64,000 nucleotides of DNA from Streptomyces ficellus (lineage in GTDB: Bacteria; Actinomycetota; Actinomycetes; Streptomycetales; Streptomycetaceae), in contig NZ_JAUEPL010000023.1 of the NCBI RefSeq assembly GCF_030406405.1, positions 1 to 64,000 of the forward strand, written 5' to 3'. Shown one piece after another: positions 1-64,000 of this stretch (positions are counted from its first letter, which is position 1; each line of letters opens with the position of its first letter). The translations under genes and the position numbers were made by a program. The notes beneath the pieces were generated by a model. It was not told the DNA's origin and made no database searches. It saw nothing but the letters and a program-made list of their open reading frames with translations.

Positions 1-50
1 GCACGGCGAGGTCCGCGGAGCGGACGGGAGGAGGTGGGCCGGTGAGCATC

Positions 51-158
51 GGGCGGCGGGGAGAGCCCGGCGCCAGGTCGGGACGCGGGCGGCGGCGAGA
101 GCCGGGCGCCAGGTCGGGACGCGGGCGGCGGGGAGACCCGGGCGGCAGGCCGGGAAGC
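51..158. repeat. 36-bp tandem repeat, three units
   Basis: Three head-to-tail 36-bp units (51-86, 87-122, 123-158) that begin GGGCGGCGG and contain GCCAGG; units 1 and 2 are nearly identical and unit 3 is more diverged. A degenerate fourth unit follows. The period is a multiple of three, so expansion keeps the frame. It lies in the 5' part of the phosphatase gene, in the region that should encode its GAF-like domain. Confidence 0.9.
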
Positions 159-192
159 GGGTGGCGGGTGCGCTGCCGAGGGCGGGGCCGCG

Positions 193-1164
193 TTGGCGTA
201 CCGGCTTGTCGTCGGGGGCCACGGGCTGGGCACCCTGCTGGTCGGGCGGCGCGGGACGCGCCGCATCCCCGACGCGGTCAGCGCGCTCATCGAAGACTTC
301 GCGCGGCGCGTGGCCCTCGCCATCGGCGCCGCCCGCCGCTACGCGCGCCAGGTCACCATCAGCCGGGTGCTCCAGCGCGGGCTGCTGCCCAGCCAGGTCG
401 CCCAGATCCCCGGCGTCGAAAGCCGCGTGGTGTACGAACCGAGCGACGACGGGCTCGCGGGCGGCGACTTCTACGACGTCTTCCAGGCCGGGCCCGGCGC
501 CAAGCGCTGGTGCTTCATGCTCGGCGACGTCCAGGGCAGCGGCCCCGAGGCCGCCGTCGTCACCGGCCTCGCCCGCCCTTGGCTGCGGCTGCTCGCCCGC
601 GAGGACCACCAGGTCGGCCAGGTTCTGGACCGGCTGAACCGGCTCCTCCTGGACGACGCCACCGAGGCCGCCGAAGCGGCCGCCTCCATGGTCGCGGCGG
701 CCGGTGACCTGCCCGGCCCGCCCCAGCCCCGGTTCCTGTCCCTGCTGTACGGCGAGCTCGTGCCCCTCGCCCCCGAGGACGGCGGCGGCGCCCGCTGCAC
801 CCTCGCCTGCGCCGGTCACCCCCTGCCGCTCCTGCTGCGCCCCGACGGCACGGTGACCCCGGCCGCGGCGCCCCAGGTGCTGCTCGGCGTCGTCGACGAC
901 GTCGGGTACGAGAGCCACACCTTCCACCTCGCCCCCGGTGAAACGCTCCTGTGCGTCACGGACGGCGTCACCGAACGCCGCTCCCGCGCGGGCCGCATGT
1001 TCGACGACGGCGACGGGCTGGCCGAGGCCCTCTCCGGCTGCGCCGGGCTGCCCGCCCCGGAGGTCGCCGACCGGATCCGGCGGGCGGTCCACACCTTCGG
1101 CGAGGCGCCCGTACGCGACGATCTCGCCCTGCTGGTGCTCCAGGCCACGCAAGCGCACGAGTGA
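193..1164 (+). CDS. PP2C-family (SpoIIE-type) protein serine/threonine phosphatase, 5' end uncertain
   Basis: Predicted Mn/Mg-dependent phosphatase of the SpoIIE/RsbU class, which usually acts on anti-sigma-factor antagonists. The C-terminal ~220 residues show the family hallmarks: a helix ending RVLQRGLLP, the metal-site motif GGDFYDVF, GDVQGSG, then CAGHPLPLLL and TDGVTERR, ending RDDLALLVLQ. The preceding piece (YRLVVGGHGLGTLLVG) looks like the last strands of a GAF sensor domain, so the N-terminus is missing. The same frame is open back to 46, where a TGA (43-45) closes it inside repeat-rich sequence. Either translation starts at a weak codon such as TTG 193, or a frameshift or repeat expansion has broken the gene. 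Function is clear from motifs; completeness is not. Confidence 0.75.
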   Translation: MAYRLVVGGHGLGTLLVGRRGTRRIPDAVSALIEDFARRVALAIGAARRYARQVTISRVLQRGLLPSQVAQIPGVESRVVYEPSDDGLAGGDFYDVFQAGPGAKRWCFMLGDVQGSGPEAAVVTGLARPWLRLLAREDHQVGQVLDRLNRLLLDDATEAAEAAASMVAAAGDLPGPPQPRFLSLLYGELVPLAPEDGGGARCTLACAGHPLPLLLRPDGTVTPAAAPQVLLGVVDDVGYESHTFHLAPGETLLCVTDGVTERRSRAGRMFDDGDGLAEALSGCAGLPAPEVADRIRRAVHTFGEAPVRDDLALLVLQATQAHE

Positions 1165-1179
1165 CGGACAATGGGCGGT

Positions 1180-2412
1180 ATGCCTTCCGTACTGCCCGAT
1201 GGTGAGCCCATGCCCGAGGACGGCGCGCTGCCCGCGTCCGCCCTGCTCGGGGCCGGTGAGCGGCCGCTCGGGTTCTACCTGCACGTGCCGTACTGCGCGA
1301 CCCGCTGCGGGTACTGCGACTTCAACACCTACACCGCCACCGAGCTGCGCGGCTCCGGCGGCGTCCTCGCCTCCCGCGACAACTACGCCACCACCCTGAC
1401 CGACGAGGTGCGCCTCGCGCGCAAGGTACTGGGCGACGACCCCCGGCCGGTACGGACCGTGTTCGTCGGCGGCGGTACGCCGACGCTGCTGGCCGCCGCC
1501 GATCTCGTGGCGATGCTGGGCGCCGTCCGCGACGAGTTCGGGATCGCGGACGACGCCGAGATCACGACCGAGGCCAACCCCGAGTCGGTCGACCCCGCGT
1601 ACCTGGCGGAGCTGCGCGAGGGGGGCTTCAACCGGATTTCCTTCGGCATGCAGAGTGCCCGGCAGCACGTCCTGAAGGTGCTGGACCGTACGCATACGCC
1701 GGGCCGCCCCGAGGCGTGCGTCGCGGAGGCGCGGGCGGCGGGCTTCGAGCACGTGAACCTCGACCTGATCTACGGCACGCCGGGGGAGAGCGACGACGAC
1801 TGGCGCGCCTCGCTCGACGCGGCGATCGGCGCGGGGCCCGACCATGTCAGCGCCTACGCCCTCATCGTGGAGGAGGGTACGCAGCTGGCCCGGCGCATCC
1901 GGCGCGGCGAGGTGCCGATGACGGACGACGACGTGCACGCCGACCGGTATCTGATCGCGGAGGACGTGCTGTCGGGGGCCGGCTTCCACTGGTACGAGGT
2001 GTCCAACTGGGCCACCTCCGAGGCCGGGCGGTGCCTGCACAACGAGCTGTACTGGCGCGGCGCCGACTGGTGGGGCGCGGGGCCGGGCGCGCACAGCCAC
2101 GTGGGCGGTGTGCGGTGGTGGAACGTCAAGCACCCCGGCGCGTACGCGGCCGCGCTGGCGCAGGGAAGGTCGCCGGGCGCGGGGCGCGAGGTGCTGTCGG
2201 AGGAGGACCGGCGGGTGGAGCGGGTGCTGCTGGAGCTGCGGCTGCGGGAGGGGTGCGCTTTGTCCTTGCTCAAGCCTGCGGGCTTGGCCGCCGCCGAGCG
2301 CGCGGTAAGGGACGGGCTCCTGGACCCCGGTCCTTACGCCGAGGGGCGGGCCGTGCTGACGCTGCGGGGGCGGCTGCTCGCCGACGCGGTGGTGCGGGAT
2401 CTGGTGGACTAG
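1180..2412 (+). CDS. hemW: Radical SAM family heme chaperone HemW
   Basis: Heme-binding radical SAM protein related to oxygen-independent coproporphyrinogen oxidase (HemN), thought to insert heme into respiratory enzymes. The [4Fe-4S]/SAM motif is C-x3-C-x2-C (CATRCGYC, residues 39-46), followed by FVGGGTPTLL and the EANPES segment; the C-terminal HemN-type wing (HNELYWRG...GPGAHSH) is present. At 410 aa it is normal for HemW. I prefer the ATG at 1180 (MPSVLPDGEP), which matches the usual Streptomyces N-terminus, over the in-frame ATG at 1171. It follows the phosphatase stop by about 15 bp. HemW lacks the extra N-terminal residues of true HemN. Confidence 0.93.
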   Translation: MPSVLPDGEPMPEDGALPASALLGAGERPLGFYLHVPYCATRCGYCDFNTYTATELRGSGGVLASRDNYATTLTDEVRLARKVLGDDPRPVRTVFVGGGTPTLLAAADLVAMLGAVRDEFGIADDAEITTEANPESVDPAYLAELREGGFNRISFGMQSARQHVLKVLDRTHTPGRPEACVAEARAAGFEHVNLDLIYGTPGESDDDWRASLDAAIGAGPDHVSAYALIVEEGTQLARRIRRGEVPMTDDDVHADRYLIAEDVLSGAGFHWYEVSNWATSEAGRCLHNELYWRGADWWGAGPGAHSHVGGVRWWNVKHPGAYAAALAQGRSPGAGREVLSEEDRRVERVLLELRLREGCALSLLKPAGLAAAERAVRDGLLDPGPYAEGRAVLTLRGRLLADAVVRDLVD

Positions 2413-2529
2413 GCGCGGGGTGAGCGTTTCCGGGAGTCGGTGCCCGGCCAGGGGGGTTGTGCCCACCCGTTCCGCCCTTGGCGGAACGTATGCCCGCAAC
2501 AAGGTGGGCGGGTGAAGCCCCGCAGCGGT

Positions 2530-3330
2530 TTACGCCGTCACGAAGTCGATCAGTTCCTCGACCCTCCCCAAGAGCTCAGGCTCCAGGTCCTTGTAGGAGT
2601 GGACCTTCGACAGGATGTGCTGCCAGGCCGCGCCCGTGTTGGGCGGCCAGCCCAGGGCGTGGCACACGCCCGTCTTCCAGTCCTGGCCGCGCGGAACGGA
2701 GGGCCACGCCCGGATGCCCACCGACGACGGCTTCACCGCCTCCCAGATGTCGATGTACGGGTGCCCCACGACCAGGGTGTGGGCGTCGGAGACCTGTGCC
2801 GCGATGCGGGACTCCTTGGAACCCGGCACCAGGTGGTCCACCAGCACGCCCAGCCGCGCGTCCGGGCCGGGACCGAAGTCCCGCACGATCGCCGGCAGGT
2901 CGTCGACGCCCTCCAGGTACTCGACCACCACGCCCTCCACGCGCAGGTCGTCGCCCCAGACCCGCTCCACCAGCTCCGCGTCGTGGCGCCCCTCCACATA
3001 GATCCGTCCCGCCCGGGCCACGCGCGCGCGTGCGCCGGGAACGGCGATCGAACCGGAAGCGGTGCGCGTGGGCCGCGAAGGCGCGGCCGCGCTCGGGCGC
3101 ACCAGCGTCACCGCGCGCCCCTCCAGCAGGAACCCGCGGGGCGTCAGCGGGAACACCCGGTGCTTGCCGAACCGGTCCTCCAGGGTCACCGTCCCCGCCT
3201 CGCAGCCGATCACCGCGCCGCAGAATCCGGTGGCCACCTCCTCGACCACCAGGTCCGGCTCGGCGGGCACCTCCGGCACCGGGGCGGACCGCTTCCACGA
3301 AGGCGTCAGGTCAGGGTCGTAACTGCGCAT
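2530..3330 (-). CDS. DUF3097 family protein
   Basis: 266-aa protein beginning MRSYDPDLTPSWKR, the typical start of the actinobacterial DUF3097 family; function unknown. The frame is open further upstream (to 3687), but that stretch overlaps the neighbouring hydrolase antisense-free on the same strand and is not family-like, so the ATG at 3330 was chosen. The C-terminal half contains HTLVVGHPYIDIWEAVKPS and ends in acidic and hydrophobic helices. It sits 10 bp downstream of the metallo-beta-lactamase-fold gene on the same strand, so the two are probably cotranscribed. No signal peptide or membrane segment is visible. Confidence 0.85.
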   Translation of the reverse strand: MRSYDPDLTPSWKRSAPVPEVPAEPDLVVEEVATGFCGAVIGCEAGTVTLEDRFGKHRVFPLTPRGFLLEGRAVTLVRPSAAAPSRPTRTASGSIAVPGARARVARAGRIYVEGRHDAELVERVWGDDLRVEGVVVEYLEGVDDLPAIVRDFGPGPDARLGVLVDHLVPGSKESRIAAQVSDAHTLVVGHPYIDIWEAVKPSSVGIRAWPSVPRGQDWKTGVCHALGWPPNTGAAWQHILSKVHSYKDLEPELLGRVEELIDFVTA

Positions 3331-3340
3331 TCCGCAGACG

Positions 3341-4063
3341 CTACGACACCCCGAACCGCCGGGCCAGTTCATCGCGTTGGGCGCGTACGAAGGCGGCGTC
3401 GACGACGGCCCCGTGCCCCGGGACGTACCGGGCGTCCTCGCCGCCCAGCTCCAGCAGCCGGTCCAGCGCGGCCGGCCAGCGTGACGGGATGGCGTCCGGC
3501 CCCGCCTGCGGGTCGCCCGACTCCTCCACCAGGTCGCCGCAGAAGACGACCCCGGGCGAGCCCGGCACCAGCACCGCCAGGTCGTGCCCGCTGTGCCCGG
3601 GCCCCGCGTTGGCCAGCAGCACCTGCCGCCCGCCCAGGTCCAGCGTCCACTCGCCGCACACCAGGTGGTGCGGCCGCACCAGCACATCCGTCGCCTCGAC
3701 GGCCTCGCTCTCCTCGACGCCGTGCCGCAGGGCGTCGGCCCGCAGCGCGTCCCGGCCCCGGGTCAGCACCGCGTCGAGGCCCACCGCGCCGAACACCTCC
3801 ACCCCCGCGAACGCCGCGGCGCCCAGTACGTGATCGAAATGCGGGTGACTCAGTGCGAGATGCGTCACCCTGCGCCCGCCCATCAGCGCCTGGGCCTGGG
3901 ACCTGATCTCGGCGCCCTCCCGGAGCGTGGCGCCCGTGTCGTACAGCAGGGCCCCGTCCTCGCCGACCACCAGCGCCGTGGTCGCGTCCCAGACCGGCAG
4001 CCGTCGCCGGCCCACGCCCTCGGCGAGCCGCTCCCAGCCGAAGTCTTCCCAACTGACGTCCAT
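3341..4063 (-). CDS. MBL-fold metallo-hydrolase
   Basis: 240-aa metallo-beta-lactamase-fold hydrolase. The zinc signature HPHFDH (in LALSHPHFDHVLGA) is present, with the later metal ligands suggested by PGHSGHD, CGDLVE and the terminal VPGHGAVVD. Such stand-alone MBL proteins hydrolyse thioesters, phosphodiesters or similar small substrates; the substrate cannot be read here. The N-terminus (MDVSWEDFGWERL) has no export signal, so it is cytoplasmic. It is probably the first gene of a two-gene unit with DUF3097 and is divergent from hrcA, separated by a 220-bp regulatory gap. Confidence 0.88.
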   Translation of the reverse strand: MDVSWEDFGWERLAEGVGRRRLPVWDATTALVVGEDGALLYDTGATLREGAEIRSQAQALMGGRRVTHLALSHPHFDHVLGAAAFAGVEVFGAVGLDAVLTRGRDALRADALRHGVEESEAVEATDVLVRPHHLVCGEWTLDLGGRQVLLANAGPGHSGHDLAVLVPGSPGVVFCGDLVEESGDPQAGPDAIPSRWPAALDRLLELGGEDARYVPGHGAVVDAAFVRAQRDELARRFGVS

Positions 4064-4132
4064 ACCGCGACGCTATCCGCAACGACCAGCGGCAGCGCGC
4101 GGTAGCGTGATCGGCCGCCCCGGCTGCCGCCC

Positions 4133-4163
4133 TTGCTCGGTCCGTACCCGGGCGCCGTACACT
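4133..4163 (+). promoter_or_regulatory. Candidate promoter of hrcA-dnaJ
   Basis: TTGCTC (4133-4138) and TACACT (4158-4163) resemble vegetative -35 and -10 boxes, but the 19-nt spacer is longer than ideal. A start about 7 nt downstream would put the CIRCE dyad right at the transcription start, where repressor binding would block initiation. Position is inferred only. Confidence 0.4.
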
Positions 4164-4176
4164 GGCCGGGTATACC

Positions 4177-4201
4177 TGGCACTCGAACATGGCGAGTGCC
4201 A
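4177..4201 (+). promoter_or_regulatory. CIRCE operator (HrcA binding site)
   Basis: Perfect inverted repeat TGGCACTC - 9 nt - GAGTGCCA. The family consensus is TTAGCACTC-N9-GAGTGCTAA; arm length and the 9-nt spacer match exactly, with one changed base per half (GG for AG). It lies about 80 bp before hrcA, so HrcA very likely represses its own operon and the cotranscribed dnaJ. Confidence 0.88.
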
Positions 4202-4203
4202 AT

Positions 4204-4265
4204 ACGGGACAACGGGAACCACCGGGACCACTGGATCCACCGGATCCACCGGCAACCACCGGAGC
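4204..4265 (+). repeat. Degenerate GGATCCACC-type repeat in the hrcA leader
   Basis: Short imperfect repeats of about 9-12 bp (variants of CCGGATCCA and GGGAACCACC) fill the untranslated region between the CIRCE operator and the hrcA ribosome site. They probably arose by slippage; no function is evident. Confidence 0.6.
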
Positions 4266-4283
4266 TAGCTGGAGGTGCGCGCG

Positions 4284-5300
4284 ATGCTCAGTGAACGCAG
4301 ACTCGAAGTGCTGCGCGCCATCGTCCAGGACTATGTCGGCACCGAGGAGCCCGTCGGCTCCAAGGCGCTCACCGAGCGCCACAACCTCGGCGTCTCACCG
4401 GCCACCGTGCGCAACGACATGGCCGTGCTGGAGGAGGAGGGGTTCATCGCCCAGCCCCACACCAGCGCGGGCCGCATCCCCACCGACAAGGGCTACCGGC
4501 TCTTCGTGGACAAGCTCGCCGGCGTCAAGCCGCTGTCGTCGCCGGAGCGGCGCGCCATCCAGAACTTCCTGGACGGGGCCGTCGACCTGGACGACGTCGT
4601 GGGCCGTACGGTGCGGCTGCTGGCGCAGCTGACCCGGCAGGTCGCGATCGTGCAGTACCCGTCACTGACGCGCTCCACCGTGCGCCATGTGGAACTGCTG
4701 TCGCTGGCCCCCGCCCGGCTGATGCTCGTCCTGATCACCGACACGGGGCGCGTGGAGCAGCGCATGGTCGACTGCCCCGCGCCGTTCGGCGAGACCTCGG
4801 TGGCCGATCTGCGGGCGCGGCTCAACAGCCGTGTCGTGGGCCGCCGGTTCGCCGACGTACCGAAGCTGGTGCAGGACCTTCCGGAGTCCTTCGAGACGGA
4901 GGACCGCGGAACGGTCTCCACGGTGCTGGCCACGCTGCTGGAGACCCTGGTGGAGGAGACCGAGGAGCGCCTGATGATCGGCGGCACCGCCAATCTCACG
5001 CGCTTCGGGCACGACTTCCCGCTGACGATCCGGCCGGTGCTGGAGGCGCTGGAGGAGCAGGTCGTGCTCCTGAAGCTGCTCGGCGAGGCCAAGGACTCGG
5101 CCATGACCGTACGGATCGGGCACGAGAACGCCCATGAGGGCCTCAACTCCACGTCCGTCGTCGCGGTCGGCTACGGTTCGGGCGACGAGGCAGTCGCCAA
5201 ACTCGGCGTGGTCGGACCGACCCGCATGGACTACCCCGGAACGATGGGAGCGGTACGCGCAGTGGCACGTTACGTCGGACAGATCCTGGCGGAGTCGTAA
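4284..5300 (+). CDS. hrcA: Heat-inducible transcriptional repressor HrcA
   Basis: 338-aa repressor that binds CIRCE elements and is re-folded by GroEL, so it senses chaperone load. N-terminus [19 protein letters not shown] followed by [22 protein letters not shown] is the winged helix-turn-helix; [17 protein letters not shown] is the conserved HrcA linker. GAF-like dimerisation and inserted domains follow. The ATG at 4284 is preferred over GTG 4275 because GGAGG (4271-4275) is then 8 nt upstream. The stop abuts the dnaJ GTG with no gap, so the two genes are translationally coupled. Autoregulation is implied by the upstream CIRCE. Confidence 0.96.
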
Positions 5301-6440
5301 GTGGCCACGGACTACTACGCCGTACTCGGCGTGCGCCGCGACGCGTCCCAGGACGAGATCAAGAAGGCGTTCCGGAGGCTCGCGCGCGAGCTGCATCCGG
5401 ACGTGAACCCCGATCCGAAGACGCAGGAGCGGTTCAAGGAGATCAACGCCGCCTACGAGGTGTTGTCGGACCCGCAGAAGAAGCAGGTCTACGACCTCGG
5501 CGGCGACCCGCTCTCCACCTCCGGCGCCGGCGGTGGCGCGGGCGGCTTCGGCGCGGGCGGCTTCGGGAACTTCTCCGACATCATGGACGCCTTCTTCGGT
5601 ACGGCGTCCCAGCGCGGGCCCCGGTCGCGTACGCGGCGCGGCCAGGACGCGATGATCCGCCTGGAGATCGACCTCAACGAGGCGGCCTTCGGTACGACCA
5701 AGGACATCCAGGTCGACACGGCGGTCGTCTGCACGACCTGCTCCGGCGAGGGCGCCGCGCCCGGTACGTCCGCGCAGACCTGTGACATGTGCCGCGGCCG
5801 TGGTGAGGTCTCGCAGGTCACCCGTTCCTTCCTCGGCCAGGTCATGACGTCCCGCCCCTGCCCCCAGTGCCAGGGTTTCGGGACCGTCGTCCCCACCCCG
5901 TGCCCGGAGTGCGCGGGCGACGGCCGGGTCCGGTCCCGCCGTACGCTCACGGTCAAGATCCCGGCCGGTGTCGACAACGGCACCCGCATCCAGCTCGCCG
6001 GCGAGGGCGAGGTCGGCCCGGGCGGCGGTCCGGCCGGTGACCTGTACGTCGAGATCCACGAACTGCCGCACCCGGTCTTCCAGCGGCGCGGCGACGACCT
6101 GCACTGCACGGTGACGATCCCCATGACGGCGGCCGCGCTGGGCACGAAGTGCCCGCTGGAGACGCTGGACGGGCTGGAGGAGGTCGACGTCCGCCCCGGC
6201 ACGCAGTCGGGCCAGTCCATCCCGCTGCACGGGCGCGGTGTCACGCACCTGCGCGGCGGCGGGCGCGGTGACCTCATCGTCCACGTGGAGGTCCAGACGC
6301 CGTCGAAGCTGGACCCCGAGCAGGAACGGCTGCTGCGGGAGCTGGCGAAGCTGCGGGGCGAGGAGCGCCCCACGGGGCAGTTCCAGCCCGGGCAGCAGGG
6401 GCTGTTCTCGCGGCTCAAGGACGCGTTCAACGGCCGTTAG
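5301..6440 (+). CDS. dnaJ: Molecular chaperone DnaJ (DnaJ2, HrcA-linked copy)
   Basis: 379-aa type I Hsp40 that delivers substrates to DnaK and stimulates its ATPase. The J domain is residues 1-70 with HPD at 32-34, then a Gly/Phe-rich linker, then four CxxCxGxG zinc repeats from about residue 144 (CTTCSGEG, CDMCRGRG, CPQCQGFG, CPECAGDG) and the C-terminal substrate-binding domains. Starting with GTG directly after the hrcA stop, it is in the CIRCE-controlled operon. Streptomyces carry a second dnaJ in the dnaK operon; this arrangement marks the hrcA-linked one. Confidence 0.96.
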   Translation: MATDYYAVLGVRRDASQDEIKKAFRRLARELHPDVNPDPKTQERFKEINAAYEVLSDPQKKQVYDLGGDPLSTSGAGGGAGGFGAGGFGNFSDIMDAFFGTASQRGPRSRTRRGQDAMIRLEIDLNEAAFGTTKDIQVDTAVVCTTCSGEGAAPGTSAQTCDMCRGRGEVSQVTRSFLGQVMTSRPCPQCQGFGTVVPTPCPECAGDGRVRSRRTLTVKIPAGVDNGTRIQLAGEGEVGPGGGPAGDLYVEIHELPHPVFQRRGDDLHCTVTIPMTAAALGTKCPLETLDGLEEVDVRPGTQSGQSIPLHGRGVTHLRGGGRGDLIVHVEVQTPSKLDPEQERLLRELAKLRGEERPTGQFQPGQQGLFSRLKDAFNGR

Positions 6441-6537
6441 CCGCCGTACGGAGCGGTGCGGGCGGTGCGCGCGCCCGGTAGGGGCCGCTTGTACGGGCGC
6501 TGTCGGGCGGGGCGGGTATCGGGGCGGTGACCCCGGT

Positions 6538-6589
6538 GCCCGCCCCGTTTCGGGGCCCGCCCCGTTTCGGTGCCCGCCCCGTTTCGGGG
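6538..6589 (+). repeat. Tandem CCCCG-TTT-CGGGG mini-hairpin repeat
   Basis: Three near-identical 16-18-bp units (6538-6555, 6556-6571, 6572-6589) carry CCCGCCCCGTTTCGG. In units 1 and 3 CCCCG-TTT-CGGGG can fold as a small hairpin. The position directly after dnaJ suggests a possible composite terminator, but there is no T-run. Confidence 0.7.
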
Positions 6590-6618
6590 CCTGACCGGTG
6601 GCGTGACACCATGCGTGC

Positions 6619-7695
6619 ATGTCCTCCGCACTGACCGATCTCTGCCGGTACCCGATCGTGCAGGCCCCCATGGCGGGCGGCGCCTCCTCCGCGCAGCTCG
6701 TCGGCGCCGTGTCCGAGGCCGGGGGCCTCGGTTTCCTGGCCGCCGGGTACAAAACGGCCGACGGCATGTACCAGGAGATCACGCAGGTACGCGGGCTGAC
6801 CTCGCGCCCCTTCGGCGTCAACCTCTTCATGCCGCAGCCTGGGCACGCCGACCCCGCCGCCATCGACGTCTACCGGCACCAGCTCGCCGGTGAGGCCTCC
6901 TGGTACGACACACCGCTCGGCGACCCCGACGCCGGGCGGGACGACGGGTACGAGGCCAAGCTGGCCATCCTGCTGGACGACCCGGTGCCGGTCGTGTCGT
7001 TCACGTTCGGGTGCCCCACCCGCGACACCGTGGCCGCGTTCGCGCGGGCCGGGACCTTCACCATCGTGACGGTGACCTCGGCCGAGGAGGCGCAGGCCGC
7101 CGAGCAGGCCGGGGCCGACGCCGTGTGCGTACAGGGCATCGAGGCCGGCGGACACCAGGGCACGCACCGCGACGACCCGGAGACGGGCGGGACCGGCACC
7201 GGGCTGCTGTCGCTGATCGCCCTGGTCCGCGAGGCCGTGCGGCTGCCGATCGTCGCGGCCGGCGGCCTGATGCGCGGCGGCCAGATCGCCGCCGTCCTGG
7301 CGGCGGGCGCGGAGGCCGCGCAGCTGGGCACGGCGTTCCTGGTGTGCCCCGAGTCGGGCGCGAACGCCCTGCACAAGCAGGCCATGACCAACCCCCTGTT
7401 CGTGCGTACCGAGCTGACGCGGGCGTTCTCGGGACGGCCCGCGCGGGGCCTGGTCAACCGGTTCATGCGCGAGCACGGGCCGTACGCCCCGGCCGCGTAC
7501 CCCGAGGTGCACCACCTGACGAGCGGGCTGCGCAAGGCCGCCGCCAAGGCGGGCGACCCGCAGGGCATGGCGCTGTGGGCCGGGCAGGGCCACCGGCTGG
7601 CGCGCGTGCTGCCCGCCGGGCAACTGGTCGAGGTGCTGAACGCCGAACGGGAGGCCGCGGTGGCGGCCCTCGCGCTGCGGGGCGCCGCGTCATGA
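6619..7695 (+). CDS. Nitronate monooxygenase / 2-nitropropane dioxygenase family FMN enzyme
   Basis: 358-aa FMN-dependent TIM-barrel enzyme that oxidises alkyl nitronates (family PF03060). Family features visible: IVQAPMAGGAS at the N-terminus, EAGGLGFLAAGY, the flavin-site EAGGHQGTH around residue 175, IVAAGGLMRGGQIAAVLAAGA (phosphate binding) and QLGTAFLVCPES. Length is normal. It overlaps the rsmE start by ATGA, so the two are cotranscribed although unrelated in function. Physiological substrate unknown; propionate-3-nitronate detoxification is the usual proposal for the family. Confidence 0.88.
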   Translation: MSSALTDLCRYPIVQAPMAGGASSAQLVGAVSEAGGLGFLAAGYKTADGMYQEITQVRGLTSRPFGVNLFMPQPGHADPAAIDVYRHQLAGEASWYDTPLGDPDAGRDDGYEAKLAILLDDPVPVVSFTFGCPTRDTVAAFARAGTFTIVTVTSAEEAQAAEQAGADAVCVQGIEAGGHQGTHRDDPETGGTGTGLLSLIALVREAVRLPIVAAGGLMRGGQIAAVLAAGAEAAQLGTAFLVCPESGANALHKQAMTNPLFVRTELTRAFSGRPARGLVNRFMREHGPYAPAAYPEVHHLTSGLRKAAAKAGDPQGMALWAGQGHRLARVLPAGQLVEVLNAEREAAVAALALRGAAS

Positions 7696-8423
7696 CCGCG
7701 CCCGTCTTCGTCGTGGACCACGTCACCGCCGGGACGGTCACCCTGGACGGGCCGGAGGGGCGGCACGCCGTGTCCGTGCGCCGGCTGCGCGTCGGCGAGG
7801 AGATCGTGCTGACGGACGGCGCCGGAACGGGCGCGTACGGCACCGTCGCCGCCGTCGAGGGCAAGGACCGCCTGGAGGTGGCGGTGAGCGAGGTACGCAC
7901 GGAGCCCGCGCCCTCGCCCCGTATCACCGTGGTCCAGGCCCTGCCCAAGGGCGACCGCGGCGAACTGGCCGTCGAGACCATGACGGAGACGGGTGTGGAC
8001 GCGATCGTGCCGTGGGCCGCCTCCCGCTGCGTCACGCAGTGGAAGGGCGAGCGCGGCCTGAAGGCGCTCGCCAAGTGGCGTGCCACCGCGCGGGAGGCGG
8101 GCAAGCAGTCGCGCCGCCTCCGCTTCCCGGACGTCGCGGACGCGGCGTCGACCAAGCAGGTCGCCCGGCTCCTCGCCGAGGCGGACCTCGCGGCCGTCCT
8201 CCACGAGGAGGGCGCCGAGCCGCTGGCCACCGCCGAACTGCCCGCCACGGGCCACATCGTGCTCGTCGTGGGCCCCGAAGGCGGCGTGTCGCCCGAGGAG
8301 TTGGCGGCGTTCGCGGAGGCGGGCGCGAAGCCGTACCGGCTGGGCCGCAGCGTGCTGCGCACCTCCACCGCCGGAACGGCCGCCACCGCCCTGCTGCTCG
8401 GGCGCACCGGCCGCTGGGCGTAG
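7692..8423 (+). CDS. rsmE: 16S rRNA (uracil-1498-N3)-methyltransferase RsmE
   Basis: 243-aa SPOUT methyltransferase that makes m3U1498 in helix 44 of 16S rRNA. It has an N-terminal PUA-like domain (EGRHAVSVRRLRVGEEI) and the knotted C-terminal domain with VVGPEGGVSPEE and LGRSVLRTSTAGTAA, which form the SAM pocket. Start ATG overlaps the upstream stop (ATGA). Bacterial rsmE often neighbours hrcA-dnaJ, and that arrangement is kept here with the nitronate gene in between. Confidence 0.94.
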   Translation: MTAPVFVVDHVTAGTVTLDGPEGRHAVSVRRLRVGEEIVLTDGAGTGAYGTVAAVEGKDRLEVAVSEVRTEPAPSPRITVVQALPKGDRGELAVETMTETGVDAIVPWAASRCVTQWKGERGLKALAKWRATAREAGKQSRRLRFPDVADAASTKQVARLLAEADLAAVLHEEGAEPLATAELPATGHIVLVVGPEGGVSPEELAAFAEAGAKPYRLGRSVLRTSTAGTAATALLLGRTGRWA

Positions 8424-8514
8424 CGCTCGTCAGGCCCCCGCACCCCGCGCCCCGCGCGCCGAAACCAGCGGCCGGCCACCCGCCGCCTCGTGTCCGCCGT
8501 GCGTGGTGGGCGGC

Positions 8515-8565
8515 AGCCCGCACCAGGCGGCGGCCCGCACCAGGCGGCGGCAGCCCGCACAGGCG
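8515..8565 (+). repeat. GCCCGCACCAGGCGGCGG direct repeat
   Basis: Two copies of an 18-bp unit plus a shorter third copy (CCCGCACAGGCGG) in the gap between rsmE and the HIT gene. The rest of this 247-bp gap shows no convincing promoter by eye. Confidence 0.6.
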
Positions 8566-8670
8566 GTCGCCGGGCCCGGCACACCGCTGTTCCGGCGCTT
8601 GGTCACCACGTCGATAGAGTGCCTCTACCCGTAGTGACACAAGTGCCGGAAGTGGAGAGAGGACCAGGAC

Positions 8671-9030
8671 ATGGCCGGAGAGCCGCAGAGCGACTGTCTG
8701 TTCTGCAAGATCGTGTCGGGGGAGGTCCCGGCCACCATCGTCCGTGAGTCGGAGACGACCGTCGCCTTCCAGGACATCAACCCGCAGGCGCCCACCCACG
8801 TGCTGGTCATCCCCAAGGCGCACCACACCGACGCCGCCGCGCTCGCCGCCGAGGCGCCGGAGCTCGCGGCCGACGTGCTGCGCGAGGCCGGGGAGGTCGC
8901 CGCGCAGGAGAAGGCCGACCGCAGCGGCTACCGCATCGTCTTCAACACCGGCGCCGGCGCCGGCCAGACCGTCTTCCACGCGCACGCCCACGTCCTCGGC
9001 GGCCGCGGCCTCAACTGGCCCCCCGGATAG
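8671..9030 (+). CDS. Histidine triad (HIT/HINT) nucleotide-binding protein
   Basis: 119-aa HINT-family nucleotide phosphoramidase. The N-terminal [16 protein letters not shown] and the C-terminal triad [11 protein letters not shown] (His-phi-His-phi-His) are canonical, as is [24 protein letters not shown] just upstream supplies a ribosome site for ATG 8671. It is followed 4 bp later by the RNase Z-like gene. Substrates are adenosine 5'-phosphoramidates and similar adducts; cellular role is unclear. Confidence 0.93.
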
Positions 9031-9034
9031 CCGC

Positions 9035-9943
9035 ATGTCCGTACGCGAACTCGTCGTGCTGGGCACCGCCAGCCAGGTGCCCACCCGACACCGCAACCAC
9101 AACGGCTACCTGCTGCGCTGGGACGGCCAGGGCATCCTCTTCGACCCGGGCGAGGGCACCCAGCGCCAGATGCTGCGCGCCGGGGTCGCCGCGCACGACA
9201 TCGACCGCGTCTGCGTCACCCACTTCCACGGCGACCACTCCCTCGGCCTCGCCGGGGTGATCCAGCGCATCAACCTCGACCAGGTCCCGCACCCGGTCAC
9301 CGCGCACTACCCGGCGAGCGGGCAGCGGTTCTTCGACCGGCTGCGGTACGCCACGGCCTACCGCGAGACGGTCAAGCTCGTCGAGGCGCCGGTCGCCGCC
9401 GACGGCGTGCTCGCCGCGACCCGCGCGTACACGCTCGACGCCGTGCGGCTGTCGCACCCCGTCGAGTCGTTCGGCTACCGGCTGACCGAGCCCGATGGGC
9501 GCCGCATGCTGCCCGAACGGCTCGCCGCGCACGGCATCAAGGGGCCGGACGTGGGCCGCCTCCAGCGCGAGGGCGTCCTCGGCGGGGTGAGCCTGGAGGA
9601 CGTCAGCGAGGTACGTCGCGGACAGCGTTTCGCCTTCGTCATGGACACCCGGCTCTGCGACGGCGTCCACGCGCTGGCCGAGGGCTGCGACATGCTCGTC
9701 ATCGAGTCGACGTTCCTGGACGAGGACGCCCTCCTCGCCGAGGACCACGGGCACCTGACGGCGGGACAGGCGGCGGCGGTGGCGCGCGAGGCGGGCGTGC
9801 GCCACCTGGTCCTCACCCACTTCTCGCAGCGCTACGGCGACCCCGACCTCTTCGAGCAGCAGGCGCGGGCGGCCGGGTTCGACGGCGAGCTGACCATCGC
9901 CCACGACCTCATCCGCGTCCCCCTCCCCAAACGCCATCCATAA
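9035..9943 (+). CDS. rnz: Ribonuclease Z (tRNase Z)
   Basis: 302-aa MBL-fold endonuclease that trims tRNA 3' trailers. [19 protein letters not shown] (N-terminus), the zinc motif [11 protein letters not shown] and later [11 protein letters not shown] fit RNase Z, as do PGEGTQRQ and the AxDT-like VMDTRLC segment. ATG 9035 lies 4 bp after the HIT stop, indicating a transcriptional unit. A related MBL hydrolase such as an arylsulfatase-like protein is possible but the N-terminal PTRxRN motif and length favour RNase Z. Confidence 0.88.
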
Positions 9944-9963
9944 CGCCCTCCATAAGCGCCCTC

Positions 9964-10035
9964 AGTAGGGCCACCAGTAAGCGCCACCAGTAAGCGCCAC
10001 CAGTAAGCGCCATCAGTAAGCGCCACCAGTAAGGC
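9964..10035 (+). repeat. 13-bp tandem repeat AGTAAGCGCCACC with stops in all frames
   Basis: A 12-bp first unit, four full 13-bp units (9976-9988, 9989-10001, 10002-10014 with one change, 10015-10027) and a partial last unit. Each carries TAA; because 13 is not a multiple of 3, the TAAs at 9978, 9991, 10004, 10017 and 10030 close every forward frame. It fills the whole gap between rnz and the deaminase. Confidence 0.92.
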
Positions 10036-10041
10036 CCCCCC

Positions 10042-11046
10042 ATGCACCTTCCCGAAGCCATCCCCAAAGCGGAACTGCACCTTCATATCGAGGGCACCCT
10101 CGAACCCGAGCTGGCCTTCGCGCTCGCCGCGCGCAACGGCGTCGAGCTGCCGTACGCCGACACCGAGGAGCTGCGCAGGGCGTACCTCTTCAGCGACCTC
10201 CAGTCCTTCCTGGACCTGTACTACGAGCTGATGGCGGTGCTGCACACGGCGGACGACTTCGCCGACCTCGCCGACGCCTATCTGGCGCGCGCCGCCGCCC
10301 AGGGCGTGCGCCACGCGGAGATCTTCTTCGACCCGCAGGCGCACACCGCGCGCGGGGTGCCCATCGGCACGGTCATCGAGGGCCTCGGCCGGGCGCTGGA
10401 CCGCAGTGAGGAGCGGCACGGCGTCTCCACGCAGCTGATCATGTGCTTCCTGCGGGACCGGTCGGCCGAGTCCGCGATGGAGACGCTGAACGCCGCCGAG
10501 CCGTATCTGCACCGGATCGCCGGCGTGGGCCTGGACTCGGCGGAGGTCGGCCACCCGCCGTCGAAGTTCGCCGAGGTGTACGCGGCGGCCGGGGCGCTCG
10601 GCCTGCGCAAGGTCGCGCACGCGGGCGAGGAGGGCCCGCCCGCGTACATCCGCGAGGCCCTCGACGTCCTGGGCGTCGAGCGGATCGACCACGGGCTGCG
10701 CGCGATGGAGGACCCGGAGCTGGTGGAGCGGCTGGTACGGGAGCGGGTGCCGCTGACGCTGTGCCCGCTGTCCAACGTCCGGCTGCGCGCCATCGACGTC
10801 CTGGAGGACCACCCGCTGAAGGCCATGATGGAGGCCGGGCTGCTGGTCACCGTCAACTCCGACGACCCGGCGTACTTCGGCGGCTACGTCGGCGACACCT
10901 TCCACGCGGTCCACGAGGCGCTGGGCCTGGACCCCGAGCAGCTGCGGGAGTTGGCCCGCAACTCCTTCCTGGCCTCGTTCCTGGACCACGACGAGGAGCG
11001 GCGGGCCCGGTACCTCGCGGAGGTCGAGGCGTACGAGTTCGACTAG
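10042..11046 (+). CDS. Adenine/adenosine deaminase (Aah1-like)
   Basis: 334-aa zinc amidohydrolase-fold purine deaminase. Metal and catalytic motifs: HLHIEGT near the N-terminus, HAGEE in the middle, and NSDDPAYFGGY near the C-terminus. The segment HAEIFFDPQAHTARGV and SDDPAYF are typical of the Aah1-type adenine deaminases (characterised in Pseudomonas and yeast) rather than of classical adenosine deaminase, which has SLNTDDP, so adenine to hypoxanthine is the likelier reaction. Genome pipelines commonly label this family add. It is separated from rnz by the 13-bp repeat and converges on the MFS gene. Confidence 0.88.
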   Translation: MHLPEAIPKAELHLHIEGTLEPELAFALAARNGVELPYADTEELRRAYLFSDLQSFLDLYYELMAVLHTADDFADLADAYLARAAAQGVRHAEIFFDPQAHTARGVPIGTVIEGLGRALDRSEERHGVSTQLIMCFLRDRSAESAMETLNAAEPYLHRIAGVGLDSAEVGHPPSKFAEVYAAAGALGLRKVAHAGEEGPPAYIREALDVLGVERIDHGLRAMEDPELVERLVRERVPLTLCPLSNVRLRAIDVLEDHPLKAMMEAGLLVTVNSDDPAYFGGYVGDTFHAVHEALGLDPEQLRELARNSFLASFLDHDEERRARYLAEVEAYEFD

Positions 11047-11157
11047 AGCGCGCCACCCCGGCGCGCCACCCGGGCGCGCCACCCGGACGCCCAAACCGGA
11101 CGCGCCACCCGCACCCGCCACCGCCACCCGCCACCCGTCCCAGGCCAGGCCGCCCGG

Positions 11158-12471
11158 TCAGTGGGCCGCCTGGGAGGGGCGGGCCAGGGCGAAGGCGCCC
11201 TGCGCCGGGGAGGGCACCGGGAACTCGGTGACCGGTTGCTCGCGGGTGCCGATCTCGGGCGCCAGGGCGGTGGGCGCCACTCCACTGGTGGCCGCGACGA
11301 CCGCCGCCGGGGCGCCGCCGCGGCGGCGGATCGCGCCCGGCACCAGCGGGCGGCCCGAGGTGTGCAGGGCCACGGCCGTCAGCGGGACGGCGAGCAGCAG
11401 CAGGAGCACGGCGAGGACCAGGCCCATGCCCGGGTAGCCCGCCCGCTCCGACAGGACGCTGCCGGTGACCGGGCCGCAGGCCACGCCCAGCGAGGACGCC
11501 GAGCCGACCAGCACCGCCCAGCGGCCGCGCGGGTCCAGCGAGGCGGCCAGGCCGATCAGGTAGGACAGGACGACCGGGTAGCAGGCGTTCCACAGGATCT
11601 CGCCGGCCGCGAAGGACACCAGCCCGTCAGCGGCCGAACTGACCGCGATACAGCCCGCGATCAGCACCGTACCGACGCCGATCGGCACCGCCCGTCCCAG
11701 CCGGGCGCCCAGCGCGCCCGCCGCCGTCACGCCCAGCAGCCCCGCGCCGAGCGCCGCCGCGAACACCGCGCCGACCGTCACCTCGCTCAGGCCCGCCTGG
11801 GTGAGCCCGATCCGGCCGCTGACGCCCCACAGGGCGTTCTGCGCCATCGACCAGCACACCATCGCACCCGCCAGCACCAGGCCCGAGCGCAGCCGCGGCA
11901 GCGGCGCCCGGGCCCCGCTCACCTCGCCCGTGTCATGGCCGGTCTCCAGCCGCCCGGTCACCGGCCACACCGCCGCCGCGGCCAGCGCGAGCGACGCGAA
12001 CGGCAGCGCGTGCCCGCCGCCCAGGTGCGGAAGCGTCAGGTACAGCGCGCCCGCCGTGGCCGACACCGTCAGCAGGCCGAGCGTCGAGGCGCGGTGCGGA
12101 TCGCGCCGGCCGGCGATCCCGGCGGCGGCCACCGCCGTCGCCGTACCCGAGCCGAAGCCGCCGACCGCCGCGCCCGCCACCACCAGCGGCACGGAGGCGG
12201 TCAGGGCCGCGCAGCCGTAGCCCGACATGGCCAGCAGCAGGCCGGTGCGGGCCAGCCGGCGCGGGCCGTACCGCTCCACGCGCGAGGCCAGCGTGAAGCC
12301 CGCGGCGGCCGAGTTGAGCAGCAGGGCGGAGCCGACCAGACCGGCCTGTGCGGGGGTCAGGCCGAGACCGGCGGAGAGACGGCCGACGACGGTCGGCAGG
12401 AGGTACGCGGCGAGGTAACCGGCCGTGAACACGGCGACGAGCGGCCACAGGGCGCGCGGGCGCGAGGGCAT
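11158..12471 (-). CDS. MFS transporter
   Basis: 437-aa major facilitator with about 12 hydrophobic helices. The first helix begins LWPLVAVFTAGYLAAYLL and the cytoplasmic loop 2-3 signature appears as SRVERYGPRRLARTG. The C-terminus is a 50-residue hydrophilic tail rich in Arg and Ala. Substrate cannot be assigned. Convergent with the deaminase gene and divergent from the PfkB kinase; the 3' gap (11047-11157) contains only CGCCACC-rich imperfect repeats. Confidence 0.82.
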   Translation of the reverse strand: MPSRPRALWPLVAVFTAGYLAAYLLPTVVGRLSAGLGLTPAQAGLVGSALLLNSAAAGFTLASRVERYGPRRLARTGLLLAMSGYGCAALTASVPLVVAGAAVGGFGSGTATAVAAAGIAGRRDPHRASTLGLLTVSATAGALYLTLPHLGGGHALPFASLALAAAAVWPVTGRLETGHDTGEVSGARAPLPRLRSGLVLAGAMVCWSMAQNALWGVSGRIGLTQAGLSEVTVGAVFAAALGAGLLGVTAAGALGARLGRAVPIGVGTVLIAGCIAVSSAADGLVSFAAGEILWNACYPVVLSYLIGLAASLDPRGRWAVLVGSASSLGVACGPVTGSVLSERAGYPGMGLVLAVLLLLLAVPLTAVALHTSGRPLVPGAIRRRGGAPAAVVAATSGVAPTALAPEIGTREQPVTEFPVPSPAQGAFALARPSQAAH

Positions 12472-12739
12472 GGGCGTTCCCGGAACAGGGAGGGGCGGGG
12501 AGGGGAGGGGGCGCCCGGTGTCGTACGGGAACGTGCACGGGAACGCGGGCCAATTTGTATCAAGCGAGCCGCTCGCACGAGAAGGCGAGAAGGTGTGATC
12601 TGAGGCACAAAGTGTTTGCCTGCGTCAAGGCCGGGTAACAGCGCTCGTTTCCCTTGTGCGGATGGTGGGCTGCCACCGCTCGCGAACCACGAGAATCGGG
12701 CACACTGGCCTGATCCGTACCGCGACCGGGGAGCTCGCC

Positions 12740-13858
12740 GTGATCACGTCCAGAGGAGAGCAGCAGCAGCGGCAACACACGGCCGGTGTCGACCCCTTGG
12801 AGGCCGTGCGCACCGCCGCCGACCCCGAGTACGACGTCTTCCTCACCGGCACGGTCTTCCTCGACATCATCTTCACCGGCCTGGACAGCGCGCCCGTGCG
12901 CGGCACCGAGACCTGGGCGCGCGGCATGGGCTCCAGCCCCGGCGGCGTCGCCAACATGGCCACCGCCCTCGCGCGCCTGGGGCTGCGCACCTCCCTGGCC
13001 GCCGCCTTCGGCGACGACCACTACGGCGAGTACTGCTGGGACGCCCTGGAGCAGGGCGAGGGCATCGACCTGTCCCGGTCGCGCACCGTGCCCGGCTGGC
13101 ACTCGCCGGTCACCGTCTCCATGGCGTACGAGGGCGAGCGCACCATGGTGTCGCACGGCCACGAGGCCCCGCCCCTGGACGGCTCCCTGCCCGCGTGCCC
13201 GCCACGCGCGCGTGCCGCCGTCGCGTCCCTCACGCCCGGCCGCCCCGAGGAGTGGGTCACGGACGCCGCCCGCCAGGCCACCCGGATCTTCGCCGACACC
13301 GGCTGGGACGAGTCCGGCCGCTGGGACCTGGCCGCCCTGCCGGACCTGGAGCACTGCGAGGCGTTCCTGCCCAACGCCGATGAGGCGATGCGCTACACCC
13401 GCACCTCGTGCCCGCGCGCCGCCGCCCGCGCCCTCGCCGAGAAAGTGCCGCTCGCCGTCGTCACCCTGGGCGCCGAAGGCGCGTACGCCGTGGACGCCGC
13501 GACGGGCGAGACCGCCGAGGTCCCGGCCATCGAGGTCGCCGCCCTGGACCCCACCGGCGCCGGCGACGTCTTCGTGGCCGGGTTCGTCACCGGGACGCTC
13601 GCCGGATGGCCGCTGGCCGACCGGCTCGCCTTCGCCGGGCTGACCGCCGCCCTGTCGGTGCAGGAGTTCGGCGGATCACTGTCCGCGCCGGGCTGGGCCG
13701 AGGTCGCGGCCTGGTGGAACCACGTCCAGGGCTGCTCCGGCCAGGACCCGGCGGCGCTGCGCCGCTACTCGTTCCTGGAGTCGCTGCTGCCCACCCCGAT
13801 CAGGCCCTGGCCGCTGCGGCGGGCCGTGCCCACGATCGGCTTCGGCCGGTCCGCGTAG
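12740..13858 (+). CDS. PfkB-family carbohydrate kinase
   Basis: 372-aa ribokinase-like sugar kinase. The N-terminal PfkB signature is visible as PGGVANMATALARLGL, and the C-terminal catalytic/anion-hole motif is DPTGAGDVFVAGFV with the general-base Asp. I place the start at GTG 12740 because GGGGAG (12728-12733) is correctly spaced and the upstream in-frame stretch is not family-like. The substrate is unknown. It is divergent from the MFS gene with a 268-bp gap and lies 121 bp before phoH. Confidence 0.86.
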   Translation: MITSRGEQQQRQHTAGVDPLEAVRTAADPEYDVFLTGTVFLDIIFTGLDSAPVRGTETWARGMGSSPGGVANMATALARLGLRTSLAAAFGDDHYGEYCWDALEQGEGIDLSRSRTVPGWHSPVTVSMAYEGERTMVSHGHEAPPLDGSLPACPPRARAAVASLTPGRPEEWVTDAARQATRIFADTGWDESGRWDLAALPDLEHCEAFLPNADEAMRYTRTSCPRAAARALAEKVPLAVVTLGAEGAYAVDAATGETAEVPAIEVAALDPTGAGDVFVAGFVTGTLAGWPLADRLAFAGLTAALSVQEFGGSLSAPGWAEVAAWWNHVQGCSGQDPAALRRYSFLESLLPTPIRPWPLRRAVPTIGFGRSA

Positions 13859-13979
13859 GGCCGGGGTGGGGAAAAGCCTTCGGGGTTGTCAGTGGCACGA
13901 CGTACGCTGGAGATCCAGAGGTTGTCGAGCGGCGAGAACCCCTGCAACGGGAGGTATGCGCAGGCCTGAGAGCCGGCCC

Positions 13980-14993
13980 ATGACTCAGACACCAGCAGCC
14001 CAGACCCAGCAGGCGCGAGCCCAGTTCACCGTCCCTGCCAAGCACCCGATGGTCACCGTGCTCGGCTCCGGTGACGCCCTGCTGCGCGTGATCGAGAAGG
14101 CGTTCCCGGCCGCCGACATCCATGTCCGGGGCAATGAGGTCAGCGCGGTGGGACCGGCGACGGAAGTCGCACTGATCCAGCGCCTGTTCGACGAGATGAT
14201 GCTCGTGCTCCGCACCGGGCAGCCGATGACGGAGGACGCGGTGGAACGCTCGATCGCCATGCTCAGGGCGAGCGAGAACGGCACGGCCGAGGCGGGTCAG
14301 GAGACCCCGGCCGAAGTGCTCACACAGAACATCCTCTCCAGCCGTGGCCGCACCATCCGTCCCAAGACGCTCAACCAGAAGCGGTACGTCGACGCGATCG
14401 ACAAGCACACCATCGTCTTCGGCATCGGCCCCGCCGGTACGGGCAAGACGTACCTGGCCATGGCCAAGGCGGTGCAGGCCCTGCAGTCCAAGCAGGTCAC
14501 CCGGATCATCCTGACCCGGCCGGCCGTCGAGGCGGGCGAGCGCCTGGGCTTCCTGCCCGGCACGCTGTACGAGAAGATCGACCCGTACCTGCGGCCGCTG
14601 TACGACGCCCTGCACGACATGCTCGACCCCGACTCGATCCCGCGCCTGATGGCGGCGGGCACGATCGAGGTCGCGCCGCTGGCGTACATGCGGGGCCGGA
14701 CGCTCAACGACGCCTTCATCATCCTGGACGAGGCGCAGAACACGAACCCCGAGCAGATGAAGATGTTCCTGACGCGCCTCGGATTCGACTCCAAGATCGT
14801 CATCACCGGTGACGTCACCCAGGTGGACCTGCCCGGCGGCACCAAGAGCGGCCTGCGGCAGGTCCGGGACATCCTGGAGGGCGTCGATGACGTCCACTTC
14901 TCGATACTGACTTCGAACGACGTCGTACGGCACAAGCTCGTCGGCCGTATCGTCGACGCGTACGAGAAGTACGACAACCAAAACGGGAAGTAG
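13980..14993 (+). CDS. phoH: PhoH family ATPase/RNase-like protein
   Basis: 337-aa PhoH-type P-loop ATPase, a helicase-like protein linked to RNA processing and placed beside ybeY in most bacteria. It has an N-terminal KH-like segment ([14 protein letters not shown]), Walker A GPAGTGKT at about residue 150, Walker [10 protein letters not shown] and the motif [11 protein letters not shown]. Start ATG 13980 (MTQTPAAQT) agrees with other Streptomyces PhoH; the ATG at 13956 has its GGGAGG too close to be useful. ybeY begins 12 bp after the stop. Confidence 0.93.
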
Positions 14994-15005
14994 CGACACA
15001 GCACC

Positions 15006-15503
15006 ATGTCGATCGACGTCAACAACGAGTCCGGCACCGAGGTCGACGAGCAGGCGATCCTCGACGTCGCCCGGTACGCGCTCGCGCGGATGCGCATCCA
15101 CCCCCTCTCCGAACTGTCGGTGATCGTGGTGGACACCGAGGCGATGGAGCAGCTGCACATCCAGTGGATGGACCTGCCGGGCCCGACGGACGTCATGTCC
15201 TTCCCGATGGACGAGCTGCGCCCGCCGTCCAAGGACGACGAGGAGCCCCCGCAGGGGCTCCTCGGTGACATCGTGCTCTGCCCGGAGGTCGCCGCCAAGC
15301 AGGGCCAGGAGGCCCCGACGCAGCACTCCATGGACGAGGAGCTCCAGCTCCTCACCGTCCACGGGGTGCTGCACCTGCTCGGATACGACCATGAGGAGCC
15401 GGACGAGAAGGCCGAGATGTTCGGGCTCCAGGCGGCGATCATCGACGGCTGGCGGGCGGAGAAGGGCCTCACCGGCCCCTCCCCGGCGCCGACCGTCTCA
15501 TGA
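15006..15503 (+). CDS. ybeY: Endoribonuclease YbeY (rRNA maturation factor)
   Basis: 165-aa zinc-dependent endoribonuclease acting in 16S rRNA 3'-end maturation and ribosome quality control. The signature H-x3-H-x5-H is seen in [11 protein letters not shown], and the N-terminal half has [15 protein letters not shown]. It sits between phoH and a CorC-like gene, and its stop overlaps the next ATG as ATGA; this order is conserved across Gram-positive bacteria. Confidence 0.95.
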
Positions 15504-16771
15504 CCGCCCAGATCGTCCTCGGCGCGGTCGCGCTGGTCGTGATCGCGTGGCTCGCGGCGTGCGCGGAGGCGGGCATCGCGCGCGTGTCCAGCTTCCGGGC
15601 CGCCGAGGCGGTACGGGCCGGGCGGCGCGGCGCCGACAAGCTGGCCCAGGTCGCCTCGGACCCGGTGCGGTATCTGAACGTGGCGCTGCTGGTGCGCGTC
15701 GCGTGCGAGATGGCGGCCGGGGTCATGGTCACGTACGTCTGCCTGAACGAGTTCGCGGAGACGTGGGCCGCGCTGCTCGTCGCGATAGGCGTGATGGTGC
15801 TCGTGTCGTACGTCGCCGTCGGCGTGTCGCCCCGCACCATCGGCCGTCAGCACCCGCTCAACACGGCAACCGCCGCCGCGTACGTCCTGCTCCCGCTGGC
15901 CCGCGTCATGGGCCCGGTGCCGCAACTGCTGATCCTCATCGGCAACGCGCTCACGCCCGGCAAGGGCTTCCGCAAGGGCCCCTTCGCCTCCGAGGCCGAG
16001 CTGCGCGCCATGGTCGACCTCGCCGAGCGCGAGTCGCTGATCGAGGACGACGAGCGGCGCATGGTCCACTCCGTCTTCGAACTCGGCGACACCCTCGTAC
16101 GGGAAGTGATGGTGCCGCGTACCGACCTCGTCTCCATCGAGCGGTACAAGACCATCCGCCAGGCCCTCACCCTGGCGCTGCGCTCCGGCTTCTCCCGCAT
16201 ACCGGTGACCGGCGAGAACGAGGACGACATCGTCGGCATCGTGTACCTGAAGGACCTGGTCCGCCGCACCCACATCAACCGCGACGCGGAGAACGACCTG
16301 GTCTCCACGGTGATGCGGCCCGCGGCCTTCGTCCCGGACACCAAGAACGCGGGCGACCTGCTGCGCGAGATGCAGAAGGAGCGCAACCACTGCGCGGTGG
16401 TGATCGACGAGTACGGCGGCACGGCCGGGATCGTCACCATCGAGGACATCCTGGAGGAGATCGTCGGCGAGATCACCGACGAGTACGACCGGGAACTGCC
16501 ACCGGTGGAAGAGCTCGGGGAGGGCCGCTACCGGGTCACGGCCCGCCTCGACATCGGCGACCTCGGGGAGCTGTTCGGGCTCGACGAGTACGACGACGAG
16601 GACGTCGAGACGGTGGGAGGGCTGCTCGCCAAGGCGCTGGGCCGCGTGCCCATCGCGGGCGCGTCGGCCGTGGTCCATCTGCCGGACGGCCGCGCCCTGC
16701 GCCTGACGGCCGAGTCCCCGGCGGGCCGCCGCAACAAGATCGTCACGGTGGTCGCGGAGCCCGTGGCGTGA
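15500..16771 (+). CDS. CNNM/CorC-like (hemolysin-family) membrane protein with DUF21 and CBS domains
   Basis: 423-aa transporter-type protein. Three to four hydrophobic helices (residues 1-140, DUF21) are followed by two CBS domains (starting [14 protein letters not shown] and ending [20 protein letters not shown]) and a C-terminal CorC_HlyC domain. The family mediates Mg2+/Co2+ efflux or regulation, with ATP-Mg sensed by the CBS pair. Overlaps ybeY upstream and the MmcQ/YjbR gene downstream by ATGA or GTGA, so the four genes form one operon. Confidence 0.9.
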
Positions 16772-17121
16772 CCCCGGACCAGCTCCGGGCGTTCTGCCTC
16801 TCCTTCAGCGACGCGGTGGAGGACTTCCCGTTCGGCCCGGAGACGTCGGTCTTCAAGGTGGCGGGCAAGATGTTCGCGCTGTCGGCCCTGGACGCCCGGC
16901 CGCTCACCGTCAACCTCAAGTGCGACCCCGAGCTCGCGCTCCGGCTGCGCGCCGAGCACCCGGCGATCGCGCCCGGCTACCACATGAACAAACGCCACTG
17001 GAACACGGTCACGGTCGCCGGCCTCCCCGACCGCCTGGTCCGCGAACTGATCGAGGACTCCTACGACCTCGTGGTCGCCGGCCTCCCCCGCGCGACCCGC
17101 CTCCGCCTGAACCGCCCGTAG
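16768..17121 (+). CDS. MmcQ/YjbR family DNA-binding-fold protein
   Basis: 117-aa CyaY-like-fold protein. FCLSFSDAVEDFPFGPETSVFKVAGKMF and the later GYHMNKRHWNTV match the YjbR/MmcQ family; molecular role is unknown although a double-wing DNA-binding fold has been proposed. GTG 16768 overlaps the upstream stop by GTGA. It is the last gene of the phoH operon before a lipoprotein gene with its own leader. Confidence 0.88.
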   Translation: MTPDQLRAFCLSFSDAVEDFPFGPETSVFKVAGKMFALSALDARPLTVNLKCDPELALRLRAEHPAIAPGYHMNKRHWNTVTVAGLPDRLVRELIEDSYDLVVAGLPRATRLRLNRP

Positions 17122-17246
17122 CCCCGCGCGCCCGGCCGTCTTCGGGCTGTGCGTGCGCTGTGTATTCTCAGCGCGGCCGATCACGGCGGGGAGGGGGGAA
17201 CCACAGCTCCCCGGGAATATCGACATCCCTAGGGAGAAACACCTTC

Positions 17247-17954
17247 ATGCGTAGCCGTATGCGCCGCGGCGTGGCCGCCGCGTTCACCGTTTCCGCGCTC
17301 TGCCTCACCGCCGCGTGCGGCGGCTCCTCCGACAAGGGCGCCGACAGCGGCAAGGCCGAGGACACCGGCAAGGAGGCGCCCGCCGCTGCCGCCCCGCTGA
17401 CCGCCGCCCAGATGAAGGCGGGCCTGCTGGAGGTCAAGGACCTGCCGGCCGGGTGGAAGACCGAGCCGGCCGGGAGCTCGGACCAGGTGGCCAAGACGGA
17501 CAAGCCCGAGTGCCGGCCGCTCGCCGTCCTGATGACCGACAAGATCGCCGGGGCGACGCTGGGCGGCAACCAGGAGTTCGGCGACAAGAACAGCAGCATC
17601 CTCGCCCACCAGGTCTTCACCTTCCAGGACAGCAAGGGCGCCGAGGACTTCGTGACGGGCATCGGCACCGCCGTCGCCGCCTGCGCCAAGGGCGAGATGA
17701 CGATGGAGGGCAACAAGGTCCCGATCACGGCCCAGAAGGTGGCCGCCCCGCAGGTCGGTGAGGGAACGGAGGCGCTCCGTCTGACCATGGAGATGGCGCC
17801 GGGCATCAAGATCGAGGCCGACATCCTGGTCGTCCGCCAGGGTGCGGGCGTGGCCCGCGTCGCCTACGTCCCGTCCCCGCCCTCCACCCACAAGGACTTC
17901 GACGCCCTGGCCAAGCTGGCCGGCGACAAGTTCGTCAAGGGTGCCCAGAGCTGA
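17247..17954 (+). CDS. Secreted lipoprotein of unknown function
   Basis: 235-aa predicted lipoprotein. The signal peptide has a basic start (MRSRMRRG), a hydrophobic core and the lipobox LTAAC, with cysteine at about residue 23, followed by a Ser/Gly/Lys-rich tether. The mature part contains AQMKAGLLEVKDLPAGWK, a PknH/sensor-like extracellular domain pattern, plus two further cysteines that could pair. AGGGAGAAACACC precedes ATG 17247. A TATTCT at 17163-17168 with TTCGGG 16 nt upstream is a weak promoter candidate. Function not assigned. Confidence 0.8.
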   Translation: MRSRMRRGVAAAFTVSALCLTAACGGSSDKGADSGKAEDTGKEAPAAAAPLTAAQMKAGLLEVKDLPAGWKTEPAGSSDQVAKTDKPECRPLAVLMTDKIAGATLGGNQEFGDKNSSILAHQVFTFQDSKGAEDFVTGIGTAVAACAKGEMTMEGNKVPITAQKVAAPQVGEGTEALRLTMEMAPGIKIEADILVVRQGAGVARVAYVPSPPSTHKDFDALAKLAGDKFVKGAQS

Positions 17955-17991
17955 TCGCGGGCAGCGATGGGGGCCGACTTATGCTCGGGGC

Positions 17992-18345
17992 ATGACACAG
18001 AGCACCGACCTCGGCCCCGAGGACCGCAAGATCATCACGCTGGCGCGCAGCGCCCGTGCCCGTAACGGTGTGCCGGAGGGCGCGGCGGTGCGGGACGAGA
18101 CCGGGCGTACGTACGTCGCCGGGACCGTCGCCCTGGAGTCGCTGAAGCTCAGCGCGCTCCAGACGGCGGTGGCGATGGCCGTGGCCAGCGGCGCGCGGTC
18201 GCTGGAGGCCGCGGCCGTGGTCACCGAGGCCGAAGCCGCCTCCGACGCGGACCGCGCCGCGGTGCGGGATCTGGGCGGCGCGGAGACGCCCGTGCTGCTG
18301 GCCGGCCCCGATGGCGAGCTGCGCGCCACGGTGAGCGCCGGCTGA
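17992..18345 (+). CDS. Cytidine deaminase homologue lacking zinc and catalytic residues
   Basis: 117-aa protein in the place where cdd lies next to era in Gram-positive bacteria. GAAVRDETGRTYVAGTVALES aligns in shape with the CDA core that runs VGAA...GxNxEN, but the expected (C/H)AE is replaced by SALQT and the PCxxC pair is missing; the protein has no cysteine at all. It therefore cannot bind the catalytic zinc in the normal way and is probably a pseudoenzyme or nucleotide sensor. Pipelines usually call it cytidine deaminase. It lies about 170 bp upstream of era. Confidence 0.72.
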   Translation: MTQSTDLGPEDRKIITLARSARARNGVPEGAAVRDETGRTYVAGTVALESLKLSALQTAVAMAVASGARSLEAAAVVTEAEAASDADRAAVRDLGGAETPVLLAGPDGELRATVSAG

Positions 18346-18518
18346 CGCGCGCCTGCCCGGGGAGGCGGGCCGGTTCCCGTCCAGGGCGGGCCCGCCTCTC
18401 ATCGGCGCCTCGCGGGCGGCGTGGCCGGGCGTCCCACGGCACCGCCCGCCAAGATCACCGAGGCCTCCACGGGGCCATGCGGTACGTGGGGCCGCCCGCA
18501 TCGGGGAGAATGGCCCCC

Positions 18519-19460
18519 ATGAGCGCTCGTAACCCTGAAACCGAAACCGCCCACCGGGCCGGCTTCGCCTGCTTCGTCGGCCGCCCCAACGCGGGCAAGT
18601 CCACCCTCACGAACGCTCTGGTCGGACAGAAGGTGGCCATCACCTCCAACCGGCCGCAGACCACCCGCCACACCGTGCGCGGCATCGTGCACCGCCCCGA
18701 CGCGCAGCTCGTCCTGGTCGACACCCCCGGCCTGCACAAGCCGCGCACGCTGCTCGGGGAGCGGCTCAACGACATCGTCCGCACCACCTGGGCCGAGGTC
18801 GACGTGATCGGCTTCTGCCTGCCCGCCAACGAGAAGCTGGGCCCCGGCGACCGGTTCATCGCCAAGGAACTGGCCGGGATCAAGAAGAGCCCCAAGGTCG
18901 CGATCATCACCAAGACCGACCTGGTCGACTCCAAGACCCTCGCCGAGCAGCTCATCGCCATCGACCAGCTCGGCAAGGAGCTGGGCTTCGAGTGGCAGGA
19001 GATCGTCCCGGTCTCCGCCGTCGCCGGCAAGCAGGTCCAGCTCCTCGCCGACCTGCTCACCCCGCTGCTCCCCGAGAGCCCGCCGCTCTACCCGGAGGGC
19101 GACCTCACGGACGAGCCGGAGCAGGTCATGGTCGCCGAATTGATCCGCGAGGCGGCGCTCGAAGGCGTACGGGACGAGCTGCCGCACTCGATCGCGGTGG
19201 TCGTCGAGGAGATGCTGCCCCGCGAGGACCGCCCCGCGGACAAGCCGCTGCTGGACATCCACGCCAACGTCTACATCGAGCGCCCCAGCCAGAAGGGCAT
19301 CATCATCGGCCCGAAGGGCAAGCGGCTGAAGGAAGTCGGCACCAAGTCGCGCAAGCACATCGAGGCGCTGCTCGGTACGCCCGTCTTCTTGGACCTGCAC
19401 GTCAAGGTCGCCAAGGACTGGCAGCGCGACCCCAAGCAGCTGCGCAAGCTCGGTTTCTGA
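18519..19460 (+). CDS. era: GTPase Era
   Basis: 313-aa GTPase that binds the 3' end of 16S rRNA and checks 30S assembly. G1 GRPNAGKS at residues 21-28, G3 DTPG, G4 TKTD, and a C-terminal KH domain with GIIIGPKGKRLKEVG. ATG 18519 is chosen because GGGGAGA (18503-18509) is properly spaced; ATG 18510 would lie too close. It functionally pairs with ybeY upstream in rRNA maturation. Convergent with the emfourin gene, separated by 45 bp. Confidence 0.96.
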   Translation: MSARNPETETAHRAGFACFVGRPNAGKSTLTNALVGQKVAITSNRPQTTRHTVRGIVHRPDAQLVLVDTPGLHKPRTLLGERLNDIVRTTWAEVDVIGFCLPANEKLGPGDRFIAKELAGIKKSPKVAIITKTDLVDSKTLAEQLIAIDQLGKELGFEWQEIVPVSAVAGKQVQLLADLLTPLLPESPPLYPEGDLTDEPEQVMVAELIREAALEGVRDELPHSIAVVVEEMLPREDRPADKPLLDIHANVYIERPSQKGIIIGPKGKRLKEVGTKSRKHIEALLGTPVFLDLHVKVAKDWQRDPKQLRKLGF

Positions 19461-19505
19461 CCGGCGCCGGGCGCTTCGAGGCCGACCGCGCCCGCAAGAG
19501 TCCTT

Positions 19506-19772
19506 CTACGCGCCTTCCTTGAGCACCCGGGAGATCAGCTCCCGCTGAGCCTCGGTCAGCCCCGGGTCCGCGCAGTGGAGGGTGCGGTCGCCGACCGTGA
19601 TCGTGTAGTGGAACCCGTCCGGCACGCCTACTCCCGGCCCGCCGCGGCCGTCCGCGAGCGCCGCCTCGGCCAGGGCGTGCCACTCGGGGGCGTCGGGGCG
19701 GTCCGAGGTGTCGACCTCGGCCCGCCGCTCGATGCCCGCGAAACCACCTGTGCGCGTCACCCGAATCCGCAT
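19506..19772 (-). CDS. Emfourin-like protealysin inhibitor
   Basis: 88-aa small protein (MRIRVTRTGGFAGIERRAEV start; YTITVGDRTLHCADPGLTE) that matches my recollection of emfourin, the cytoplasmic inhibitor of protealysin-type M4 proteases described in Serratia. It is 9 bp downstream of an M4 protease gene on the same strand, as expected for a protease-inhibitor operon. No signal peptide, consistent with action inside the cell. Confidence 0.8.
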   Translation of the reverse strand: MRIRVTRTGGFAGIERRAEVDTSDRPDAPEWHALAEAALADGRGGPGVGVPDGFHYTITVGDRTLHCADPGLTEAQRELISRVLKEGA

Positions 19773-19781
19773 GGGCCCTGT

Positions 19782-20870
19782 CTACTCCGCCGGCACCCCC
19801 ACCGTCGACCACGCCTTCACGACCGCGTCGTGCTCCGCGCCGCCCGCGCCGAACCGTTCGCGGGCCGCCGCCACCGACAGCCGGGCGAAATCGGCGAACT
19901 CCGCGTCCACCGCCAGCTCGCCACGGGTCAGCACGTCGTACCAGATCCGCCCCGCCCGCTCCCAGGCGTTGCCGCCCAGTGCCGTGGCGACGAGGTAGAA
20001 GGCGTGGTTGGGGATGCCCGAGTTGATGTGCACGCCCCCGTTGTCGGCGCCCGTGCGCACATAGTCGGCCATCCTCGCGGGCTGCGGGTCCTTGCCGAGG
20101 ACGTCGTCGTCGTACGCCGTGCCGGGGGCCTTCATCGAGCGCAGCGCCACGCCCTGCACCCCCTCCGCCAGCAGCCCGGCGCCGATCAGCCAGTCCGCCT
20201 CCCCGGCCGTCTGCCCGAGCGCGTACTGCTTGACCAGCGAGCCGAAGACGTCCGACATCGACTCGTTCAGCGCTCCCGGCTGGCCGAAGTACGCCAGGTT
20301 CGCCGTGTACTGCGTGACGCCGTGGGCCAGTTCGTGGCCGATGACGTCCACCGCGATGGTGAAGTCCAGGAAGATCCGGCCGTCACCGTCGCCGAACACC
20401 ATCTGCTCGCCGTTCCAGAAGGCGTTGCCGTAGTCCCGGTCGTAGTGGACCGTCGCGTCCAGCGGCAGCCCGGACCCGTCGATCGAGTTGCGCCCGTACG
20501 CGGCACGGAAGAGGTCGAAGGTCGCGCCCAGACCGGCGTACGCGCGGTTGACCGTCGCGTCCCTCGCCGGCTCCTCGCCCTCGCCGCGCGCCTTGGTGCC
20601 CGGCAGCGTGGTCGTGTGCCCGGCGTCGTAGACCGTGCGGTGCGGCTTGTCGACGGGCGCGTCCGCCGCCAGGGGCACGGGTGTCGCGCCGGTGACCGTC
20701 GTCAGCCGGCGGGCCGTGCGGTTGGCGGCGTCGGCGACGAGGGTGCGGCGGGCGGCCGCCGCGATCGCGGGGTCGGAGGACCGGGCCAGCCGGTCGAGCA
20801 GGTGGGGCGGCACGATCCCGCAGAACACGGAAGGACAGGAGGAACCAGAAGAACCGGGAGGAGGCGTCAT
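19782..20870 (-). CDS. M4 family metallopeptidase (protealysin-like)
   Basis: 362-aa thermolysin-family zinc protease. Zinc ligands and catalytic residues: HELAHG, the downstream Glu in NESMSD, and the catalytic His region GGVHINSGIPNHAFYL. Instead of a signal peptide and long FTP propeptide it has a short N-terminal piece with CGIVPPHLLDRLA, the protealysin-type precursor motif, so it is likely made without a classical secretion signal. ATG 20870 was taken rather than the TTG 9 bp upstream. Operonic with the emfourin-like inhibitor and divergent from leuA. Confidence 0.9.
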   Translation of the reverse strand: MTPPPGSSGSSCPSVFCGIVPPHLLDRLARSSDPAIAAAARRTLVADAANRTARRLTTVTGATPVPLAADAPVDKPHRTVYDAGHTTTLPGTKARGEGEEPARDATVNRAYAGLGATFDLFRAAYGRNSIDGSGLPLDATVHYDRDYGNAFWNGEQMVFGDGDGRIFLDFTIAVDVIGHELAHGVTQYTANLAYFGQPGALNESMSDVFGSLVKQYALGQTAGEADWLIGAGLLAEGVQGVALRSMKAPGTAYDDDVLGKDPQPARMADYVRTGADNGGVHINSGIPNHAFYLVATALGGNAWERAGRIWYDVLTRGELAVDAEFADFARLSVAAARERFGAGGAEHDAVVKAWSTVGVPAE

Positions 20871-21029
20871 GTTTCGCAATGTGGCAGTGAGTCACCAAGC
20901 TGTCACCCCATGCGACAAGGATTGATGAGAACGAGTGATACGTCACCGTTCGACCGTTACCTCACGGGAATCCCGCATACTGGAACGGCGCCCCGCTCTC
21001 CGCGTCACTCGGCTACGCTTCTGCGCATC

Positions 21030-22918
<1,889 letters not shown>

Positions 22919-22926
22919 CACCACCC

Positions 22927-22964
22927 CCGAACCCCGCCCCCCTTTCCCGGAGGGCGGGGTTCGG
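22927..22964 (+). terminator. Terminator after leuA
   Basis: Perfect 13-bp stem CCGAACCCCGCCC / GGGCGGGGTTCGG with a 12-nt loop, beginning 8 bp after the leuA stop. GC-rich stems without a T-run are the normal Streptomyces terminator form. Confidence 0.88.
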
Positions 22965-23069
22965 CCATGTCCGTGGCGATCTCACGCCGAGGTGCTGACG
23001 CCACCTCAACGATGTGGCTAACATCACGCCAACGCGGCAAAGTGGCCGAGGGGTTACGGAGGTGCAACC

Positions 23070-23765
23070 GTGCTGCCAGCACGAGGATCACACGAGCGAA
23101 GAGTGCGCATCTGCTCCATTTCGACCTCTTGGAACACCGTCGGCGACGGCCAGTTCTTCTGCCCCGGATGCGGCGGAGACCGCAACTACCGGCGCCGTAC
23201 CGGCCGCCGCCGCGTCACTCTTTTCGGTGTTCCGCTGGTGCCGCGCGGCCTCGCCGGACCGGTCGTGGAATGCGCCGCCTGCCGCACCCACTTCGGCACC
23301 GACGCCCTGGACCACCCCACCACCGCCCGCTTCTCCGCGATGCTCCGCGACGCCGTGCACACCGTCGCCCTCGCCGTCCTCGCCGCGGGCGGCGTCTCCT
23401 CGCGCCCCGTCCTTGAGACCGCCGTCTCCGCCGTCCGCGCCGCCGGGTACGAGGACTGCACCGCAGACAGCCTCACCGCGCTGATCGCCGCCCTGGAGGC
23501 GGACACCGGCCGGTTCGTCACCCACACCGAAGCCCCGTGCGGCGCCGCGCTCGCCATCGAACTGCACGAGGCGCTGGAACCGCTCACCCCGCACCTCGCG
23601 CCCGCCGGACGCGAATCGATCCTGCTCCAGGGCGCCCGCATCGCCCTCGCCGACGGGGCGTACACCACCGCCGAACGGGACGTGCTCACCACCGTCGGCA
23701 ACGCCCTGCACCTGCGCGCCGACGACACGACCCGCCTGATGGAGGCGGCGAGAGCACCGTTCTAG
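23070..23765 (+). CDS. TerB-like protein with N-terminal zinc ribbon
   Basis: 231-aa protein. A zinc-ribbon pattern (FCPGCGGDRNYRRRTG ... VECAACRTHFG, residues about 29-75) precedes an all-helical TerB/DjlA-like domain with LEADTGR and IALADGAYTTAERDVLTTVG. The TerB fold binds metals in tellurite-resistance proteins, but no other ter genes are nearby, so resistance should not be assumed. GTG 23070 follows a GGAGG. Cytoplasmic. Confidence 0.78.
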   Translation: MLPARGSHERRVRICSISTSWNTVGDGQFFCPGCGGDRNYRRRTGRRRVTLFGVPLVPRGLAGPVVECAACRTHFGTDALDHPTTARFSAMLRDAVHTVALAVLAAGGVSSRPVLETAVSAVRAAGYEDCTADSLTALIAALEADTGRFVTHTEAPCGAALAIELHEALEPLTPHLAPAGRESILLQGARIALADGAYTTAERDVLTTVGNALHLRADDTTRLMEAARAPF

Positions 23766-23803
23766 GTCGTGGGGGCGTGTCGCGGCCGGGAGGGACGGTC
23801 GCG

Positions 23804-24811
23804 GTGACCGAGGCTGGGCGAATGCTGGTACTGGGACGCTCACAGGTCGAGGCCCTGCTCGACATGGACGCGCTGATCGACGCCCTGGCCCCGGCGATGG
23901 CCGACCTCAGCGAGGGCCGGGCCTCCGTACCGGACCGGATCGCCGCGGTGGTGCCCGAGCAGGACGGGTTCCTGGCCGCCATGCCGGGGTACGTGCCCTC
24001 GGCCGGGGTGCTCATGGCCAAGCTGGTCTCCCTGTTCCCGCACAACGCCGGTACGCCGCTGCCGACGCACCAGGCGCTGATCGCGGTGTTCGAACCCGAG
24101 ACGGGCACCCCCGCCGCGCTGCTGGACGGGACGGTCATCACCGCGGCCCGCACCGCCGCCGCCTCGGCGCTCTCCGCGCGGCTGCTGGCCCGCGAGGACG
24201 CCGCCGTGCTCGCCGTCCTCGGCACCGGAGTGCAGGCCCGCACGCACGCCCGGGCGATGTGCCGGGTCCGGCCCGTCCGGGAGATCCGGGTGGCCGGCCG
24301 CGACCCGGTGCGGGCGAGCGTCCTGGCCGACGAGCTGGCGGCCGAGCTGGACGTCGAGGTCATCGCGGCGCCCTCGTACCCGGCGGCGCTCGACGGCGCG
24401 GACATCGTCGCGGCGGCCACCCACGCCCTGGACCCGGTGGTACGGCGCGGATGGCTGACGCCCGGCGTGCACATCGCCTCCGTGGGGTTCAACCAGGGCG
24501 GCCGCGAGGTCGACGACGCCACGGTCGCCGAGGCCCTGGTGTGCGTGGAGTCGCGGCGGGCCGTGCTGGCGCCGTTCCCCGCCGGCAGCAACGACCTGCT
24601 GTTCCCCATCCGCGACGGCGTCATCACCGCCGACCACATCCACGCCGAACTCGGCGAACTGGTCACCGGAAAGAAGCCGGGCCGCAGCTCACCGGAGCAG
24701 ATCACCCTCTACAAGTCGGTCGGCGTGGCCGTGCAGGACGCCGCGGCCGCCGCGCTGGTCGTCAACGCCGCGCGCGAGCGGTCGGTCGGTGCCGAGATCC
24801 GGATGGACTGA
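23804..24811 (+). CDS. Ornithine cyclodeaminase / mu-crystallin family protein
   Basis: 335-aa NAD(P)-dependent enzyme of the OCD/CRYM family, which includes ornithine cyclodeaminase, alanine dehydrogenase and ketimine reductases. Rossmann motif VLGTGVQARTHARAM; the N-terminal substrate lobe contains LMAKLVSLFPHN and TAARTAAASALSAR. GTG 23804 is preferred because GGGAGGG is 9 nt upstream; ATG 23822 is an alternative. The exact substrate cannot be read from motifs. Confidence 0.85.
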   Translation: MTEAGRMLVLGRSQVEALLDMDALIDALAPAMADLSEGRASVPDRIAAVVPEQDGFLAAMPGYVPSAGVLMAKLVSLFPHNAGTPLPTHQALIAVFEPETGTPAALLDGTVITAARTAAASALSARLLAREDAAVLAVLGTGVQARTHARAMCRVRPVREIRVAGRDPVRASVLADELAAELDVEVIAAPSYPAALDGADIVAAATHALDPVVRRGWLTPGVHIASVGFNQGGREVDDATVAEALVCVESRRAVLAPFPAGSNDLLFPIRDGVITADHIHAELGELVTGKKPGRSSPEQITLYKSVGVAVQDAAAAALVVNAARERSVGAEIRMD

Positions 24812-25015
24812 TGGCCGGTTTTCTCCGTTGCACCCGCTCAACCGTCATCGGTACGTTGACGCGGTGACTGCCGGGTCGGCCATGGGCCACACACGAGTAG
24901 GGCACCCGGCCTCGGCGTGACGCCGGGGCGGGCCAGAGCCCCGCCTTCTTCTGTTCTCTCTCCACGCGCCTTCGTGCGCACAGCGGTCCTTCCACCTGGA
25001 GCAGAAAGCAGAGAA

Positions 25016-25852
25016 TTGCCCAACGATGTCAATCAGCCGATCATCGAAGAGTTCCGCGCCAACCACGGCCGCGTGGGCGGATGGTTCGAGGGAGCCCGGC
25101 TCGTCCTGCTGACCACCACCGGCGCCCGGTCCGGCCAACCCCACACCACCCCCGTCGGCTACTACCCCGACGGCGACGGCCGGATCCTCGTCATCGCCTC
25201 CGCCGCCGGCGCCCCCAAGCACCCGGCCTGGTACCACAACCTGCTGGCCAACCCCCGTGTGACGGTCGAGAGCGGTGTCTTCACCTACGAGGCCGACGCC
25301 ACCGTCCTGAAGGGCGAGGAACGCGACCGCGCGTTCGCCCGCGCGGTCGAGGCCGACTCCCGGTGGGCCGACTACCAGGCCAGGACCAGCCGTGTCATCC
25401 CCGTGGTCGCCCTCACCGAGGTCCCCGGCCCGCCCCACGTCACCACCACATCCCTGGGCGAGTATCTCAAGGCCGTCCACGACGCCTTCCGGCGCGAACT
25501 GGCCCTCATCCGCAAGGAGATCGCCGAAACCGGGACCGCCGGCGGCCTCGGAACGCAGCTGCGCGTCAACTGCCTGACCGTCTGCCAAGGACTGCACAAC
25601 CACCACACCGGGGAGGACACGATGCTCTTCCCGATGCTCGCCGACCGCCACCCGGGACTCGCCCCGGTGATGGACCGGCTGAAACAGGAGCACGAGCAGA
25701 TCGCGGCCCTCCTCGCCGACCTGAAGAAGGTGGTGTCCGATGAGAAGGCGGACCCCCGGCATGTTCTCGCGGAGGTCGAACGGCTCACGGACGAACTGGA
25801 GGCCCATCTCGTGTACGAGGAGGAACAGCTCATCCCGCTTCTCGACGCGTAA
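25016..25852 (+). CDS. F420-type nitroreductase (Ddn/DUF385) fused to hemerythrin domain
   Basis: 278-aa two-domain protein. Residues ~1-140 are a deazaflavin-dependent nitroreductase-like split barrel (LTTTGARSGQPHTTPVGYYP, HPAWYHNLLANPRVTVE). Residues ~150-278 are a hemerythrin four-helix bundle with iron ligands in GLHNHHTGEDTMLFP, HEQIAALL and the C-terminal LEAHLVYEEEQLIPLL. The fusion joins an F420H2- or quinone-linked reductase to a di-iron O2/NO-binding bundle. The start is probably TTG 25016 (MPNDVNQPII); the longer upstream frame is not family-like. It ends just before a 17-bp hairpin. Confidence 0.82.
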   Translation: MPNDVNQPIIEEFRANHGRVGGWFEGARLVLLTTTGARSGQPHTTPVGYYPDGDGRILVIASAAGAPKHPAWYHNLLANPRVTVESGVFTYEADATVLKGEERDRAFARAVEADSRWADYQARTSRVIPVVALTEVPGPPHVTTTSLGEYLKAVHDAFRRELALIRKEIAETGTAGGLGTQLRVNCLTVCQGLHNHHTGEDTMLFPMLADRHPGLAPVMDRLKQEHEQIAALLADLKKVVSDEKADPRHVLAEVERLTDELEAHLVYEEEQLIPLLDA

Positions 25853-25854
25853 AA

Positions 25855-25892
25855 CGGTGGGGCGCCCCCGGAAACCCGGGGGCGCCCCACCG
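25855..25892. terminator. Bidirectional terminator
   Basis: Perfect 17-bp stem (25855-25871 with 25876-25892) and a 4-nt AAAC loop, placed between the convergent nitroreductase-hemerythrin gene and the ferredoxin reductase gene. It follows AAAA on the left, which would read as UUUU on the reverse transcript. Confidence 0.92.
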
Positions 25893-25909
25893 CCGTGCAC
25901 GCCGTACGA

Positions 25910-27274
25910 CTACTGCTCCGCGCTCGCCCGCAGCATGCCCTCGCGCTCGACGATCTTGACGCGCTCGCGGCCCTCGGCCTCACCGAGCGCCCGCTCGGCG
26001 GCGTCCAGCCGGTACCAGCCCTCCCACGTCGTGTACGCGACGCCCTTGTCGCGCAGGAAACCGACCACGGCGTCCTCGCCCGGCGCGTCCGGCGTGAGCA
26101 GCCGGCCCTCGCGGTGGTCCTCCAGCAGGTTCGCCACCGTCTCGTTGGCGTCCCCCTTGGTGTGACCGATCAGGCCGACCGGGCCGCGCCTGATCCAGCC
26201 CGTCACATACGTGGACGCCATGTGCCGGCCGCCCTCGATGACCCGGCCGCCCTCGTCGGGCACCGTGCCGCCGGCGACGTCGAACGGCAGCTTGGGCAGC
26301 TCGTCGGAGAGGTAGCCGACCGCGCGGTACACCGACTGGACGTCCCAGGTCGTGAACTCGCCCGTGCCCTTCACATTGCCCGTGCCGTCCAGGACCGTGC
26401 GCTCGGTGCGCAGGCCGACGACCTTGCCGTCCTCGCCGACGATCTCGGTGGGCGACTCGAAGAAGTGCAGGAACAGCTTGTGCGGCCGGCTCCCGGCATC
26501 GCGGATCGCCCAGTTCTCCAGGGTCTTGGCGACCATGTCGACCTGCTTGTTGGAGCGCCGCGACTCGATGGACCCGGCGTCGTAGTCGATGTCCTCGGGG
26601 TTGACGATGACCTCGATGTTCGGCGAGTGGTCCAGCTCGCGCAGCTCCATCGGGCTGAACTTCGCCTGCGCGGGCCCGCGCCGCCCGAAGACGTGGATCT
26701 CCTTCGCCCGGTTCGCCTTGAGGCCCTCGTACACGTTCGGCGGGATCTCGGTCGGCAGCAGCTCGTCGGCCGTCTTGGCGAGGATGCGCGCCACGTCCAG
26801 CGCCACATTGCCCACGCCCAGCACCGCTACCTTCTCCGCCTCCAGCGGCCAGGTGCGCGGCACGTCCGGGTGGCCGTCGTACCAGGAGACGAAGTCGGCG
26901 GCGCCGTACGAACCCTCCAGGTCGATGCCCGGTATGTTCAGCGCCCGGTCCGCCATCGCGCCCGTCGAGAAGATCACCGCGTCGTAGAACGCCCGCAGGT
27001 CGTCCAGGGCGATGTCCGACCCGTACTCGACGTTGCCGAACAGCCGGATCTGCGGCTTGTCCAGCACCTGGTGGAGCGCGGTGATGATGCCCTTGATGCG
27101 CGGGTGGTCGGGGGCAACGCCGTACCGGATCAGGCCGAACGGCGCGGGCATCCGCTCGAAGAGGTCGATCGACACGCCGGGGTCGGCGGCGGCCTCGGAC
27201 TTCAGCAGCGCGTCGGCGGCGTAGATTCCGGCGGGGCCGGCACCCACGATCGCGACCCGCAAGGGGCGGGGCAT
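25910..27274 (-). CDS. fprA: FAD-dependent ferredoxin/flavodoxin-NADP+ reductase, FprA-type
   Basis: 454-aa adrenodoxin-reductase-like flavoprotein that passes electrons between NADPH and ferredoxin, for instance to P450s. FAD motif VAIVGAGPAGIYAADALL at the N-terminus, PAPFGLIRYGVAPDHP, NADP motif VLGVGNVALDVARIL, then GRRGPAQAKFS. Length equals mycobacterial FprA. An iron-box-like site lies 54 bp upstream, suggesting DmdR1/DtxR-type control by iron. Confidence 0.93.
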   Translation of the reverse strand: MPRPLRVAIVGAGPAGIYAADALLKSEAAADPGVSIDLFERMPAPFGLIRYGVAPDHPRIKGIITALHQVLDKPQIRLFGNVEYGSDIALDDLRAFYDAVIFSTGAMADRALNIPGIDLEGSYGAADFVSWYDGHPDVPRTWPLEAEKVAVLGVGNVALDVARILAKTADELLPTEIPPNVYEGLKANRAKEIHVFGRRGPAQAKFSPMELRELDHSPNIEVIVNPEDIDYDAGSIESRRSNKQVDMVAKTLENWAIRDAGSRPHKLFLHFFESPTEIVGEDGKVVGLRTERTVLDGTGNVKGTGEFTTWDVQSVYRAVGYLSDELPKLPFDVAGGTVPDEGGRVIEGGRHMASTYVTGWIRRGPVGLIGHTKGDANETVANLLEDHREGRLLTPDAPGEDAVVGFLRDKGVAYTTWEGWYRLDAAERALGEAEGRERVKIVEREGMLRASAEQ

Positions 27275-27327
27275 GAGGATTCCCTTCGAGCGAGGAGTGA
27301 GCGGTGACGAGAGTGCTCGTACGCACC

Positions 27328-27346
27328 CTAAGTAAGGCTCACCTCA
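27328..27346 (-). promoter_or_regulatory. Iron box (DmdR1/DtxR-type operator) before fprA
   Basis: CTAAGTAAGGCTCACCTCA matches the actinobacterial iron-box consensus TTAGGTTAGGCTCACCTAA at 15 of 19 positions, including the whole GGCTCACCT core. It sits in the fprA promoter region. Its neighbour on the other side, the membrane protein, starts about 90 bp away and could also be affected. Confidence 0.7.
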
Positions 27347-27434
27347 CCTCGGTACCCGCCCCCCACCTATGACCCCATAAGCCGGCCTTATGAGGCCTCT
27401 CGCCTCCACGCATGATCCGCGCCACGCTGGGGGT

Positions 27435-28214
27435 ATGAACGGCGCAGCGGGCCGGGGCGCCAGGCTGATGAACAGCTCGATCACCGGGATGTCCCCGTGG
27501 ATCCTCTTCTCACTGCTGGCCGGCCCCGGCCGCTACGGACTGGCCGCCGCGCTCGCCCTCGCGGTGGCGGTCCTCCTCGTCCTGGTGCGGCACCGGCAGA
27601 TCTTCCTGGAGGTGGCCGGGCTCGTCTTCTTCGCCGTGCTCACGGTCATCGGCATGATCGTCACGGCGGACACGCTGCGGTGGCTGGACACGTACGCCGG
27701 TGAGCTCTCCAACCTGTCGATCGCCGCGCTCGCCCTGGTCTCCGTCGCGGTACGGGCACCTCTGACGGTCCCGTACGCACGGAAGAAGGTCGCGCGCGCG
27801 TTCTGGCACACACGCGACTTCCAGCGTACGAACGTGATCATCACCTACGCCTGGGGGCTCGCCTTCCTGGCGGCGGCCGTCGCGGGCGGCGTCGGCGACC
27901 TGGTGCTGCACAACCCGGACAACCTGTGGACCGGCTGGATCATCCAGGTCTCGGCGCTCGTCACGGCGGCGCGCTTCACCGAGTGGTACCCGGCGGTGGT
28001 CCGCGCCCGCCTCGACCCCACCGAACCGGTGCCGCCGGTACGGAGCCTGCTGATGCCGTTCGTCGGGCTGCTGATCCCGATGGGCGTGCTCGTGCTCCTC
28101 CTCGACGCGGCACCGAGGTGGTTCGCGGTCGCCCTGATGGTGGTGGGCGTGGTGCTCGCGCGGGCGCTCACGACGGAGGCGGTCGTGGCGAGGGGCGAAG
28201 GCCGGGAGCCGTAG
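27435..28214 (+). CDS. Integral membrane protein of unknown function
   Basis: About 259 aa with roughly six hydrophobic segments (e.g. around YGLAAALALAVAVLLVL, IFLEVAGLVFFAVLTVIG, LLMPFVGLLIPMGVLVLL). Cytoplasmic loops are Arg-rich (YARKKVARAFWHTRDFQRTN). I do not recognise the family. ATG 27435 has a GGGGG upstream; ATG 27468 (MNSSITGM) is an alternative start. Divergent from fprA. Confidence 0.65.
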   Translation: MNGAAGRGARLMNSSITGMSPWILFSLLAGPGRYGLAAALALAVAVLLVLVRHRQIFLEVAGLVFFAVLTVIGMIVTADTLRWLDTYAGELSNLSIAALALVSVAVRAPLTVPYARKKVARAFWHTRDFQRTNVIITYAWGLAFLAAAVAGGVGDLVLHNPDNLWTGWIIQVSALVTAARFTEWYPAVVRARLDPTEPVPPVRSLLMPFVGLLIPMGVLVLLLDAAPRWFAVALMVVGVVLARALTTEAVVARGEGREP

Positions 28215-28248
28215 GTTTCGGGTGCCCACTCCCGGAGCCGAGGGTGCC

Positions 28249-28443
28249 TTACCGGGCCAGGCCCTCCACGAACGCCCGCCAGGCCGGGGCGGTGACCATC
28301 AGGACCGGCCCGGTCGGGTTCTTGCTGTCCCGGACGGGGACGATGCCGGGGGTGCCGTCGCGGACCTCGACGCAGCTTCCGCCGTTGTCGTCGCTGTAGG
28401 TGCTCTTGCGCCAGTAGGCGGTGCTCAGGTCGTACTCGCGCAT
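28249..28443 (-). CDS. DUF397 domain protein
   Basis: 64-aa protein of the large Streptomyces DUF397 family (AYWRKSTYSDDNGGSCVEV, VPVRDSKNPTGPVLMV). These proteins usually follow an XRE/DUF5753 regulator and appear to act with it, as with BldB-like or toxin-antitoxin-like pairs. Here it overlaps the regulator's 3' end by 19 bp, so translation is coupled. Confidence 0.9.
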   Translation of the reverse strand: MREYDLSTAYWRKSTYSDDNGGSCVEVRDGTPGIVPVRDSKNPTGPVLMVTAPAWRAFVEGLAR

Positions 28444-29267
28444 CGTCTGTAGTCCTCCGCCGCTGATTCGATCAGGGCCAGGGACGCCTCCGACGAGAGT
28501 GCGCTGGCCCTGAGCAGATCGTAAGCTGCCTGAACGCGCTTCACTAGGGCCGGATCGTCCAGCAGATTCCCGGAATACACCGCTTCTGTATAGGCGGTTG
28601 GCGGCGCGTCCTCGAACTCCATGAGGGTGAGCATCCTGCCCATGAGCGGATACGCCCCAACTGCGTACGGAAGCACCTGGACCAGCACCCTCCGCCTGCG
28701 GGCGAGCGCCAGTAGGTGGTCGAGTTGCTCGGCCATGACGACCCGACCGCCAGTAGGAAGCCGCAGCACGTGCTCGTGCAGGATCACCCAGTACTCCGGT
28801 TTCGCGGGGTTCTTGAGCAGGTGCGCACGGTCCATGCGTGCGGTGACCTTCTCCTCGATGTGGTCATCGGAGATGAATGGGTTACTTGCGAGGATCACGG
28901 CTCGGGCGTACGAGGCCGTCTGTAGCAGCCCGGGCATGATCGTTGGCGCGAACTCGCAGAGCCGGGTCGCCAGCGCCTCCAGCTCCGCCGCTGCCGCGAA
29001 GTACTCCGCGTATCGCGAATTATGGATCAGCTTCCGGCACATCCGCTCGAAAAAGCCGTCGGTTTGTAGTACCTCATCGATCCTCGCCGCCACATCCAAC
29101 TGCGGCTTCCTAATCGCCTGTTCGAATTGGCCGATGTATCCGCCCGATACGAACACCCTCCGCCCCAGCTCCTGTTGCGTCATTCCCGCGGCTTCCCGCC
29201 GGTTCTTCAGTTCCGTGCCGTAGAACTCCCAGGCGGCCTGCCTGGACGACGACCCTGCGTTGGCCAT
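28425..29267 (-). CDS. XRE-family regulator with C-terminal DUF5753 domain
   Basis: 280-aa DNA-binding protein. N-terminal helix-turn-helix (LKNRREAAGMTQQELGRRVFVSGGYIGQFE) and C-terminal DUF5753 ligand-like domain (FAPTIMPGLLQTASYARAVI, LPYAVGAYPLMG). Partner of the overlapping DUF397 gene. Codon use is less GC3-biased than in neighbouring core genes (many TTG, GTA, TAT-type codons), a sign of recent acquisition. Confidence 0.9.
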   Translation of the reverse strand: MANAGSSSRQAAWEFYGTELKNRREAAGMTQQELGRRVFVSGGYIGQFEQAIRKPQLDVAARIDEVLQTDGFFERMCRKLIHNSRYAEYFAAAAELEALATRLCEFAPTIMPGLLQTASYARAVILASNPFISDDHIEEKVTARMDRAHLLKNPAKPEYWVILHEHVLRLPTGGRVVMAEQLDHLLALARRRRVLVQVLPYAVGAYPLMGRMLTLMEFEDAPPTAYTEAVYSGNLLDDPALVKRVQAAYDLLRASALSSEASLALIESAAEDYRRCASTT

Positions 29268-29295
29268 GGATTAACACCCCTGTCCTGCCGAGCAG

Positions 29296-29324
29296 TTGTA
29301 GCGCTGCGCAACCGCCAATGCTAC
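29296..29324 (+). promoter_or_regulatory. Candidate promoter of the two small genes
   Basis: TTGTAG (29296-29301) and TGCTAC (29319-29324) with a 17-nt spacer, 60 bp before the GTG at 29384. The spacing fits a vegetative promoter; the -10 is weak. Confidence 0.45.
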
Positions 29325-29383
29325 GGCGCAGGCCCCATGCTGGGGGCAGTAAGCGGAAAAGGGATTCGGAAAGGACAGGGTTG

Positions 29384-29617
29384 GTGAAGGAAGAAGCCGA
29401 GCGGACGTCGAAGGTACGCATCAGCGATGCGGAGGACGCGGTGGCGGAATTGCGCGTGGCACTGGAAAGGGCCGGTATCGTCCTGCCGTCGCTGGGGCTG
29501 GACCCCGTCACCTCCGCCGCCGAGCCGGCGAGGCCGCTCGTGGAGTTGGGACGTTGCACGGTGGAGACGGCGCGCCGGCTGGCGGCCGTGCTGCCGGAGG
29601 AAGGTGGCCGGGGATGA
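29384..29617 (+). CDS. Small hypothetical protein
   Basis: 77-aa protein beginning VKEEAERTSKVRISDAEDAV. It is amphipathic and helical (AVAELRVALERAGIVLPSLGLDP) and mentions no recognised domain. GTG 29384 follows GGACAGGGTTG. The stop overlaps the next ATG (ATGA). Small genes like these two are often divergent from XRE/DUF397 pairs in Streptomyces, which suggests, without proof, a shared module. Confidence 0.65.
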   Translation: MKEEAERTSKVRISDAEDAVAELRVALERAGIVLPSLGLDPVTSAAEPARPLVELGRCTVETARRLAAVLPEEGGRG

Positions 29618-29829
29618 GCCTGCCCGTGGGGTCGTACGTCGTGGAGATCCATACCGGACGCGTGGCGCGCGTCATGGGGCACATGGGGCCGTATCTCCAG
29701 CTGAGACCGGTCGGCGGAGGGCGGGAGTGGGACTGCCCGCCGGAAGGGGTGCGGCGGGCGACGGACGCGGAGCGGATCAGCGCGGTGACGGCGTACGCGA
29801 ACGCGCGCAGCAGGGGTGAGGTGCCGTGA
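29614..29829 (+). CDS. Small hypothetical protein
   Basis: 71-aa basic protein (MSLPVGSYVVEIHTGRVARVMG start) with a predicted small beta-barrel-like first half and helical end (ATDAERISAVTAYANARSRG). It overlaps the preceding small gene by ATGA and has the preceding GGCCGGGG as a weak ribosome site. No family recognised. Confidence 0.62.
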   Translation: MSLPVGSYVVEIHTGRVARVMGHMGPYLQLRPVGGGREWDCPPEGVRRATDAERISAVTAYANARSRGEVP

Positions 29830-29844
29830 CGCTCCGCGTCGGTG

Positions 29845-30258
29845 TCAGCTCCGGAGGTCGATCATCCGGACGGGTTGGCCCGTGGTGCGGGCGATCGTCT
29901 CGTAGTCCCGGTCGTAGTGCAGGAGCGTGAGCCCGCACTCCTCCGCCACGGCGGCCACCAGGAGATCGACTGCCCCCGCGCTGCGGTGCTCCCCCTTGGC
30001 GGTGAGCTGTTCCTGCACGACACGAGCCCGCCGGTAGATGCCGTCCGGGATGGGGCACCAGGCGTAGTAGGTGTTGAGGTCCTTCTTCAGTTCCTCTCGG
30101 TGGGCGCTGGACCGAGCGAAAAACAGTATCTCCAGCTCAGTGAAGTCGCAGATGGCGACGAGACCGGCGCCGATCTTGGCGTCCCACTCCTCTGCGGCCT
30201 GGCCAGTCAGGACCCGGGCCAGGGCAGAGGTGTCGATGAGGAAGTCGGCGACGTGCAC
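29845..30258 (-). CDS. vapC: PIN-domain toxin, VapC family
   Basis: 137-aa PIN-domain ribonuclease. The acidic metal-binding residues are visible: Asp9 in FLIDTSALA, Glu in DFTELEILF, Asp in GAVDLLVAAVA and Asp pair in LLHYDRDYETIA. VapC toxins cleave tRNA or rRNA. It starts immediately after the vapB stop (no gap), so the antitoxin is made first from a shared mRNA. Confidence 0.9.
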   Translation of the reverse strand: MHVADFLIDTSALARVLTGQAAEEWDAKIGAGLVAICDFTELEILFFARSSAHREELKKDLNTYYAWCPIPDGIYRRARVVQEQLTAKGEHRSAGAVDLLVAAVAEECGLTLLHYDRDYETIARTTGQPVRMIDLRS

Positions 30259-30525
30259 CTACGCGCTCCTGGGCGTCTCGTTCGGCTCGCTGGGCTCTTG
30301 GTCCCGCACGCCACCCCGGTACTTGCGCTTGTCCAGCAGGATGTCGATGTCCACGCCGCCCTCGCGGACGAGTCGGCGGGAGTTCTCCAGCGCGCGCAGG
30401 CGCCGGTAGCGGGCCGTCACCTCGCGCAGCGCGGTGTTGATGGTGTCGCGCTTGGTGGTGGTGCCGAGCTCCTTCGCGGCCTCGGCAAGTGCTTCGTCGT
30501 CAAGGTCGATGACGGTTCTGCTCAT
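30259..30525 (-). CDS. vapB: VapB-type antitoxin
   Basis: 88-aa antitoxin. MSRTVIDLDDEALAEAAKELGT with TKRDTINTALREV is the ribbon-helix-helix form of the VapB/DUF2191 family; the C-terminal acidic and basic tail would wrap the toxin. GGAGGACCC precedes the ATG. A TATA-rich dyad 14 bp upstream is the likely autoregulatory operator. Confidence 0.88.
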   Translation of the reverse strand: MSRTVIDLDDEALAEAAKELGTTTKRDTINTALREVTARYRRLRALENSRRLVREGGVDIDILLDKRKYRGGVRDQEPSEPNETPRSA

Positions 30526-30538
30526 GGGTCCTCCTTGG

Positions 30539-30560
30539 GATATATACGCACGAGTATATC
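30539..30560 (-). promoter_or_regulatory. vapBC operator-promoter dyad
   Basis: GATATA - 10 nt - TATATC, an AT-rich inverted repeat unusual for this genome, just upstream of vapB. On the minus strand it also supplies TATACT as a possible -10. It fits a ribbon-helix-helix VapB binding site. Confidence 0.6.
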
Positions 30561-30632
30561 ACTGCACACGATCGAATGTGCATTCGGAACGCGGGTGCCA
30601 TCGGTCCCGCCCCCGTACGGGACAATGGCCGC

Positions 30633-31379
30633 ATGACCCTGTTCCGCGACGACGGCATCGTGCTGCGCACCCAGAAGCTGGGTGAGGCGGATCGCATCAT
30701 CACGATCCTGACCCGCGGCCACGGGCGCGTGCGGGCCGTCGCCCGGGGTGTACGGCGCACGAAGTCGAAGTTCGGGGCCCGGCTGGAGCCGTTCAGCCAC
30801 GTCGACGTGCAGTTCTTCGCGCGGGGCAGCGAGCTGGTCGGGCGCGGGCTGCCGCTGTGCACGCAGAGCGAGACGATCGCGGCGTACGGGAGCGGGATCG
30901 TCACCGACTACGCGCGGTACACCGCCGGTACCGCCATGCTGGAGACCGCCGAGCGGTTCACGGATCACGAGGGCGAGCCGGCCGTGCAGCAGTACCTGCT
31001 GCTCATCGGGGCCCTGCGGACCCTCGCGCGCGGGGAGCACGCGCCGCATCTCATCCTGGACGCGTTCCTGCTGCGGTCGCTGGCCGTGAACGGCTACGCG
31101 CCCTCCTTCGAGGACTGCGCGCGGTGCGGCATCCACGGGCCGAACCGGTTCTTCTCGGTCGCGGCCGGCGGGGTCGTATGCGGCGACTGCCGGGTGCCCG
31201 GCAGCGTCGTACCCTCTGCGGAGGCCGTGGGCCTGCTCAGCGCGCTGCTGACCGGCGACTGGGAGACGGCGGACGCGTGCGAGCCGCGCCACGTCAGGGA
31301 GGGGAGCGGGCTGGTGTCCGCGTATCTGCACTGGCATCTGGAGCGGGGGCTGCGCTCCCTCCGGTACGTGGAGAAGTGA
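30633..31379 (+). CDS. recO: DNA repair protein RecO
   Basis: 248-aa recombination mediator that loads RecA on SSB-coated DNA in the RecFOR pathway. N-terminal OB fold (FRDDGIVLRTQKLGEADRIITILTR) and the C-terminal domain with a zinc cluster formed by CARCG and CGDCR. It is followed 26 bp later by uppS; recO-uppS adjacency is usual in actinobacteria. Confidence 0.94.
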   Translation: MTLFRDDGIVLRTQKLGEADRIITILTRGHGRVRAVARGVRRTKSKFGARLEPFSHVDVQFFARGSELVGRGLPLCTQSETIAAYGSGIVTDYARYTAGTAMLETAERFTDHEGEPAVQQYLLLIGALRTLARGEHAPHLILDAFLLRSLAVNGYAPSFEDCARCGIHGPNRFFSVAAGGVVCGDCRVPGSVVPSAEAVGLLSALLTGDWETADACEPRHVREGSGLVSAYLHWHLERGLRSLRYVEK

Positions 31380-31405
31380 CGAAGAGGAAGTAGGAGATGG
31401 AGCGC

Positions 31406-32296
31406 ATGGCACGACGCGGATTCCTGGGCCGGTCCCGCCGCGAGTACAAGGACCCCGAGCCGCACCCCTCGGGCGCGCGCCCGCCGAAGTTCCCCGGCGA
31501 GCTGGTGCCGAACCACGTGGCGATCGTCATGGACGGCAACGGCCGCTGGGCGAAGGACCGCGGCCTGCCGCGCACCGAGGGGCACAAGGTCGGTGCCGAG
31601 CGCGTGCTGGACGTGCTCCAGGGCGCCATCGAGATGGGCGTCGGGTCCATCTCGCTGTACGCCTTCTCCACCGAGAACTGGAAGCGCTCGCCGGACGAGG
31701 TGCGCTTCCTGATGAACTTCAACCGCGACTTCATCCGCAAGACCCGCGACCAGCTCGACGAACTCGGTATCCGGGTGCGCTGGGTGGGCCGTATGCCCAA
31801 GCTGTGGAAGTCGGTGGCCAAGGAGCTGGAGATCGCCCAGGAACAGACCAAGGGCAATGACCGGCTCACCCTGTACTTCTGCATGAACTACGGCGGCCGC
31901 GCCGAGATCGCGGACGCGGCGCAGAGGATCGCCGAGGACGTGAGGGCGGGCAGGCTCGACCCGTCGAAGGTCAGCGAGAAGACGGTCCAGAAGTACCTGT
32001 ACTACCCCGACATGCCGGACGTGGACCTGTTCCTGCGGCCCAGCGGCGAGCAGCGCACGTCCAACTACCTGATCTGGCAGAGCGCTTACGCCGAGATGGT
32101 CTTCCAGGACGTGCTGTGGCCCGACTTCGACCGCCGCGACCTGTGGCAGGCCTGCCTGGAGTACGCGCAGCGCGACCGCCGCTTCGGCGGGGCGATCCCG
32201 AACGAGGAACTGCTCGCGATGCGGGGCCGGCCGGAGGGCGGGGAGGCGGCCGAGGGGCAGCGGGCGGCCATGGACGGCAGCATCACCCGCAGGTGA
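31406..32296 (+). CDS. uppS: Undecaprenyl/polyprenyl diphosphate synthase (cis-prenyltransferase)
   Basis: 296-aa cis-prenyltransferase making the C50-C55 lipid carrier for peptidoglycan. Motifs: VMDGNGRWA (residues 41-49, catalytic Asp), [12 protein letters not shown], and the C-terminal [20 protein letters not shown] prefer ATG 31406 (MARRGFLGR), with AGGAG 10 nt upstream; the ATG at 31397 lies too close to that site. Ends before a 19-bp bidirectional terminator. Confidence 0.94.
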
Positions 32297-32305
32297 CGGC
32301 GGCAG

Positions 32306-32350
32306 ACGAAGGGCCCCGCACCGGGGGTGAACCGGTGCGGGGCCCTTCGT
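32306..32350. terminator. Bidirectional terminator between uppS and zur
   Basis: 19-bp perfect stem built around GAAGGGCCCCGCACCGG with its complement, extended by AC/GT at the ends, and a 7-nt loop. It separates convergent uppS and zur. Confidence 0.93.
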
Positions 32351-32364
32351 CATGTCATGTCACG

Positions 32365-32778
32365 TCACTTGGCCGCGCACTCCGCGCACGTGCCGAAGAT
32401 CTCCACCGTGTGCGCCACGTTCACAAAGCCGTGCTCGCCCGCGATCGCCTCGGCCCACTGCTCGACCGCCGGGCCCTCGACCTCCACCGCCTTGCCGCAG
32501 ACGCGGCACACCAGGTGGTGGTGGTGCTCGCCCGTCGAGCAGCGGCGGTAGACCGCCTCGCCGTCGCTGGTGCGCAGCACGTCGACCTCGCCGGCCTCGG
32601 CGAGGGACTGCAGGGTGCGGTAGACCGTCGTGAGGCCCACCGAGTCGCCGCGGTGCTTGAGCATGTCGTGCAGCTCCTGCGCGCTGCGGAACTCGTCCAC
32701 CTCGTTCAGCGCCGCCGACACGGCAGCACGCTGCCTGGTCGACCGGCCGCGTACGCCGGGGGGTCCAGCCGTCGCCAC
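32365..32778 (-). CDS. zur: Zinc uptake regulator Zur (Fur family)
   Basis: 137-aa Fur-family repressor. Wing-helix region RSAQELHDMLKHRGDSVGLTTVYRTLQSLA, zinc and sensing ligands in STGEHHHHLVCRVCG, and the structural CAEC near the end. The GTG at 32778 (MATAGPPG) is chosen since GAGGAGG precedes it and the start matches known Streptomyces Zur; the GTG at 32808 has no ribosome site. It is downstream of znuB in the same direction, so Zur probably regulates its own operon, which has a Zur box. Confidence 0.93.
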   Translation of the reverse strand: MATAGPPGVRGRSTRQRAAVSAALNEVDEFRSAQELHDMLKHRGDSVGLTTVYRTLQSLAEAGEVDVLRTSDGEAVYRRCSTGEHHHHLVCRVCGKAVEVEGPAVEQWAEAIAGEHGFVNVAHTVEIFGTCAECAAK

Positions 32779-32850
32779 AGGTGCCTCCTCAACACTCGGC
32801 CCGCTCACAAGTACGTCGGGCCATTCTGCCAGGCCGCCGTAGCGGGCCCG

Positions 32851-33744
32851 TCAGACCTTGACGTCGTCCGCCGGGCCACGGGTGACCGGGACGTCCACGT
32901 CGCAGCCGTCCACGGCCGGCCGGGCGGCCCTCGCGCGGCGCCTGGCCAGCGGGGCGGCCAGGGCGGTCAGCGCGGCGAACACGGCGATGGCCATCAGTAC
33001 GATCGTCGCCCCGGGCGGCACATCCTGGTAGTAGGAGGTCGCCGTGCCGGTCAGCGTCACACCCGTACCGATCAGCACCGCGAGGGCGAACGTCATACGG
33101 AAGCTGCGCGCCAGCTGCTGCGCCGCCGCCACCGGCACCACCATCAGCGCGCTGACCAGCAGCAGGCCGACGACCCGCATGGCGACCGTGACGGTCACGG
33201 CGGCGGTGACCGCGACCAGCAGGTTGAGCGCCCGCACCGGCAGCCCGGTGACCCGCGCGAACTCCTCGTCCTGGCTCACCGCGAACAGCTGCCGCCGCAG
33301 GCCCACCGTGACGAGGATCACGAACCCCGCCAGCAGGCAGATCGCGGTGACGTCCTCCTCGGAGACCGTCGACAGGGAGCCGAAGAGGTACGAGGTGAGG
33401 TTGGCGTTCGAGCCGGTCGGCGACAGGTTGATCAGCATGACGCCGCCCGCCATACCGCCGTAGAAGAGCAGCGCCAGCGCGATGTCGCCGCGCGTGCGCC
33501 CGTACGCCCGGATCAGCTCCATCGCGATCGCGCCCGCGATCGACACGATGGCGGCCATCCACACCGGGTTGGTGGACATCAGGAAGCCCAGGCCGACGCC
33601 CGTCATGGCCACATGGCCGATGCCGTCGCCCATCAGGGCCTGCCGGCGCTGCACCAGGTAGATGCCGACGGCCGGAGCGGTGATGCCGACCAGTACGGCC
33701 GCGAGGAGCGCCCGCTGCATGAAGGCGAGCTCGAGGATTTCCAT
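32851..33744 (-). CDS. znuB: Zinc ABC transporter permease ZnuB
   Basis: 297-aa ABC-3-family permease with about eight membrane helices. Family segments: LVQRRQALMGDGIGHVAMTGVGLGFL near the N-terminus, YGRTRGDIALALLFYGGMAGG and AMRVVGLLLVSALMVVPVAAAQQLA. ATG 33744 is 2 bp after the znuC stop. Cytoplasmic tail ends in a charged, Val-rich stretch. Acts with ZnuA and ZnuC in high-affinity zinc import. Confidence 0.92.
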   Translation of the reverse strand: MEILELAFMQRALLAAVLVGITAPAVGIYLVQRRQALMGDGIGHVAMTGVGLGFLMSTNPVWMAAIVSIAGAIAMELIRAYGRTRGDIALALLFYGGMAGGVMLINLSPTGSNANLTSYLFGSLSTVSEEDVTAICLLAGFVILVTVGLRRQLFAVSQDEEFARVTGLPVRALNLLVAVTAAVTVTVAMRVVGLLLVSALMVVPVAAAQQLARSFRMTFALAVLIGTGVTLTGTATSYYQDVPPGATIVLMAIAVFAALTALAAPLARRRARAARPAVDGCDVDVPVTRGPADDVKV

Positions 33745-33746
33745 GA

Positions 33747-34511
33747 TCAGGTCAGCAGTCCCGTGCGGAGCGGCTCGCCGGCCGCGTGCGGATGTACGTG
33801 GTCGTGGCCGGGCAGCGCGTGCTGGCCGACCGCCTCGGGCGGCGGCCCGTCGTGCACCACGCAGCCGTCGCGCAGCACGACCGCGCGGTCGATCAGCGGC
33901 TCCAGCGCGCCCAGCTCGTGCAGCACCAGCAGCACGGTCGTACCGCCCGCGACCTGCTCGCGCAGCGTCGAGGCCAGGATCTCCTGGCTGGCCAGGTCGA
34001 CGCCCGCCATCGGCTCGTCCATGATCAGCAGATCGGGGTCGGCGGCGAGTGCCCGGGCGATCAGCACCCGCTGGTGCTGGCCGCCGGAGAGGGCGTTCAC
34101 GGAGTCCTTGGCGCGGTCGGCGAGCCCGACGAGCTCGATGGCGCGCTGGACGGCCGCCTTGTCGGCCTTGGCGGGCCACTTCAGCCGCGTACGGGACAGG
34201 CGGCCCGAGGAGACGACCTCGCGGACCGTGGCGGGCACGCCGCTGGCGGCGGTGGTGCGCTGCGGTACGTAGCCCACGCGGGCCCAGTCGCGGAACCGCC
34301 TCAGCTCCGTACCGAAGAGGGAGATCGACCCGCCGGTGAGGGGCACCTGGCCGATCACCGAGCGGACGGCGGTCGACTTGCCCGAGCCGTTGGCGCCGAG
34401 CAGGGCGACGACCTCACCGTGGTCCACGGTGAGGTCGATGCCGCGCAGCACGGGGCGCGAGCCGAGGGTGGCGGTGGCCGATCGGACGGATATGACGGGC
34501 TCGCTGCTCAT
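33747..34511 (-). CDS. znuC: Zinc ABC transporter ATP-binding protein ZnuC
   Basis: 254-aa ABC ATPase. Walker A GANGSGKST, ABC signature LSGGQHQR, Walker B DLLIMDEPMAGVD and the switch His in LVLHELG. ATG 34511 is preferred because GGAGG is correctly spaced. The His-rich tail (GQHALPGHDHVHPHA) is common in ZnuC-type proteins and may bind zinc. Confidence 0.93.
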   Translation of the reverse strand: MSSEPVISVRSATATLGSRPVLRGIDLTVDHGEVVALLGANGSGKSTAVRSVIGQVPLTGGSISLFGTELRRFRDWARVGYVPQRTTAASGVPATVREVVSSGRLSRTRLKWPAKADKAAVQRAIELVGLADRAKDSVNALSGGQHQRVLIARALAADPDLLIMDEPMAGVDLASQEILASTLREQVAGGTTVLLVLHELGALEPLIDRAVVLRDGCVVHDGPPPEAVGQHALPGHDHVHPHAAGEPLRTGLLT

Positions 34512-34534
34512 CGGTGCCTCCAGGGGGTGGTGCG

Positions 34535-35497
34535 TCACTTGGCTCCGAGGGCCTTCTGGAGCGCCGCGAGGTTGGACTTCATGACCTCGAAGTAGTCAGC
34601 GCCCTTGGACTGGGGCGTGATTCCCTCCAGCGGGTCCAGGACGTCCGTCTTGAGGCCGGCGTCCCTGGCGAGGGTCTTGGCGGTCTTGTCGCTGGCGAGG
34701 GTCTCGAAGAAGACGGTCGTGACCTTGTCCCTCTTGGCGATGTCCTGGAGTTCCTTGATCCGGGCGGGGCTGGGCTCGGACTCGGGGTCGACGCCGGAGA
34801 TGCCCTCCTGCTCCAGGCCGTACCGCTCGGCGAGGTAGCCGAACGCGGAGTGGGTGGTGATGAAGGTCTTGGTGGAGGTGTTCTTCAGGCCCTGCTCGAA
34901 GGTGGCGTGGAGGGCGTCGAGCTTCTTCACCAGCTCGTCGGTGTTCTTCCGGTAGTCGGCCGCGTGGTCGGGGTCGGCCTTCTCCAGGGAGGCCCCGACG
35001 CCCTTGGCGACCTCGGCGTACTTCACCGGGTCCAGCCAGATGTGCGGGTCGGCGCCGGCTTCCTCGCCCTCGTGGGCCTCCTCGCCCTCGTGGTCGTGGC
35101 CGGTCTCGGTGCCGTGCTCCTCGAGCGTGGTGAGGGTGGCGGCGTCGACGGTGTTCTTGACGCCCGCCTGCTTGATCGCCTCGTCCACGGCGGGCTGGAT
35201 ACCCTTGAGGTAGAGGATGTAGTCGGCTTCGCCGAGCTCGCCGATCTGCTTGGGCTTGAGTTCGAGGTCGTGCGGCTCGACGCCCGGCTTGGTGAGGGTG
35301 GTGACGGAGACCCGGTCGCCGCCTATCTGCTCGGCCAGGAACTGCATCGGGTAGAACGACGCCACGACGGCCAGCTTGCCGTCCTCGCTCTTCGTCCCGG
35401 CGGTGCCGGAGGACTCGGAGCAGGCGGAGAGCGTGACCAGACCGAGGGCCACGGCTCCGGCGACGGCGGTGGTGGGTATGAGGCGTCGTACGTTCAT
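34535..35497 (-). CDS. znuA: Zinc ABC transporter substrate-binding lipoprotein ZnuA
   Basis: 320-aa cluster A-I binding protein. Lipoprotein signal with lipobox LSAC (cysteine about residue 26), zinc-site His in VEPHDLELKP, a charged His/Glu loop (HGTETGHDHEGEEAHEGEE) typical of zinc rather than manganese proteins, DPHIWLDP, and THSAFGYLAERY. First gene of znuA-znuC-znuB-zur. A Zur box overlaps its -35, so it is zinc-repressed. Start ATG 35497 (MNVRRLIPT) is close to the predicted transcription start. Confidence 0.94.
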   Translation of the reverse strand: MNVRRLIPTTAVAGAVALGLVTLSACSESSGTAGTKSEDGKLAVVASFYPMQFLAEQIGGDRVSVTTLTKPGVEPHDLELKPKQIGELGEADYILYLKGIQPAVDEAIKQAGVKNTVDAATLTTLEEHGTETGHDHEGEEAHEGEEAGADPHIWLDPVKYAEVAKGVGASLEKADPDHAADYRKNTDELVKKLDALHATFEQGLKNTSTKTFITTHSAFGYLAERYGLEQEGISGVDPESEPSPARIKELQDIAKRDKVTTVFFETLASDKTAKTLARDAGLKTDVLDPLEGITPQSKGADYFEVMKSNLAALQKALGAK

Positions 35498-35518
35498 GAC
35501 TCTCATTTTCAACAAAAG

Positions 35519-35533
35519 TGGAAACGATTGTCA
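35519..35533 (-). promoter_or_regulatory. Zur box before znuA
   Basis: TGGAAACGATTGTCA matches the Streptomyces Zur-box core TGAAAATGATTTTCA at 12 of 15 positions. On the minus strand it overlaps TTGACA (35529-35534), a perfect -35, so bound Zur would cover the promoter. A weak -10 (TGAAAA) would follow 17 nt later. Confidence 0.72.
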
Positions 35534-35568
35534 ACAAAGGGCGTAAGTGGCCCTGCGCACACACCGAT

Positions 35569-35599
35569 TTGATCCGGGGGGTGCGCGCGCCGGTAATCT
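35569..35599 (+). promoter_or_regulatory. Candidate promoter of glyS
   Basis: TTGATC (35569-35574) and TAATCT (35594-35599), 19-nt spacer, about 100 bp before the glyS GTG. No T-box core (such as GGNACCGCG-type) is seen in the leader. Confidence 0.4.
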
Positions 35600-35696
35600 G
35601 AAGCATTCGCAGCCCGCCCGTCTTCCGAACACCACTCCTCGCCGGGCGCTTCGCGCCGTACCTGTCCGATTTCGTCACCGTTATGAAGAGAGCACC

Positions 35697-37079
35697 GTGG
35701 CCGCCGACAAGATCGACACCATCGTCAGCCTGAGCAAGCGCCGTGGCTTCGTCTACCCCTGCAGCGAGATCTACGGCGGACAGCGTGCCGCCTGGGACTA
35801 CGGGCCGCTGGGTGTCGAGCTGAAGGAGAACATCAAGCGCCAGTGGTGGCGTTACATGGTCACCTCGCGTGAGGACGTCGTGGGTCTCGACTCGTCGGTG
35901 ATCCTGGCCCCCGAGGTCTGGGAGGCCTCCGGCCACGTCGCCACCTTCACCGACCCGCTCACCGAGTGCACCTCCTGCCACAAGCGTTACCGCGCGGACC
36001 ACTTGGAGGAGGCGTACGAGGAGAAGCACGGCAGGCTCCCCGAGAACGGCCTCGCCGACCTCAACTGCCCCAACTGCGGCAACAAGGGCACCTTCACCGA
36101 GCCCAAGCAGTTCTCCGGCCTCCTCTCCACCCACCTCGGCCCCACCCAGGACTCCGGCTCCGTCGCCTACCTGCGCCCCGAGACCGCCCAGGGCATCTTC
36201 ACCAACTTCGCCCAGGTGCAGCAGACCTCGCGCAAGAAGCCGCCGTTCGGCATCGCGCAGATGGGCAAGTCCTTCCGGAACGAGATCACTCCGGGCAACT
36301 TCATCTTCCGCACCCGCGAATTCGAGCAGATGGAGATGGAGTTCTTCGTCAAGCCGGGCGAGGACGAGCAGTGGCAGGAATACTGGATGGAGCAGCGCTG
36401 GAACTGGTACCGCGACCTGGGTCTCCGTGAGGAGAACATGCGCTGGTACGAGCACCCCAAGGAGAAGCTCTCCCACTACTCCAAGCGCACCGCCGACATC
36501 GAGTACCGCTTCCAGTTCGGCGGCAGCGAGTGGGGCGAGCTGGAGGGTGTCGCCAACCGCACCGACTACGACCTGACCGCGCACTCCAAGGCGTCCGGCA
36601 CCGACCTGTCGTTCTTCGACCAGGAGGCCGGCGAGCGCTGGACCCCGTATGTCATCGAGCCCGCCGCCGGTGTCGGCCGCGCCATGCTGGCCTTCCTGCT
36701 CGACGCGTACAACGAGGACGAGGCCCCGAACGCCAAGGGCGTCATGGAGAAGCGCACGGTGATGCGCCTCGACCCGCGCCTGGCGCCGGTCAAGGTCGCG
36801 GTGCTGCCGCTGTCGCGCAACCCGCAGCTGTCGCCGAAGGCGAAGGGGCTGGCCGCCGACCTGCGCAAGAACTGGAACATCGACTTCGATGACGCGGGTG
36901 CCATCGGCCGCCGCTACCGCCGTCAGGACGAGATCGGCACGCCGTTCTGCGTCACGGTCGACTTCGACACCCTCGACGACAACGCGGTGACCGTGCGCGA
37001 GCGCGACACCATGAAGCAGGAGCGCGTCTCCCTGGACCAGATCCAGGGCTACCTGGGCAGCCGTCTGCTCGGCTGCTGA
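35697..37079 (+). CDS. glyS: Glycyl-tRNA synthetase (alpha2 type)
   Basis: 460-aa class II synthetase charging tRNA-Gly. Start [21 protein letters not shown]; motif-2 region [25 protein letters not shown]; a metal-like CTSCHKRY...CPNCGNKG pair; C-terminal anticodon-binding domain. GTG 35697 chosen to match known starts (in-frame upstream codons are not family-like). Divergent from znuA. Ends before a large hairpin. Confidence 0.95.
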
Positions 37080-37094
37080 CGCCTGTGTGACGGG

Positions 37095-37156
37095 CGAAGC
37101 CCCCGGCTCTCGTACGGCGGTACCGCGGTACCGGCTGTACGAGGCCGGGGGCTTCG
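37095..37156 (+). terminator. Terminator after glyS
   Basis: Long stem-loop: 37095-37115 (CGAAGCCCCCGG then CTCGTAC) pairs with 37137-37156 with a small bulge, 16 bp after the glyS stop. Confidence 0.85.
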
Positions 37157-37332
37157 GCTGTGACGCACGGGGTCCCGGCGGGCGGCGCCGAAATCGGGTG
37201 CCCGGGGTCCCGGGGGCGGGGTACCGTCACCGCATGCCATTCCTTCCGATCTACGAGTGAGAAGGCGGCGGGCTCCCGGCCCGCCTCCCACGCCACCGAT
37301 GCCGGATCACTTCTCACCACGATGGAGAACCC

Positions 37333-37584
37333 GTGGCCAAGAGCCGTAACAACCTTCTCGGCGTAGGCGGACAGCGCAAGAAGCTGTCCCGCGCCGACCA
37401 GCAGGGCTCCGCCCCTGCCCGCGCCGCCGACCGCCGGGCGGCCGCCGACCAGAAGCAGGAACTGCTGCGCAAGATGCGCGAGCGCGCCGAGGGTACGGAG
37501 GGCACGGAGGGTACGGAGGGCACCGAGGCCGCCGAAACCGCCGCCCAGGGCGCCGGTCAGGGGCAGGCCGAGCAGCAGGGCTGA
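37333..37584 (+). CDS. DUF6243 family small protein
   Basis: 83-aa very hydrophilic, Lys/Arg/Gln-rich protein starting VAKSRNNLLGVGGQRKKLSRAD, typical of a small Streptomyces-specific family without known role. Near its C-terminus four Glu-Gly-Thr repeats are encoded by a 9-bp DNA repeat (37489-37524). GTG 37333 follows GGAG by 8 nt. A GGCGGGC/GCCCGCC hairpin lies at about 37265-37284 upstream. Confidence 0.8.
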   Translation: MAKSRNNLLGVGGQRKKLSRADQQGSAPARAADRRAAADQKQELLRKMRERAEGTEGTEGTEGTEAAETAAQGAGQGQAEQQG

Positions 37585-37619
37585 CGCCCTTCCCTGACGC
37601 CCCCACCACCGCACGCACC

Positions 37620-37655
37620 GGGGCCCGGGTCACCTCATCAGGTGGCCCGGGCCCC
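37620..37655. terminator. Bidirectional terminator
   Basis: 16-bp stem (GGGGCCCGGGTCACCT with one mismatch) and a 4-nt loop between DUF6243 and the convergent MFS gene. Confidence 0.88.
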
Positions 37656-37673
37656 GCTGCGTACCCACCGCCC

Positions 37674-39062
37674 CTACCCCAGGCGGGCGGCCGTGCGCTC
37701 GGCCGTGCCCTCTGCCCAGGCGCCGCTGGTCCAGGCGCCCACCGCCAGGACGCACGCCCCGCAGCCGGTGATGATCCACCAGGCCGGGCGGCTCGCCTCG
37801 GCGAAGCCCGCCGTGTGCGAGGCGGGCGAGACGCCCGCGGCCAGCACCGCGCCGATGACGGCGACGCCCAGCGTCTGGCCGATCTGGCGGCTGGTGGAGG
37901 CGACGGCGGCGGCGACGCCCGCCTGGGCGCGGGGCATGCCCGAGACGGCCGTGTTGGTGATCGGGGCGTTCACCATGCCGAAGCCGAGGCCGAAGAGCAC
38001 GTACCCGGTGAAGAGCAGGGGCGTCGACGTCTCCGCCTCGAACGCCGCGAACAGCACCCCGCTCGCCGCCATGGTCACGCCCGCGATCAGCAGCGGCAGG
38101 CGCGGCCCACGGCTGCCGACCAGCCGGCCCGACAGGGGCGCGCACACCAGAGTGAGGGCCGCCATCGGCAGCATGTAGAGCCCGGCGTGCAGGGCGGAAA
38201 GGCCCCGCACGTCCTGGAGGTAGAGCGTGTTGACGAACAGGAACCCGGCGAGCGCGGCGAACGCGCACACCGCGATCACCGTGGCCCCGCTGAACGGCGC
38301 GCTGCGGAAGAAGCGCAGGTCGATCAGGGGCTCGGCGCGCCTCGGCTCGTACAGCAGGAAGGCGGTCAGGGCGAGCGCGGCGACGACGGCCAGGGCGGGG
38401 CTCGCCTCGATGATCGCGTAGGTGAGTGAGCCGAGCAGGACGATGATCAGGAGCTGCCCGACCGGGTCCATGCGGCGCGGCCTGGGGGCCCGTGACTCCG
38501 GGACGTACCGGAAGGTCAGCAGGAGCGCGGCCAGGCCGACCGGCAGGTTGAGCCAGAAGATCGAGCGCCAGCCCACCGAGTCGGTGAGCACCCCGCCGAC
38601 CAGCGGGCCCGCCGCCATGGAGATGCCCACGACGCCGCCCCAGACGCCGATGGCCCGGGCGCGCTCGCGCGGGTCGGTGAAGGTGTTGGTGATGATCGAC
38701 ATGGCGACGGGGTTGAGCATGGAGCCGCCCATGGCCTGGATCATGCGGAAGGCGACGAGCGATTCGAGGTTCGGGGCGAGGGAGCAGAGCAGGGAGCCGA
38801 CCGTGAAGAGGGCGAGCCCGGCCATGAACACCTTGCGGCGGCCGATCCGGTCGGCGGTGGAGCCGGCGAGCATCAGGAGCGAGGCGAGGACCAGGGTGTA
38901 GGCGTCGATGGTCCACTGCATCCCGGCGACGTCCGCGTGCAGTTCCCTGCGCATGGAGGGCAGGGCGACATTGAGGACGGTGTTGTCGAGGCTGACGATC
39001 AGCAGGCTCATGCAGCAGATCGCCAGCACCAGCAGCCGCCGGCGGGGGGTGAGCTCGGGCAT
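37674..39062 (-). CDS. MFS drug-efflux transporter (DHA2/EmrB-like)
   Basis: 462-aa multidrug-exporter-like MFS with 12-14 helices. MPELTPRRRLLVLAICCMSLLIVSLDNTVLNVALPSM with the DHA2 motif D1, LAGSTADRIGRRKV (motif A) and GGSMLNPVAMSIITNTF (motif C-like). These pump cationic or antibiotic compounds by proton antiport; substrate not predictable. Convergent with DUF6243 and divergent from dusB (57-bp gap). Confidence 0.88.
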   Translation of the reverse strand: MPELTPRRRLLVLAICCMSLLIVSLDNTVLNVALPSMRRELHADVAGMQWTIDAYTLVLASLLMLAGSTADRIGRRKVFMAGLALFTVGSLLCSLAPNLESLVAFRMIQAMGGSMLNPVAMSIITNTFTDPRERARAIGVWGGVVGISMAAGPLVGGVLTDSVGWRSIFWLNLPVGLAALLLTFRYVPESRAPRPRRMDPVGQLLIIVLLGSLTYAIIEASPALAVVAALALTAFLLYEPRRAEPLIDLRFFRSAPFSGATVIAVCAFAALAGFLFVNTLYLQDVRGLSALHAGLYMLPMAALTLVCAPLSGRLVGSRGPRLPLLIAGVTMAASGVLFAAFEAETSTPLLFTGYVLFGLGFGMVNAPITNTAVSGMPRAQAGVAAAVASTSRQIGQTLGVAVIGAVLAAGVSPASHTAGFAEASRPAWWIITGCGACVLAVGAWTSGAWAEGTAERTAARLG

Positions 39063-39119
39063 ACATCCAAAGTACGCCTAACTAACGACCTGCTTCTCCC
39101 GTACGCGACAATGGGGGGC

Positions 39120-40256
39120 ATGACCGCGTTCAGTCCTCTTTCCATCGGGCCGCACCACGTGCGGCCGCCGGTGGTGCTCGCGCCGATGGCCGGCATCACG
39201 AATGCCCCCTTCCGTACCCTGTGCCGCGAATTCAGTGGCGGCAAGGGCCTGTTCGTGAGCGAGATGATCACGACGAGGGCGCTGGTCGAGCGCAACGAGA
39301 AGACCATGCAGCTGATCCACTTCGACGCGACCGAGACGCCCCGGTCCATCCAGCTGTACGGCGTCGATCCCGTGACCGTCGGCAAGGCGGTCCGGATGAT
39401 CGTGGACGAGGACCTCGCCGACCACATCGACCTGAACTTCGGCTGCCCGGTGCCGAAGGTGACGAGGAAGGGCGGCGGCTCCGCCCTGCCGTACAAGCGG
39501 CCGCTGCTGCGGGCGATCCTCAACGAGGCCGTGTCCAACGCCGGGGACCTGCCGGTCACGATGAAGATGCGCAAGGGCATCGACGACGACCACATCACCT
39601 TCCTGGACGCCGGGCGGATCGCGGTCGAGGAGGGCGTGACGGCGATCGCGCTGCACGGGCGTACGGCGGCGCAGCACTACGGCGGTACGGCCGACTGGGA
39701 CGCGATCGCCAGGCTGAAGGAGCACGTCCCGGAGATCCCCGTGCTGGGCAACGGCGACATCTGGTCGGCGGACGACGCGCTGCGGATGATGCGCGAGACC
39801 GGGTGCGACGGGGTCGTGGTCGGGCGGGGCTGCCTCGGGCGGCCGTGGCTCTTCGGCGACCTGGTGGCGGCCTTCGAGGGTACGGGGGCGGCGGCGACGC
39901 CCACGCTGCGCGAGGTCGCGGAGGTGATGGTGCGGCACGCCCGGCTGCTGGGGGAGTGGATCGGCGACGAGACGCGGGGCGTCATCGACTTCCGTAAGCA
40001 CGTGGCCTGGTACCTGAAGGGGTTCGCGGTCGGTTCCGAGATGCGCAAGCGGCTGGCGGTCACCTCGTCGCTGGACGAGCTGCGCGCTCAGCTGAGCGAA
40101 CTGGACCTGGACCAGGCGTGGCCGGCGGGTGCGGACGGGCCGCGCGGGCGGACGTCGGGCAACAACCGGGTGGTGCTGCCGGACGGGTGGCTGAAGGACC
40201 CGTACGACTGCGCCTCGGTCAGCGCGGACGCGGAACTGGACACCTCGGGCGGCTGA
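39120..40256 (+). CDS. dusB: tRNA dihydrouridine synthase DusB
   Basis: 378-aa FMN enzyme reducing uridine in the tRNA D-loop. LAPMAGITNAPFR at the start, SIQLYGVDP, catalytic Cys in NFGCPVPKVTRKGGGSAL, KMRKGIDDDHITF, HGRTAAQHYGG, GNGDIW and VVVGRGCLGRPW. ATG 39120 (MTAFSPLSIG) is taken; ATG 39111 is an alternative. Ends in a 435-bp gap before ppdK. Confidence 0.93.
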   Translation: MTAFSPLSIGPHHVRPPVVLAPMAGITNAPFRTLCREFSGGKGLFVSEMITTRALVERNEKTMQLIHFDATETPRSIQLYGVDPVTVGKAVRMIVDEDLADHIDLNFGCPVPKVTRKGGGSALPYKRPLLRAILNEAVSNAGDLPVTMKMRKGIDDDHITFLDAGRIAVEEGVTAIALHGRTAAQHYGGTADWDAIARLKEHVPEIPVLGNGDIWSADDALRMMRETGCDGVVVGRGCLGRPWLFGDLVAAFEGTGAAATPTLREVAEVMVRHARLLGEWIGDETRGVIDFRKHVAWYLKGFAVGSEMRKRLAVTSSLDELRAQLSELDLDQAWPAGADGPRGRTSGNNRVVLPDGWLKDPYDCASVSADAELDTSGG

Positions 40257-40374
40257 GGGGGGCGCACCCCGGGGCCGGTGGGTCGCCGGTGCGTCAGGAG
40301 GGCGTCAAGGGGGTCCGGATAGTGGAATCCGGGCCTCCTGTACGGCGTGATTCTCGCCACCCCTGATAAGGGTT

Positions 40375-40490
40375 GCGCTCAGATGAGCGTTATCGAGGCG
40401 GGTGTATTTCTCAAAGGATGGCACTGGGTGCCACTCTTTTTGTGTTCAAGTAGTGAAATCACATGGCGAGCCGTCCGCTCATCTGAGCGC
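40375..40490. repeat. Paired 15-bp inverted repeats with inner dyads
   Basis: GCGCTCAGATGAGCG (40375-40389) and its exact reverse complement CGCTCATCTGAGCGC (40476-40490), 86 nt apart. Each arm is itself the palindrome CGCTCA-N2-TGAGCG, so the sites could be two operators (centres about 101 bp apart), the ends of a miniature element, or the legs of a long RNA stem. Flanking bases GTT/GAAC partly extend the match. Confidence 0.88.
40419..40444 (+). terminator. Small hairpin with T-run
   Basis: TGGCAC-TGG-GTGCCA followed by CTCTTTTTGTG: a short 6-bp stem and a T-run, a classical intrinsic terminator shape that is rare in this genome. It lies between the two 15-bp repeats. Confidence 0.6.
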
Positions 40491-40614
40491 GAACGGCAAG
40501 ATTTGAGTCAAACGTCATTCGGAGGGTGAACGGGTGCGGTGTCCGCGCCCCCTCCGCCGGTCACTTTCGATCTGCTGGCGGACGGGTGGTTAAGGCCGTA
40601 TGACGGGTAGGCGT

Positions 40615-40645
40615 ACATACCCAGACACCTTCGATCTGGGTATGT
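40615..40645 (+). promoter_or_regulatory. 11-bp inverted repeat upstream of ppdK
   Basis: ACATACCCAGA - 9 nt - TCTGGGTATGT, a perfect 11-bp dyad ending 47 bp before the ppdK GTG. The arms and spacing suit a dimeric regulator. No known Streptomyces regulator motif is recognised by me. Confidence 0.82.
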
Positions 40646-40691
40646 TCCTCGCCGTCAGGGCAGCCACCGAGTCCTCGAGGAGTCGAGACCC

Positions 40692-43403
<2,712 letters not shown>

Positions 43404-43410
43404 CGGACCA

Positions 43411-43462
43411 CCGGAGCCGCCGTCGCCTCGTTCGACCCTCACCGGCGCGGCGGCGGCTCCGG
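43411..43462 (+). terminator. Hairpin after ppdK, first
   Basis: CCGGAGCCGCCG pairs with CGGCGGCTCCGG (12 bp) around a 28-nt loop, 8 bp after the ppdK stop. Confidence 0.7.
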
Positions 43463-43474
43463 GGCGCAAGAGAG

Positions 43475-43512
43475 ACGGGGCGGACACCTTTGTGCGGAGG
43501 TGTCCGCCCCGT
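43475..43512 (+). terminator. Terminator after ppdK, second
   Basis: Perfect 15-bp stem ACGGGGCGGACACCT / AGGTGTCCGCCCCGT with an 8-nt loop, just after the first hairpin. Confidence 0.88.
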
Positions 43513-43978
43513 CGCCATGCGTCCCCAGGGGTCCCCGGGAGAGCTTGGGCGGGCGTTCCCGGGGGAGAGTCAGGGGGCGTGGGGGAGAAATGTGGGTTCC
43601 TGTTGTAGGGCGGCCGGTTGAATTCCGGGCTGTTGAATGACGGACCTCTTATGAACGGTCGAATGACGTCAATTCACCCGCAAAGAACGGGCGGAGCGCG
43701 GCCACCGGATCCCCACCCGCCGACCGCGCCCCATTACCCCTGCCGGACAGGAGAGCCGCAACCTTTCAGGTCCGCCGCCGGACGTGCGAAGCCCCCCACG
43801 GTCTTCGTCACGTCACCTCGGTCCTGAAGGTTTCCCGTCCGACGGCGTACAGCTTTTCGGTTACCCCCCGGTCTCCGCGATGCGTTTCAACTGTGGCTGA
43901 AATGCCGTGGTGACGTGCTGTGATGGCATGCATACTCATTGGCGGGGGGTGATTGCGCATGCAACAGGTGGGGGTTCA
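43513..43978. other. 466-bp gap between ppdK terminator and the ArsR-type gene
   Basis: No convincing gene. Content: a perfect TGACGTCA palindrome at 43664-43671, with GAATGACG repeated 26 bp apart (43635 and 43661), and a loose inverted pair AACCTTTCAGG/CCTGAAGGTT (about 43760 and 43823). The final part presumably holds the promoter of the downstream regulator, but no box is clear. Confidence 0.6.
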
Positions 43979-45019
43979 GTGCTACGTATTCATTTCACCG
44001 GGGACGATCTCGCCGGGGTGCGGATGGCCGCCCGGCCGGATGCGTTGTGGGAAACGATTCTCAGCTTTCACAGGTTGCGCGACCGGCGCGGCGCGCTGGT
44101 CTACGGCGCATGGCGCTCCGAGACCCGGACACGGCTGAACGGGGAAACGCGACTGCTCGGCGCGCTCGTCCCGGTCCGGGGCTACTTCCCCGATTTCCTG
44201 ACGCCGCCCCAGGGGCTCGACGGCCTCGACGCGGGCCTCCAGGCCGTGCGGGCCACCCCGCCCGCCCGCGTCCACACCGAGCTGGCCCTGCTGGCCGCCT
44301 CACGGCCCGGCGCGGGCCCCCTGCCCGGATGGGCGGGCGACCTCGCCCAGGGCAGCCCCGAGCCGTTCAGCCGGCTCATCGGGGCGCTGCGCGGCTACCA
44401 CCGGGCCGCCATCGAGCCGTACTGGTCGCACATCGAGGCGAGCGTGGAGGCCGACCGGGCGGTACGCGGCCGCGCCCTGCTCGACGGCGGCGCCGACGAA
44501 CTGCTCGCCTCCCTGCCGCCGATGCTCCGCTGGCGCTCGCCCGTGCTGGAGGCCGACTACCCGGTCGACCGCGAACTGCGCCTGGACGGGCGGGGCCTGC
44601 TGCTCCAGCCGTCGTACTTCTGCCGGGGCACCCCGGTCGTCCTGCGCGACCCGGACCTGCCGCCCGTGCTGGTCTACCCCGTCACGCACACCGACGCCCC
44701 CGCGTCGGGCGCCTGCGAGACCGGGGCGTCCCCGCTGGGCAGGCTCGTCGGGCACACCCGGTGCGCCGTGCTCAAGGCGATAGGCCACGGCGGTACGACC
44801 AGCGAGCTGGCCCGCCGCGCCGGGGTCTCCCTCGCCTCGGCCAGCCAGCACGCGGGCGTACTGCGCGAGGCGGGCCTCGTGGTCACCCTCCGCCAGGGCA
44901 GCTCGGTGCTGCACACCCTGACGCCACTGGGCGCCGCCCTCCTGCACGGTGGCGGCGCCCAGCCCAGGCAGCAGCAGCAGCGGCGGCGTTACGCGCGGAA
45001 CGGCCCCGTCACCTCGTAG
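43979..45019 (+). CDS. ArsR-family regulator with N-terminal DUF5937 domain
   Basis: 346-aa regulator. The long N-terminal DUF5937 part starts LRIHFTGDDLAGVRMAARPDALWETILSFHRLRDR; the C-terminal 80 residues are a winged helix (LGRLVGHTRCAVLKAIGHGGTTSELARRAGVSLASASQHAGVLREAGLV). The DUF5937 domain is thought to sense a ligand. GTG 43979 has GGGGG upstream. The tail is Gln/Arg-rich and runs 31 bp past the start of the convergent DUF839 gene's 3' end. Confidence 0.85.
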   Translation: MLRIHFTGDDLAGVRMAARPDALWETILSFHRLRDRRGALVYGAWRSETRTRLNGETRLLGALVPVRGYFPDFLTPPQGLDGLDAGLQAVRATPPARVHTELALLAASRPGAGPLPGWAGDLAQGSPEPFSRLIGALRGYHRAAIEPYWSHIEASVEADRAVRGRALLDGGADELLASLPPMLRWRSPVLEADYPVDRELRLDGRGLLLQPSYFCRGTPVVLRDPDLPPVLVYPVTHTDAPASGACETGASPLGRLVGHTRCAVLKAIGHGGTTSELARRAGVSLASASQHAGVLREAGLVVTLRQGSSVLHTLTPLGAALLHGGGAQPRQQQQRRRYARNGPVTS

Positions 45020-46149
45020 GTGATACCGCCCGACGAACTGCCGGTCGTGCCCCGCTGGCTGGAGAAGTACAGCCGCTTGCCGTCCGGCGAGAACGCCGGG
45101 CCACAGATCTCCGAGCCGGACTGGCCGTTGATCCGCAGGAAGGGCGCCACCACGTCGTCCGGCGTGATGACGCAGATCTCCATGTTGCCGCCGTCCTCCG
45201 CGACGAACAGGTCGCCGGAGGACGAGCCGGTGACGTTGTCGACGCCGGTCAGCGGGGCGGTGCCGCTGGTGACCAGGGAGTCGTCGTAGGCGAGCTCGTA
45301 GGTGTTGTCCGCCAGGTTCAGCTGCCACAGGCGGTTGTCGCCCTTGGTGGTGAACCAGACGGTGTCGTTGGCGTAGTGGCAGCCCTCGCCGCCGTTGAAC
45401 GTCTTCGCACCGGACACCTGGCGGCGCGTGTAGGTCGGGGAGCCGTCGGGGTCGGGAACGTCGGCCCAGGTGAAGGAGCCGGACGTGGCGGTGCCGGCCT
45501 TCATCACCTGGAGGGTGCCGGAGGACAGGTCGCCCCAGGTGGCGGGGACGAACCGGTAGAAGCAGCCGTCCGACTTGTCCTCGGTCAGGTAGATCACCTC
45601 GCGGACCGGGTCGGCGGCGGCGGCCTCGTGGTTGAACCGGCCCATCGCGGGGCGGCGGACGGCGGCGTTCACACCCCACGGGTCGGTCTCGTAGACGTAC
45701 CCCGTGTCGACCTCCTCGCAGGACAGCCAGGTGTTCCACGGCGTCTTGCCGCCCGCGCAGTTGCGGTTGGTGTTGCCCAGGATGCGGTACGCGCCCGTGA
45801 TCGCCCCCGTCGAGGAGAACTTCACCGCGCTCGCGCCGCCCGTGGTGGAGATCTCCGAGTTCGAGACGTAGATCCAGCCGGTGCCGTCGGCGAAGCACGC
45901 CCCGCCGTCCGGGGCGTTGTGCCAGGTGTACGAGGTGGAGCCGACCTTCTGGCCGGACCGGGCGATCACCCGGCTGGTGAAGCCGCTGGGCAACTGGATG
46001 CCGTTGGCGTCCGCCGCGCCGAGGGCACCGTACGGGCCCGCGCCGGGCTGCGCCGGGGCCGCGTAGGCCGCGCCCTGCATCAGGGTGCCGCCGAAGGCCG
46101 CCGCCGTGGCGCCCATCACCGCTCCACGCAGGAAACTGCGACGTTCCAC
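44989..46149 (-). CDS. Tat-exported DUF839/PhoX-like protein
   Basis: 386-aa secreted protein. Twin-arginine signal ERRSFLRGAVMGATAAAFGG with cleavage near AYA-AP. Beta-propeller-like repeats of the DUF839/PhoX family (GRFNHEAAAADP, VYLTEDKSDGCFYRFVP, SEICGPAFSPDGKRLYFSSQR). PhoX enzymes are Ca/Fe alkaline phosphatases, but some members have other roles. It overlaps the convergent regulator by 31 bp. A PHO-like array with only weak matches is noted upstream. Confidence 0.85.
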   Translation of the reverse strand: MERRSFLRGAVMGATAAAFGGTLMQGAAYAAPAQPGAGPYGALGAADANGIQLPSGFTSRVIARSGQKVGSTSYTWHNAPDGGACFADGTGWIYVSNSEISTTGGASAVKFSSTGAITGAYRILGNTNRNCAGGKTPWNTWLSCEEVDTGYVYETDPWGVNAAVRRPAMGRFNHEAAAADPVREVIYLTEDKSDGCFYRFVPATWGDLSSGTLQVMKAGTATSGSFTWADVPDPDGSPTYTRRQVSGAKTFNGGEGCHYANDTVWFTTKGDNRLWQLNLADNTYELAYDDSLVTSGTAPLTGVDNVTGSSSGDLFVAEDGGNMEICVITPDDVVAPFLRINGQSGSEICGPAFSPDGKRLYFSSQRGTTGSSSGGITYEVTGPFRA

Positions 46150-46349
46150 TTGTCACTCCAGGGGGTGTGTGACCGGCCCGCCGCACCGGTCGGGCGACGG
46201 GATCGCGCGCTTCCGGAACCTAGGAGTCCCGCATTGACGGTGCATCAACAACCGGTGAAGGGGAAGCGGCGGGCACGGCGCGGCCGTGGCGGGGCGTGGT
46301 TTCCGGCCGGTGGTGGGGGGCGGGGTCGTGTCGGCTCTCCCGCGTCGTG

Positions 46350-46913
46350 TCAGTTCTCCAGCAGGGTCTTCAGCGCTGCCAGCCGCTCCTTCCAGAAGTC
46401 CTTGTACGCCGCCACCGCGTCCGCGTCCGGGAGCTTGGTGTGGCCCAGGCCCACCTGTGTCCTGGCGCCGTCCTTGGGCGTCACGTACACCGAGAGGCGG
46501 CTGGTGCCGCCTTCCCAGTCCGCGGTGAGCGACGTACCGGGGCGGTGGGTCCGGAGCGCGAAGCCGCCCTCCGGCAGCCAGTGGCGGCGTACCTCCGGGT
46601 CGGCGAACGCCTCGGTGACCTGCTCCGGCGGGGCGTTCACCGTGCGGCTGACGGAGACCTGCCAGTCGCCCCCGCTGGACTGGCCGACCTCGCGCATGCC
46701 GCGCTCCTGCTCGTACCCGACCGTGATCGACTGGGCGTGCCAGCCGGGTACGCCGTGCGCCTCGACGAGGTGGCGGGCGATCTCGGTGTGGGTACGGGAC
46801 GTGGCGCCCCACGCGTCGAGCAGGGCGAACCAGGCGGCCCAGTCCTTGCCGGTCGCGGCGGACAGCGCGTCATCCGACAGTTTCTCGGTGATCCTGCGGC
46901 CTGCGGGGTTCAT
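46350..46913 (-). CDS. DUF4287 plus SRPBCC/AHSA1 domain protein
   Basis: 187 aa. The N-terminal ~70 residues (SDDALSAATGKDWAAWFALLDAWGATSRTHTEIARHLVE) are DUF4287-like; the rest is an AHSA1/START-type lipid-pocket domain (VSRTVNAPPEQVTEAFADPEVRRHWLPEGGFALR). ATG 46913 (MNPAGRRI) is chosen because the longer upstream frame is in repetitive DNA. Binding partner unknown. Divergent from the VOC gene. Confidence 0.82.
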   Translation of the reverse strand: MNPAGRRITEKLSDDALSAATGKDWAAWFALLDAWGATSRTHTEIARHLVEAHGVPGWHAQSITVGYEQERGMREVGQSSGGDWQVSVSRTVNAPPEQVTEAFADPEVRRHWLPEGGFALRTHRPGTSLTADWEGGTSRLSVYVTPKDGARTQVGLGHTKLPDADAVAAYKDFWKERLAALKTLLEN

Positions 46914-46972
46914 GGCGCCGAGGCTAGATCCGGGCCGGGGGCCCCGCAACGCGGGGCCGCGTCGCACCGGGC

Positions 46973-47016
46973 GGCGCCGGTGCGGTGGCGGTGCGGCGCC
47001 GGTGCTGTGGCGGTGC
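46973..47016. repeat. 22-bp direct repeat
   Basis: Two 22-bp copies (46973-46994, 46995-47016) of GGCGCCGGTGCGGTGGCGGT with one change, plus a GGCCCCGC/GCGGGGCC hairpin just upstream (46940-46958), in the divergent gap. Confidence 0.75.
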
Positions 47017-47119
47017 GGTGGCGGCAGTGGCGCAGGGGAGCGAAATTTCTTTCGAGGGAGCGATGAGTTTCCGAAAGGCCCCCGGTCTACCCCTCGAAAG
47101 CCGCACACCGCGACCGCGA

Positions 47120-47146
47120 CGCACACGACGCACACGACGCACACGA
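47120..47146 (+). repeat. CGCACACGA x3 microsatellite
   Basis: Three exact 9-bp units immediately upstream of the VOC gene start region, ending before GAGAGAAGAG, which provides its ribosome site. Confidence 0.85.
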
Positions 47147-47164
47147 CGAGAGAAGAGTGACGAC

Positions 47165-47569
47165 ATGCCCCAGATGATCTTCGTGAACCTGCCGGTGAAG
47201 GACCTCGACGCGTCGAAGACCTTCTGGAGCAAGCTGGGCTTCTCCTTCAACGAGCAGTTCAGCGACGACAAGACCGCGTGCCTGGTCCTCAGCGACACGA
47301 TCTTCGTCATGCTCCTGACCGAACCACGCTTCAAGGACTTCACGAAGAAGGAGATCGCCGACGCGGCCCGCACCACCGAGGCGATCTTCGCGCTGAGCGC
47401 CGACAGCCGGGAGAAGGTCGACCAGCTCGCCGACACCGCGCTGGCCTCCGGCGGCTTCGCCGCCAACGACCCGCAGGACTACGGCCCGATGTACGGCCGC
47501 TCCTTCCAGGACCCCGACCACCACCTGTGGGAGGTCATCTGGATGGACCCGGCGGCCGTCCAGGGCTGA
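47165..47569 (+). CDS. VOC family (glyoxalase-like) protein
   Basis: 134-aa vicinal-oxygen-chelate protein. MPQMIFVNLPVKDLDASKTFWSKLGFSF and DPDHHLWEVIWMDP match the YHZ-like/PhnB-type group (2-residue metal His/Glu pattern). Dimeric metal enzymes of this type include extradiol dioxygenases, glyoxalases and resistance proteins; the role here is not known. ATG 47165 follows a GAGAAGAG site. Confidence 0.88.
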   Translation: MPQMIFVNLPVKDLDASKTFWSKLGFSFNEQFSDDKTACLVLSDTIFVMLLTEPRFKDFTKKEIADAARTTEAIFALSADSREKVDQLADTALASGGFAANDPQDYGPMYGRSFQDPDHHLWEVIWMDPAAVQG

Positions 47570-47655
47570 CCACGCCCCACACGCCGTCGTACGTCACGCC
47601 GGTGAGCCGCCCGAGCCGGTGCCCGGGCCACTCACCGGCGACGTCGTGGCGACCC

Positions 47656-47979
47656 TTACGAGGAGCGGACGGGGAAGACCGCCACCGACACGTCCTCGTC
47701 GTCCAGGCACCGCCCCGTCTCCAGGTCGAAGCGCTGCTTCAGCAGCGGCGACGCCACGAACAGGCGCCCGGCCGCCGAGCCGAGCAGCCCGCGCGAGAGC
47801 ACCTGGGCGCCCGTGAACGGGTCGCGGTTGTCGATGGCGTAGAGCCGGCCCGTCCGGTCCTGGAACAGCGCCGCCTGGGCGCCGTCCGGGAGGAGGGCCG
47901 CCATGCCGCGGCCCGGCGTCAGGACCGACGCGTCGCAGATCGGCAGCCACGTGCCGGCGTGGGAGAGTTCGAGCATCAT
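47656..47979 (-). CDS. nirD: Assimilatory nitrite reductase small subunit NirD
   Basis: 107-aa Rieske-like fold subunit of NADH-dependent nitrite reductase. MMLELSHAGTWLPICDASVLTPGRG and the core DRTGRLYAIDNRDPFTGAQVLSRG. Its expected Rieske cysteines are absent, as in other NirD. ATG 47979 overlaps the nirB stop (ATGA). Works with NirB. Confidence 0.93.
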   Translation of the reverse strand: MMLELSHAGTWLPICDASVLTPGRGMAALLPDGAQAALFQDRTGRLYAIDNRDPFTGAQVLSRGLLGSAAGRLFVASPLLKQRFDLETGRCLDDEDVSVAVFPVRSS

Positions 47980-50510
47980 CGGGCGGACACCCCTTCCAGG
48001 GTCAGGACCGTCAGGTCGGGCTTGATCTGGCCACGCTCCGGTACGAACTTCACCGAGGGGTCCGGTGCCTCCGGGGCGTTCACGAAGGAGACGAACCGGC
48101 GCAGCCGCTCCGGGTCGTTCAGCGTCTCGGCCCACTCGTCGCGGTAGGTGGCCACGTGCGCGGCCATCAGCGCCTCCAGCTCGTCGCACAGCCCGAGCTT
48201 GTCGTGCACGATCACATCGCGCAGATGCTCCAGGCCGCCCTCCAGCCGCTCCAGCCAGGCCGCCGTACGCTCCAGCCGGTCGGCGGTGCGGATGTAGAAC
48301 ATCAGGAACCGGTCGATCAGCCGGATCAGCTCCGCGTCCGACAGGTCCTGGGCGAGCAGGTCCGCGTGGCGCGGCGTGGCGCCGCCGTTCCCGCCGACGT
48401 ACAGGTTCCAGCCGTTCGCCGTGGCGATCACGCCGAAGTCCTTGGACTGGGCCTCCGCGCACTCCCGCGCGCAGCCCGACACCGCCGACTTGAGCTTGTG
48501 CGGGGCGCGCAGACCCCGGTAGCGCAGCTCCAGGTCGATGGCCATCTTGACCGAGTCCTGCACGCCGTAGCGGCACCAGGTCTGGCCCACGCACGACTTC
48601 ACCGTGCGCAGCGACTTGCCGTACGCGTGCCCCGACTCGAAGCCCGCGTCCACCAGCCGCGCCCAGATCGCCGGCAGCTGGTCGACCCGGGCGCCGAACA
48701 GGTCGATCCGCTGACCGCCCGTGATCTTGGTGTAGAGCCCGAAGTCGCGGGCGACCTCGCCGATCACGATCAGCTTGTCCGGGGTGATCTCCCCGCCCGG
48801 GATGCGCGGCACGATCGAGTACGAGCCGTTGCGCTGCATGTTCGCCAGGAAGTGGTCGTTGGTGTCCTGGAGGGCGGCCCGCTCGCCGTCGAGGATGTAC
48901 TCGTTGGTGAGGCTCGCCAGGATCGACGCCACGGCCGGCTTGCAGATCTCGCAGCCCTCGCCGCCGCGCGCCTCCGCACGGCCGTGCGAGTCGAGCAGCT
49001 GCGCGTAGGAGGTGAAGCGCATCGTGCGGACGATCTCGTACAGCTCACTGCGGGTGTACGAGAAGCAGCCGCACATCCCGCTGTCGGCCGGCTTCGGCAG
49101 CAGCTGCTGGATCACCTTCACGCAACTGCCGCAGCCCGTGCCCGCCTTGGTGCACTTCTTGACCTCGGGCAGCGAGGAACAGGCGCAGATGGCGCCCTTG
49201 GTGACGTTGTGGCAGGAGCAGATGATCGCGTCGTCGGGGAGCGAGGACGGGCCGAGGGCGACCGGAGCGCCGGCGCCGGCCGGCAGCACCAGCTGCTCGG
49301 GGGAGACCGGCGGCTTGGTGCCGGTCATCGGCCGCAGCATGCCGTACGACTCGGCGTCACCGACCAGCACGCCGCCCAGCAGGACGCCCTCCTGGTCCAC
49401 GACGAGCTTCTTGTAGATGCCGGAGCGGGAGTCGGAGTAGACGACGTCCAGGCAGTTCTCGGTGGTGCCGTGCGCGTCGCCGAAGGACGCCACGTCCACG
49501 CCGAGCAACTTGAGCTTGGTGGAGGTGTCGGCGCCGGTGAAGGTGGCACCAGCTGCTGCCGCCGCGGGGCCCGCCTCGTCCTCGGCGATCGCCGCGGCCG
49601 CCGTCAGCGCCATCTCGTAGCCCGGCGCGACCAGCCCGTACACCCGGCCGTCCGCCGCGAGCGCGCACTCGCCGATCGCGTACACGGCGGGGTCCGACGT
49701 ACGGCACCGCTCGTCGACCGCGATACCGCCGCGCTCGCCGACGCCCAGGCCGCAGTCGCGCGCCAGCTGGTCCCGGGGCCGTACGCCCGCCGAGAAGACC
49801 ACCATGTCGGTCGCGACCGTCGAACCGTCCGACAGGGCCATGCCCGTCACCGCGCCGTCCTCGGTGAGGACCTCCTGCGTGCCGGTGCCGGTGTGGACGA
49901 TGAGGCCCATGTTCTCGATGGTGCGCAGCAGCGCCGCGCCACCGCCCTCGTCCACCTGCACCGGCATCAGGCGCGGCGCGAACTCCACGATGTGCGTCTC
50001 CAGGCCCAGGCCCTTGAGCGCGCCCGCCGCCTCCAGACCGAGCAGCCCGCCGCCGACCACCGCGCCGGTCGCCGCCGTCTTGGCGTACTCCTCGATCGCG
50101 AGGAGGTCCTCGATCGTGCGGTAGACGAAGCACCCGGTCGCGTCCTTGCCCGGCACGGGAGGTACGAAGGGGTAGGAACCGGTCGCCAGGACGAGGGTGT
50201 CGTACGCGATCACCCGGCCGGCGCGCGAGGTCACCGTGCGCGCCTCGCGGTCGATGGTCTCGGCCGGGTCGTCCAGGTGGAGCTCGATGCCGTGCCGCGC
50301 CATGAAGCCGTCCTCGACCATGGACAGGTCGTCGGGCTTCTTGCCGTCGAAGTACGAGGTCAGCCGGACCCGGTCGTACGCGGGGCGGGGCTCTTCGCAC
50401 AGCACGACGATCCGCGCCCGCTCCGTGACGCCCCGGTCCGCGAGGGCTTCCAGGAAGCGCTGGCCGACCATGCCGTGGCCGACGAGGACGATTGTGGGCA
50501 TGTGGGCCAT
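47976..50510 (-). CDS. nirB: Assimilatory nitrite reductase large subunit NirB
   Basis: 844-aa NADH-dependent siroheme nitrite reductase reducing nitrite to ammonium. N-terminal FAD/NAD reductase (VLVGHGMVGQRFLEAL), BFD-type [2Fe-2S] region (CSCHNVTKGAIC...CGSCVKVIQQ), nitrite/sulfite-reductase domains with siroheme/4Fe-4S cysteines CVGQTWCRYG and SGCARECAE. ATG 50510 (MAHMPTIV) is chosen as GGAGG is 8 nt upstream. One base separates it from the upstream flavoprotein gene. Needs siroheme from the CbiX chelatase encoded further along. Confidence 0.95.
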   Translation of the reverse strand: MAHMPTIVLVGHGMVGQRFLEALADRGVTERARIVVLCEEPRPAYDRVRLTSYFDGKKPDDLSMVEDGFMARHGIELHLDDPAETIDREARTVTSRAGRVIAYDTLVLATGSYPFVPPVPGKDATGCFVYRTIEDLLAIEEYAKTAATGAVVGGGLLGLEAAGALKGLGLETHIVEFAPRLMPVQVDEGGGAALLRTIENMGLIVHTGTGTQEVLTEDGAVTGMALSDGSTVATDMVVFSAGVRPRDQLARDCGLGVGERGGIAVDERCRTSDPAVYAIGECALAADGRVYGLVAPGYEMALTAAAAIAEDEAGPAAAAAGATFTGADTSTKLKLLGVDVASFGDAHGTTENCLDVVYSDSRSGIYKKLVVDQEGVLLGGVLVGDAESYGMLRPMTGTKPPVSPEQLVLPAGAGAPVALGPSSLPDDAIICSCHNVTKGAICACSSLPEVKKCTKAGTGCGSCVKVIQQLLPKPADSGMCGCFSYTRSELYEIVRTMRFTSYAQLLDSHGRAEARGGEGCEICKPAVASILASLTNEYILDGERAALQDTNDHFLANMQRNGSYSIVPRIPGGEITPDKLIVIGEVARDFGLYTKITGGQRIDLFGARVDQLPAIWARLVDAGFESGHAYGKSLRTVKSCVGQTWCRYGVQDSVKMAIDLELRYRGLRAPHKLKSAVSGCARECAEAQSKDFGVIATANGWNLYVGGNGGATPRHADLLAQDLSDAELIRLIDRFLMFYIRTADRLERTAAWLERLEGGLEHLRDVIVHDKLGLCDELEALMAAHVATYRDEWAETLNDPERLRRFVSFVNAPEAPDPSVKFVPERGQIKPDLTVLTLEGVSAR

Positions 50511-50511
50511 T

Positions 50512-51705
50512 TCAGGAGCCTCCGTCATGGGTGAGCAGGTGGAGCAGGGGCGCTTCCGGAAGGGCCTCGTCGCCCTCCCAGGCCCGGGCGAGCGCCCCGA
50601 CCGCGCCGAGATCGCCGAGCAGGACGCCGCCGACGAGCCGGTCGCCGCGGACGACGACCTTGCGGTACGCGCCGCTGGTGGCGTCCGCCAGCTGCACGGT
50701 GTCGTCACCGGGCCGCGGCGTCGCCTCGCCGAACGCCGCCAGTTCGAGGGCGTCCATGCTGAGCCGGGTCAGCGCGCGGGTGCCCCGGTAGGCGCCGGTG
50801 CCGTGGCCGAGCACCCCGGCGAGGACGTCGGCCTGCTCCAGGGCGGCGCCGGCCAGCCCGTAGAGCCGGCCGTCGTGCTCGGCGCAGTCGCCGATGGCGT
50901 GGATGTACGGGTCGGAGGTACGCAGCTGGTCGTCCACGACGATCCCGCGCCGCACGTCCAGGCCCGCCTCCAGGGCGAGGCCCACGCGCGGGCGCACCCC
51001 GCAGGCGATGACGACGATGTCCGCGTCGAGGACGAAGCCGTCCGCGAGTTCCACCGCCTCGACGGCGTCGCCGGCGCAGCGCAGGCCGCGCACCCGGCAC
51101 TCGGTGTGGACCTCCACACCCAGGTCCGCCTCCAGATGGCGGCGCAGGATCGCGGACGCGTTCGCGTCGAGCTGACGCTCCATCAGGTGCTCGCCCTGCT
51201 GGGCCAGCATCACCTCGGCACCCCGGGCCGCCAGCGCGCGGGCCGCCGACACGCCCAGCAGGCCGCCGCCGATCACCACCGCCCGCACCCCGGGGGCCAC
51301 CAGCGCGTCCAGCGCCAGGCAGTCGTCGAGCGTCCGGAACGCGTGCACCCCGGCCGGCAGCCGGTCACCGCCGCCGGGCCCGCCCAGGCCGCGCAGCGGC
51401 GGCAGCACCGGGTTCGAGCCGGTGGCCAGGACCAGCCGGTCGTATGCGAACGCCTCGCCGCCCGCGCAGTGCACCACCCGGGCCTCCCGGTCGATGCCGC
51501 TCACCCGCACTCCGCGCCGCACCGCGCCGTCGCGGGGCGACGGCAGGGCGATGACCTCGGGCCCGTACCGCCCGGCCAGGACGTCCGCGAGCAGCACCCG
51601 GTTGTAGGGGGCGTGCGGCTCCTCGCCGAGCAGGGTGACGGGCAGCCGCTCGGCGAGGCGCGCCCCCGCCGTACCGCCGCCGACCACCACGATGCGTGAA
51701 CTCAT
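50512..51705 (-). CDS. FAD/NAD-dependent oxidoreductase of the nirB operon
   Basis: 397-aa flavoprotein related to the N-terminal third of NirB and to ferredoxin/rubredoxin reductases. FAD motif SSRIVVVGGGTAGARLAERL, NAD motif AVVIGGGLLGVSAARALAARGAEVML, and VIACGVRPRVGLALEAG. It lies directly upstream of nirB in the same operon, and Streptomyces nir loci commonly have it; likely an electron donor for nitrite or nitrate reduction, though this is inference. Confidence 0.88.
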   Translation of the reverse strand: MSSRIVVVGGGTAGARLAERLPVTLLGEEPHAPYNRVLLADVLAGRYGPEVIALPSPRDGAVRRGVRVSGIDREARVVHCAGGEAFAYDRLVLATGSNPVLPPLRGLGGPGGGDRLPAGVHAFRTLDDCLALDALVAPGVRAVVIGGGLLGVSAARALAARGAEVMLAQQGEHLMERQLDANASAILRRHLEADLGVEVHTECRVRGLRCAGDAVEAVELADGFVLDADIVVIACGVRPRVGLALEAGLDVRRGIVVDDQLRTSDPYIHAIGDCAEHDGRLYGLAGAALEQADVLAGVLGHGTGAYRGTRALTRLSMDALELAAFGEATPRPGDDTVQLADATSGAYRKVVVRGDRLVGGVLLGDLGAVGALARAWEGDEALPEAPLLHLLTHDGGS

Positions 51706-51728
51706 GCTCAGCAGCGTGCGTCGGCGGT

Positions 51729-51755
51729 GTTACCCGGCCGCATCCCTATTGTTTC
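51729..51755 (-). promoter_or_regulatory. Candidate GlnR site before the nir operon
   Basis: GTTAC (51729-51733) and GTTTC (51751-51755) are separated by 17 nt, the correct register for outer half-sites of the GlnR GTNAC/GAAAC array (5-mers every 11 bp). The middle 5-mer is poor. Confidence 0.45.
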
Positions 51756-51894
51756 GGGCACGGAAAGCTGCCCTCAGCACGTGGCCGTACGAGCGGTGAG
51801 CACGTCGCGGGAGGCGGCGTGGGAAGCTCAGGGCAGGCTCAAGTCTTCCGCGTTCCGTGGACGGCACACCAATCGCGTCCCTAGGGTCGCGAGC

Positions 51895-52677
51895 ATGCCC
51901 GACATATCGCTGACCACCCTCCTCTTTCTCTGCGCGGCCGCGCTCGTCGCCGGCTGGATCGACGCCGTGGTCGGCGGCGGCGGGCTGCTGCTCCTGCCCG
52001 CGCTGCTGCTCGGCCTGCCGCACGTGTCGACCGCCCACATCCTCGGCACCAACAAGGCGGTCGCCATCGTCGGCACGACGGGCGCCGCCGTGACATACGT
52101 ACGCAGGGCGCCGGTGCGCGTGCCGGTGCGGACGGCGGTACGGATCGGGCTGGCGGCCCTGGCCGGGTCGATGGGCGGCGCCTTCTTCGCCGCCGGGATC
52201 AGCAGCGAGGTGCTGCGGCCGGTGATCATGGTGGTGCTGCTGGGCGTGGCGGCGTTCGTGATGCTGCGGCCGTCCTTCGGTACGGGTGAGGCGAAGGGGC
52301 CCGCGACCCGGGCCCGCGTCGTCGCGGCGATCGTGCTCGTGGGCGGCGGGATCGGCTTCTACGACGGGCTGTTCGGGCCCGGGACGGGAACGTTCCTGGT
52401 CCTGGCGCTCACCGCCGTGCTCCATCTGGACCTGGTGACCGCGTCGGCCACGGCCAAGATCGTGAACGTGTGCACCAACGCGGGGGCGCTGGCGATGTTC
52501 GCCTACCAGGGAACGGTGCTGTGGCAACTGGCGGCGGTGATGGCGGTGTTCAACCTGGCGGGCGGGATGCTGGGCGCGCGGATGGCGCTGCGCAAGGGCG
52601 CGGAGTTCGTGCGCGGGGTGCTGCTGGTGGTGGTGTTCTCGCTGGTCGCGAAGCTCGCGTTCGACCAGTGGTACTAG
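51895..52677 (+). CDS. TauE/SafE family (TSUP) membrane permease
   Basis: 260 aa with about eight hydrophobic helices. MPDISLTTLLFLCAAALVAGWIDAVVGGGGLLLLPALLLG is the N-terminal repeat and GGGIGFYDGLFGPGTGTFLVL the second. TSUP transporters move sulfite, sulfoacetate or organic anions. ATG 51895 chosen. It is next to the nir genes but has no proven link; nitrite or sulfite export is possible. Confidence 0.87.
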   Translation: MPDISLTTLLFLCAAALVAGWIDAVVGGGGLLLLPALLLGLPHVSTAHILGTNKAVAIVGTTGAAVTYVRRAPVRVPVRTAVRIGLAALAGSMGGAFFAAGISSEVLRPVIMVVLLGVAAFVMLRPSFGTGEAKGPATRARVVAAIVLVGGGIGFYDGLFGPGTGTFLVLALTAVLHLDLVTASATAKIVNVCTNAGALAMFAYQGTVLWQLAAVMAVFNLAGGMLGARMALRKGAEFVRGVLLVVVFSLVAKLAFDQWY

Positions 52678-52679
52678 TC

Positions 52680-52773
52680 GTGTCCGCAAAGTCCCGTCTG
52701 CCCGTCGACGCCTGGCACGCACCAGACGCCGCCAGGCCCGCCCTGCGGGCGGACGACGCTACTTTGCGGAAAC
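52680..52773. repeat. Structured inverted-repeat element
   Basis: 94-bp block with a 19-bp imperfect terminal inverted repeat (GTGTCCGCAAAGTCCCGTC with 16 of 19 pairing at the right end), an inner GCCTGGC/GCCAGGC stem and a perfect GCCCGC-CCT-GCGGGC hairpin. Sits between convergent genes: a fold-back repeat, miniature element or elaborate terminator. Confidence 0.85.
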
Positions 52774-52786
52774 TCCCCAGGAGTTG

Positions 52787-53452
52787 CTAGGCATCCGTAC
52801 GGGACCCGATGAGGTGGGCGTAGGCGACGACATTGCCCTGGTAGCCGGTCTTCTTGTCGAACGTGCCGCCGCAGGTGATCAGCCGTAGCTCGGCGCGGTC
52901 GGCCGGTCCGTACACCTTCCGGTCGGGGAAGTCCTCGTTCTCGTACACCTCGATCGCGTCGATCGTGAAGACCGCGGTCCGGCCGTCGCGGCGGGTGACC
53001 TCGACGCGGTGGCCCTTCTTGAGGGCGCCGAGCGCGTAGAAGACGGCGGGGCCCTCGGCGTTGTCGACATGGCCGGCCAGGATCGCCGTGCCCTTGGCGC
53101 CGGGCGGGGTGCCGTCCTGGTACCAGCCGGCGATGTCGGGGTTCCCCACGGGCGGGACCTCCAGGCTGCCGTCGCCGGCCAGGCCGAGGCGCATGACCGG
53201 GGCGTCGACGCCGATGTCGGGGATGCGGACGCGGACCGGGGCGGAGGGCGGCAGGGGAGCGGCGGCCGCGTCGGTGTGCTGGTGGGGGCCGGCGGCGAAG
53301 GCCTCGGCGGCGGAGGGGACGGGCGGGGTCACTTCGGCGGAGCCGTTCTGCACCAGCCAGAGGCCGGCGCACGCGGCGATCGCTATGCCCCAGCCCTTGC
53401 CCCTGGCCTTCCCCGTCGCCTCCCCCTGTCCCTGGCTCATGGTGTCGGTCAT
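52787..53452 (-). CDS. Class F sortase
   Basis: 221-aa sortase. TM anchor after MTDTMSQG (KGWGIAIAACAGLWLV), catalytic His in ILAGHVDN and catalytic Cys in LRLITCGGTFD. The usual downstream Arg of other sortases is not evident at the expected place (GYQGNVVAYAHL), although several class F proteins look like this. It is 102 bp downstream of a secreted protein gene in the same direction, a probable substrate or partner. Confidence 0.88.
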   Translation of the reverse strand: MTDTMSQGQGEATGKARGKGWGIAIAACAGLWLVQNGSAEVTPPVPSAAEAFAAGPHQHTDAAAAPLPPSAPVRVRIPDIGVDAPVMRLGLAGDGSLEVPPVGNPDIAGWYQDGTPPGAKGTAILAGHVDNAEGPAVFYALGALKKGHRVEVTRRDGRTAVFTIDAIEVYENEDFPDRKVYGPADRAELRLITCGGTFDKKTGYQGNVVAYAHLIGSRTDA

Positions 53453-53554
53453 GGCTGCCCTCGCGGGAGAGTGGGGCTCCCCGCCCGCGCCGCGGTCTCG
53501 GGGACACACGCGGCGGGGGCGGGGAGCGGGACGGGGTGACGGGGACGGACCCCG

Positions 53555-54154
53555 TCAGCTGCCCTGCGCGCCGCTCGCCCGGCGGCGCAGGAGCCAGACC
53601 CCGCCGGCGGCGGACGCGGCCAGTACGGCCACTCCCGCCGCGATCTGAGTGGTGTCCGGGCCGACACTGCCGCCCACGCCGGTCTTCACATGGCCGCTGG
53701 GGAGGTGGCCGCCCGTGCCGCCCTGCTCGTGGCCGCCCGTGCCGCCGGAGTCGTGCCCGCCCGTGTCACGGCCGCCCGTGTCGTGTCCGCCGCCACCGCT
53801 GTGCTTGACGACCAGGTCACCGCTGGCCGCCTTGCCGTTGTCGCAGGCCACGGCGATGGCGTAGGTGCCCGGCTTGATGTGGGCGGGCACCTTGAACTGG
53901 CCGACCGCGACCTCCTTGTGGGTGCCCGGCGACAGCTTGAACTCGCCGGCGCCGAGGGACGCCGCGTCGCCCACACCGCGGCCCTTCTTGCCGCAGGCGG
54001 TCGTGTTGACCGTGACGGTGTCGCCCGGGGCGGCGGGGGACGGGTACACCTCCAGCGTCCCGAAGTCACCGGCGTACGCGGCGGGCGAGGCGAGGGCGCC
54101 GAGCGAGGCGACCGCCAGCGCGGTACCGGTCAGCAGGCGGGCAGTGGTGCGCAT
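53555..54154 (-). CDS. Secreted His/Gly-rich cell-surface protein
   Basis: 199 aa. Sec signal peptide (MRTTARLLTGTALAVASLGALASPAAYA), an Ig-like domain (LEVYPSPAAPGDTVTVNTTACGKKG) with two cysteines, a His/Asp/Gly-rich linker (GGHDTGGRDTGGHDSGG repeats) and a C-terminal hydrophobic segment ending LLRRRASG. The pre-membrane motif is GSVGPDTTQIAAG, not LPxTG. The topology and the sortase next door suggest anchoring. Confidence 0.82.
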   Translation of the reverse strand: MRTTARLLTGTALAVASLGALASPAAYAGDFGTLEVYPSPAAPGDTVTVNTTACGKKGRGVGDAASLGAGEFKLSPGTHKEVAVGQFKVPAHIKPGTYAIAVACDNGKAASGDLVVKHSGGGGHDTGGRDTGGHDSGGTGGHEQGGTGGHLPSGHVKTGVGGSVGPDTTQIAAGVAVLAASAAGGVWLLRRRASGAQGS

Positions 54155-54446
54155 GGGGGTCCTCCGGGGGCGCGCTACGGGTGGGTGTCCTGGGGGTCCT
54201 TGTACCTACGTCCCATGGGTAAGGCCGCGGTGGCCGCGCCCGCCTGCTGAAGCCCCATCAGATCGGCCCGTCCTGGCCGGCGCGCGGCCCGGGACCTGCG
54301 GCGTCACCGCAGGTCAGCCGCACCACCCCGGCGGCGCGGTGGCCCTTGGCAGCGCCCCGCCCCGAATGGGTGACCTCGGTCCTCGGTCAGGCGGTCTTCC
54401 GTGGCGCAGCGGGCGGGACGGGTCATGGTTACTCACCACCGCTTGA
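54155..54446. other. Gap upstream of the FMN reductase
   Basis: Roughly 290 bp of non-coding sequence before the SoxR box: no gene and no obvious hairpin apart from low-quality GC stems. Promoter of the divergent secreted-protein gene presumably lies in the left part. Confidence 0.5.
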
Positions 54447-54464
54447 CCTGAACCTTTGTTGAGG
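54443..54464 (+). promoter_or_regulatory. SoxR box and -35 before the FMN reductase
   Basis: CCTGAAC-CTTT-GTTGAGG (54447-54464), 18-bp dyad with one mismatch in 7-bp arms, overlapping TTGACC (54443-54448, -35). The SoxR consensus is CCTCAAGTTAACTTGAGG. MerR-type position between -35 and -10. Confidence 0.75.
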
Positions 54465-54480
54465 TACCAAGGTCTTCCGC

Positions 54481-55077
54481 ATGGACACCACGACCACGCG
54501 TCTCAAGCTCGCCGTCATCGTCGCAAGCAACCGTCAGGGCCGCTTCGGGCCCGCCATCGCCGACTGGTTCCTCTCCCACACCGCCCAGCACACCGACTTC
54601 GCCGTCGACGTCATCGACCTCGGCGACCCCGGCACCGACCTGCCCACCGCCCTCTCGCACGACCCCGCTCCCGCCGTCCGCGACCGGCTCGCCACGATCA
54701 GCCCCACGCTGGCCGGCGCTGACGCCTTCGTCGTCCTCACCCCCGAGTACAACCACTCCTTCCCCGCCGCCATCAAGAACCTCATCGACTGGCACGTCAC
54801 CGAATGGCAGGCCAAGCCCGTCGGCTTCGTCTCCTACGGCGGCATGTCCGGCGGTCTGCGCGCCGTCGAGCAACTGCGCCAGGTCTTCGCCGAGATGCAC
54901 GCCGTCACCATCCGCGACACCGTCTCCTTCCACAATGCCCACGGCCACTTCGACGAGACGGGCCGGCACAAGGACCCCACCCGCCCCGACGCCGCCGCCA
55001 AGACGATGCTCGACCAGCTCGCCTGGTGGGCGCTGGCCCTGCGCGAGGCCAAGTCCGTCCGCCCGTACACGGGCTGA
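54481..55077 (+). CDS. NAD(P)H-dependent FMN reductase, SoxR-regulated type
   Basis: 198-aa flavodoxin-like reductase. FMN-phosphate motif VIVASNRQGRFG, TPEYNHSFPAAIKNLID and VGFVSYGGMSGG. Family members reduce FMN, quinones or azo compounds. A reductase of this kind is a known SoxR target in S. coelicolor (from memory), and the SoxR box 17 bp before the ATG supports the same regulation here; redox-active compounds would induce it. The short leader suggests a promoter very close to the start. Confidence 0.88.
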   Translation: MDTTTTRLKLAVIVASNRQGRFGPAIADWFLSHTAQHTDFAVDVIDLGDPGTDLPTALSHDPAPAVRDRLATISPTLAGADAFVVLTPEYNHSFPAAIKNLIDWHVTEWQAKPVGFVSYGGMSGGLRAVEQLRQVFAEMHAVTIRDTVSFHNAHGHFDETGRHKDPTRPDAAAKTMLDQLAWWALALREAKSVRPYTG

Positions 55078-55174
55078 ACGCACGAGGGCGGCCGCCGGCG
55101 GCGGGCGGTGCGTACGCTCGGTGGTGGGCGGCGCAGCTCGCCGCGGTGGCCCGACTGGTGGAGGAGAGTGGAGC

Positions 55175-55498
55175 GTGACCCTGGCCCTGACCGTACTCAC
55201 CACGACCGACAGCGCCGAGAAGGCCGAGGAGCTGGCGCGTGGCGCGGTGGAGGCGCGGCTCGCCGCGTGCGCGCAGATCTCCGGCCCCGTCACCTCGGTC
55301 TACCACTGGAAGAACGCCATCGAGACGAGCCAGGAGTGGCAGGTCTTCTTCAAGACGACGGAGGCCTGCTACGACACGCTGGAGGCGCACATCGCCCGCG
55401 TGCACGACTACGACACACCGGAGATCCTCGCGCTGCCGGTGGTGCGGGGGAGCGCGGCCTATCTGGCGTGGCTGGCGGAGGAGACGTCGGCAGGGTGA
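55175..55498 (+). CDS. cutA: CutA-family divalent cation tolerance protein
   Basis: 107-aa trimeric CutA1-like protein. TTTDSAEKAEELARGAVEARLAACAQI and TSVYHWKNAIETSQEWQVFFKT match the family. The His- and Asp-rich YDTPEILALPV end is standard. GTG 55175 follows GGAGGAGA. Stop overlaps the next GTG (GTGA). Confidence 0.92.
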   Translation: MTLALTVLTTTDSAEKAEELARGAVEARLAACAQISGPVTSVYHWKNAIETSQEWQVFFKTTEACYDTLEAHIARVHDYDTPEILALPVVRGSAAYLAWLAEETSAG

Positions 55499-55989
55499 GC
55501 GAACGTCCGTTCTTCGTGTACGGGACGCTGCGTCACGGCGAGCGCAACCACGAGGCGTTCCTCCGGGGCCGTACGGCGGCGCAGGAGCCGGCGCGACTGG
55601 CCGGCGCCCTGCTGTACGACGGCCCCGGCCACCCGTACGCGGTCCGGGGCGCGGGTGAGGTGCACGGCGAGCTGGTGACGGCGGTGCCCGGCTCGTACGA
55701 CACCCTGCTGTCCGTACTGGACGGCCTGGAGGGGTTCCTCGGCCCAGGCCACCCGCTCAATCTGTACGAGCGGGAGGTCGGGGACGTGGTGCGGCTACGG
55801 GACGGGGCGGCCGTGAAGGCGTGGGTCTACGTCGCCGCCGCGAGCGTGAGGCCCGGGCCGCTCATCGCGGGCGGGGACTGGCTCAGCCGCCGGCCGCCCG
55901 GCCCGCCGCCTGGTCCGCCGCCCGGCCCGCGCCCGGTGCCTGGCCCCCCGCACGGGCCGCCGCCTCCAGGCGTACCGCGCACACCTTGA
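55495..55989 (+). CDS. Gamma-glutamylcyclotransferase-like protein (GGCT/AIG2)
   Basis: 164 aa. FFVYGTLRHGERNH is the GGCT/AIG2 signature, with the catalytic Glu in the later VLDGLEGFLG region. The last 30 residues are a Pro/Gly-rich tail antisense to the end of nasA, which may be real or a readthrough of an eroded stop. GTG 55495 overlaps the cutA stop. Confidence 0.82.
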   Translation: MSERPFFVYGTLRHGERNHEAFLRGRTAAQEPARLAGALLYDGPGHPYAVRGAGEVHGELVTAVPGSYDTLLSVLDGLEGFLGPGHPLNLYEREVGDVVRLRDGAAVKAWVYVAAASVRPGPLIAGGDWLSRRPPGPPPGPPPGPRPVPGPPHGPPPPGVPRTP

Positions 55990-58033
55990 ACTCCGGCATA
56001 CGGGAGGTCGGGTCGAGGGCCGGGTTGGTCAGGGTGTTCGCCCGGCCCTCGCCCGGCCAGTGGAACGGCATGAACACCGTGTCCGGGCGGATGCCGGTCG
56101 TGATCCGCGCGGGCGCCACGGCCCGCCCGCGCCGCGACACCACCGCGACCGGCTCGCCCTCCGCGACGCCCAGGCGCTCGGCGAGCCGCGGGTGCAGCTC
56201 CACGAACGGGCCGGGCGCCGCCGCGTTCAGCTCGGCGACACGCCGGGTCTGGGCGCCCGACTGGTACTGCGACACGACGCGCCCCGTCGTGAGCACCACC
56301 GGGTACTCCTCGTCCGTCTCCTCGCCCGCCGCCCGGTGCGTGACCGGCACGAAGCGGGCCAGCCCGTCGGGCGTGGCGAACCGGTCGAGGAAGAGGCGCG
56401 GCGTGCCGGGGTGGTCCGCCTCGGGGCAGGGCCAGAAGACCCCGTCCTCCTCCACGATGCGGCGGTAACTGATGCCCGCGTAGTCGGCGGGGCCGCCCGC
56501 CGAGGCGCGGCGCAGCTCGTCGAAGACCTCCTCGGGGTCGGTGGGGAACCCCTTCTCCCAGCCGAGCAGCTCGGCGAGCCCGTGGAGGACCTCCAGGTCG
56601 CTGCGTACCCCCTCCGGCGGCTGGATCGCCCGGCGGCGCAGCAGGACCCTGCCCTCCAGGTTGGTGGTCGTGCCGGTCTCCTCCGCCCACTGCGTGACGG
56701 GCAGGACGACATCGGCGAGTGCGGCGGTCTCCGACAGCACCACATCCGCGACGGCGAGGAAGTCCAGTGACTCCAGCCGCTCCTGGATGTGCGCGGCGCG
56801 CGGCGCGGAGACGACCGGGTTGGAACCCATGAGCAGCAGGGCCTTGATGTCGGTGCCGAGCGCGTCGAGCAGCTCGTACGCGCTGCGGCCGGGACCCGGG
56901 AGCGTGTCGGGGTCGACGCCCCAGACCCCGGCGACGTGCGCGCGGGCGGCCGGGTCGTCCAGCTTGCGGTAGCCGGGCAGCTGGTCGGCCTTCTGGCCGT
57001 GCTCGCGGCCGCCCTGCCCGTTGCCCTGCCCGGTCAGGCAGCCGTACCCGGACAGGGGGCGGCCGGCGCGGCCGGTGGCCAGGCACAGGTTGATCCAGGC
57101 GCCCACGGTGTCGGTGCCCTTGGACTGCTGCTCGGGCCCGCGCGCGGTGAGCACCATCGCGTTGTCGGGCTCGCAGAACACGCGTACCGCCTCCCGCAGC
57201 TGCGGCACGGGCACGCCGGTGATGCGCTCCACGAGGGCGGGCCAGTGGGACATGGCGGCGGCGCGGGCGTCGGGCCAGCCCGTCGTGCGGTCCCGGATGA
57301 AGTCGTCGTCGGTGCGCCCCTCCGCCACGACCAGGTGCAGCAGGCCGAGCGCGAGCGCCAGGTCGGTGCCGGGGCGGGGCGCGAGGTGCAGGTCGGCCTG
57401 CTCGGCGGTACGGGTGCGGCGCGGGTCGACGACGATGAGGCGGCCGCCGTTCTCCTTCAGCTCGGTCAGGTACCGCAGCGCGGGCGGCATCGTCTCGGCC
57501 AGGTTCGACCCGACGAGGATGACGCAGCCGGTGCGCGGGATGTCCTCCAGCGGGAACGGCAGCCCCCGGTCGAGGCCGAAGGCGCGCTGGTGGGCGGCGG
57601 CGGCCGACGACATGCAGAAGCGGCCGTTGTAGTCGATCTGGGAGGTGCCGAGTACCAGCCGGGCGAACTTCCCGAGCGTGTACGCCTTCTCGTTGGTGAG
57701 CCCGCCGCCCCCGAAGACGCCGACCGCGTCGGCCCCGTGACCGTCCCTGGTGCGGCGCAGCCCCTCGGCGACGGCACGCAGGGCCTCCTCCCAGGTGGCC
57801 GGTTCGAGCTCGCCGGTGGCGGGGTTCTTGACCAGCGGCCCGGCGAGCCTGACCCGGGAGGAGAGCACCGCGGGCGCGGTACGTCCCTTACCGCACAGGG
57901 CGCCCCGGTTGACGGGGAAGTCCGTGCGCTCCACCACCTCGACGCCCTCGCCGCCCTCGCCGGCGGGCCGGAGGTTCATCCCGCACTGCAGGGCGCAGTA
58001 CGGACAGTGCGTGGAGGTGACGGTGGTGAGCAT
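55883..58033 (-). CDS. nasA: Assimilatory nitrate reductase catalytic subunit
   Basis: 716-aa molybdopterin (bis-MGD) oxidoreductase. N-terminal [4Fe-4S] cysteines C10-x2-C13-x3-C17 (HCPYCALQCGMN) and GALCGKGRTAP, then YNGRFCMSS, GWINLCLATGR-type cofactor segments and RANTLTNPALDPTSRMPEFK near the C-terminus. Reduces nitrate to nitrite, feeding NirBD. ATG 58033 follows GGGGG; ATG 58045 is possible. The last ~35 codons (Ala/Gly-rich) overlap the GGCT gene in antisense. Confidence 0.93.
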   Translation of the reverse strand: MLTTVTSTHCPYCALQCGMNLRPAGEGGEGVEVVERTDFPVNRGALCGKGRTAPAVLSSRVRLAGPLVKNPATGELEPATWEEALRAVAEGLRRTRDGHGADAVGVFGGGGLTNEKAYTLGKFARLVLGTSQIDYNGRFCMSSAAAAHQRAFGLDRGLPFPLEDIPRTGCVILVGSNLAETMPPALRYLTELKENGGRLIVVDPRRTRTAEQADLHLAPRPGTDLALALGLLHLVVAEGRTDDDFIRDRTTGWPDARAAAMSHWPALVERITGVPVPQLREAVRVFCEPDNAMVLTARGPEQQSKGTDTVGAWINLCLATGRAGRPLSGYGCLTGQGNGQGGREHGQKADQLPGYRKLDDPAARAHVAGVWGVDPDTLPGPGRSAYELLDALGTDIKALLLMGSNPVVSAPRAAHIQERLESLDFLAVADVVLSETAALADVVLPVTQWAEETGTTTNLEGRVLLRRRAIQPPEGVRSDLEVLHGLAELLGWEKGFPTDPEEVFDELRRASAGGPADYAGISYRRIVEEDGVFWPCPEADHPGTPRLFLDRFATPDGLARFVPVTHRAAGEETDEEYPVVLTTGRVVSQYQSGAQTRRVAELNAAAPGPFVELHPRLAERLGVAEGEPVAVVSRRGRAVAPARITTGIRPDTVFMPFHWPGEGRANTLTNPALDPTSRMPEFKVCAVRLEAAARAGGQAPGAGRAADQAAGRAAGG

Positions 58034-58056
58034 GCCCCCGAGCATGCGACGCCCGT

Positions 58057-58094
58057 GTTACACCCACCGACACGGCGCATTACATACCCGGTAC
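58057..58094 (-). promoter_or_regulatory. Candidate GlnR array before nasA
   Basis: On the minus strand GTACC-N6-GTAAT-N6-TGTCG-N6-GTAAC: four 5-mers at strict 11-bp spacing, 24 bp before the nasA ATG. Three match the GTNAC half-site well; the GAAAC-type slot (TGTCG) is poor. GlnR binding is likely given the gene it precedes. Confidence 0.6.
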
Positions 58095-58149
58095 GACCGA
58101 CTCCGCCGCCGCCTCCCGCCGCCGTGAGGCCACGCCGCCACCCGCGCGT

Positions 58150-58860
58150 TCAGCCCGCCGAGGCGAGCGCCTCCGCCACTCCGGTCTCCTGCCCTCCCAG
58201 GAAGGTCGGGTCCGGCGTGAACGCCGTGTCCGCCGCCGCCTTCCCGGCCGCCACCAGCTCGCGCACCGCGCCGTAGTACCAGACCGAGTCGCGCCGCTCG
58301 TCCACCCCGACGCCGTACGAATCGACCCCCGCCGCCTGGCAGAGCGCGACCGCCCGGCGGATGTGGAACCCCTGGGTGACCAGCACCGCCCGCTCCACGC
58401 CGAAGATCTTCTTGGCGCGGACGCAGGAGTCCCAGGTGTCGAAGCCCGCGAAGTCGCTCACGATCCGGCCGTCCGGTACGCCCCGCTCCCTGAGGTACGC
58501 GCGCATGGCGTCGGGCTCGTCGTACTCGACCCGGCCGTTGTCACCGGTGACGAGGACGACCTTGACCCTGCCGTCGCGGTACAGGGCCGCGGCGGTGTCC
58601 AGCCGGTGCGCCAGGTACGGAGTCGGCCGGCCCTTCCACAGGCCCGCGCCGAACACCACGGCGACGTCCCGCGCGGGCACGTCCGCGGCGGTGCGCAACC
58701 GGCCGTCGGCGGTGGCGTGCATCCATGTCGCGGGCGCCAGCGCCAGTACGCACCCGAGCATCGCGCCCTGCACCAGCCGCCGCCGCCCCCGCCGGCTCGC
58801 CGGCCACCACAGCACCGTGCGTACCGTCGAAAGGCGCCCCAGCACCCCGCCTCGTATCAC
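58150..58860 (-). CDS. SanA/YdcF-like (DUF218) membrane-anchored protein
   Basis: 236 aa. A short basic N-terminus and a hydrophobic anchor (GAMLGCVLALAPATWM) precede a DUF218 domain: VFGAGLWKGRPTPYLAHRLDTAAAL, VLVTGDNG, DFAGFDTWDSC and LVTQGFHIRRA. The family includes SanA (vancomycin exclusion in E. coli). Function unproven. The catalytic-looking residues are all present. Confidence 0.86.
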   Translation of the reverse strand: MIRGGVLGRLSTVRTVLWWPASRRGRRRLVQGAMLGCVLALAPATWMHATADGRLRTAADVPARDVAVVFGAGLWKGRPTPYLAHRLDTAAALYRDGRVKVVLVTGDNGRVEYDEPDAMRAYLRERGVPDGRIVSDFAGFDTWDSCVRAKKIFGVERAVLVTQGFHIRRAVALCQAAGVDSYGVGVDERRDSVWYYGAVRELVAAGKAAADTAFTPDPTFLGGQETGVAEALASAG

Positions 58861-58910
58861 CGAATCCCCCTTGTCTCCGCCTCCTTCGACGCGTGAACGG
58901 CCCGCCCGGT

Positions 58911-59624
58911 TCAGTTCGGCACGCGTGATCTCGACGACGGACGTCCGCCGTACAGGAGCGAGGCGAGGCCCGCGCCGAGGAGGCCGCCCAGCAACTGGGC
59001 GGTGACGAAGCCGGGCAGGGAGGCGGGCGCGATGCCCGTGAAGGAGTCGGTGAACGAGCGGCCGACCGTGGCCGCCGGGTTGGCGAACGAGCCCGACGAG
59101 GTGAACCAGATCGCGGCGGCGATGTACGCGGCCACCGCCAGGGGCGCGAGCCGCGCGCGGCCGATGCGGTCAAGGCCCTGGATGAGCAGGACCAGGCCGG
59201 CCGTGGCGACGGTCTCGCCCAGCAGCAGATGGCCGGCCGAGCGGTCCTGGGTGGACCAGCCGCCCGGCGCCCGCCCGAACATGGCCTCGGCCAGCAGCGC
59301 CCCCGCGACCGCCCCGGCCAGCTGGGCGGTCAGGTAGAGGGCCACGTCGCGGCCGGTCAGCCCGTTGCCGTCGCGCCGCCCGGTCCACCAGACGGAGAGG
59401 GTGACGACCGGGTTGAGGTGGGCCCCGGACACGGGAGTGAACAGGGCGATGAGCAGGCCGAGCCCGATCGCCGAGGCCAGGGAGTTGGCCAGCAGTTGTA
59501 CGCCGACGTCCTGGCTGAGCCCGCCGGCCTGGATGCCGGAACCGACGATGACCGCCACGAGCGCCGCGGTGCCGACGAGTTCGGCGACAGCACGGCGTGG
59601 CAGCTCCCACTGCGTACCACCCAT
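58911..59624 (-). CDS. Aquaporin (MIP family)
   Basis: 237 aa with six helices. NPx motifs: HLNPVVTL (first half, NPV rather than NPA) and FANPAATVGRS (second). An altered first motif is seen in some arsenite- or water-conducting members. ATG 59624 (MGGTQWELP) chosen. A TTCCGA/TCGGAA palindrome 33 bp upstream is a possible operator. Water, glycerol or metalloid transport cannot be separated by sequence alone. Confidence 0.85.
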   Translation of the reverse strand: MGGTQWELPRRAVAELVGTAALVAVIVGSGIQAGGLSQDVGVQLLANSLASAIGLGLLIALFTPVSGAHLNPVVTLSVWWTGRRDGNGLTGRDVALYLTAQLAGAVAGALLAEAMFGRAPGGWSTQDRSAGHLLLGETVATAGLVLLIQGLDRIGRARLAPLAVAAYIAAAIWFTSSGSFANPAATVGRSFTDSFTGIAPASLPGFVTAQLLGGLLGAGLASLLYGGRPSSRSRVPN

Positions 59625-59656
59625 GAGACCCCCACTTCCTCTATGCGGAAAACCCA

Positions 59657-59671
59657 TTCCGAGTTTCGGAA
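59657..59671 (-). promoter_or_regulatory. Palindrome TTCCGA-GTT-TCGGAA before the aquaporin gene
   Basis: Perfect 6-bp arms with a 3-nt centre, 33 bp upstream of the aquaporin ATG. The regulator is unknown. Confidence 0.6.
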
Positions 59672-59862
59672 GTAATGTAGCGGGTAGGGGAGATCCTTCT
59701 CTTCCGTCCGGCTGTACGGCCGTGCAGCCGGACGGCCGGACGTTCCTCCGGCCTCAGAAGAGCGCGGAGCTGTCACCCCGCCCGCCCACCCCGTGAGCCG
59801 GCGGAAAACACCCGTCACCGCCGCGCAACGACCCCGCAACACCCGCCCGGCACCATCGGTCC

Positions 59863-60771
59863 ATGACGCAGCCGGCCGACCCTCGCGAGCCCCAGCCCTT
59901 CGACAGCACCGCCCAGCTGCTCACCCGTATCACCGCGCAACTCGGCAGCCGGCTCTCCTCTCTCCACCTCAACGGAACGCGCAGGCCCATGAGCACACCC
60001 CACCGGCCCACCCTCGTCGCCGTCGCCCACGGCAGCCGCGACCCGCGCGCGCTGACCACCGTCAACGCCCTGCTCGACCGGGTCCGCGAGCTGCGGCCCG
60101 GCCTGCCGGTACGGCTCGGGCACATCGAGCTGAACGCGCCGCTGCTCACCGACACCCTCGCCAACCTGGAGGGCGGCGACGCCGTCCTCGTACCCCTCCT
60201 CCTCAGCCGTGGTTACCACGTCAAGCACGACCTGCCCGGCGCCGCCGCGACCGCACCCCACCTGCGTGTCCGCGTCGCCGCCCCGCTCGGCCCCCACCCC
60301 CTGCTCGTCGAGGCGCTGTACGCCCGGCTCACCGAGGCCGGCTGGCGTACCGGGCACGGCACGAGCCGCGGCACCGGCGTCGTCCTCGCCGCCGCCGGGT
60401 CCCGCGACCCCGAGTCCGCGGCCGACACCCGCCACACCGCCCGGCTGCTCAGCGAGCGCCTGGGCGGGGTGCCGGTCGTCCTCGCGTACGCCTCCGCCGC
60501 CTCGCCCACCGTCCCCGAGGCCGTCCGCGCCCTCGCCGCCCGCGGCCGCCACCGCATAGCCGTGGCGTCCTGCTTCACCGCCCCCGGGCTGTTCGCCACC
60601 CGCAGCGCGGCCGCCGCCCCCTGGCTCGCCGCCGCCCCGCTCGGCTCCCACCCGGCCATGGCCCGGCTCGTCCTGCACCGTTACGACCAGGCCGTCGCCG
60701 ACCGCACCGGTCAGCCAGTCGCCGACCGCACCGGTCAGCCCGCCGCCCCGCTGGAACTGGTCCACGCCTGA
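59863..60771 (+). CDS. Sirohydrochlorin chelatase (CbiX/SirB-like)
   Basis: 302-aa two-domain chelatase that inserts Fe2+ (or Co2+) into sirohydrochlorin. Both halves carry the AHGSRDP-type metal/substrate loop: [16 protein letters not shown] and [38 protein letters not shown] matches the family. In this nitrate context the product siroheme serves NirB. The C-terminus contains a tandem 8-residue repeat VADRTGQP (24-bp DNA unit, 60694-60741). Confidence 0.9.
60694..60741 (+). repeat. 24-bp coding tandem repeat (VADRTGQP x2)
   Basis: Two 24-bp copies (60694-60717 and 60718-60741) differing at the last base, in frame near the end of the chelatase. Confidence 0.9.
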
Positions 60772-60836
60772 CCCCCGGGGGCCACCGACCGGCCTTCCCG
60801 CGCATCACTGTCACTCCTTGCGGTTACCTTCAGTGC

Positions 60837-62123
60837 ATGAACGGCATGGAAGGTACGTACGACGAGAAGGCCACCGCGCGCTGGGCCACCGAGCCCGACA
60901 AACGACCGGGCCGCACCGCGTTCCAGCGCGACCGTGCGCGCGTGCTGCACTCGTCCGCGCTGCGCCGCCTGGCCGGCAAGACCCAGGTCGTCACCCCCGG
61001 CTCCCGCAGCCATGCCTGGGACCCGACCCCCCGCACCCGGCTGACCCACTCCCTGGAGTGCGCCCAGGTCGGCCGCGAGCTGGGCGCCGCGCTGGGCTGC
61101 GACCCCGACCTCGTCGAGGCCGCCTGCCTCTCGCACGACATGGGCCACCCGCCCTTCGGGCACAACGGCGAACAGGCACTCAACGACTTCGCCAAGGACT
61201 GCGGCGGCTTCGAGGGCAACGCCCAGTCGCTGCGCCTGCTCACCCGTATCGAACCCAAGCGGTTCGTCCCCGACCGGGCGACCGGCGAGCTGGTCAGCGT
61301 CGGCCTCAACCTCACCCGCGCCGCCCTCGACGCCGCCACCAAATACCCCTGGCCCCGCGGCGGCCACCCCACCGACCCCGACTCGGTCAAGTTCGGGGTG
61401 TACGAGGACGACCTGCCCGTCTTCGCCTGGGTCAGGGAAGGCGCTCCCGAGCACCGCCAGTGCTTCGAGGCGCAGGTCATGGACTGGTCCGACGACGTGG
61501 CCTACTCGGTGCACGACTTCGAGGACGGGCTGCACGCCGGCCACATCGACCCCAACCTCCTCCTGGCCGAACCCGAGCGCGCCGACATCTGGCGCGTCGC
61601 CATCGGCCGGTACGTCCCCGCCGACACCGACCCGCGGGAGCTGGCCGACGCCCTCGACCGGCTCATGGAACAGGAGTGGTGGCCGCACGGCTACGACGGG
61701 TCGGCCATCGCCCAGGCCCGGCTGAAGGACGCCACCAGCCAGCTCATCGGCCGCTTCTGCCTGGCCGCCGAGGCGGCGACGCGGGAGGCGTACGGCTCGG
61801 GCCCCCTCACCCGGTACGCCGCCGAACTGGTCGTACCGCGCGAGACCCGCAACGAGTGCGCGGTCCTCAAGGCCGTCGCCGACCGTTATGTGATGCAGCG
61901 CGCCGAACAGGAGGCGCTCCGGGCCGACCAGCGCATCGTGCTCGCCGAGCTGGCCGAGGCCCTGACGGCCCGCGCGCCCGAGGGTCTGGACCCGCAGTTC
62001 CGCGCCCTGTTCGACACCGCGCCCGACGACCGGGCCCGCAAACGGGTGATCGTCGACCAGATCGCCTCGCTCACCGACGCCTCCGCCCGCACCCTGCACT
62101 CCCGGTTCACGAGCCGCCGCTGA
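60837..62123 (+). CDS. dgt: Deoxyguanosinetriphosphate triphosphohydrolase-like protein
   Basis: 428-aa HD-domain dNTPase. [39 protein letters not shown], the HD metal motif [15 protein letters not shown] and [19 protein letters not shown] 60837 ([11 protein letters not shown]) chosen; ATG 60846 possible. In Streptomyces dgt precedes dnaG, as here, with a ferredoxin reductase inserted. Confidence 0.93.
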
Positions 62124-62226
62124 ACGCCCTATTCCTTCCTCACGCTCCGTACGGGACGCTGCGTGCGGGCGGCGCGTAGCGTGGAATGGCCCGTGCTCTG
62201 TCTTTCCGGGAAAGAGGAGGCAACAA

Positions 62227-63495
62227 GTGGTCGACGCAGATCAGACCTTCGTCATCGTCGGCGGGGGACTGGCCGGCGCCAAGGCGGCGGAAACGCTCCG
62301 CTCCGAAGGCTTCACCGGCCGCGTGATCCTCATCGGGGACGAACGCGACCACCCCTACGAGCGCCCGCCCCTGTCCAAGGGCTACCTCTCCGGCAAGGAG
62401 GAGCGCGACAGCGTCTTCATCCACGAGCCCGCCTGGTACGCACAGGCCGACATCGAACTCCACCTCGGCCAGCCCGTCACCACCATCGACCGCGAGGCCA
62501 GGACGGTACGCCTCGGCGACGGCACCACCATCCGCTACGACAAGCTGCTGCTGGCCACCGGCGCCGAACCGCGCCGCCTCGACGTCCCCGGCACCGACCT
62601 CGCCGGCGTCCACCACCTGCGCTGCCTCGCCCACGCCGACCGGCTCCAGGGCGTTCTGGCCGCACTGGGCCGCGACAACGGCCACCTCGTCATCGCCGGA
62701 GCGGGCTGGATCGGCCTGGAGGTCGCCGCCGCCGCCCGTGGATACGGCGCCGAGGTCACCGTCGTCGAACCGGAACCCACCCCCCTGCACCAGGCCATCG
62801 GCCCCGAACTCGGCCAGCTCTTCACCGACCTGCACGCCGGGCACGGCGTCCGCTTCCGCTTCGGCGCCCGCCTCGCCGAGATCGTCGGCCAGGACGGCAT
62901 GGTGCTGGCCGCCCGCACCGACGACGGCGAGGAGCACCCCGCGCACGCCGTCCTCGTCGCCATCGGCTCCGTGCCCCGCACCACCCTCGCCGAGAACGCC
63001 GGGCTCGCCCTGGTCGACCGCGCCCACGGCGGCGGCATCGCCGTCGACGCCTCGCTGCGCACCTCCGACCCCGACATCCACGCCGCCGGTGACGTCGCCG
63101 CCGCCGACCACCCCCTGCTCCACACCCGGCTGCGCGTCGACCACTGGGCCAACGCCCTCAACGGCGGCCCGGCGGCCGCCCGCGCCATGCTCGGCCAGGA
63201 CGTCACCTACGACCGCGTCCCCTACTTCTTCTCCGACCAGTACGACCTCGGCATGGAGTACAGCGGCTGGGCACCCCCCGGCACGTACGACCAGGTCGTG
63301 CTGCGCGGCGACGCGGGCAGGCGGGAGTTCATCGCCTTCTGGCTGAAGGACCGCCGCGTGCTGGCCGGGATGAACGTGAATGTGTGGGACGTCACAGGAC
63401 CCATCCAGGAGCTCATCCGCTCCGGTGCCCCCGTGGACACCGAGGCCCTCGCCGACCCGGCGACACCCCTCACGGCCGTCGTCCCCCGGCCGTAG
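62227..63495 (+). CDS. NAD(P)/FAD ferredoxin reductase
   Basis: 422-aa rubredoxin/putidaredoxin reductase-like flavoprotein. FAD motif TFVIVGGGLAGAKAAETL, RPPLSKGYLSG, NAD motif LVIAGAGWIGLEVAAAARGYGAEVTVVE and the C-terminal reductase domain (WANALNGGPAAARAMLG). GAGGAGG precedes GTG 62227. Likely feeds an oxygenase or P450 via ferredoxin; no partner is encoded next to it. Confidence 0.9.
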   Translation: MVDADQTFVIVGGGLAGAKAAETLRSEGFTGRVILIGDERDHPYERPPLSKGYLSGKEERDSVFIHEPAWYAQADIELHLGQPVTTIDREARTVRLGDGTTIRYDKLLLATGAEPRRLDVPGTDLAGVHHLRCLAHADRLQGVLAALGRDNGHLVIAGAGWIGLEVAAAARGYGAEVTVVEPEPTPLHQAIGPELGQLFTDLHAGHGVRFRFGARLAEIVGQDGMVLAARTDDGEEHPAHAVLVAIGSVPRTTLAENAGLALVDRAHGGGIAVDASLRTSDPDIHAAGDVAAADHPLLHTRLRVDHWANALNGGPAAARAMLGQDVTYDRVPYFFSDQYDLGMEYSGWAPPGTYDQVVLRGDAGRREFIAFWLKDRRVLAGMNVNVWDVTGPIQELIRSGAPVDTEALADPATPLTAVVPRP

Positions 63496-63544
63496 CGGCA
63501 GCGGACGGCGCATCGGTGAGGTGCCCCGCCCGTAAGATTTACGC

Positions 63545-64000
63545 GTGGCAGGCGGCAGGATCAACGATGACGACGTGAAGGCGGTACGGGACGCGGTCCC
63601 GATCGACGCCGTCGTGTCCGAGTACCTCCAGCTGCGCAACGCCGGCGGCGGCAACCTCAAGGGGCTGTGCCCCTTCCACGACGAGAAGTCCCCCTCCTTC
63701 CAGGTCAGCCCCAGCAAGGGGCTCTTCCACTGCTTCGGCTGCCAGGAGGGCGGGGACACCATCGCCTTCGTGATGAAGATCGACCACCTCTCCTTCTCCG
63801 AGACGGTCGAACGCCTCGCCGCCAAGGCGGGCATCACCCTGCGGTACGAGGAAGGCGGGTACAACCCCGGCCACCAGCGCGGCGAGCGCATCCGGCTCAT
63901 CGAGGCCCACAAGGCCGCCGCCCAGTTCTACGTGGAGCAATTGGACAGCGCCGAGGCCGAGATCGGGCGGAAGTTCCTCGCCGAGCGCGGCTTCGACCAG
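63545..64000 (+). CDS. dnaG: DNA primase (partial; runs past the right end)
   Basis: First 152 residues of primase: GRINDDDVKAVRDAVPIDAVVSEYLQLR, the zinc-binding CHC2 ligands in GLCPFHDEKSPSFQVSPSKGLFHCFGCQEGGDTI. GTG 63545. TAAGAT (63533-63538) ends 6 nt before the GTG, which would allow a leaderless transcript; no clear -35 is seen. It makes RNA primers at the fork. Confidence 0.93.
   Translation, partial: MAGGRINDDDVKAVRDAVPIDAVVSEYLQLRNAGGGNLKGLCPFHDEKSPSFQVSPSKGLFHCFGCQEGGDTIAFVMKIDHLSFSETVERLAAKAGITLRYEEGGYNPGHQRGERIRLIEAHKAAAQFYVEQLDSAEAEIGRKFLAERGFDQ

Follow-up and report, generated by a model that had tools for sequence, protein, structure and literature searches.

The gene clusters that come closest to the locus described here bring phoH, ybeY, corC-type, cdd and era genes together in different combinations. 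In enterobacteria, corC(ybeX) lies in one operon with ybeZ(phoH) and ybeY and is linked to ribosome maturation and Mg2+ in the available sections of PMC12421838. The same sections state, citing Sarigul et al. 2024, that an E. coli corC mutant accumulates 17S pre-rRNA and that added Mg2+ suppresses growth phenotypes. In E. coli, era is located outside the ybeZ-ybeY-corC-lnt operon, while the S. aureus cluster ybeZ-ybeY-dgkA-cdd-era-recO carries cdd directly before era (PMC6738653, accessible part). According to the same part of that report, no interaction took place in S. aureus between Era and the Cdd encoded beside it. The protein to be compared is the homotetrameric cytidine deaminase (Cdd; T-CDA, TIGR01354), represented by B. 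subtilis 1jtk, 2d30 and mouse 2fr5.

The window, a stretch of 64,000 nucleotides from Streptomyces ficellus, contains a related cluster, in which phoH, ybeY, CNNM/CorC, yjbR, a lipoprotein gene, the gene of a small protein here denoted CddL, and era follow each other on the plus strand (Table 1). The order of phoH, ybeY and the CNNM/CorC gene is the same as in the enterobacterial operon, which differs in that it continues to lnt (PMC12421838, sections as above). The S. aureus operon differs in that its cdd is presented as a gene for cytidine deaminase and in that dgkA lies between ybeY and cdd (PMC6738653, part as above). The initial annotation had assigned the gene to a classical ybeY-cdd-era neighbourhood; the neighbourhood is indeed kept, but three genes are inserted between ybeY and CddL. 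The CddL reading frame runs from an ATG start codon to a TGA stop codon and encodes 117 amino acids with zero cysteines. A scan for sigma-70 promoters and terminators, which is blind to other promoter types, returned none in 16700-19800, and PADLOC yielded no match. Just downstream of era, on the opposite strand, positions 19506-20879 (-) of the window hold a thermolysin-type M4 metallopeptidase gene (PF01447/PF02868) and, after it, a gene for an 88-aa emfourin (PF20242, E 1.9e-15), likely the inhibitor of the protease.

Table 1. Features of the CddL locus in the window (coordinates, strand and basis of assignment).
Feature	Position	Strand	Basis
PhoH (ybeZ-type ATPase); real start may be further in	13866..14993	+	
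ybeY, rRNA endoribonuclease; 4-base overlap with CNNM	15006..15503	+	
CNNM/CBS/CorC_HlyC membrane protein, most constant CddL neighbour	15500..16771	+	
YjbR-family gene, between CNNM and CddL	16768..17121	+	
Putative lipoprotein; PknH_C match weak and under the cut-off; ends 37 bases before CddL	17247..17954	+	
CddL (117 aa), predicted zinc-less pseudo-cytidine-deaminase	17992..18345	+	profiles, predicted fold
Codons E10-R24: N-terminal helix; gained E10, K13, L17; R24 invariant	18019..18063	+	model and alignment
Codons R34-Y41: strand-turn-strand hairpin; gained near-invariant R34, D35, T40, Y41	18091..18114	+	model and alignment
Codons S54-A55-L56, where Cdd has Cys-Ala-Glu (zinc ligand and catalytic Glu)	18151..18159	+	alignment
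A83-R88, replacing the Cdd PCxPCGxCR region: PCG lost, D87 in place of the second ligand Cys	18238..18255	+	alignment
era, ribosome-assembly GTPase (MMR_HSR1 and KH_2)	18519..19460	+	

The association extends well beyond this genome. CNNM was found upstream of CddL in 47 of 48 loci outside its own family (gap below 200 bases in 41), and Era downstream in at least 39 of the 48 (within 300 bases in 29), a lower bound since the Era counts depend on the length of the stretch taken and some stretches are short. Among 73 full-length Streptomycetaceae loci compared by tblastn (7 of the 80 loci, shorter than 8 kb, were left out), CNNM is located upstream in 70, Era downstream in 55, and YjbR between in 59. 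The lipoprotein gene of the window was detected in 5 of these 73 loci. A Tsukamurella record lists, in this order, PhoH, ybeY, a hemolysin family protein (CNNM), WP_068739318.1, era, two opposite-strand genes and recO, with 4-base overlaps between CNNM and CddL and between CddL and era. This WP_068739318.1 (L224:4001-4324) is a zinc-less CddL that bears the name 'cytidine deaminase' in RefSeq; a search against NCBIfam at E 0.001 matched no family, so that these models give the public name no support. Rv2365c of M. tuberculosis, the gene between the CNNM gene and era, we take to be the likely CddL counterpart. It is labelled ydbL in the accessible part of PMC6528289. No description of CddL was found in the available text of the literature searched, with subscription papers outside the search.

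CddL is homologous to homotetrameric Cdd, as profiles, predicted fold and gene order agree, even though single-sequence comparisons hardly register the relationship. Taken alone, the protein matched no Pfam family up to E 10, reached E 0.019 and 15 bits against the NCBIfam cytidine deaminase model NF009076 (cut-off 216), and gave a best E of 0.13 in a phmmer search of the PDB; scans of its own genome with PF00383 and TIGR01354, again up to E 10, did not return it. When 23 members were scanned singly, 13 matched the cytidine deaminase model NF005314 (best E 0.0027), and no Pfam family was matched by more than two. Three alignments were then used: 23 CddL members (A1), 14 Cdd of other classes whose genes follow CNNM (A2), and 50 diverse CddL members (A3). 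An hmmsearch of the PDB with A1 retrieved 12 sequences, all of them named cytidine deaminase or CDA, with 2d30 as the best (E 6.3e-5). Comparison of A3 with the era-linked Cdd of A2 by hhalign resulted in a probability of 98.6 and an E of 7.5e-16 over 107 columns. The AlphaFold2 model of CddL built on A3 (pLDDT 96.0, pTM 0.89) resembles T-CDA over residues 7-117; Foldseek ranked Cdd 2d30 first (E 1.2e-7) among 63 matches at E <= 0.001, and VIA-align superposed the model on mouse Cdd 2fr5 with Z 15.7 and an rmsd of 2.0 over 109 aligned residues. Of the best 50 PDB entries in VIA-align, 49 are titled deaminases. The deaminase fold proposed in the initial annotation thus agrees with the structure prediction. 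Taken together, CddL appears to form a pseudoenzyme branch of T-CDA that fits no Pfam family.

What separates CddL from T-CDA is the absence of the zinc ligands, the catalytic Glu, most nucleoside-binding residues and the LLPxxF tail. For the product of the S. ficellus gene, the zinc ligands, the C/HAE and PCxxC motifs and any cysteine had been described as missing, which holds. The losses are also conserved across Streptomyces: none of 80 Streptomycetaceae relatives (the best 80 of 276 loci encoding one, from Streptomyces, Actinacidiphila and Kitasatospora) has Cys, C/HAE or PCxxC, and at positions 54-56, where Cdd has CAE, 79 show SAL and one TAL. C/HAE and PCxxC are likewise found in 0 of the 50 diverse members. 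Residues were counted in a joint alignment of these 50 CddL with 14 Cdd, numbered by the Cdd row L150. C60, E62, C93 and C96 are each present in 14/14 Cdd vs 0/50 CddL, the replacements being mostly S/T for C60, L/V for E62, a gap for C93 and D for C96. A Cys occurs somewhere in 11 of the 50 CddL rows, in none of them in a ligand column. The members L190 (1489-1851) and L204 (1501-1929) still keep two Cdd remnants, AYAPY/AYVP and VEN, with the catalytic residues all gone.

The nucleoside pocket has been eroded as well. F31 is kept in 0/50 CddL, Y28 in 1, N52 in 2, N49 in 4 and E51 in 7; these residues we take, from T-CDA structures, to bind the nucleoside. The C-terminal LLPxxF motif of Cdd is missing, with 0-1 of 50 rows keeping it per position. 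Conversely, CddL has gained residues that occur in at most 2 of the 14 Cdd, namely L17 (50/50), E10, K13, D35 and R34 (49/50 each), Y41 (48/50), T40 (47/50) and S66 (45/50). The AlphaFold2 structure places E10-L17 in the first helix and R34-Y41 within the first two strands and the turn that joins them; the motif VRDxxGRTY, which spans this hairpin, is a signature of CddL.

These patterns bear on the ligand-sensing role that had been suggested for the dead fold. Pseudoenzymes of nucleotide metabolism can turn into sensors, and the old pocket of CddL might still take up a nucleoside or nucleotide of the pyrimidine type, with CddL signalling to Era or CNNM; that the Cdd fold is kept at high model confidence is in line with this. 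However, most nucleoside-binding residues of Cdd have disappeared together with the tail, and the gained residues cluster outside the pocket positions, some in the N-terminal helix and the others in the hairpin. The pocket losses make nucleoside sensing through the old pocket improbable.

CddL is under purifying selection as a protein, as indicated by its low dN/dS. The median NG86 value is 0.193 for CddL (80 loci, 3160 pairs), compared with 0.164 for Era (55), 0.183 for CNNM (70) and 0.113 for YbeY (49); as the loci are the top matches to CddL, the figure describes close relatives. In a class survey by single-protein search (393 genomes, 122 genera), CddL was detected in 297 genomes and 94 genera, with an internal stop in only six among the matches listed. 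Its absence from the other 96 genomes means that it is not generally essential. In 25 of 26 CddL-less genomes checked (20 from the class survey and 6 from the search of the phylum described below), the Era locus was found, with CNNM near Era in 22, in 19 of them with no more than 210 bases between the matches; in 3, no CNNM lay within the 1.5 kb examined. CNNM beside Era without CddL implies that the job of CddL is dispensable in those genomes. With filters switched off, an HMM scan of these 25 CddL-less Era loci gave nothing better than E 0.98. Three CddL-less genomes (L155, L159, L165) carry a long reading frame for a putative EamA-type transporter between CNNM and era. Presence or absence of CddL requires at least 3 changes on the CNNM tree and 7 on the less resolved Era tree.

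A patchy occurrence of this kind would also be expected of a neutral relic, in which the protein decays and only the DNA matters, as spacing or as a ribosome-binding site or promoter for era: 96 of 393 class genomes lack the gene, the CNNM tree calls for several changes, and no essential role is evident. Against it stand a dN/dS close to the values of Era and CNNM, gained residues that 47-50 of 50 members share, and the spread over most genera with few interrupted copies, so that a mere relic is very unlikely. A further alternative is a new enzyme with another, zinc-free catalytic activity on the Cdd fold. The gained polar, near-invariant set E10, K13, R34, D35, T40 and Y41 could be read that way, but these residues map to the first helix and to strands one and two, apart from the alignment positions that the old active site occupies; the best 50 VIA-align entries offer no precedent, which excludes nothing. 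Overall, such an activity has a very low probability.

A Cdd-type match at E 0.001 was obtained with TIGR01354 in 353 of the 393 class genomes, 161 of them over the cut-off, counts that may include a few CddL as weak matches (e.g. in G009, E 6.7e-12). At least 19 class genomes without a Cdd match carry CddL (19 of 20 among the genomes listed; 20 more genomes lack a Cdd match). A regulatory or structural subunit of active Cdd in a mixed tetramer, to which the shared fold and the wide occurrence of Cdd-type matches would be suited, is the least probable of these alternatives, since CddL is kept in Cdd-less genomes, and the separate Cdd of the S. ficellus genome sits elsewhere, adjoining the thymidine phosphorylase gene deoA.

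The origin of CddL can be approached through the proteins that occupy the same slot in other classes. A search of 396 genomes of the phylum with A1 resulted in 56 matches. The class of S. ficellus accounts for 35 of them, and the other 21 are weak matches in other classes, of which 19 were examined (G514 and G540 were left out); these 19 were found by their resemblance to CddL, and among the 340 unmatched genomes only class members were followed up. All 19 outside-class proteins have CAE, 18 together with PCxxC and one with CCxxC. In 14 of the 19, CNNM is the immediate upstream neighbour of the Cdd gene, with 36-368 bases between the ends of the two matches, and in 11 of the 14 the DNA examined includes Era as well; the other five lie away from a CNNM-era locus. 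TIGR01354 scored over its cut-off in all 19 genomes, with one match in 17 and two in 2, and the CNNM-adjacent Cdd is the sole match of its genome in 14/14. T-CDA thus shares with CddL not only profile homology but, in other classes, also the position after CNNM and before era. Since an intact Cdd occupies the same slot there, CddL most likely descends, without a change of place, from an active Cdd that an ancestor encoded between corC(CNNM) and era.

In the gene tree, CddL forms one clade with 100/100 support (17 of the 50 rows used). A single clade of CddL and era-linked Cdd was considered and is absent from the best tree, where long branches occur and the two are not grouped; the joint clade is not rejected (p-AU 0.177). 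In the CddL tree, L190 and L204 split off before all others; the CNNM and Era trees, however, have them nested, which points either to parallel loop loss or to a misled tree of a short gene. A ladder of stepwise decay (L190, L204, L195/L197, L194, rest), suggested by the CddL tree, was discarded as an order of descent, as the CNNM and Era trees place those families inside the class. Because L190 and L204 share VRDxxGRTY, separate inactivations are unlikely. The zinc site and the catalytic Glu would have been lost probably once, before the class diversified. On the simplest history, the Cdd in the slot became redundant and was retired in place, while most of the class has a separate Cdd for nucleoside salvage.

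The earlier picture of a dead deaminase fold retained near era has the support of the sequence profile, the predicted fold, the gene order and the purifying selection. Inactivity itself is what we infer from the sequence: CddL should neither bind zinc in the way of Cdd nor deaminate. It is highly probable that CddL is a pseudoenzyme of the homotetrameric Cdd fold with a non-catalytic role exerted at the protein level. The genes around it hint at rRNA maturation and Mg2+. For the mechanism, a tentative proposal, possible though short of an even chance, is that CddL binds a product of its own cluster and thereby tunes the Mg2+-dependent rRNA-maturation module encoded by phoH-ybeY-corC-era. CddL would act as a small, probably oligomeric binding protein that makes contact through its N-terminal helix and the hairpin with VRDxxGRTY, and its partner might be the cytosolic CBS/CorC part of CNNM in the first place and Era in the second. 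CNNM is ranked above Era with low confidence, by analogy with S. aureus, because Era did not interact there with the Cdd of its operon. A structural role in ribosome assembly, as the initial annotation had it, fares unevenly: gene association speaks for it, but CNNM is a more constant neighbour of CddL than Era, and the gene order may reflect mere neighbourhood. It is rather unlikely that CddL is a dedicated soluble subunit of CNNM/CorC in Actinomycetes, an adaptor made from a retired metabolic enzyme, which would connect Mg2+ handling at the membrane to 30S maturation driven by Era and YbeY, with the first helix and the VRDxxGRTY hairpin as its interface.

If the reading of CddL as a pseudoenzyme with a non-catalytic role is true, a protein that a public record names 'cytidine deaminase' becomes a class-wide pseudoenzyme family, and pathway predictions are wrong where they take genes of this kind for pyrimidine salvage. 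CddL is then also a candidate for a part still missing from the PhoH-YbeY-CorC-Era cluster, in which the connection of Mg2+ with rRNA maturation lacks an explanation. With an intact enzyme in the same slot elsewhere and leftover Cdd loops in some members, the family would make a good case of an enzyme retired in place and re-employed.
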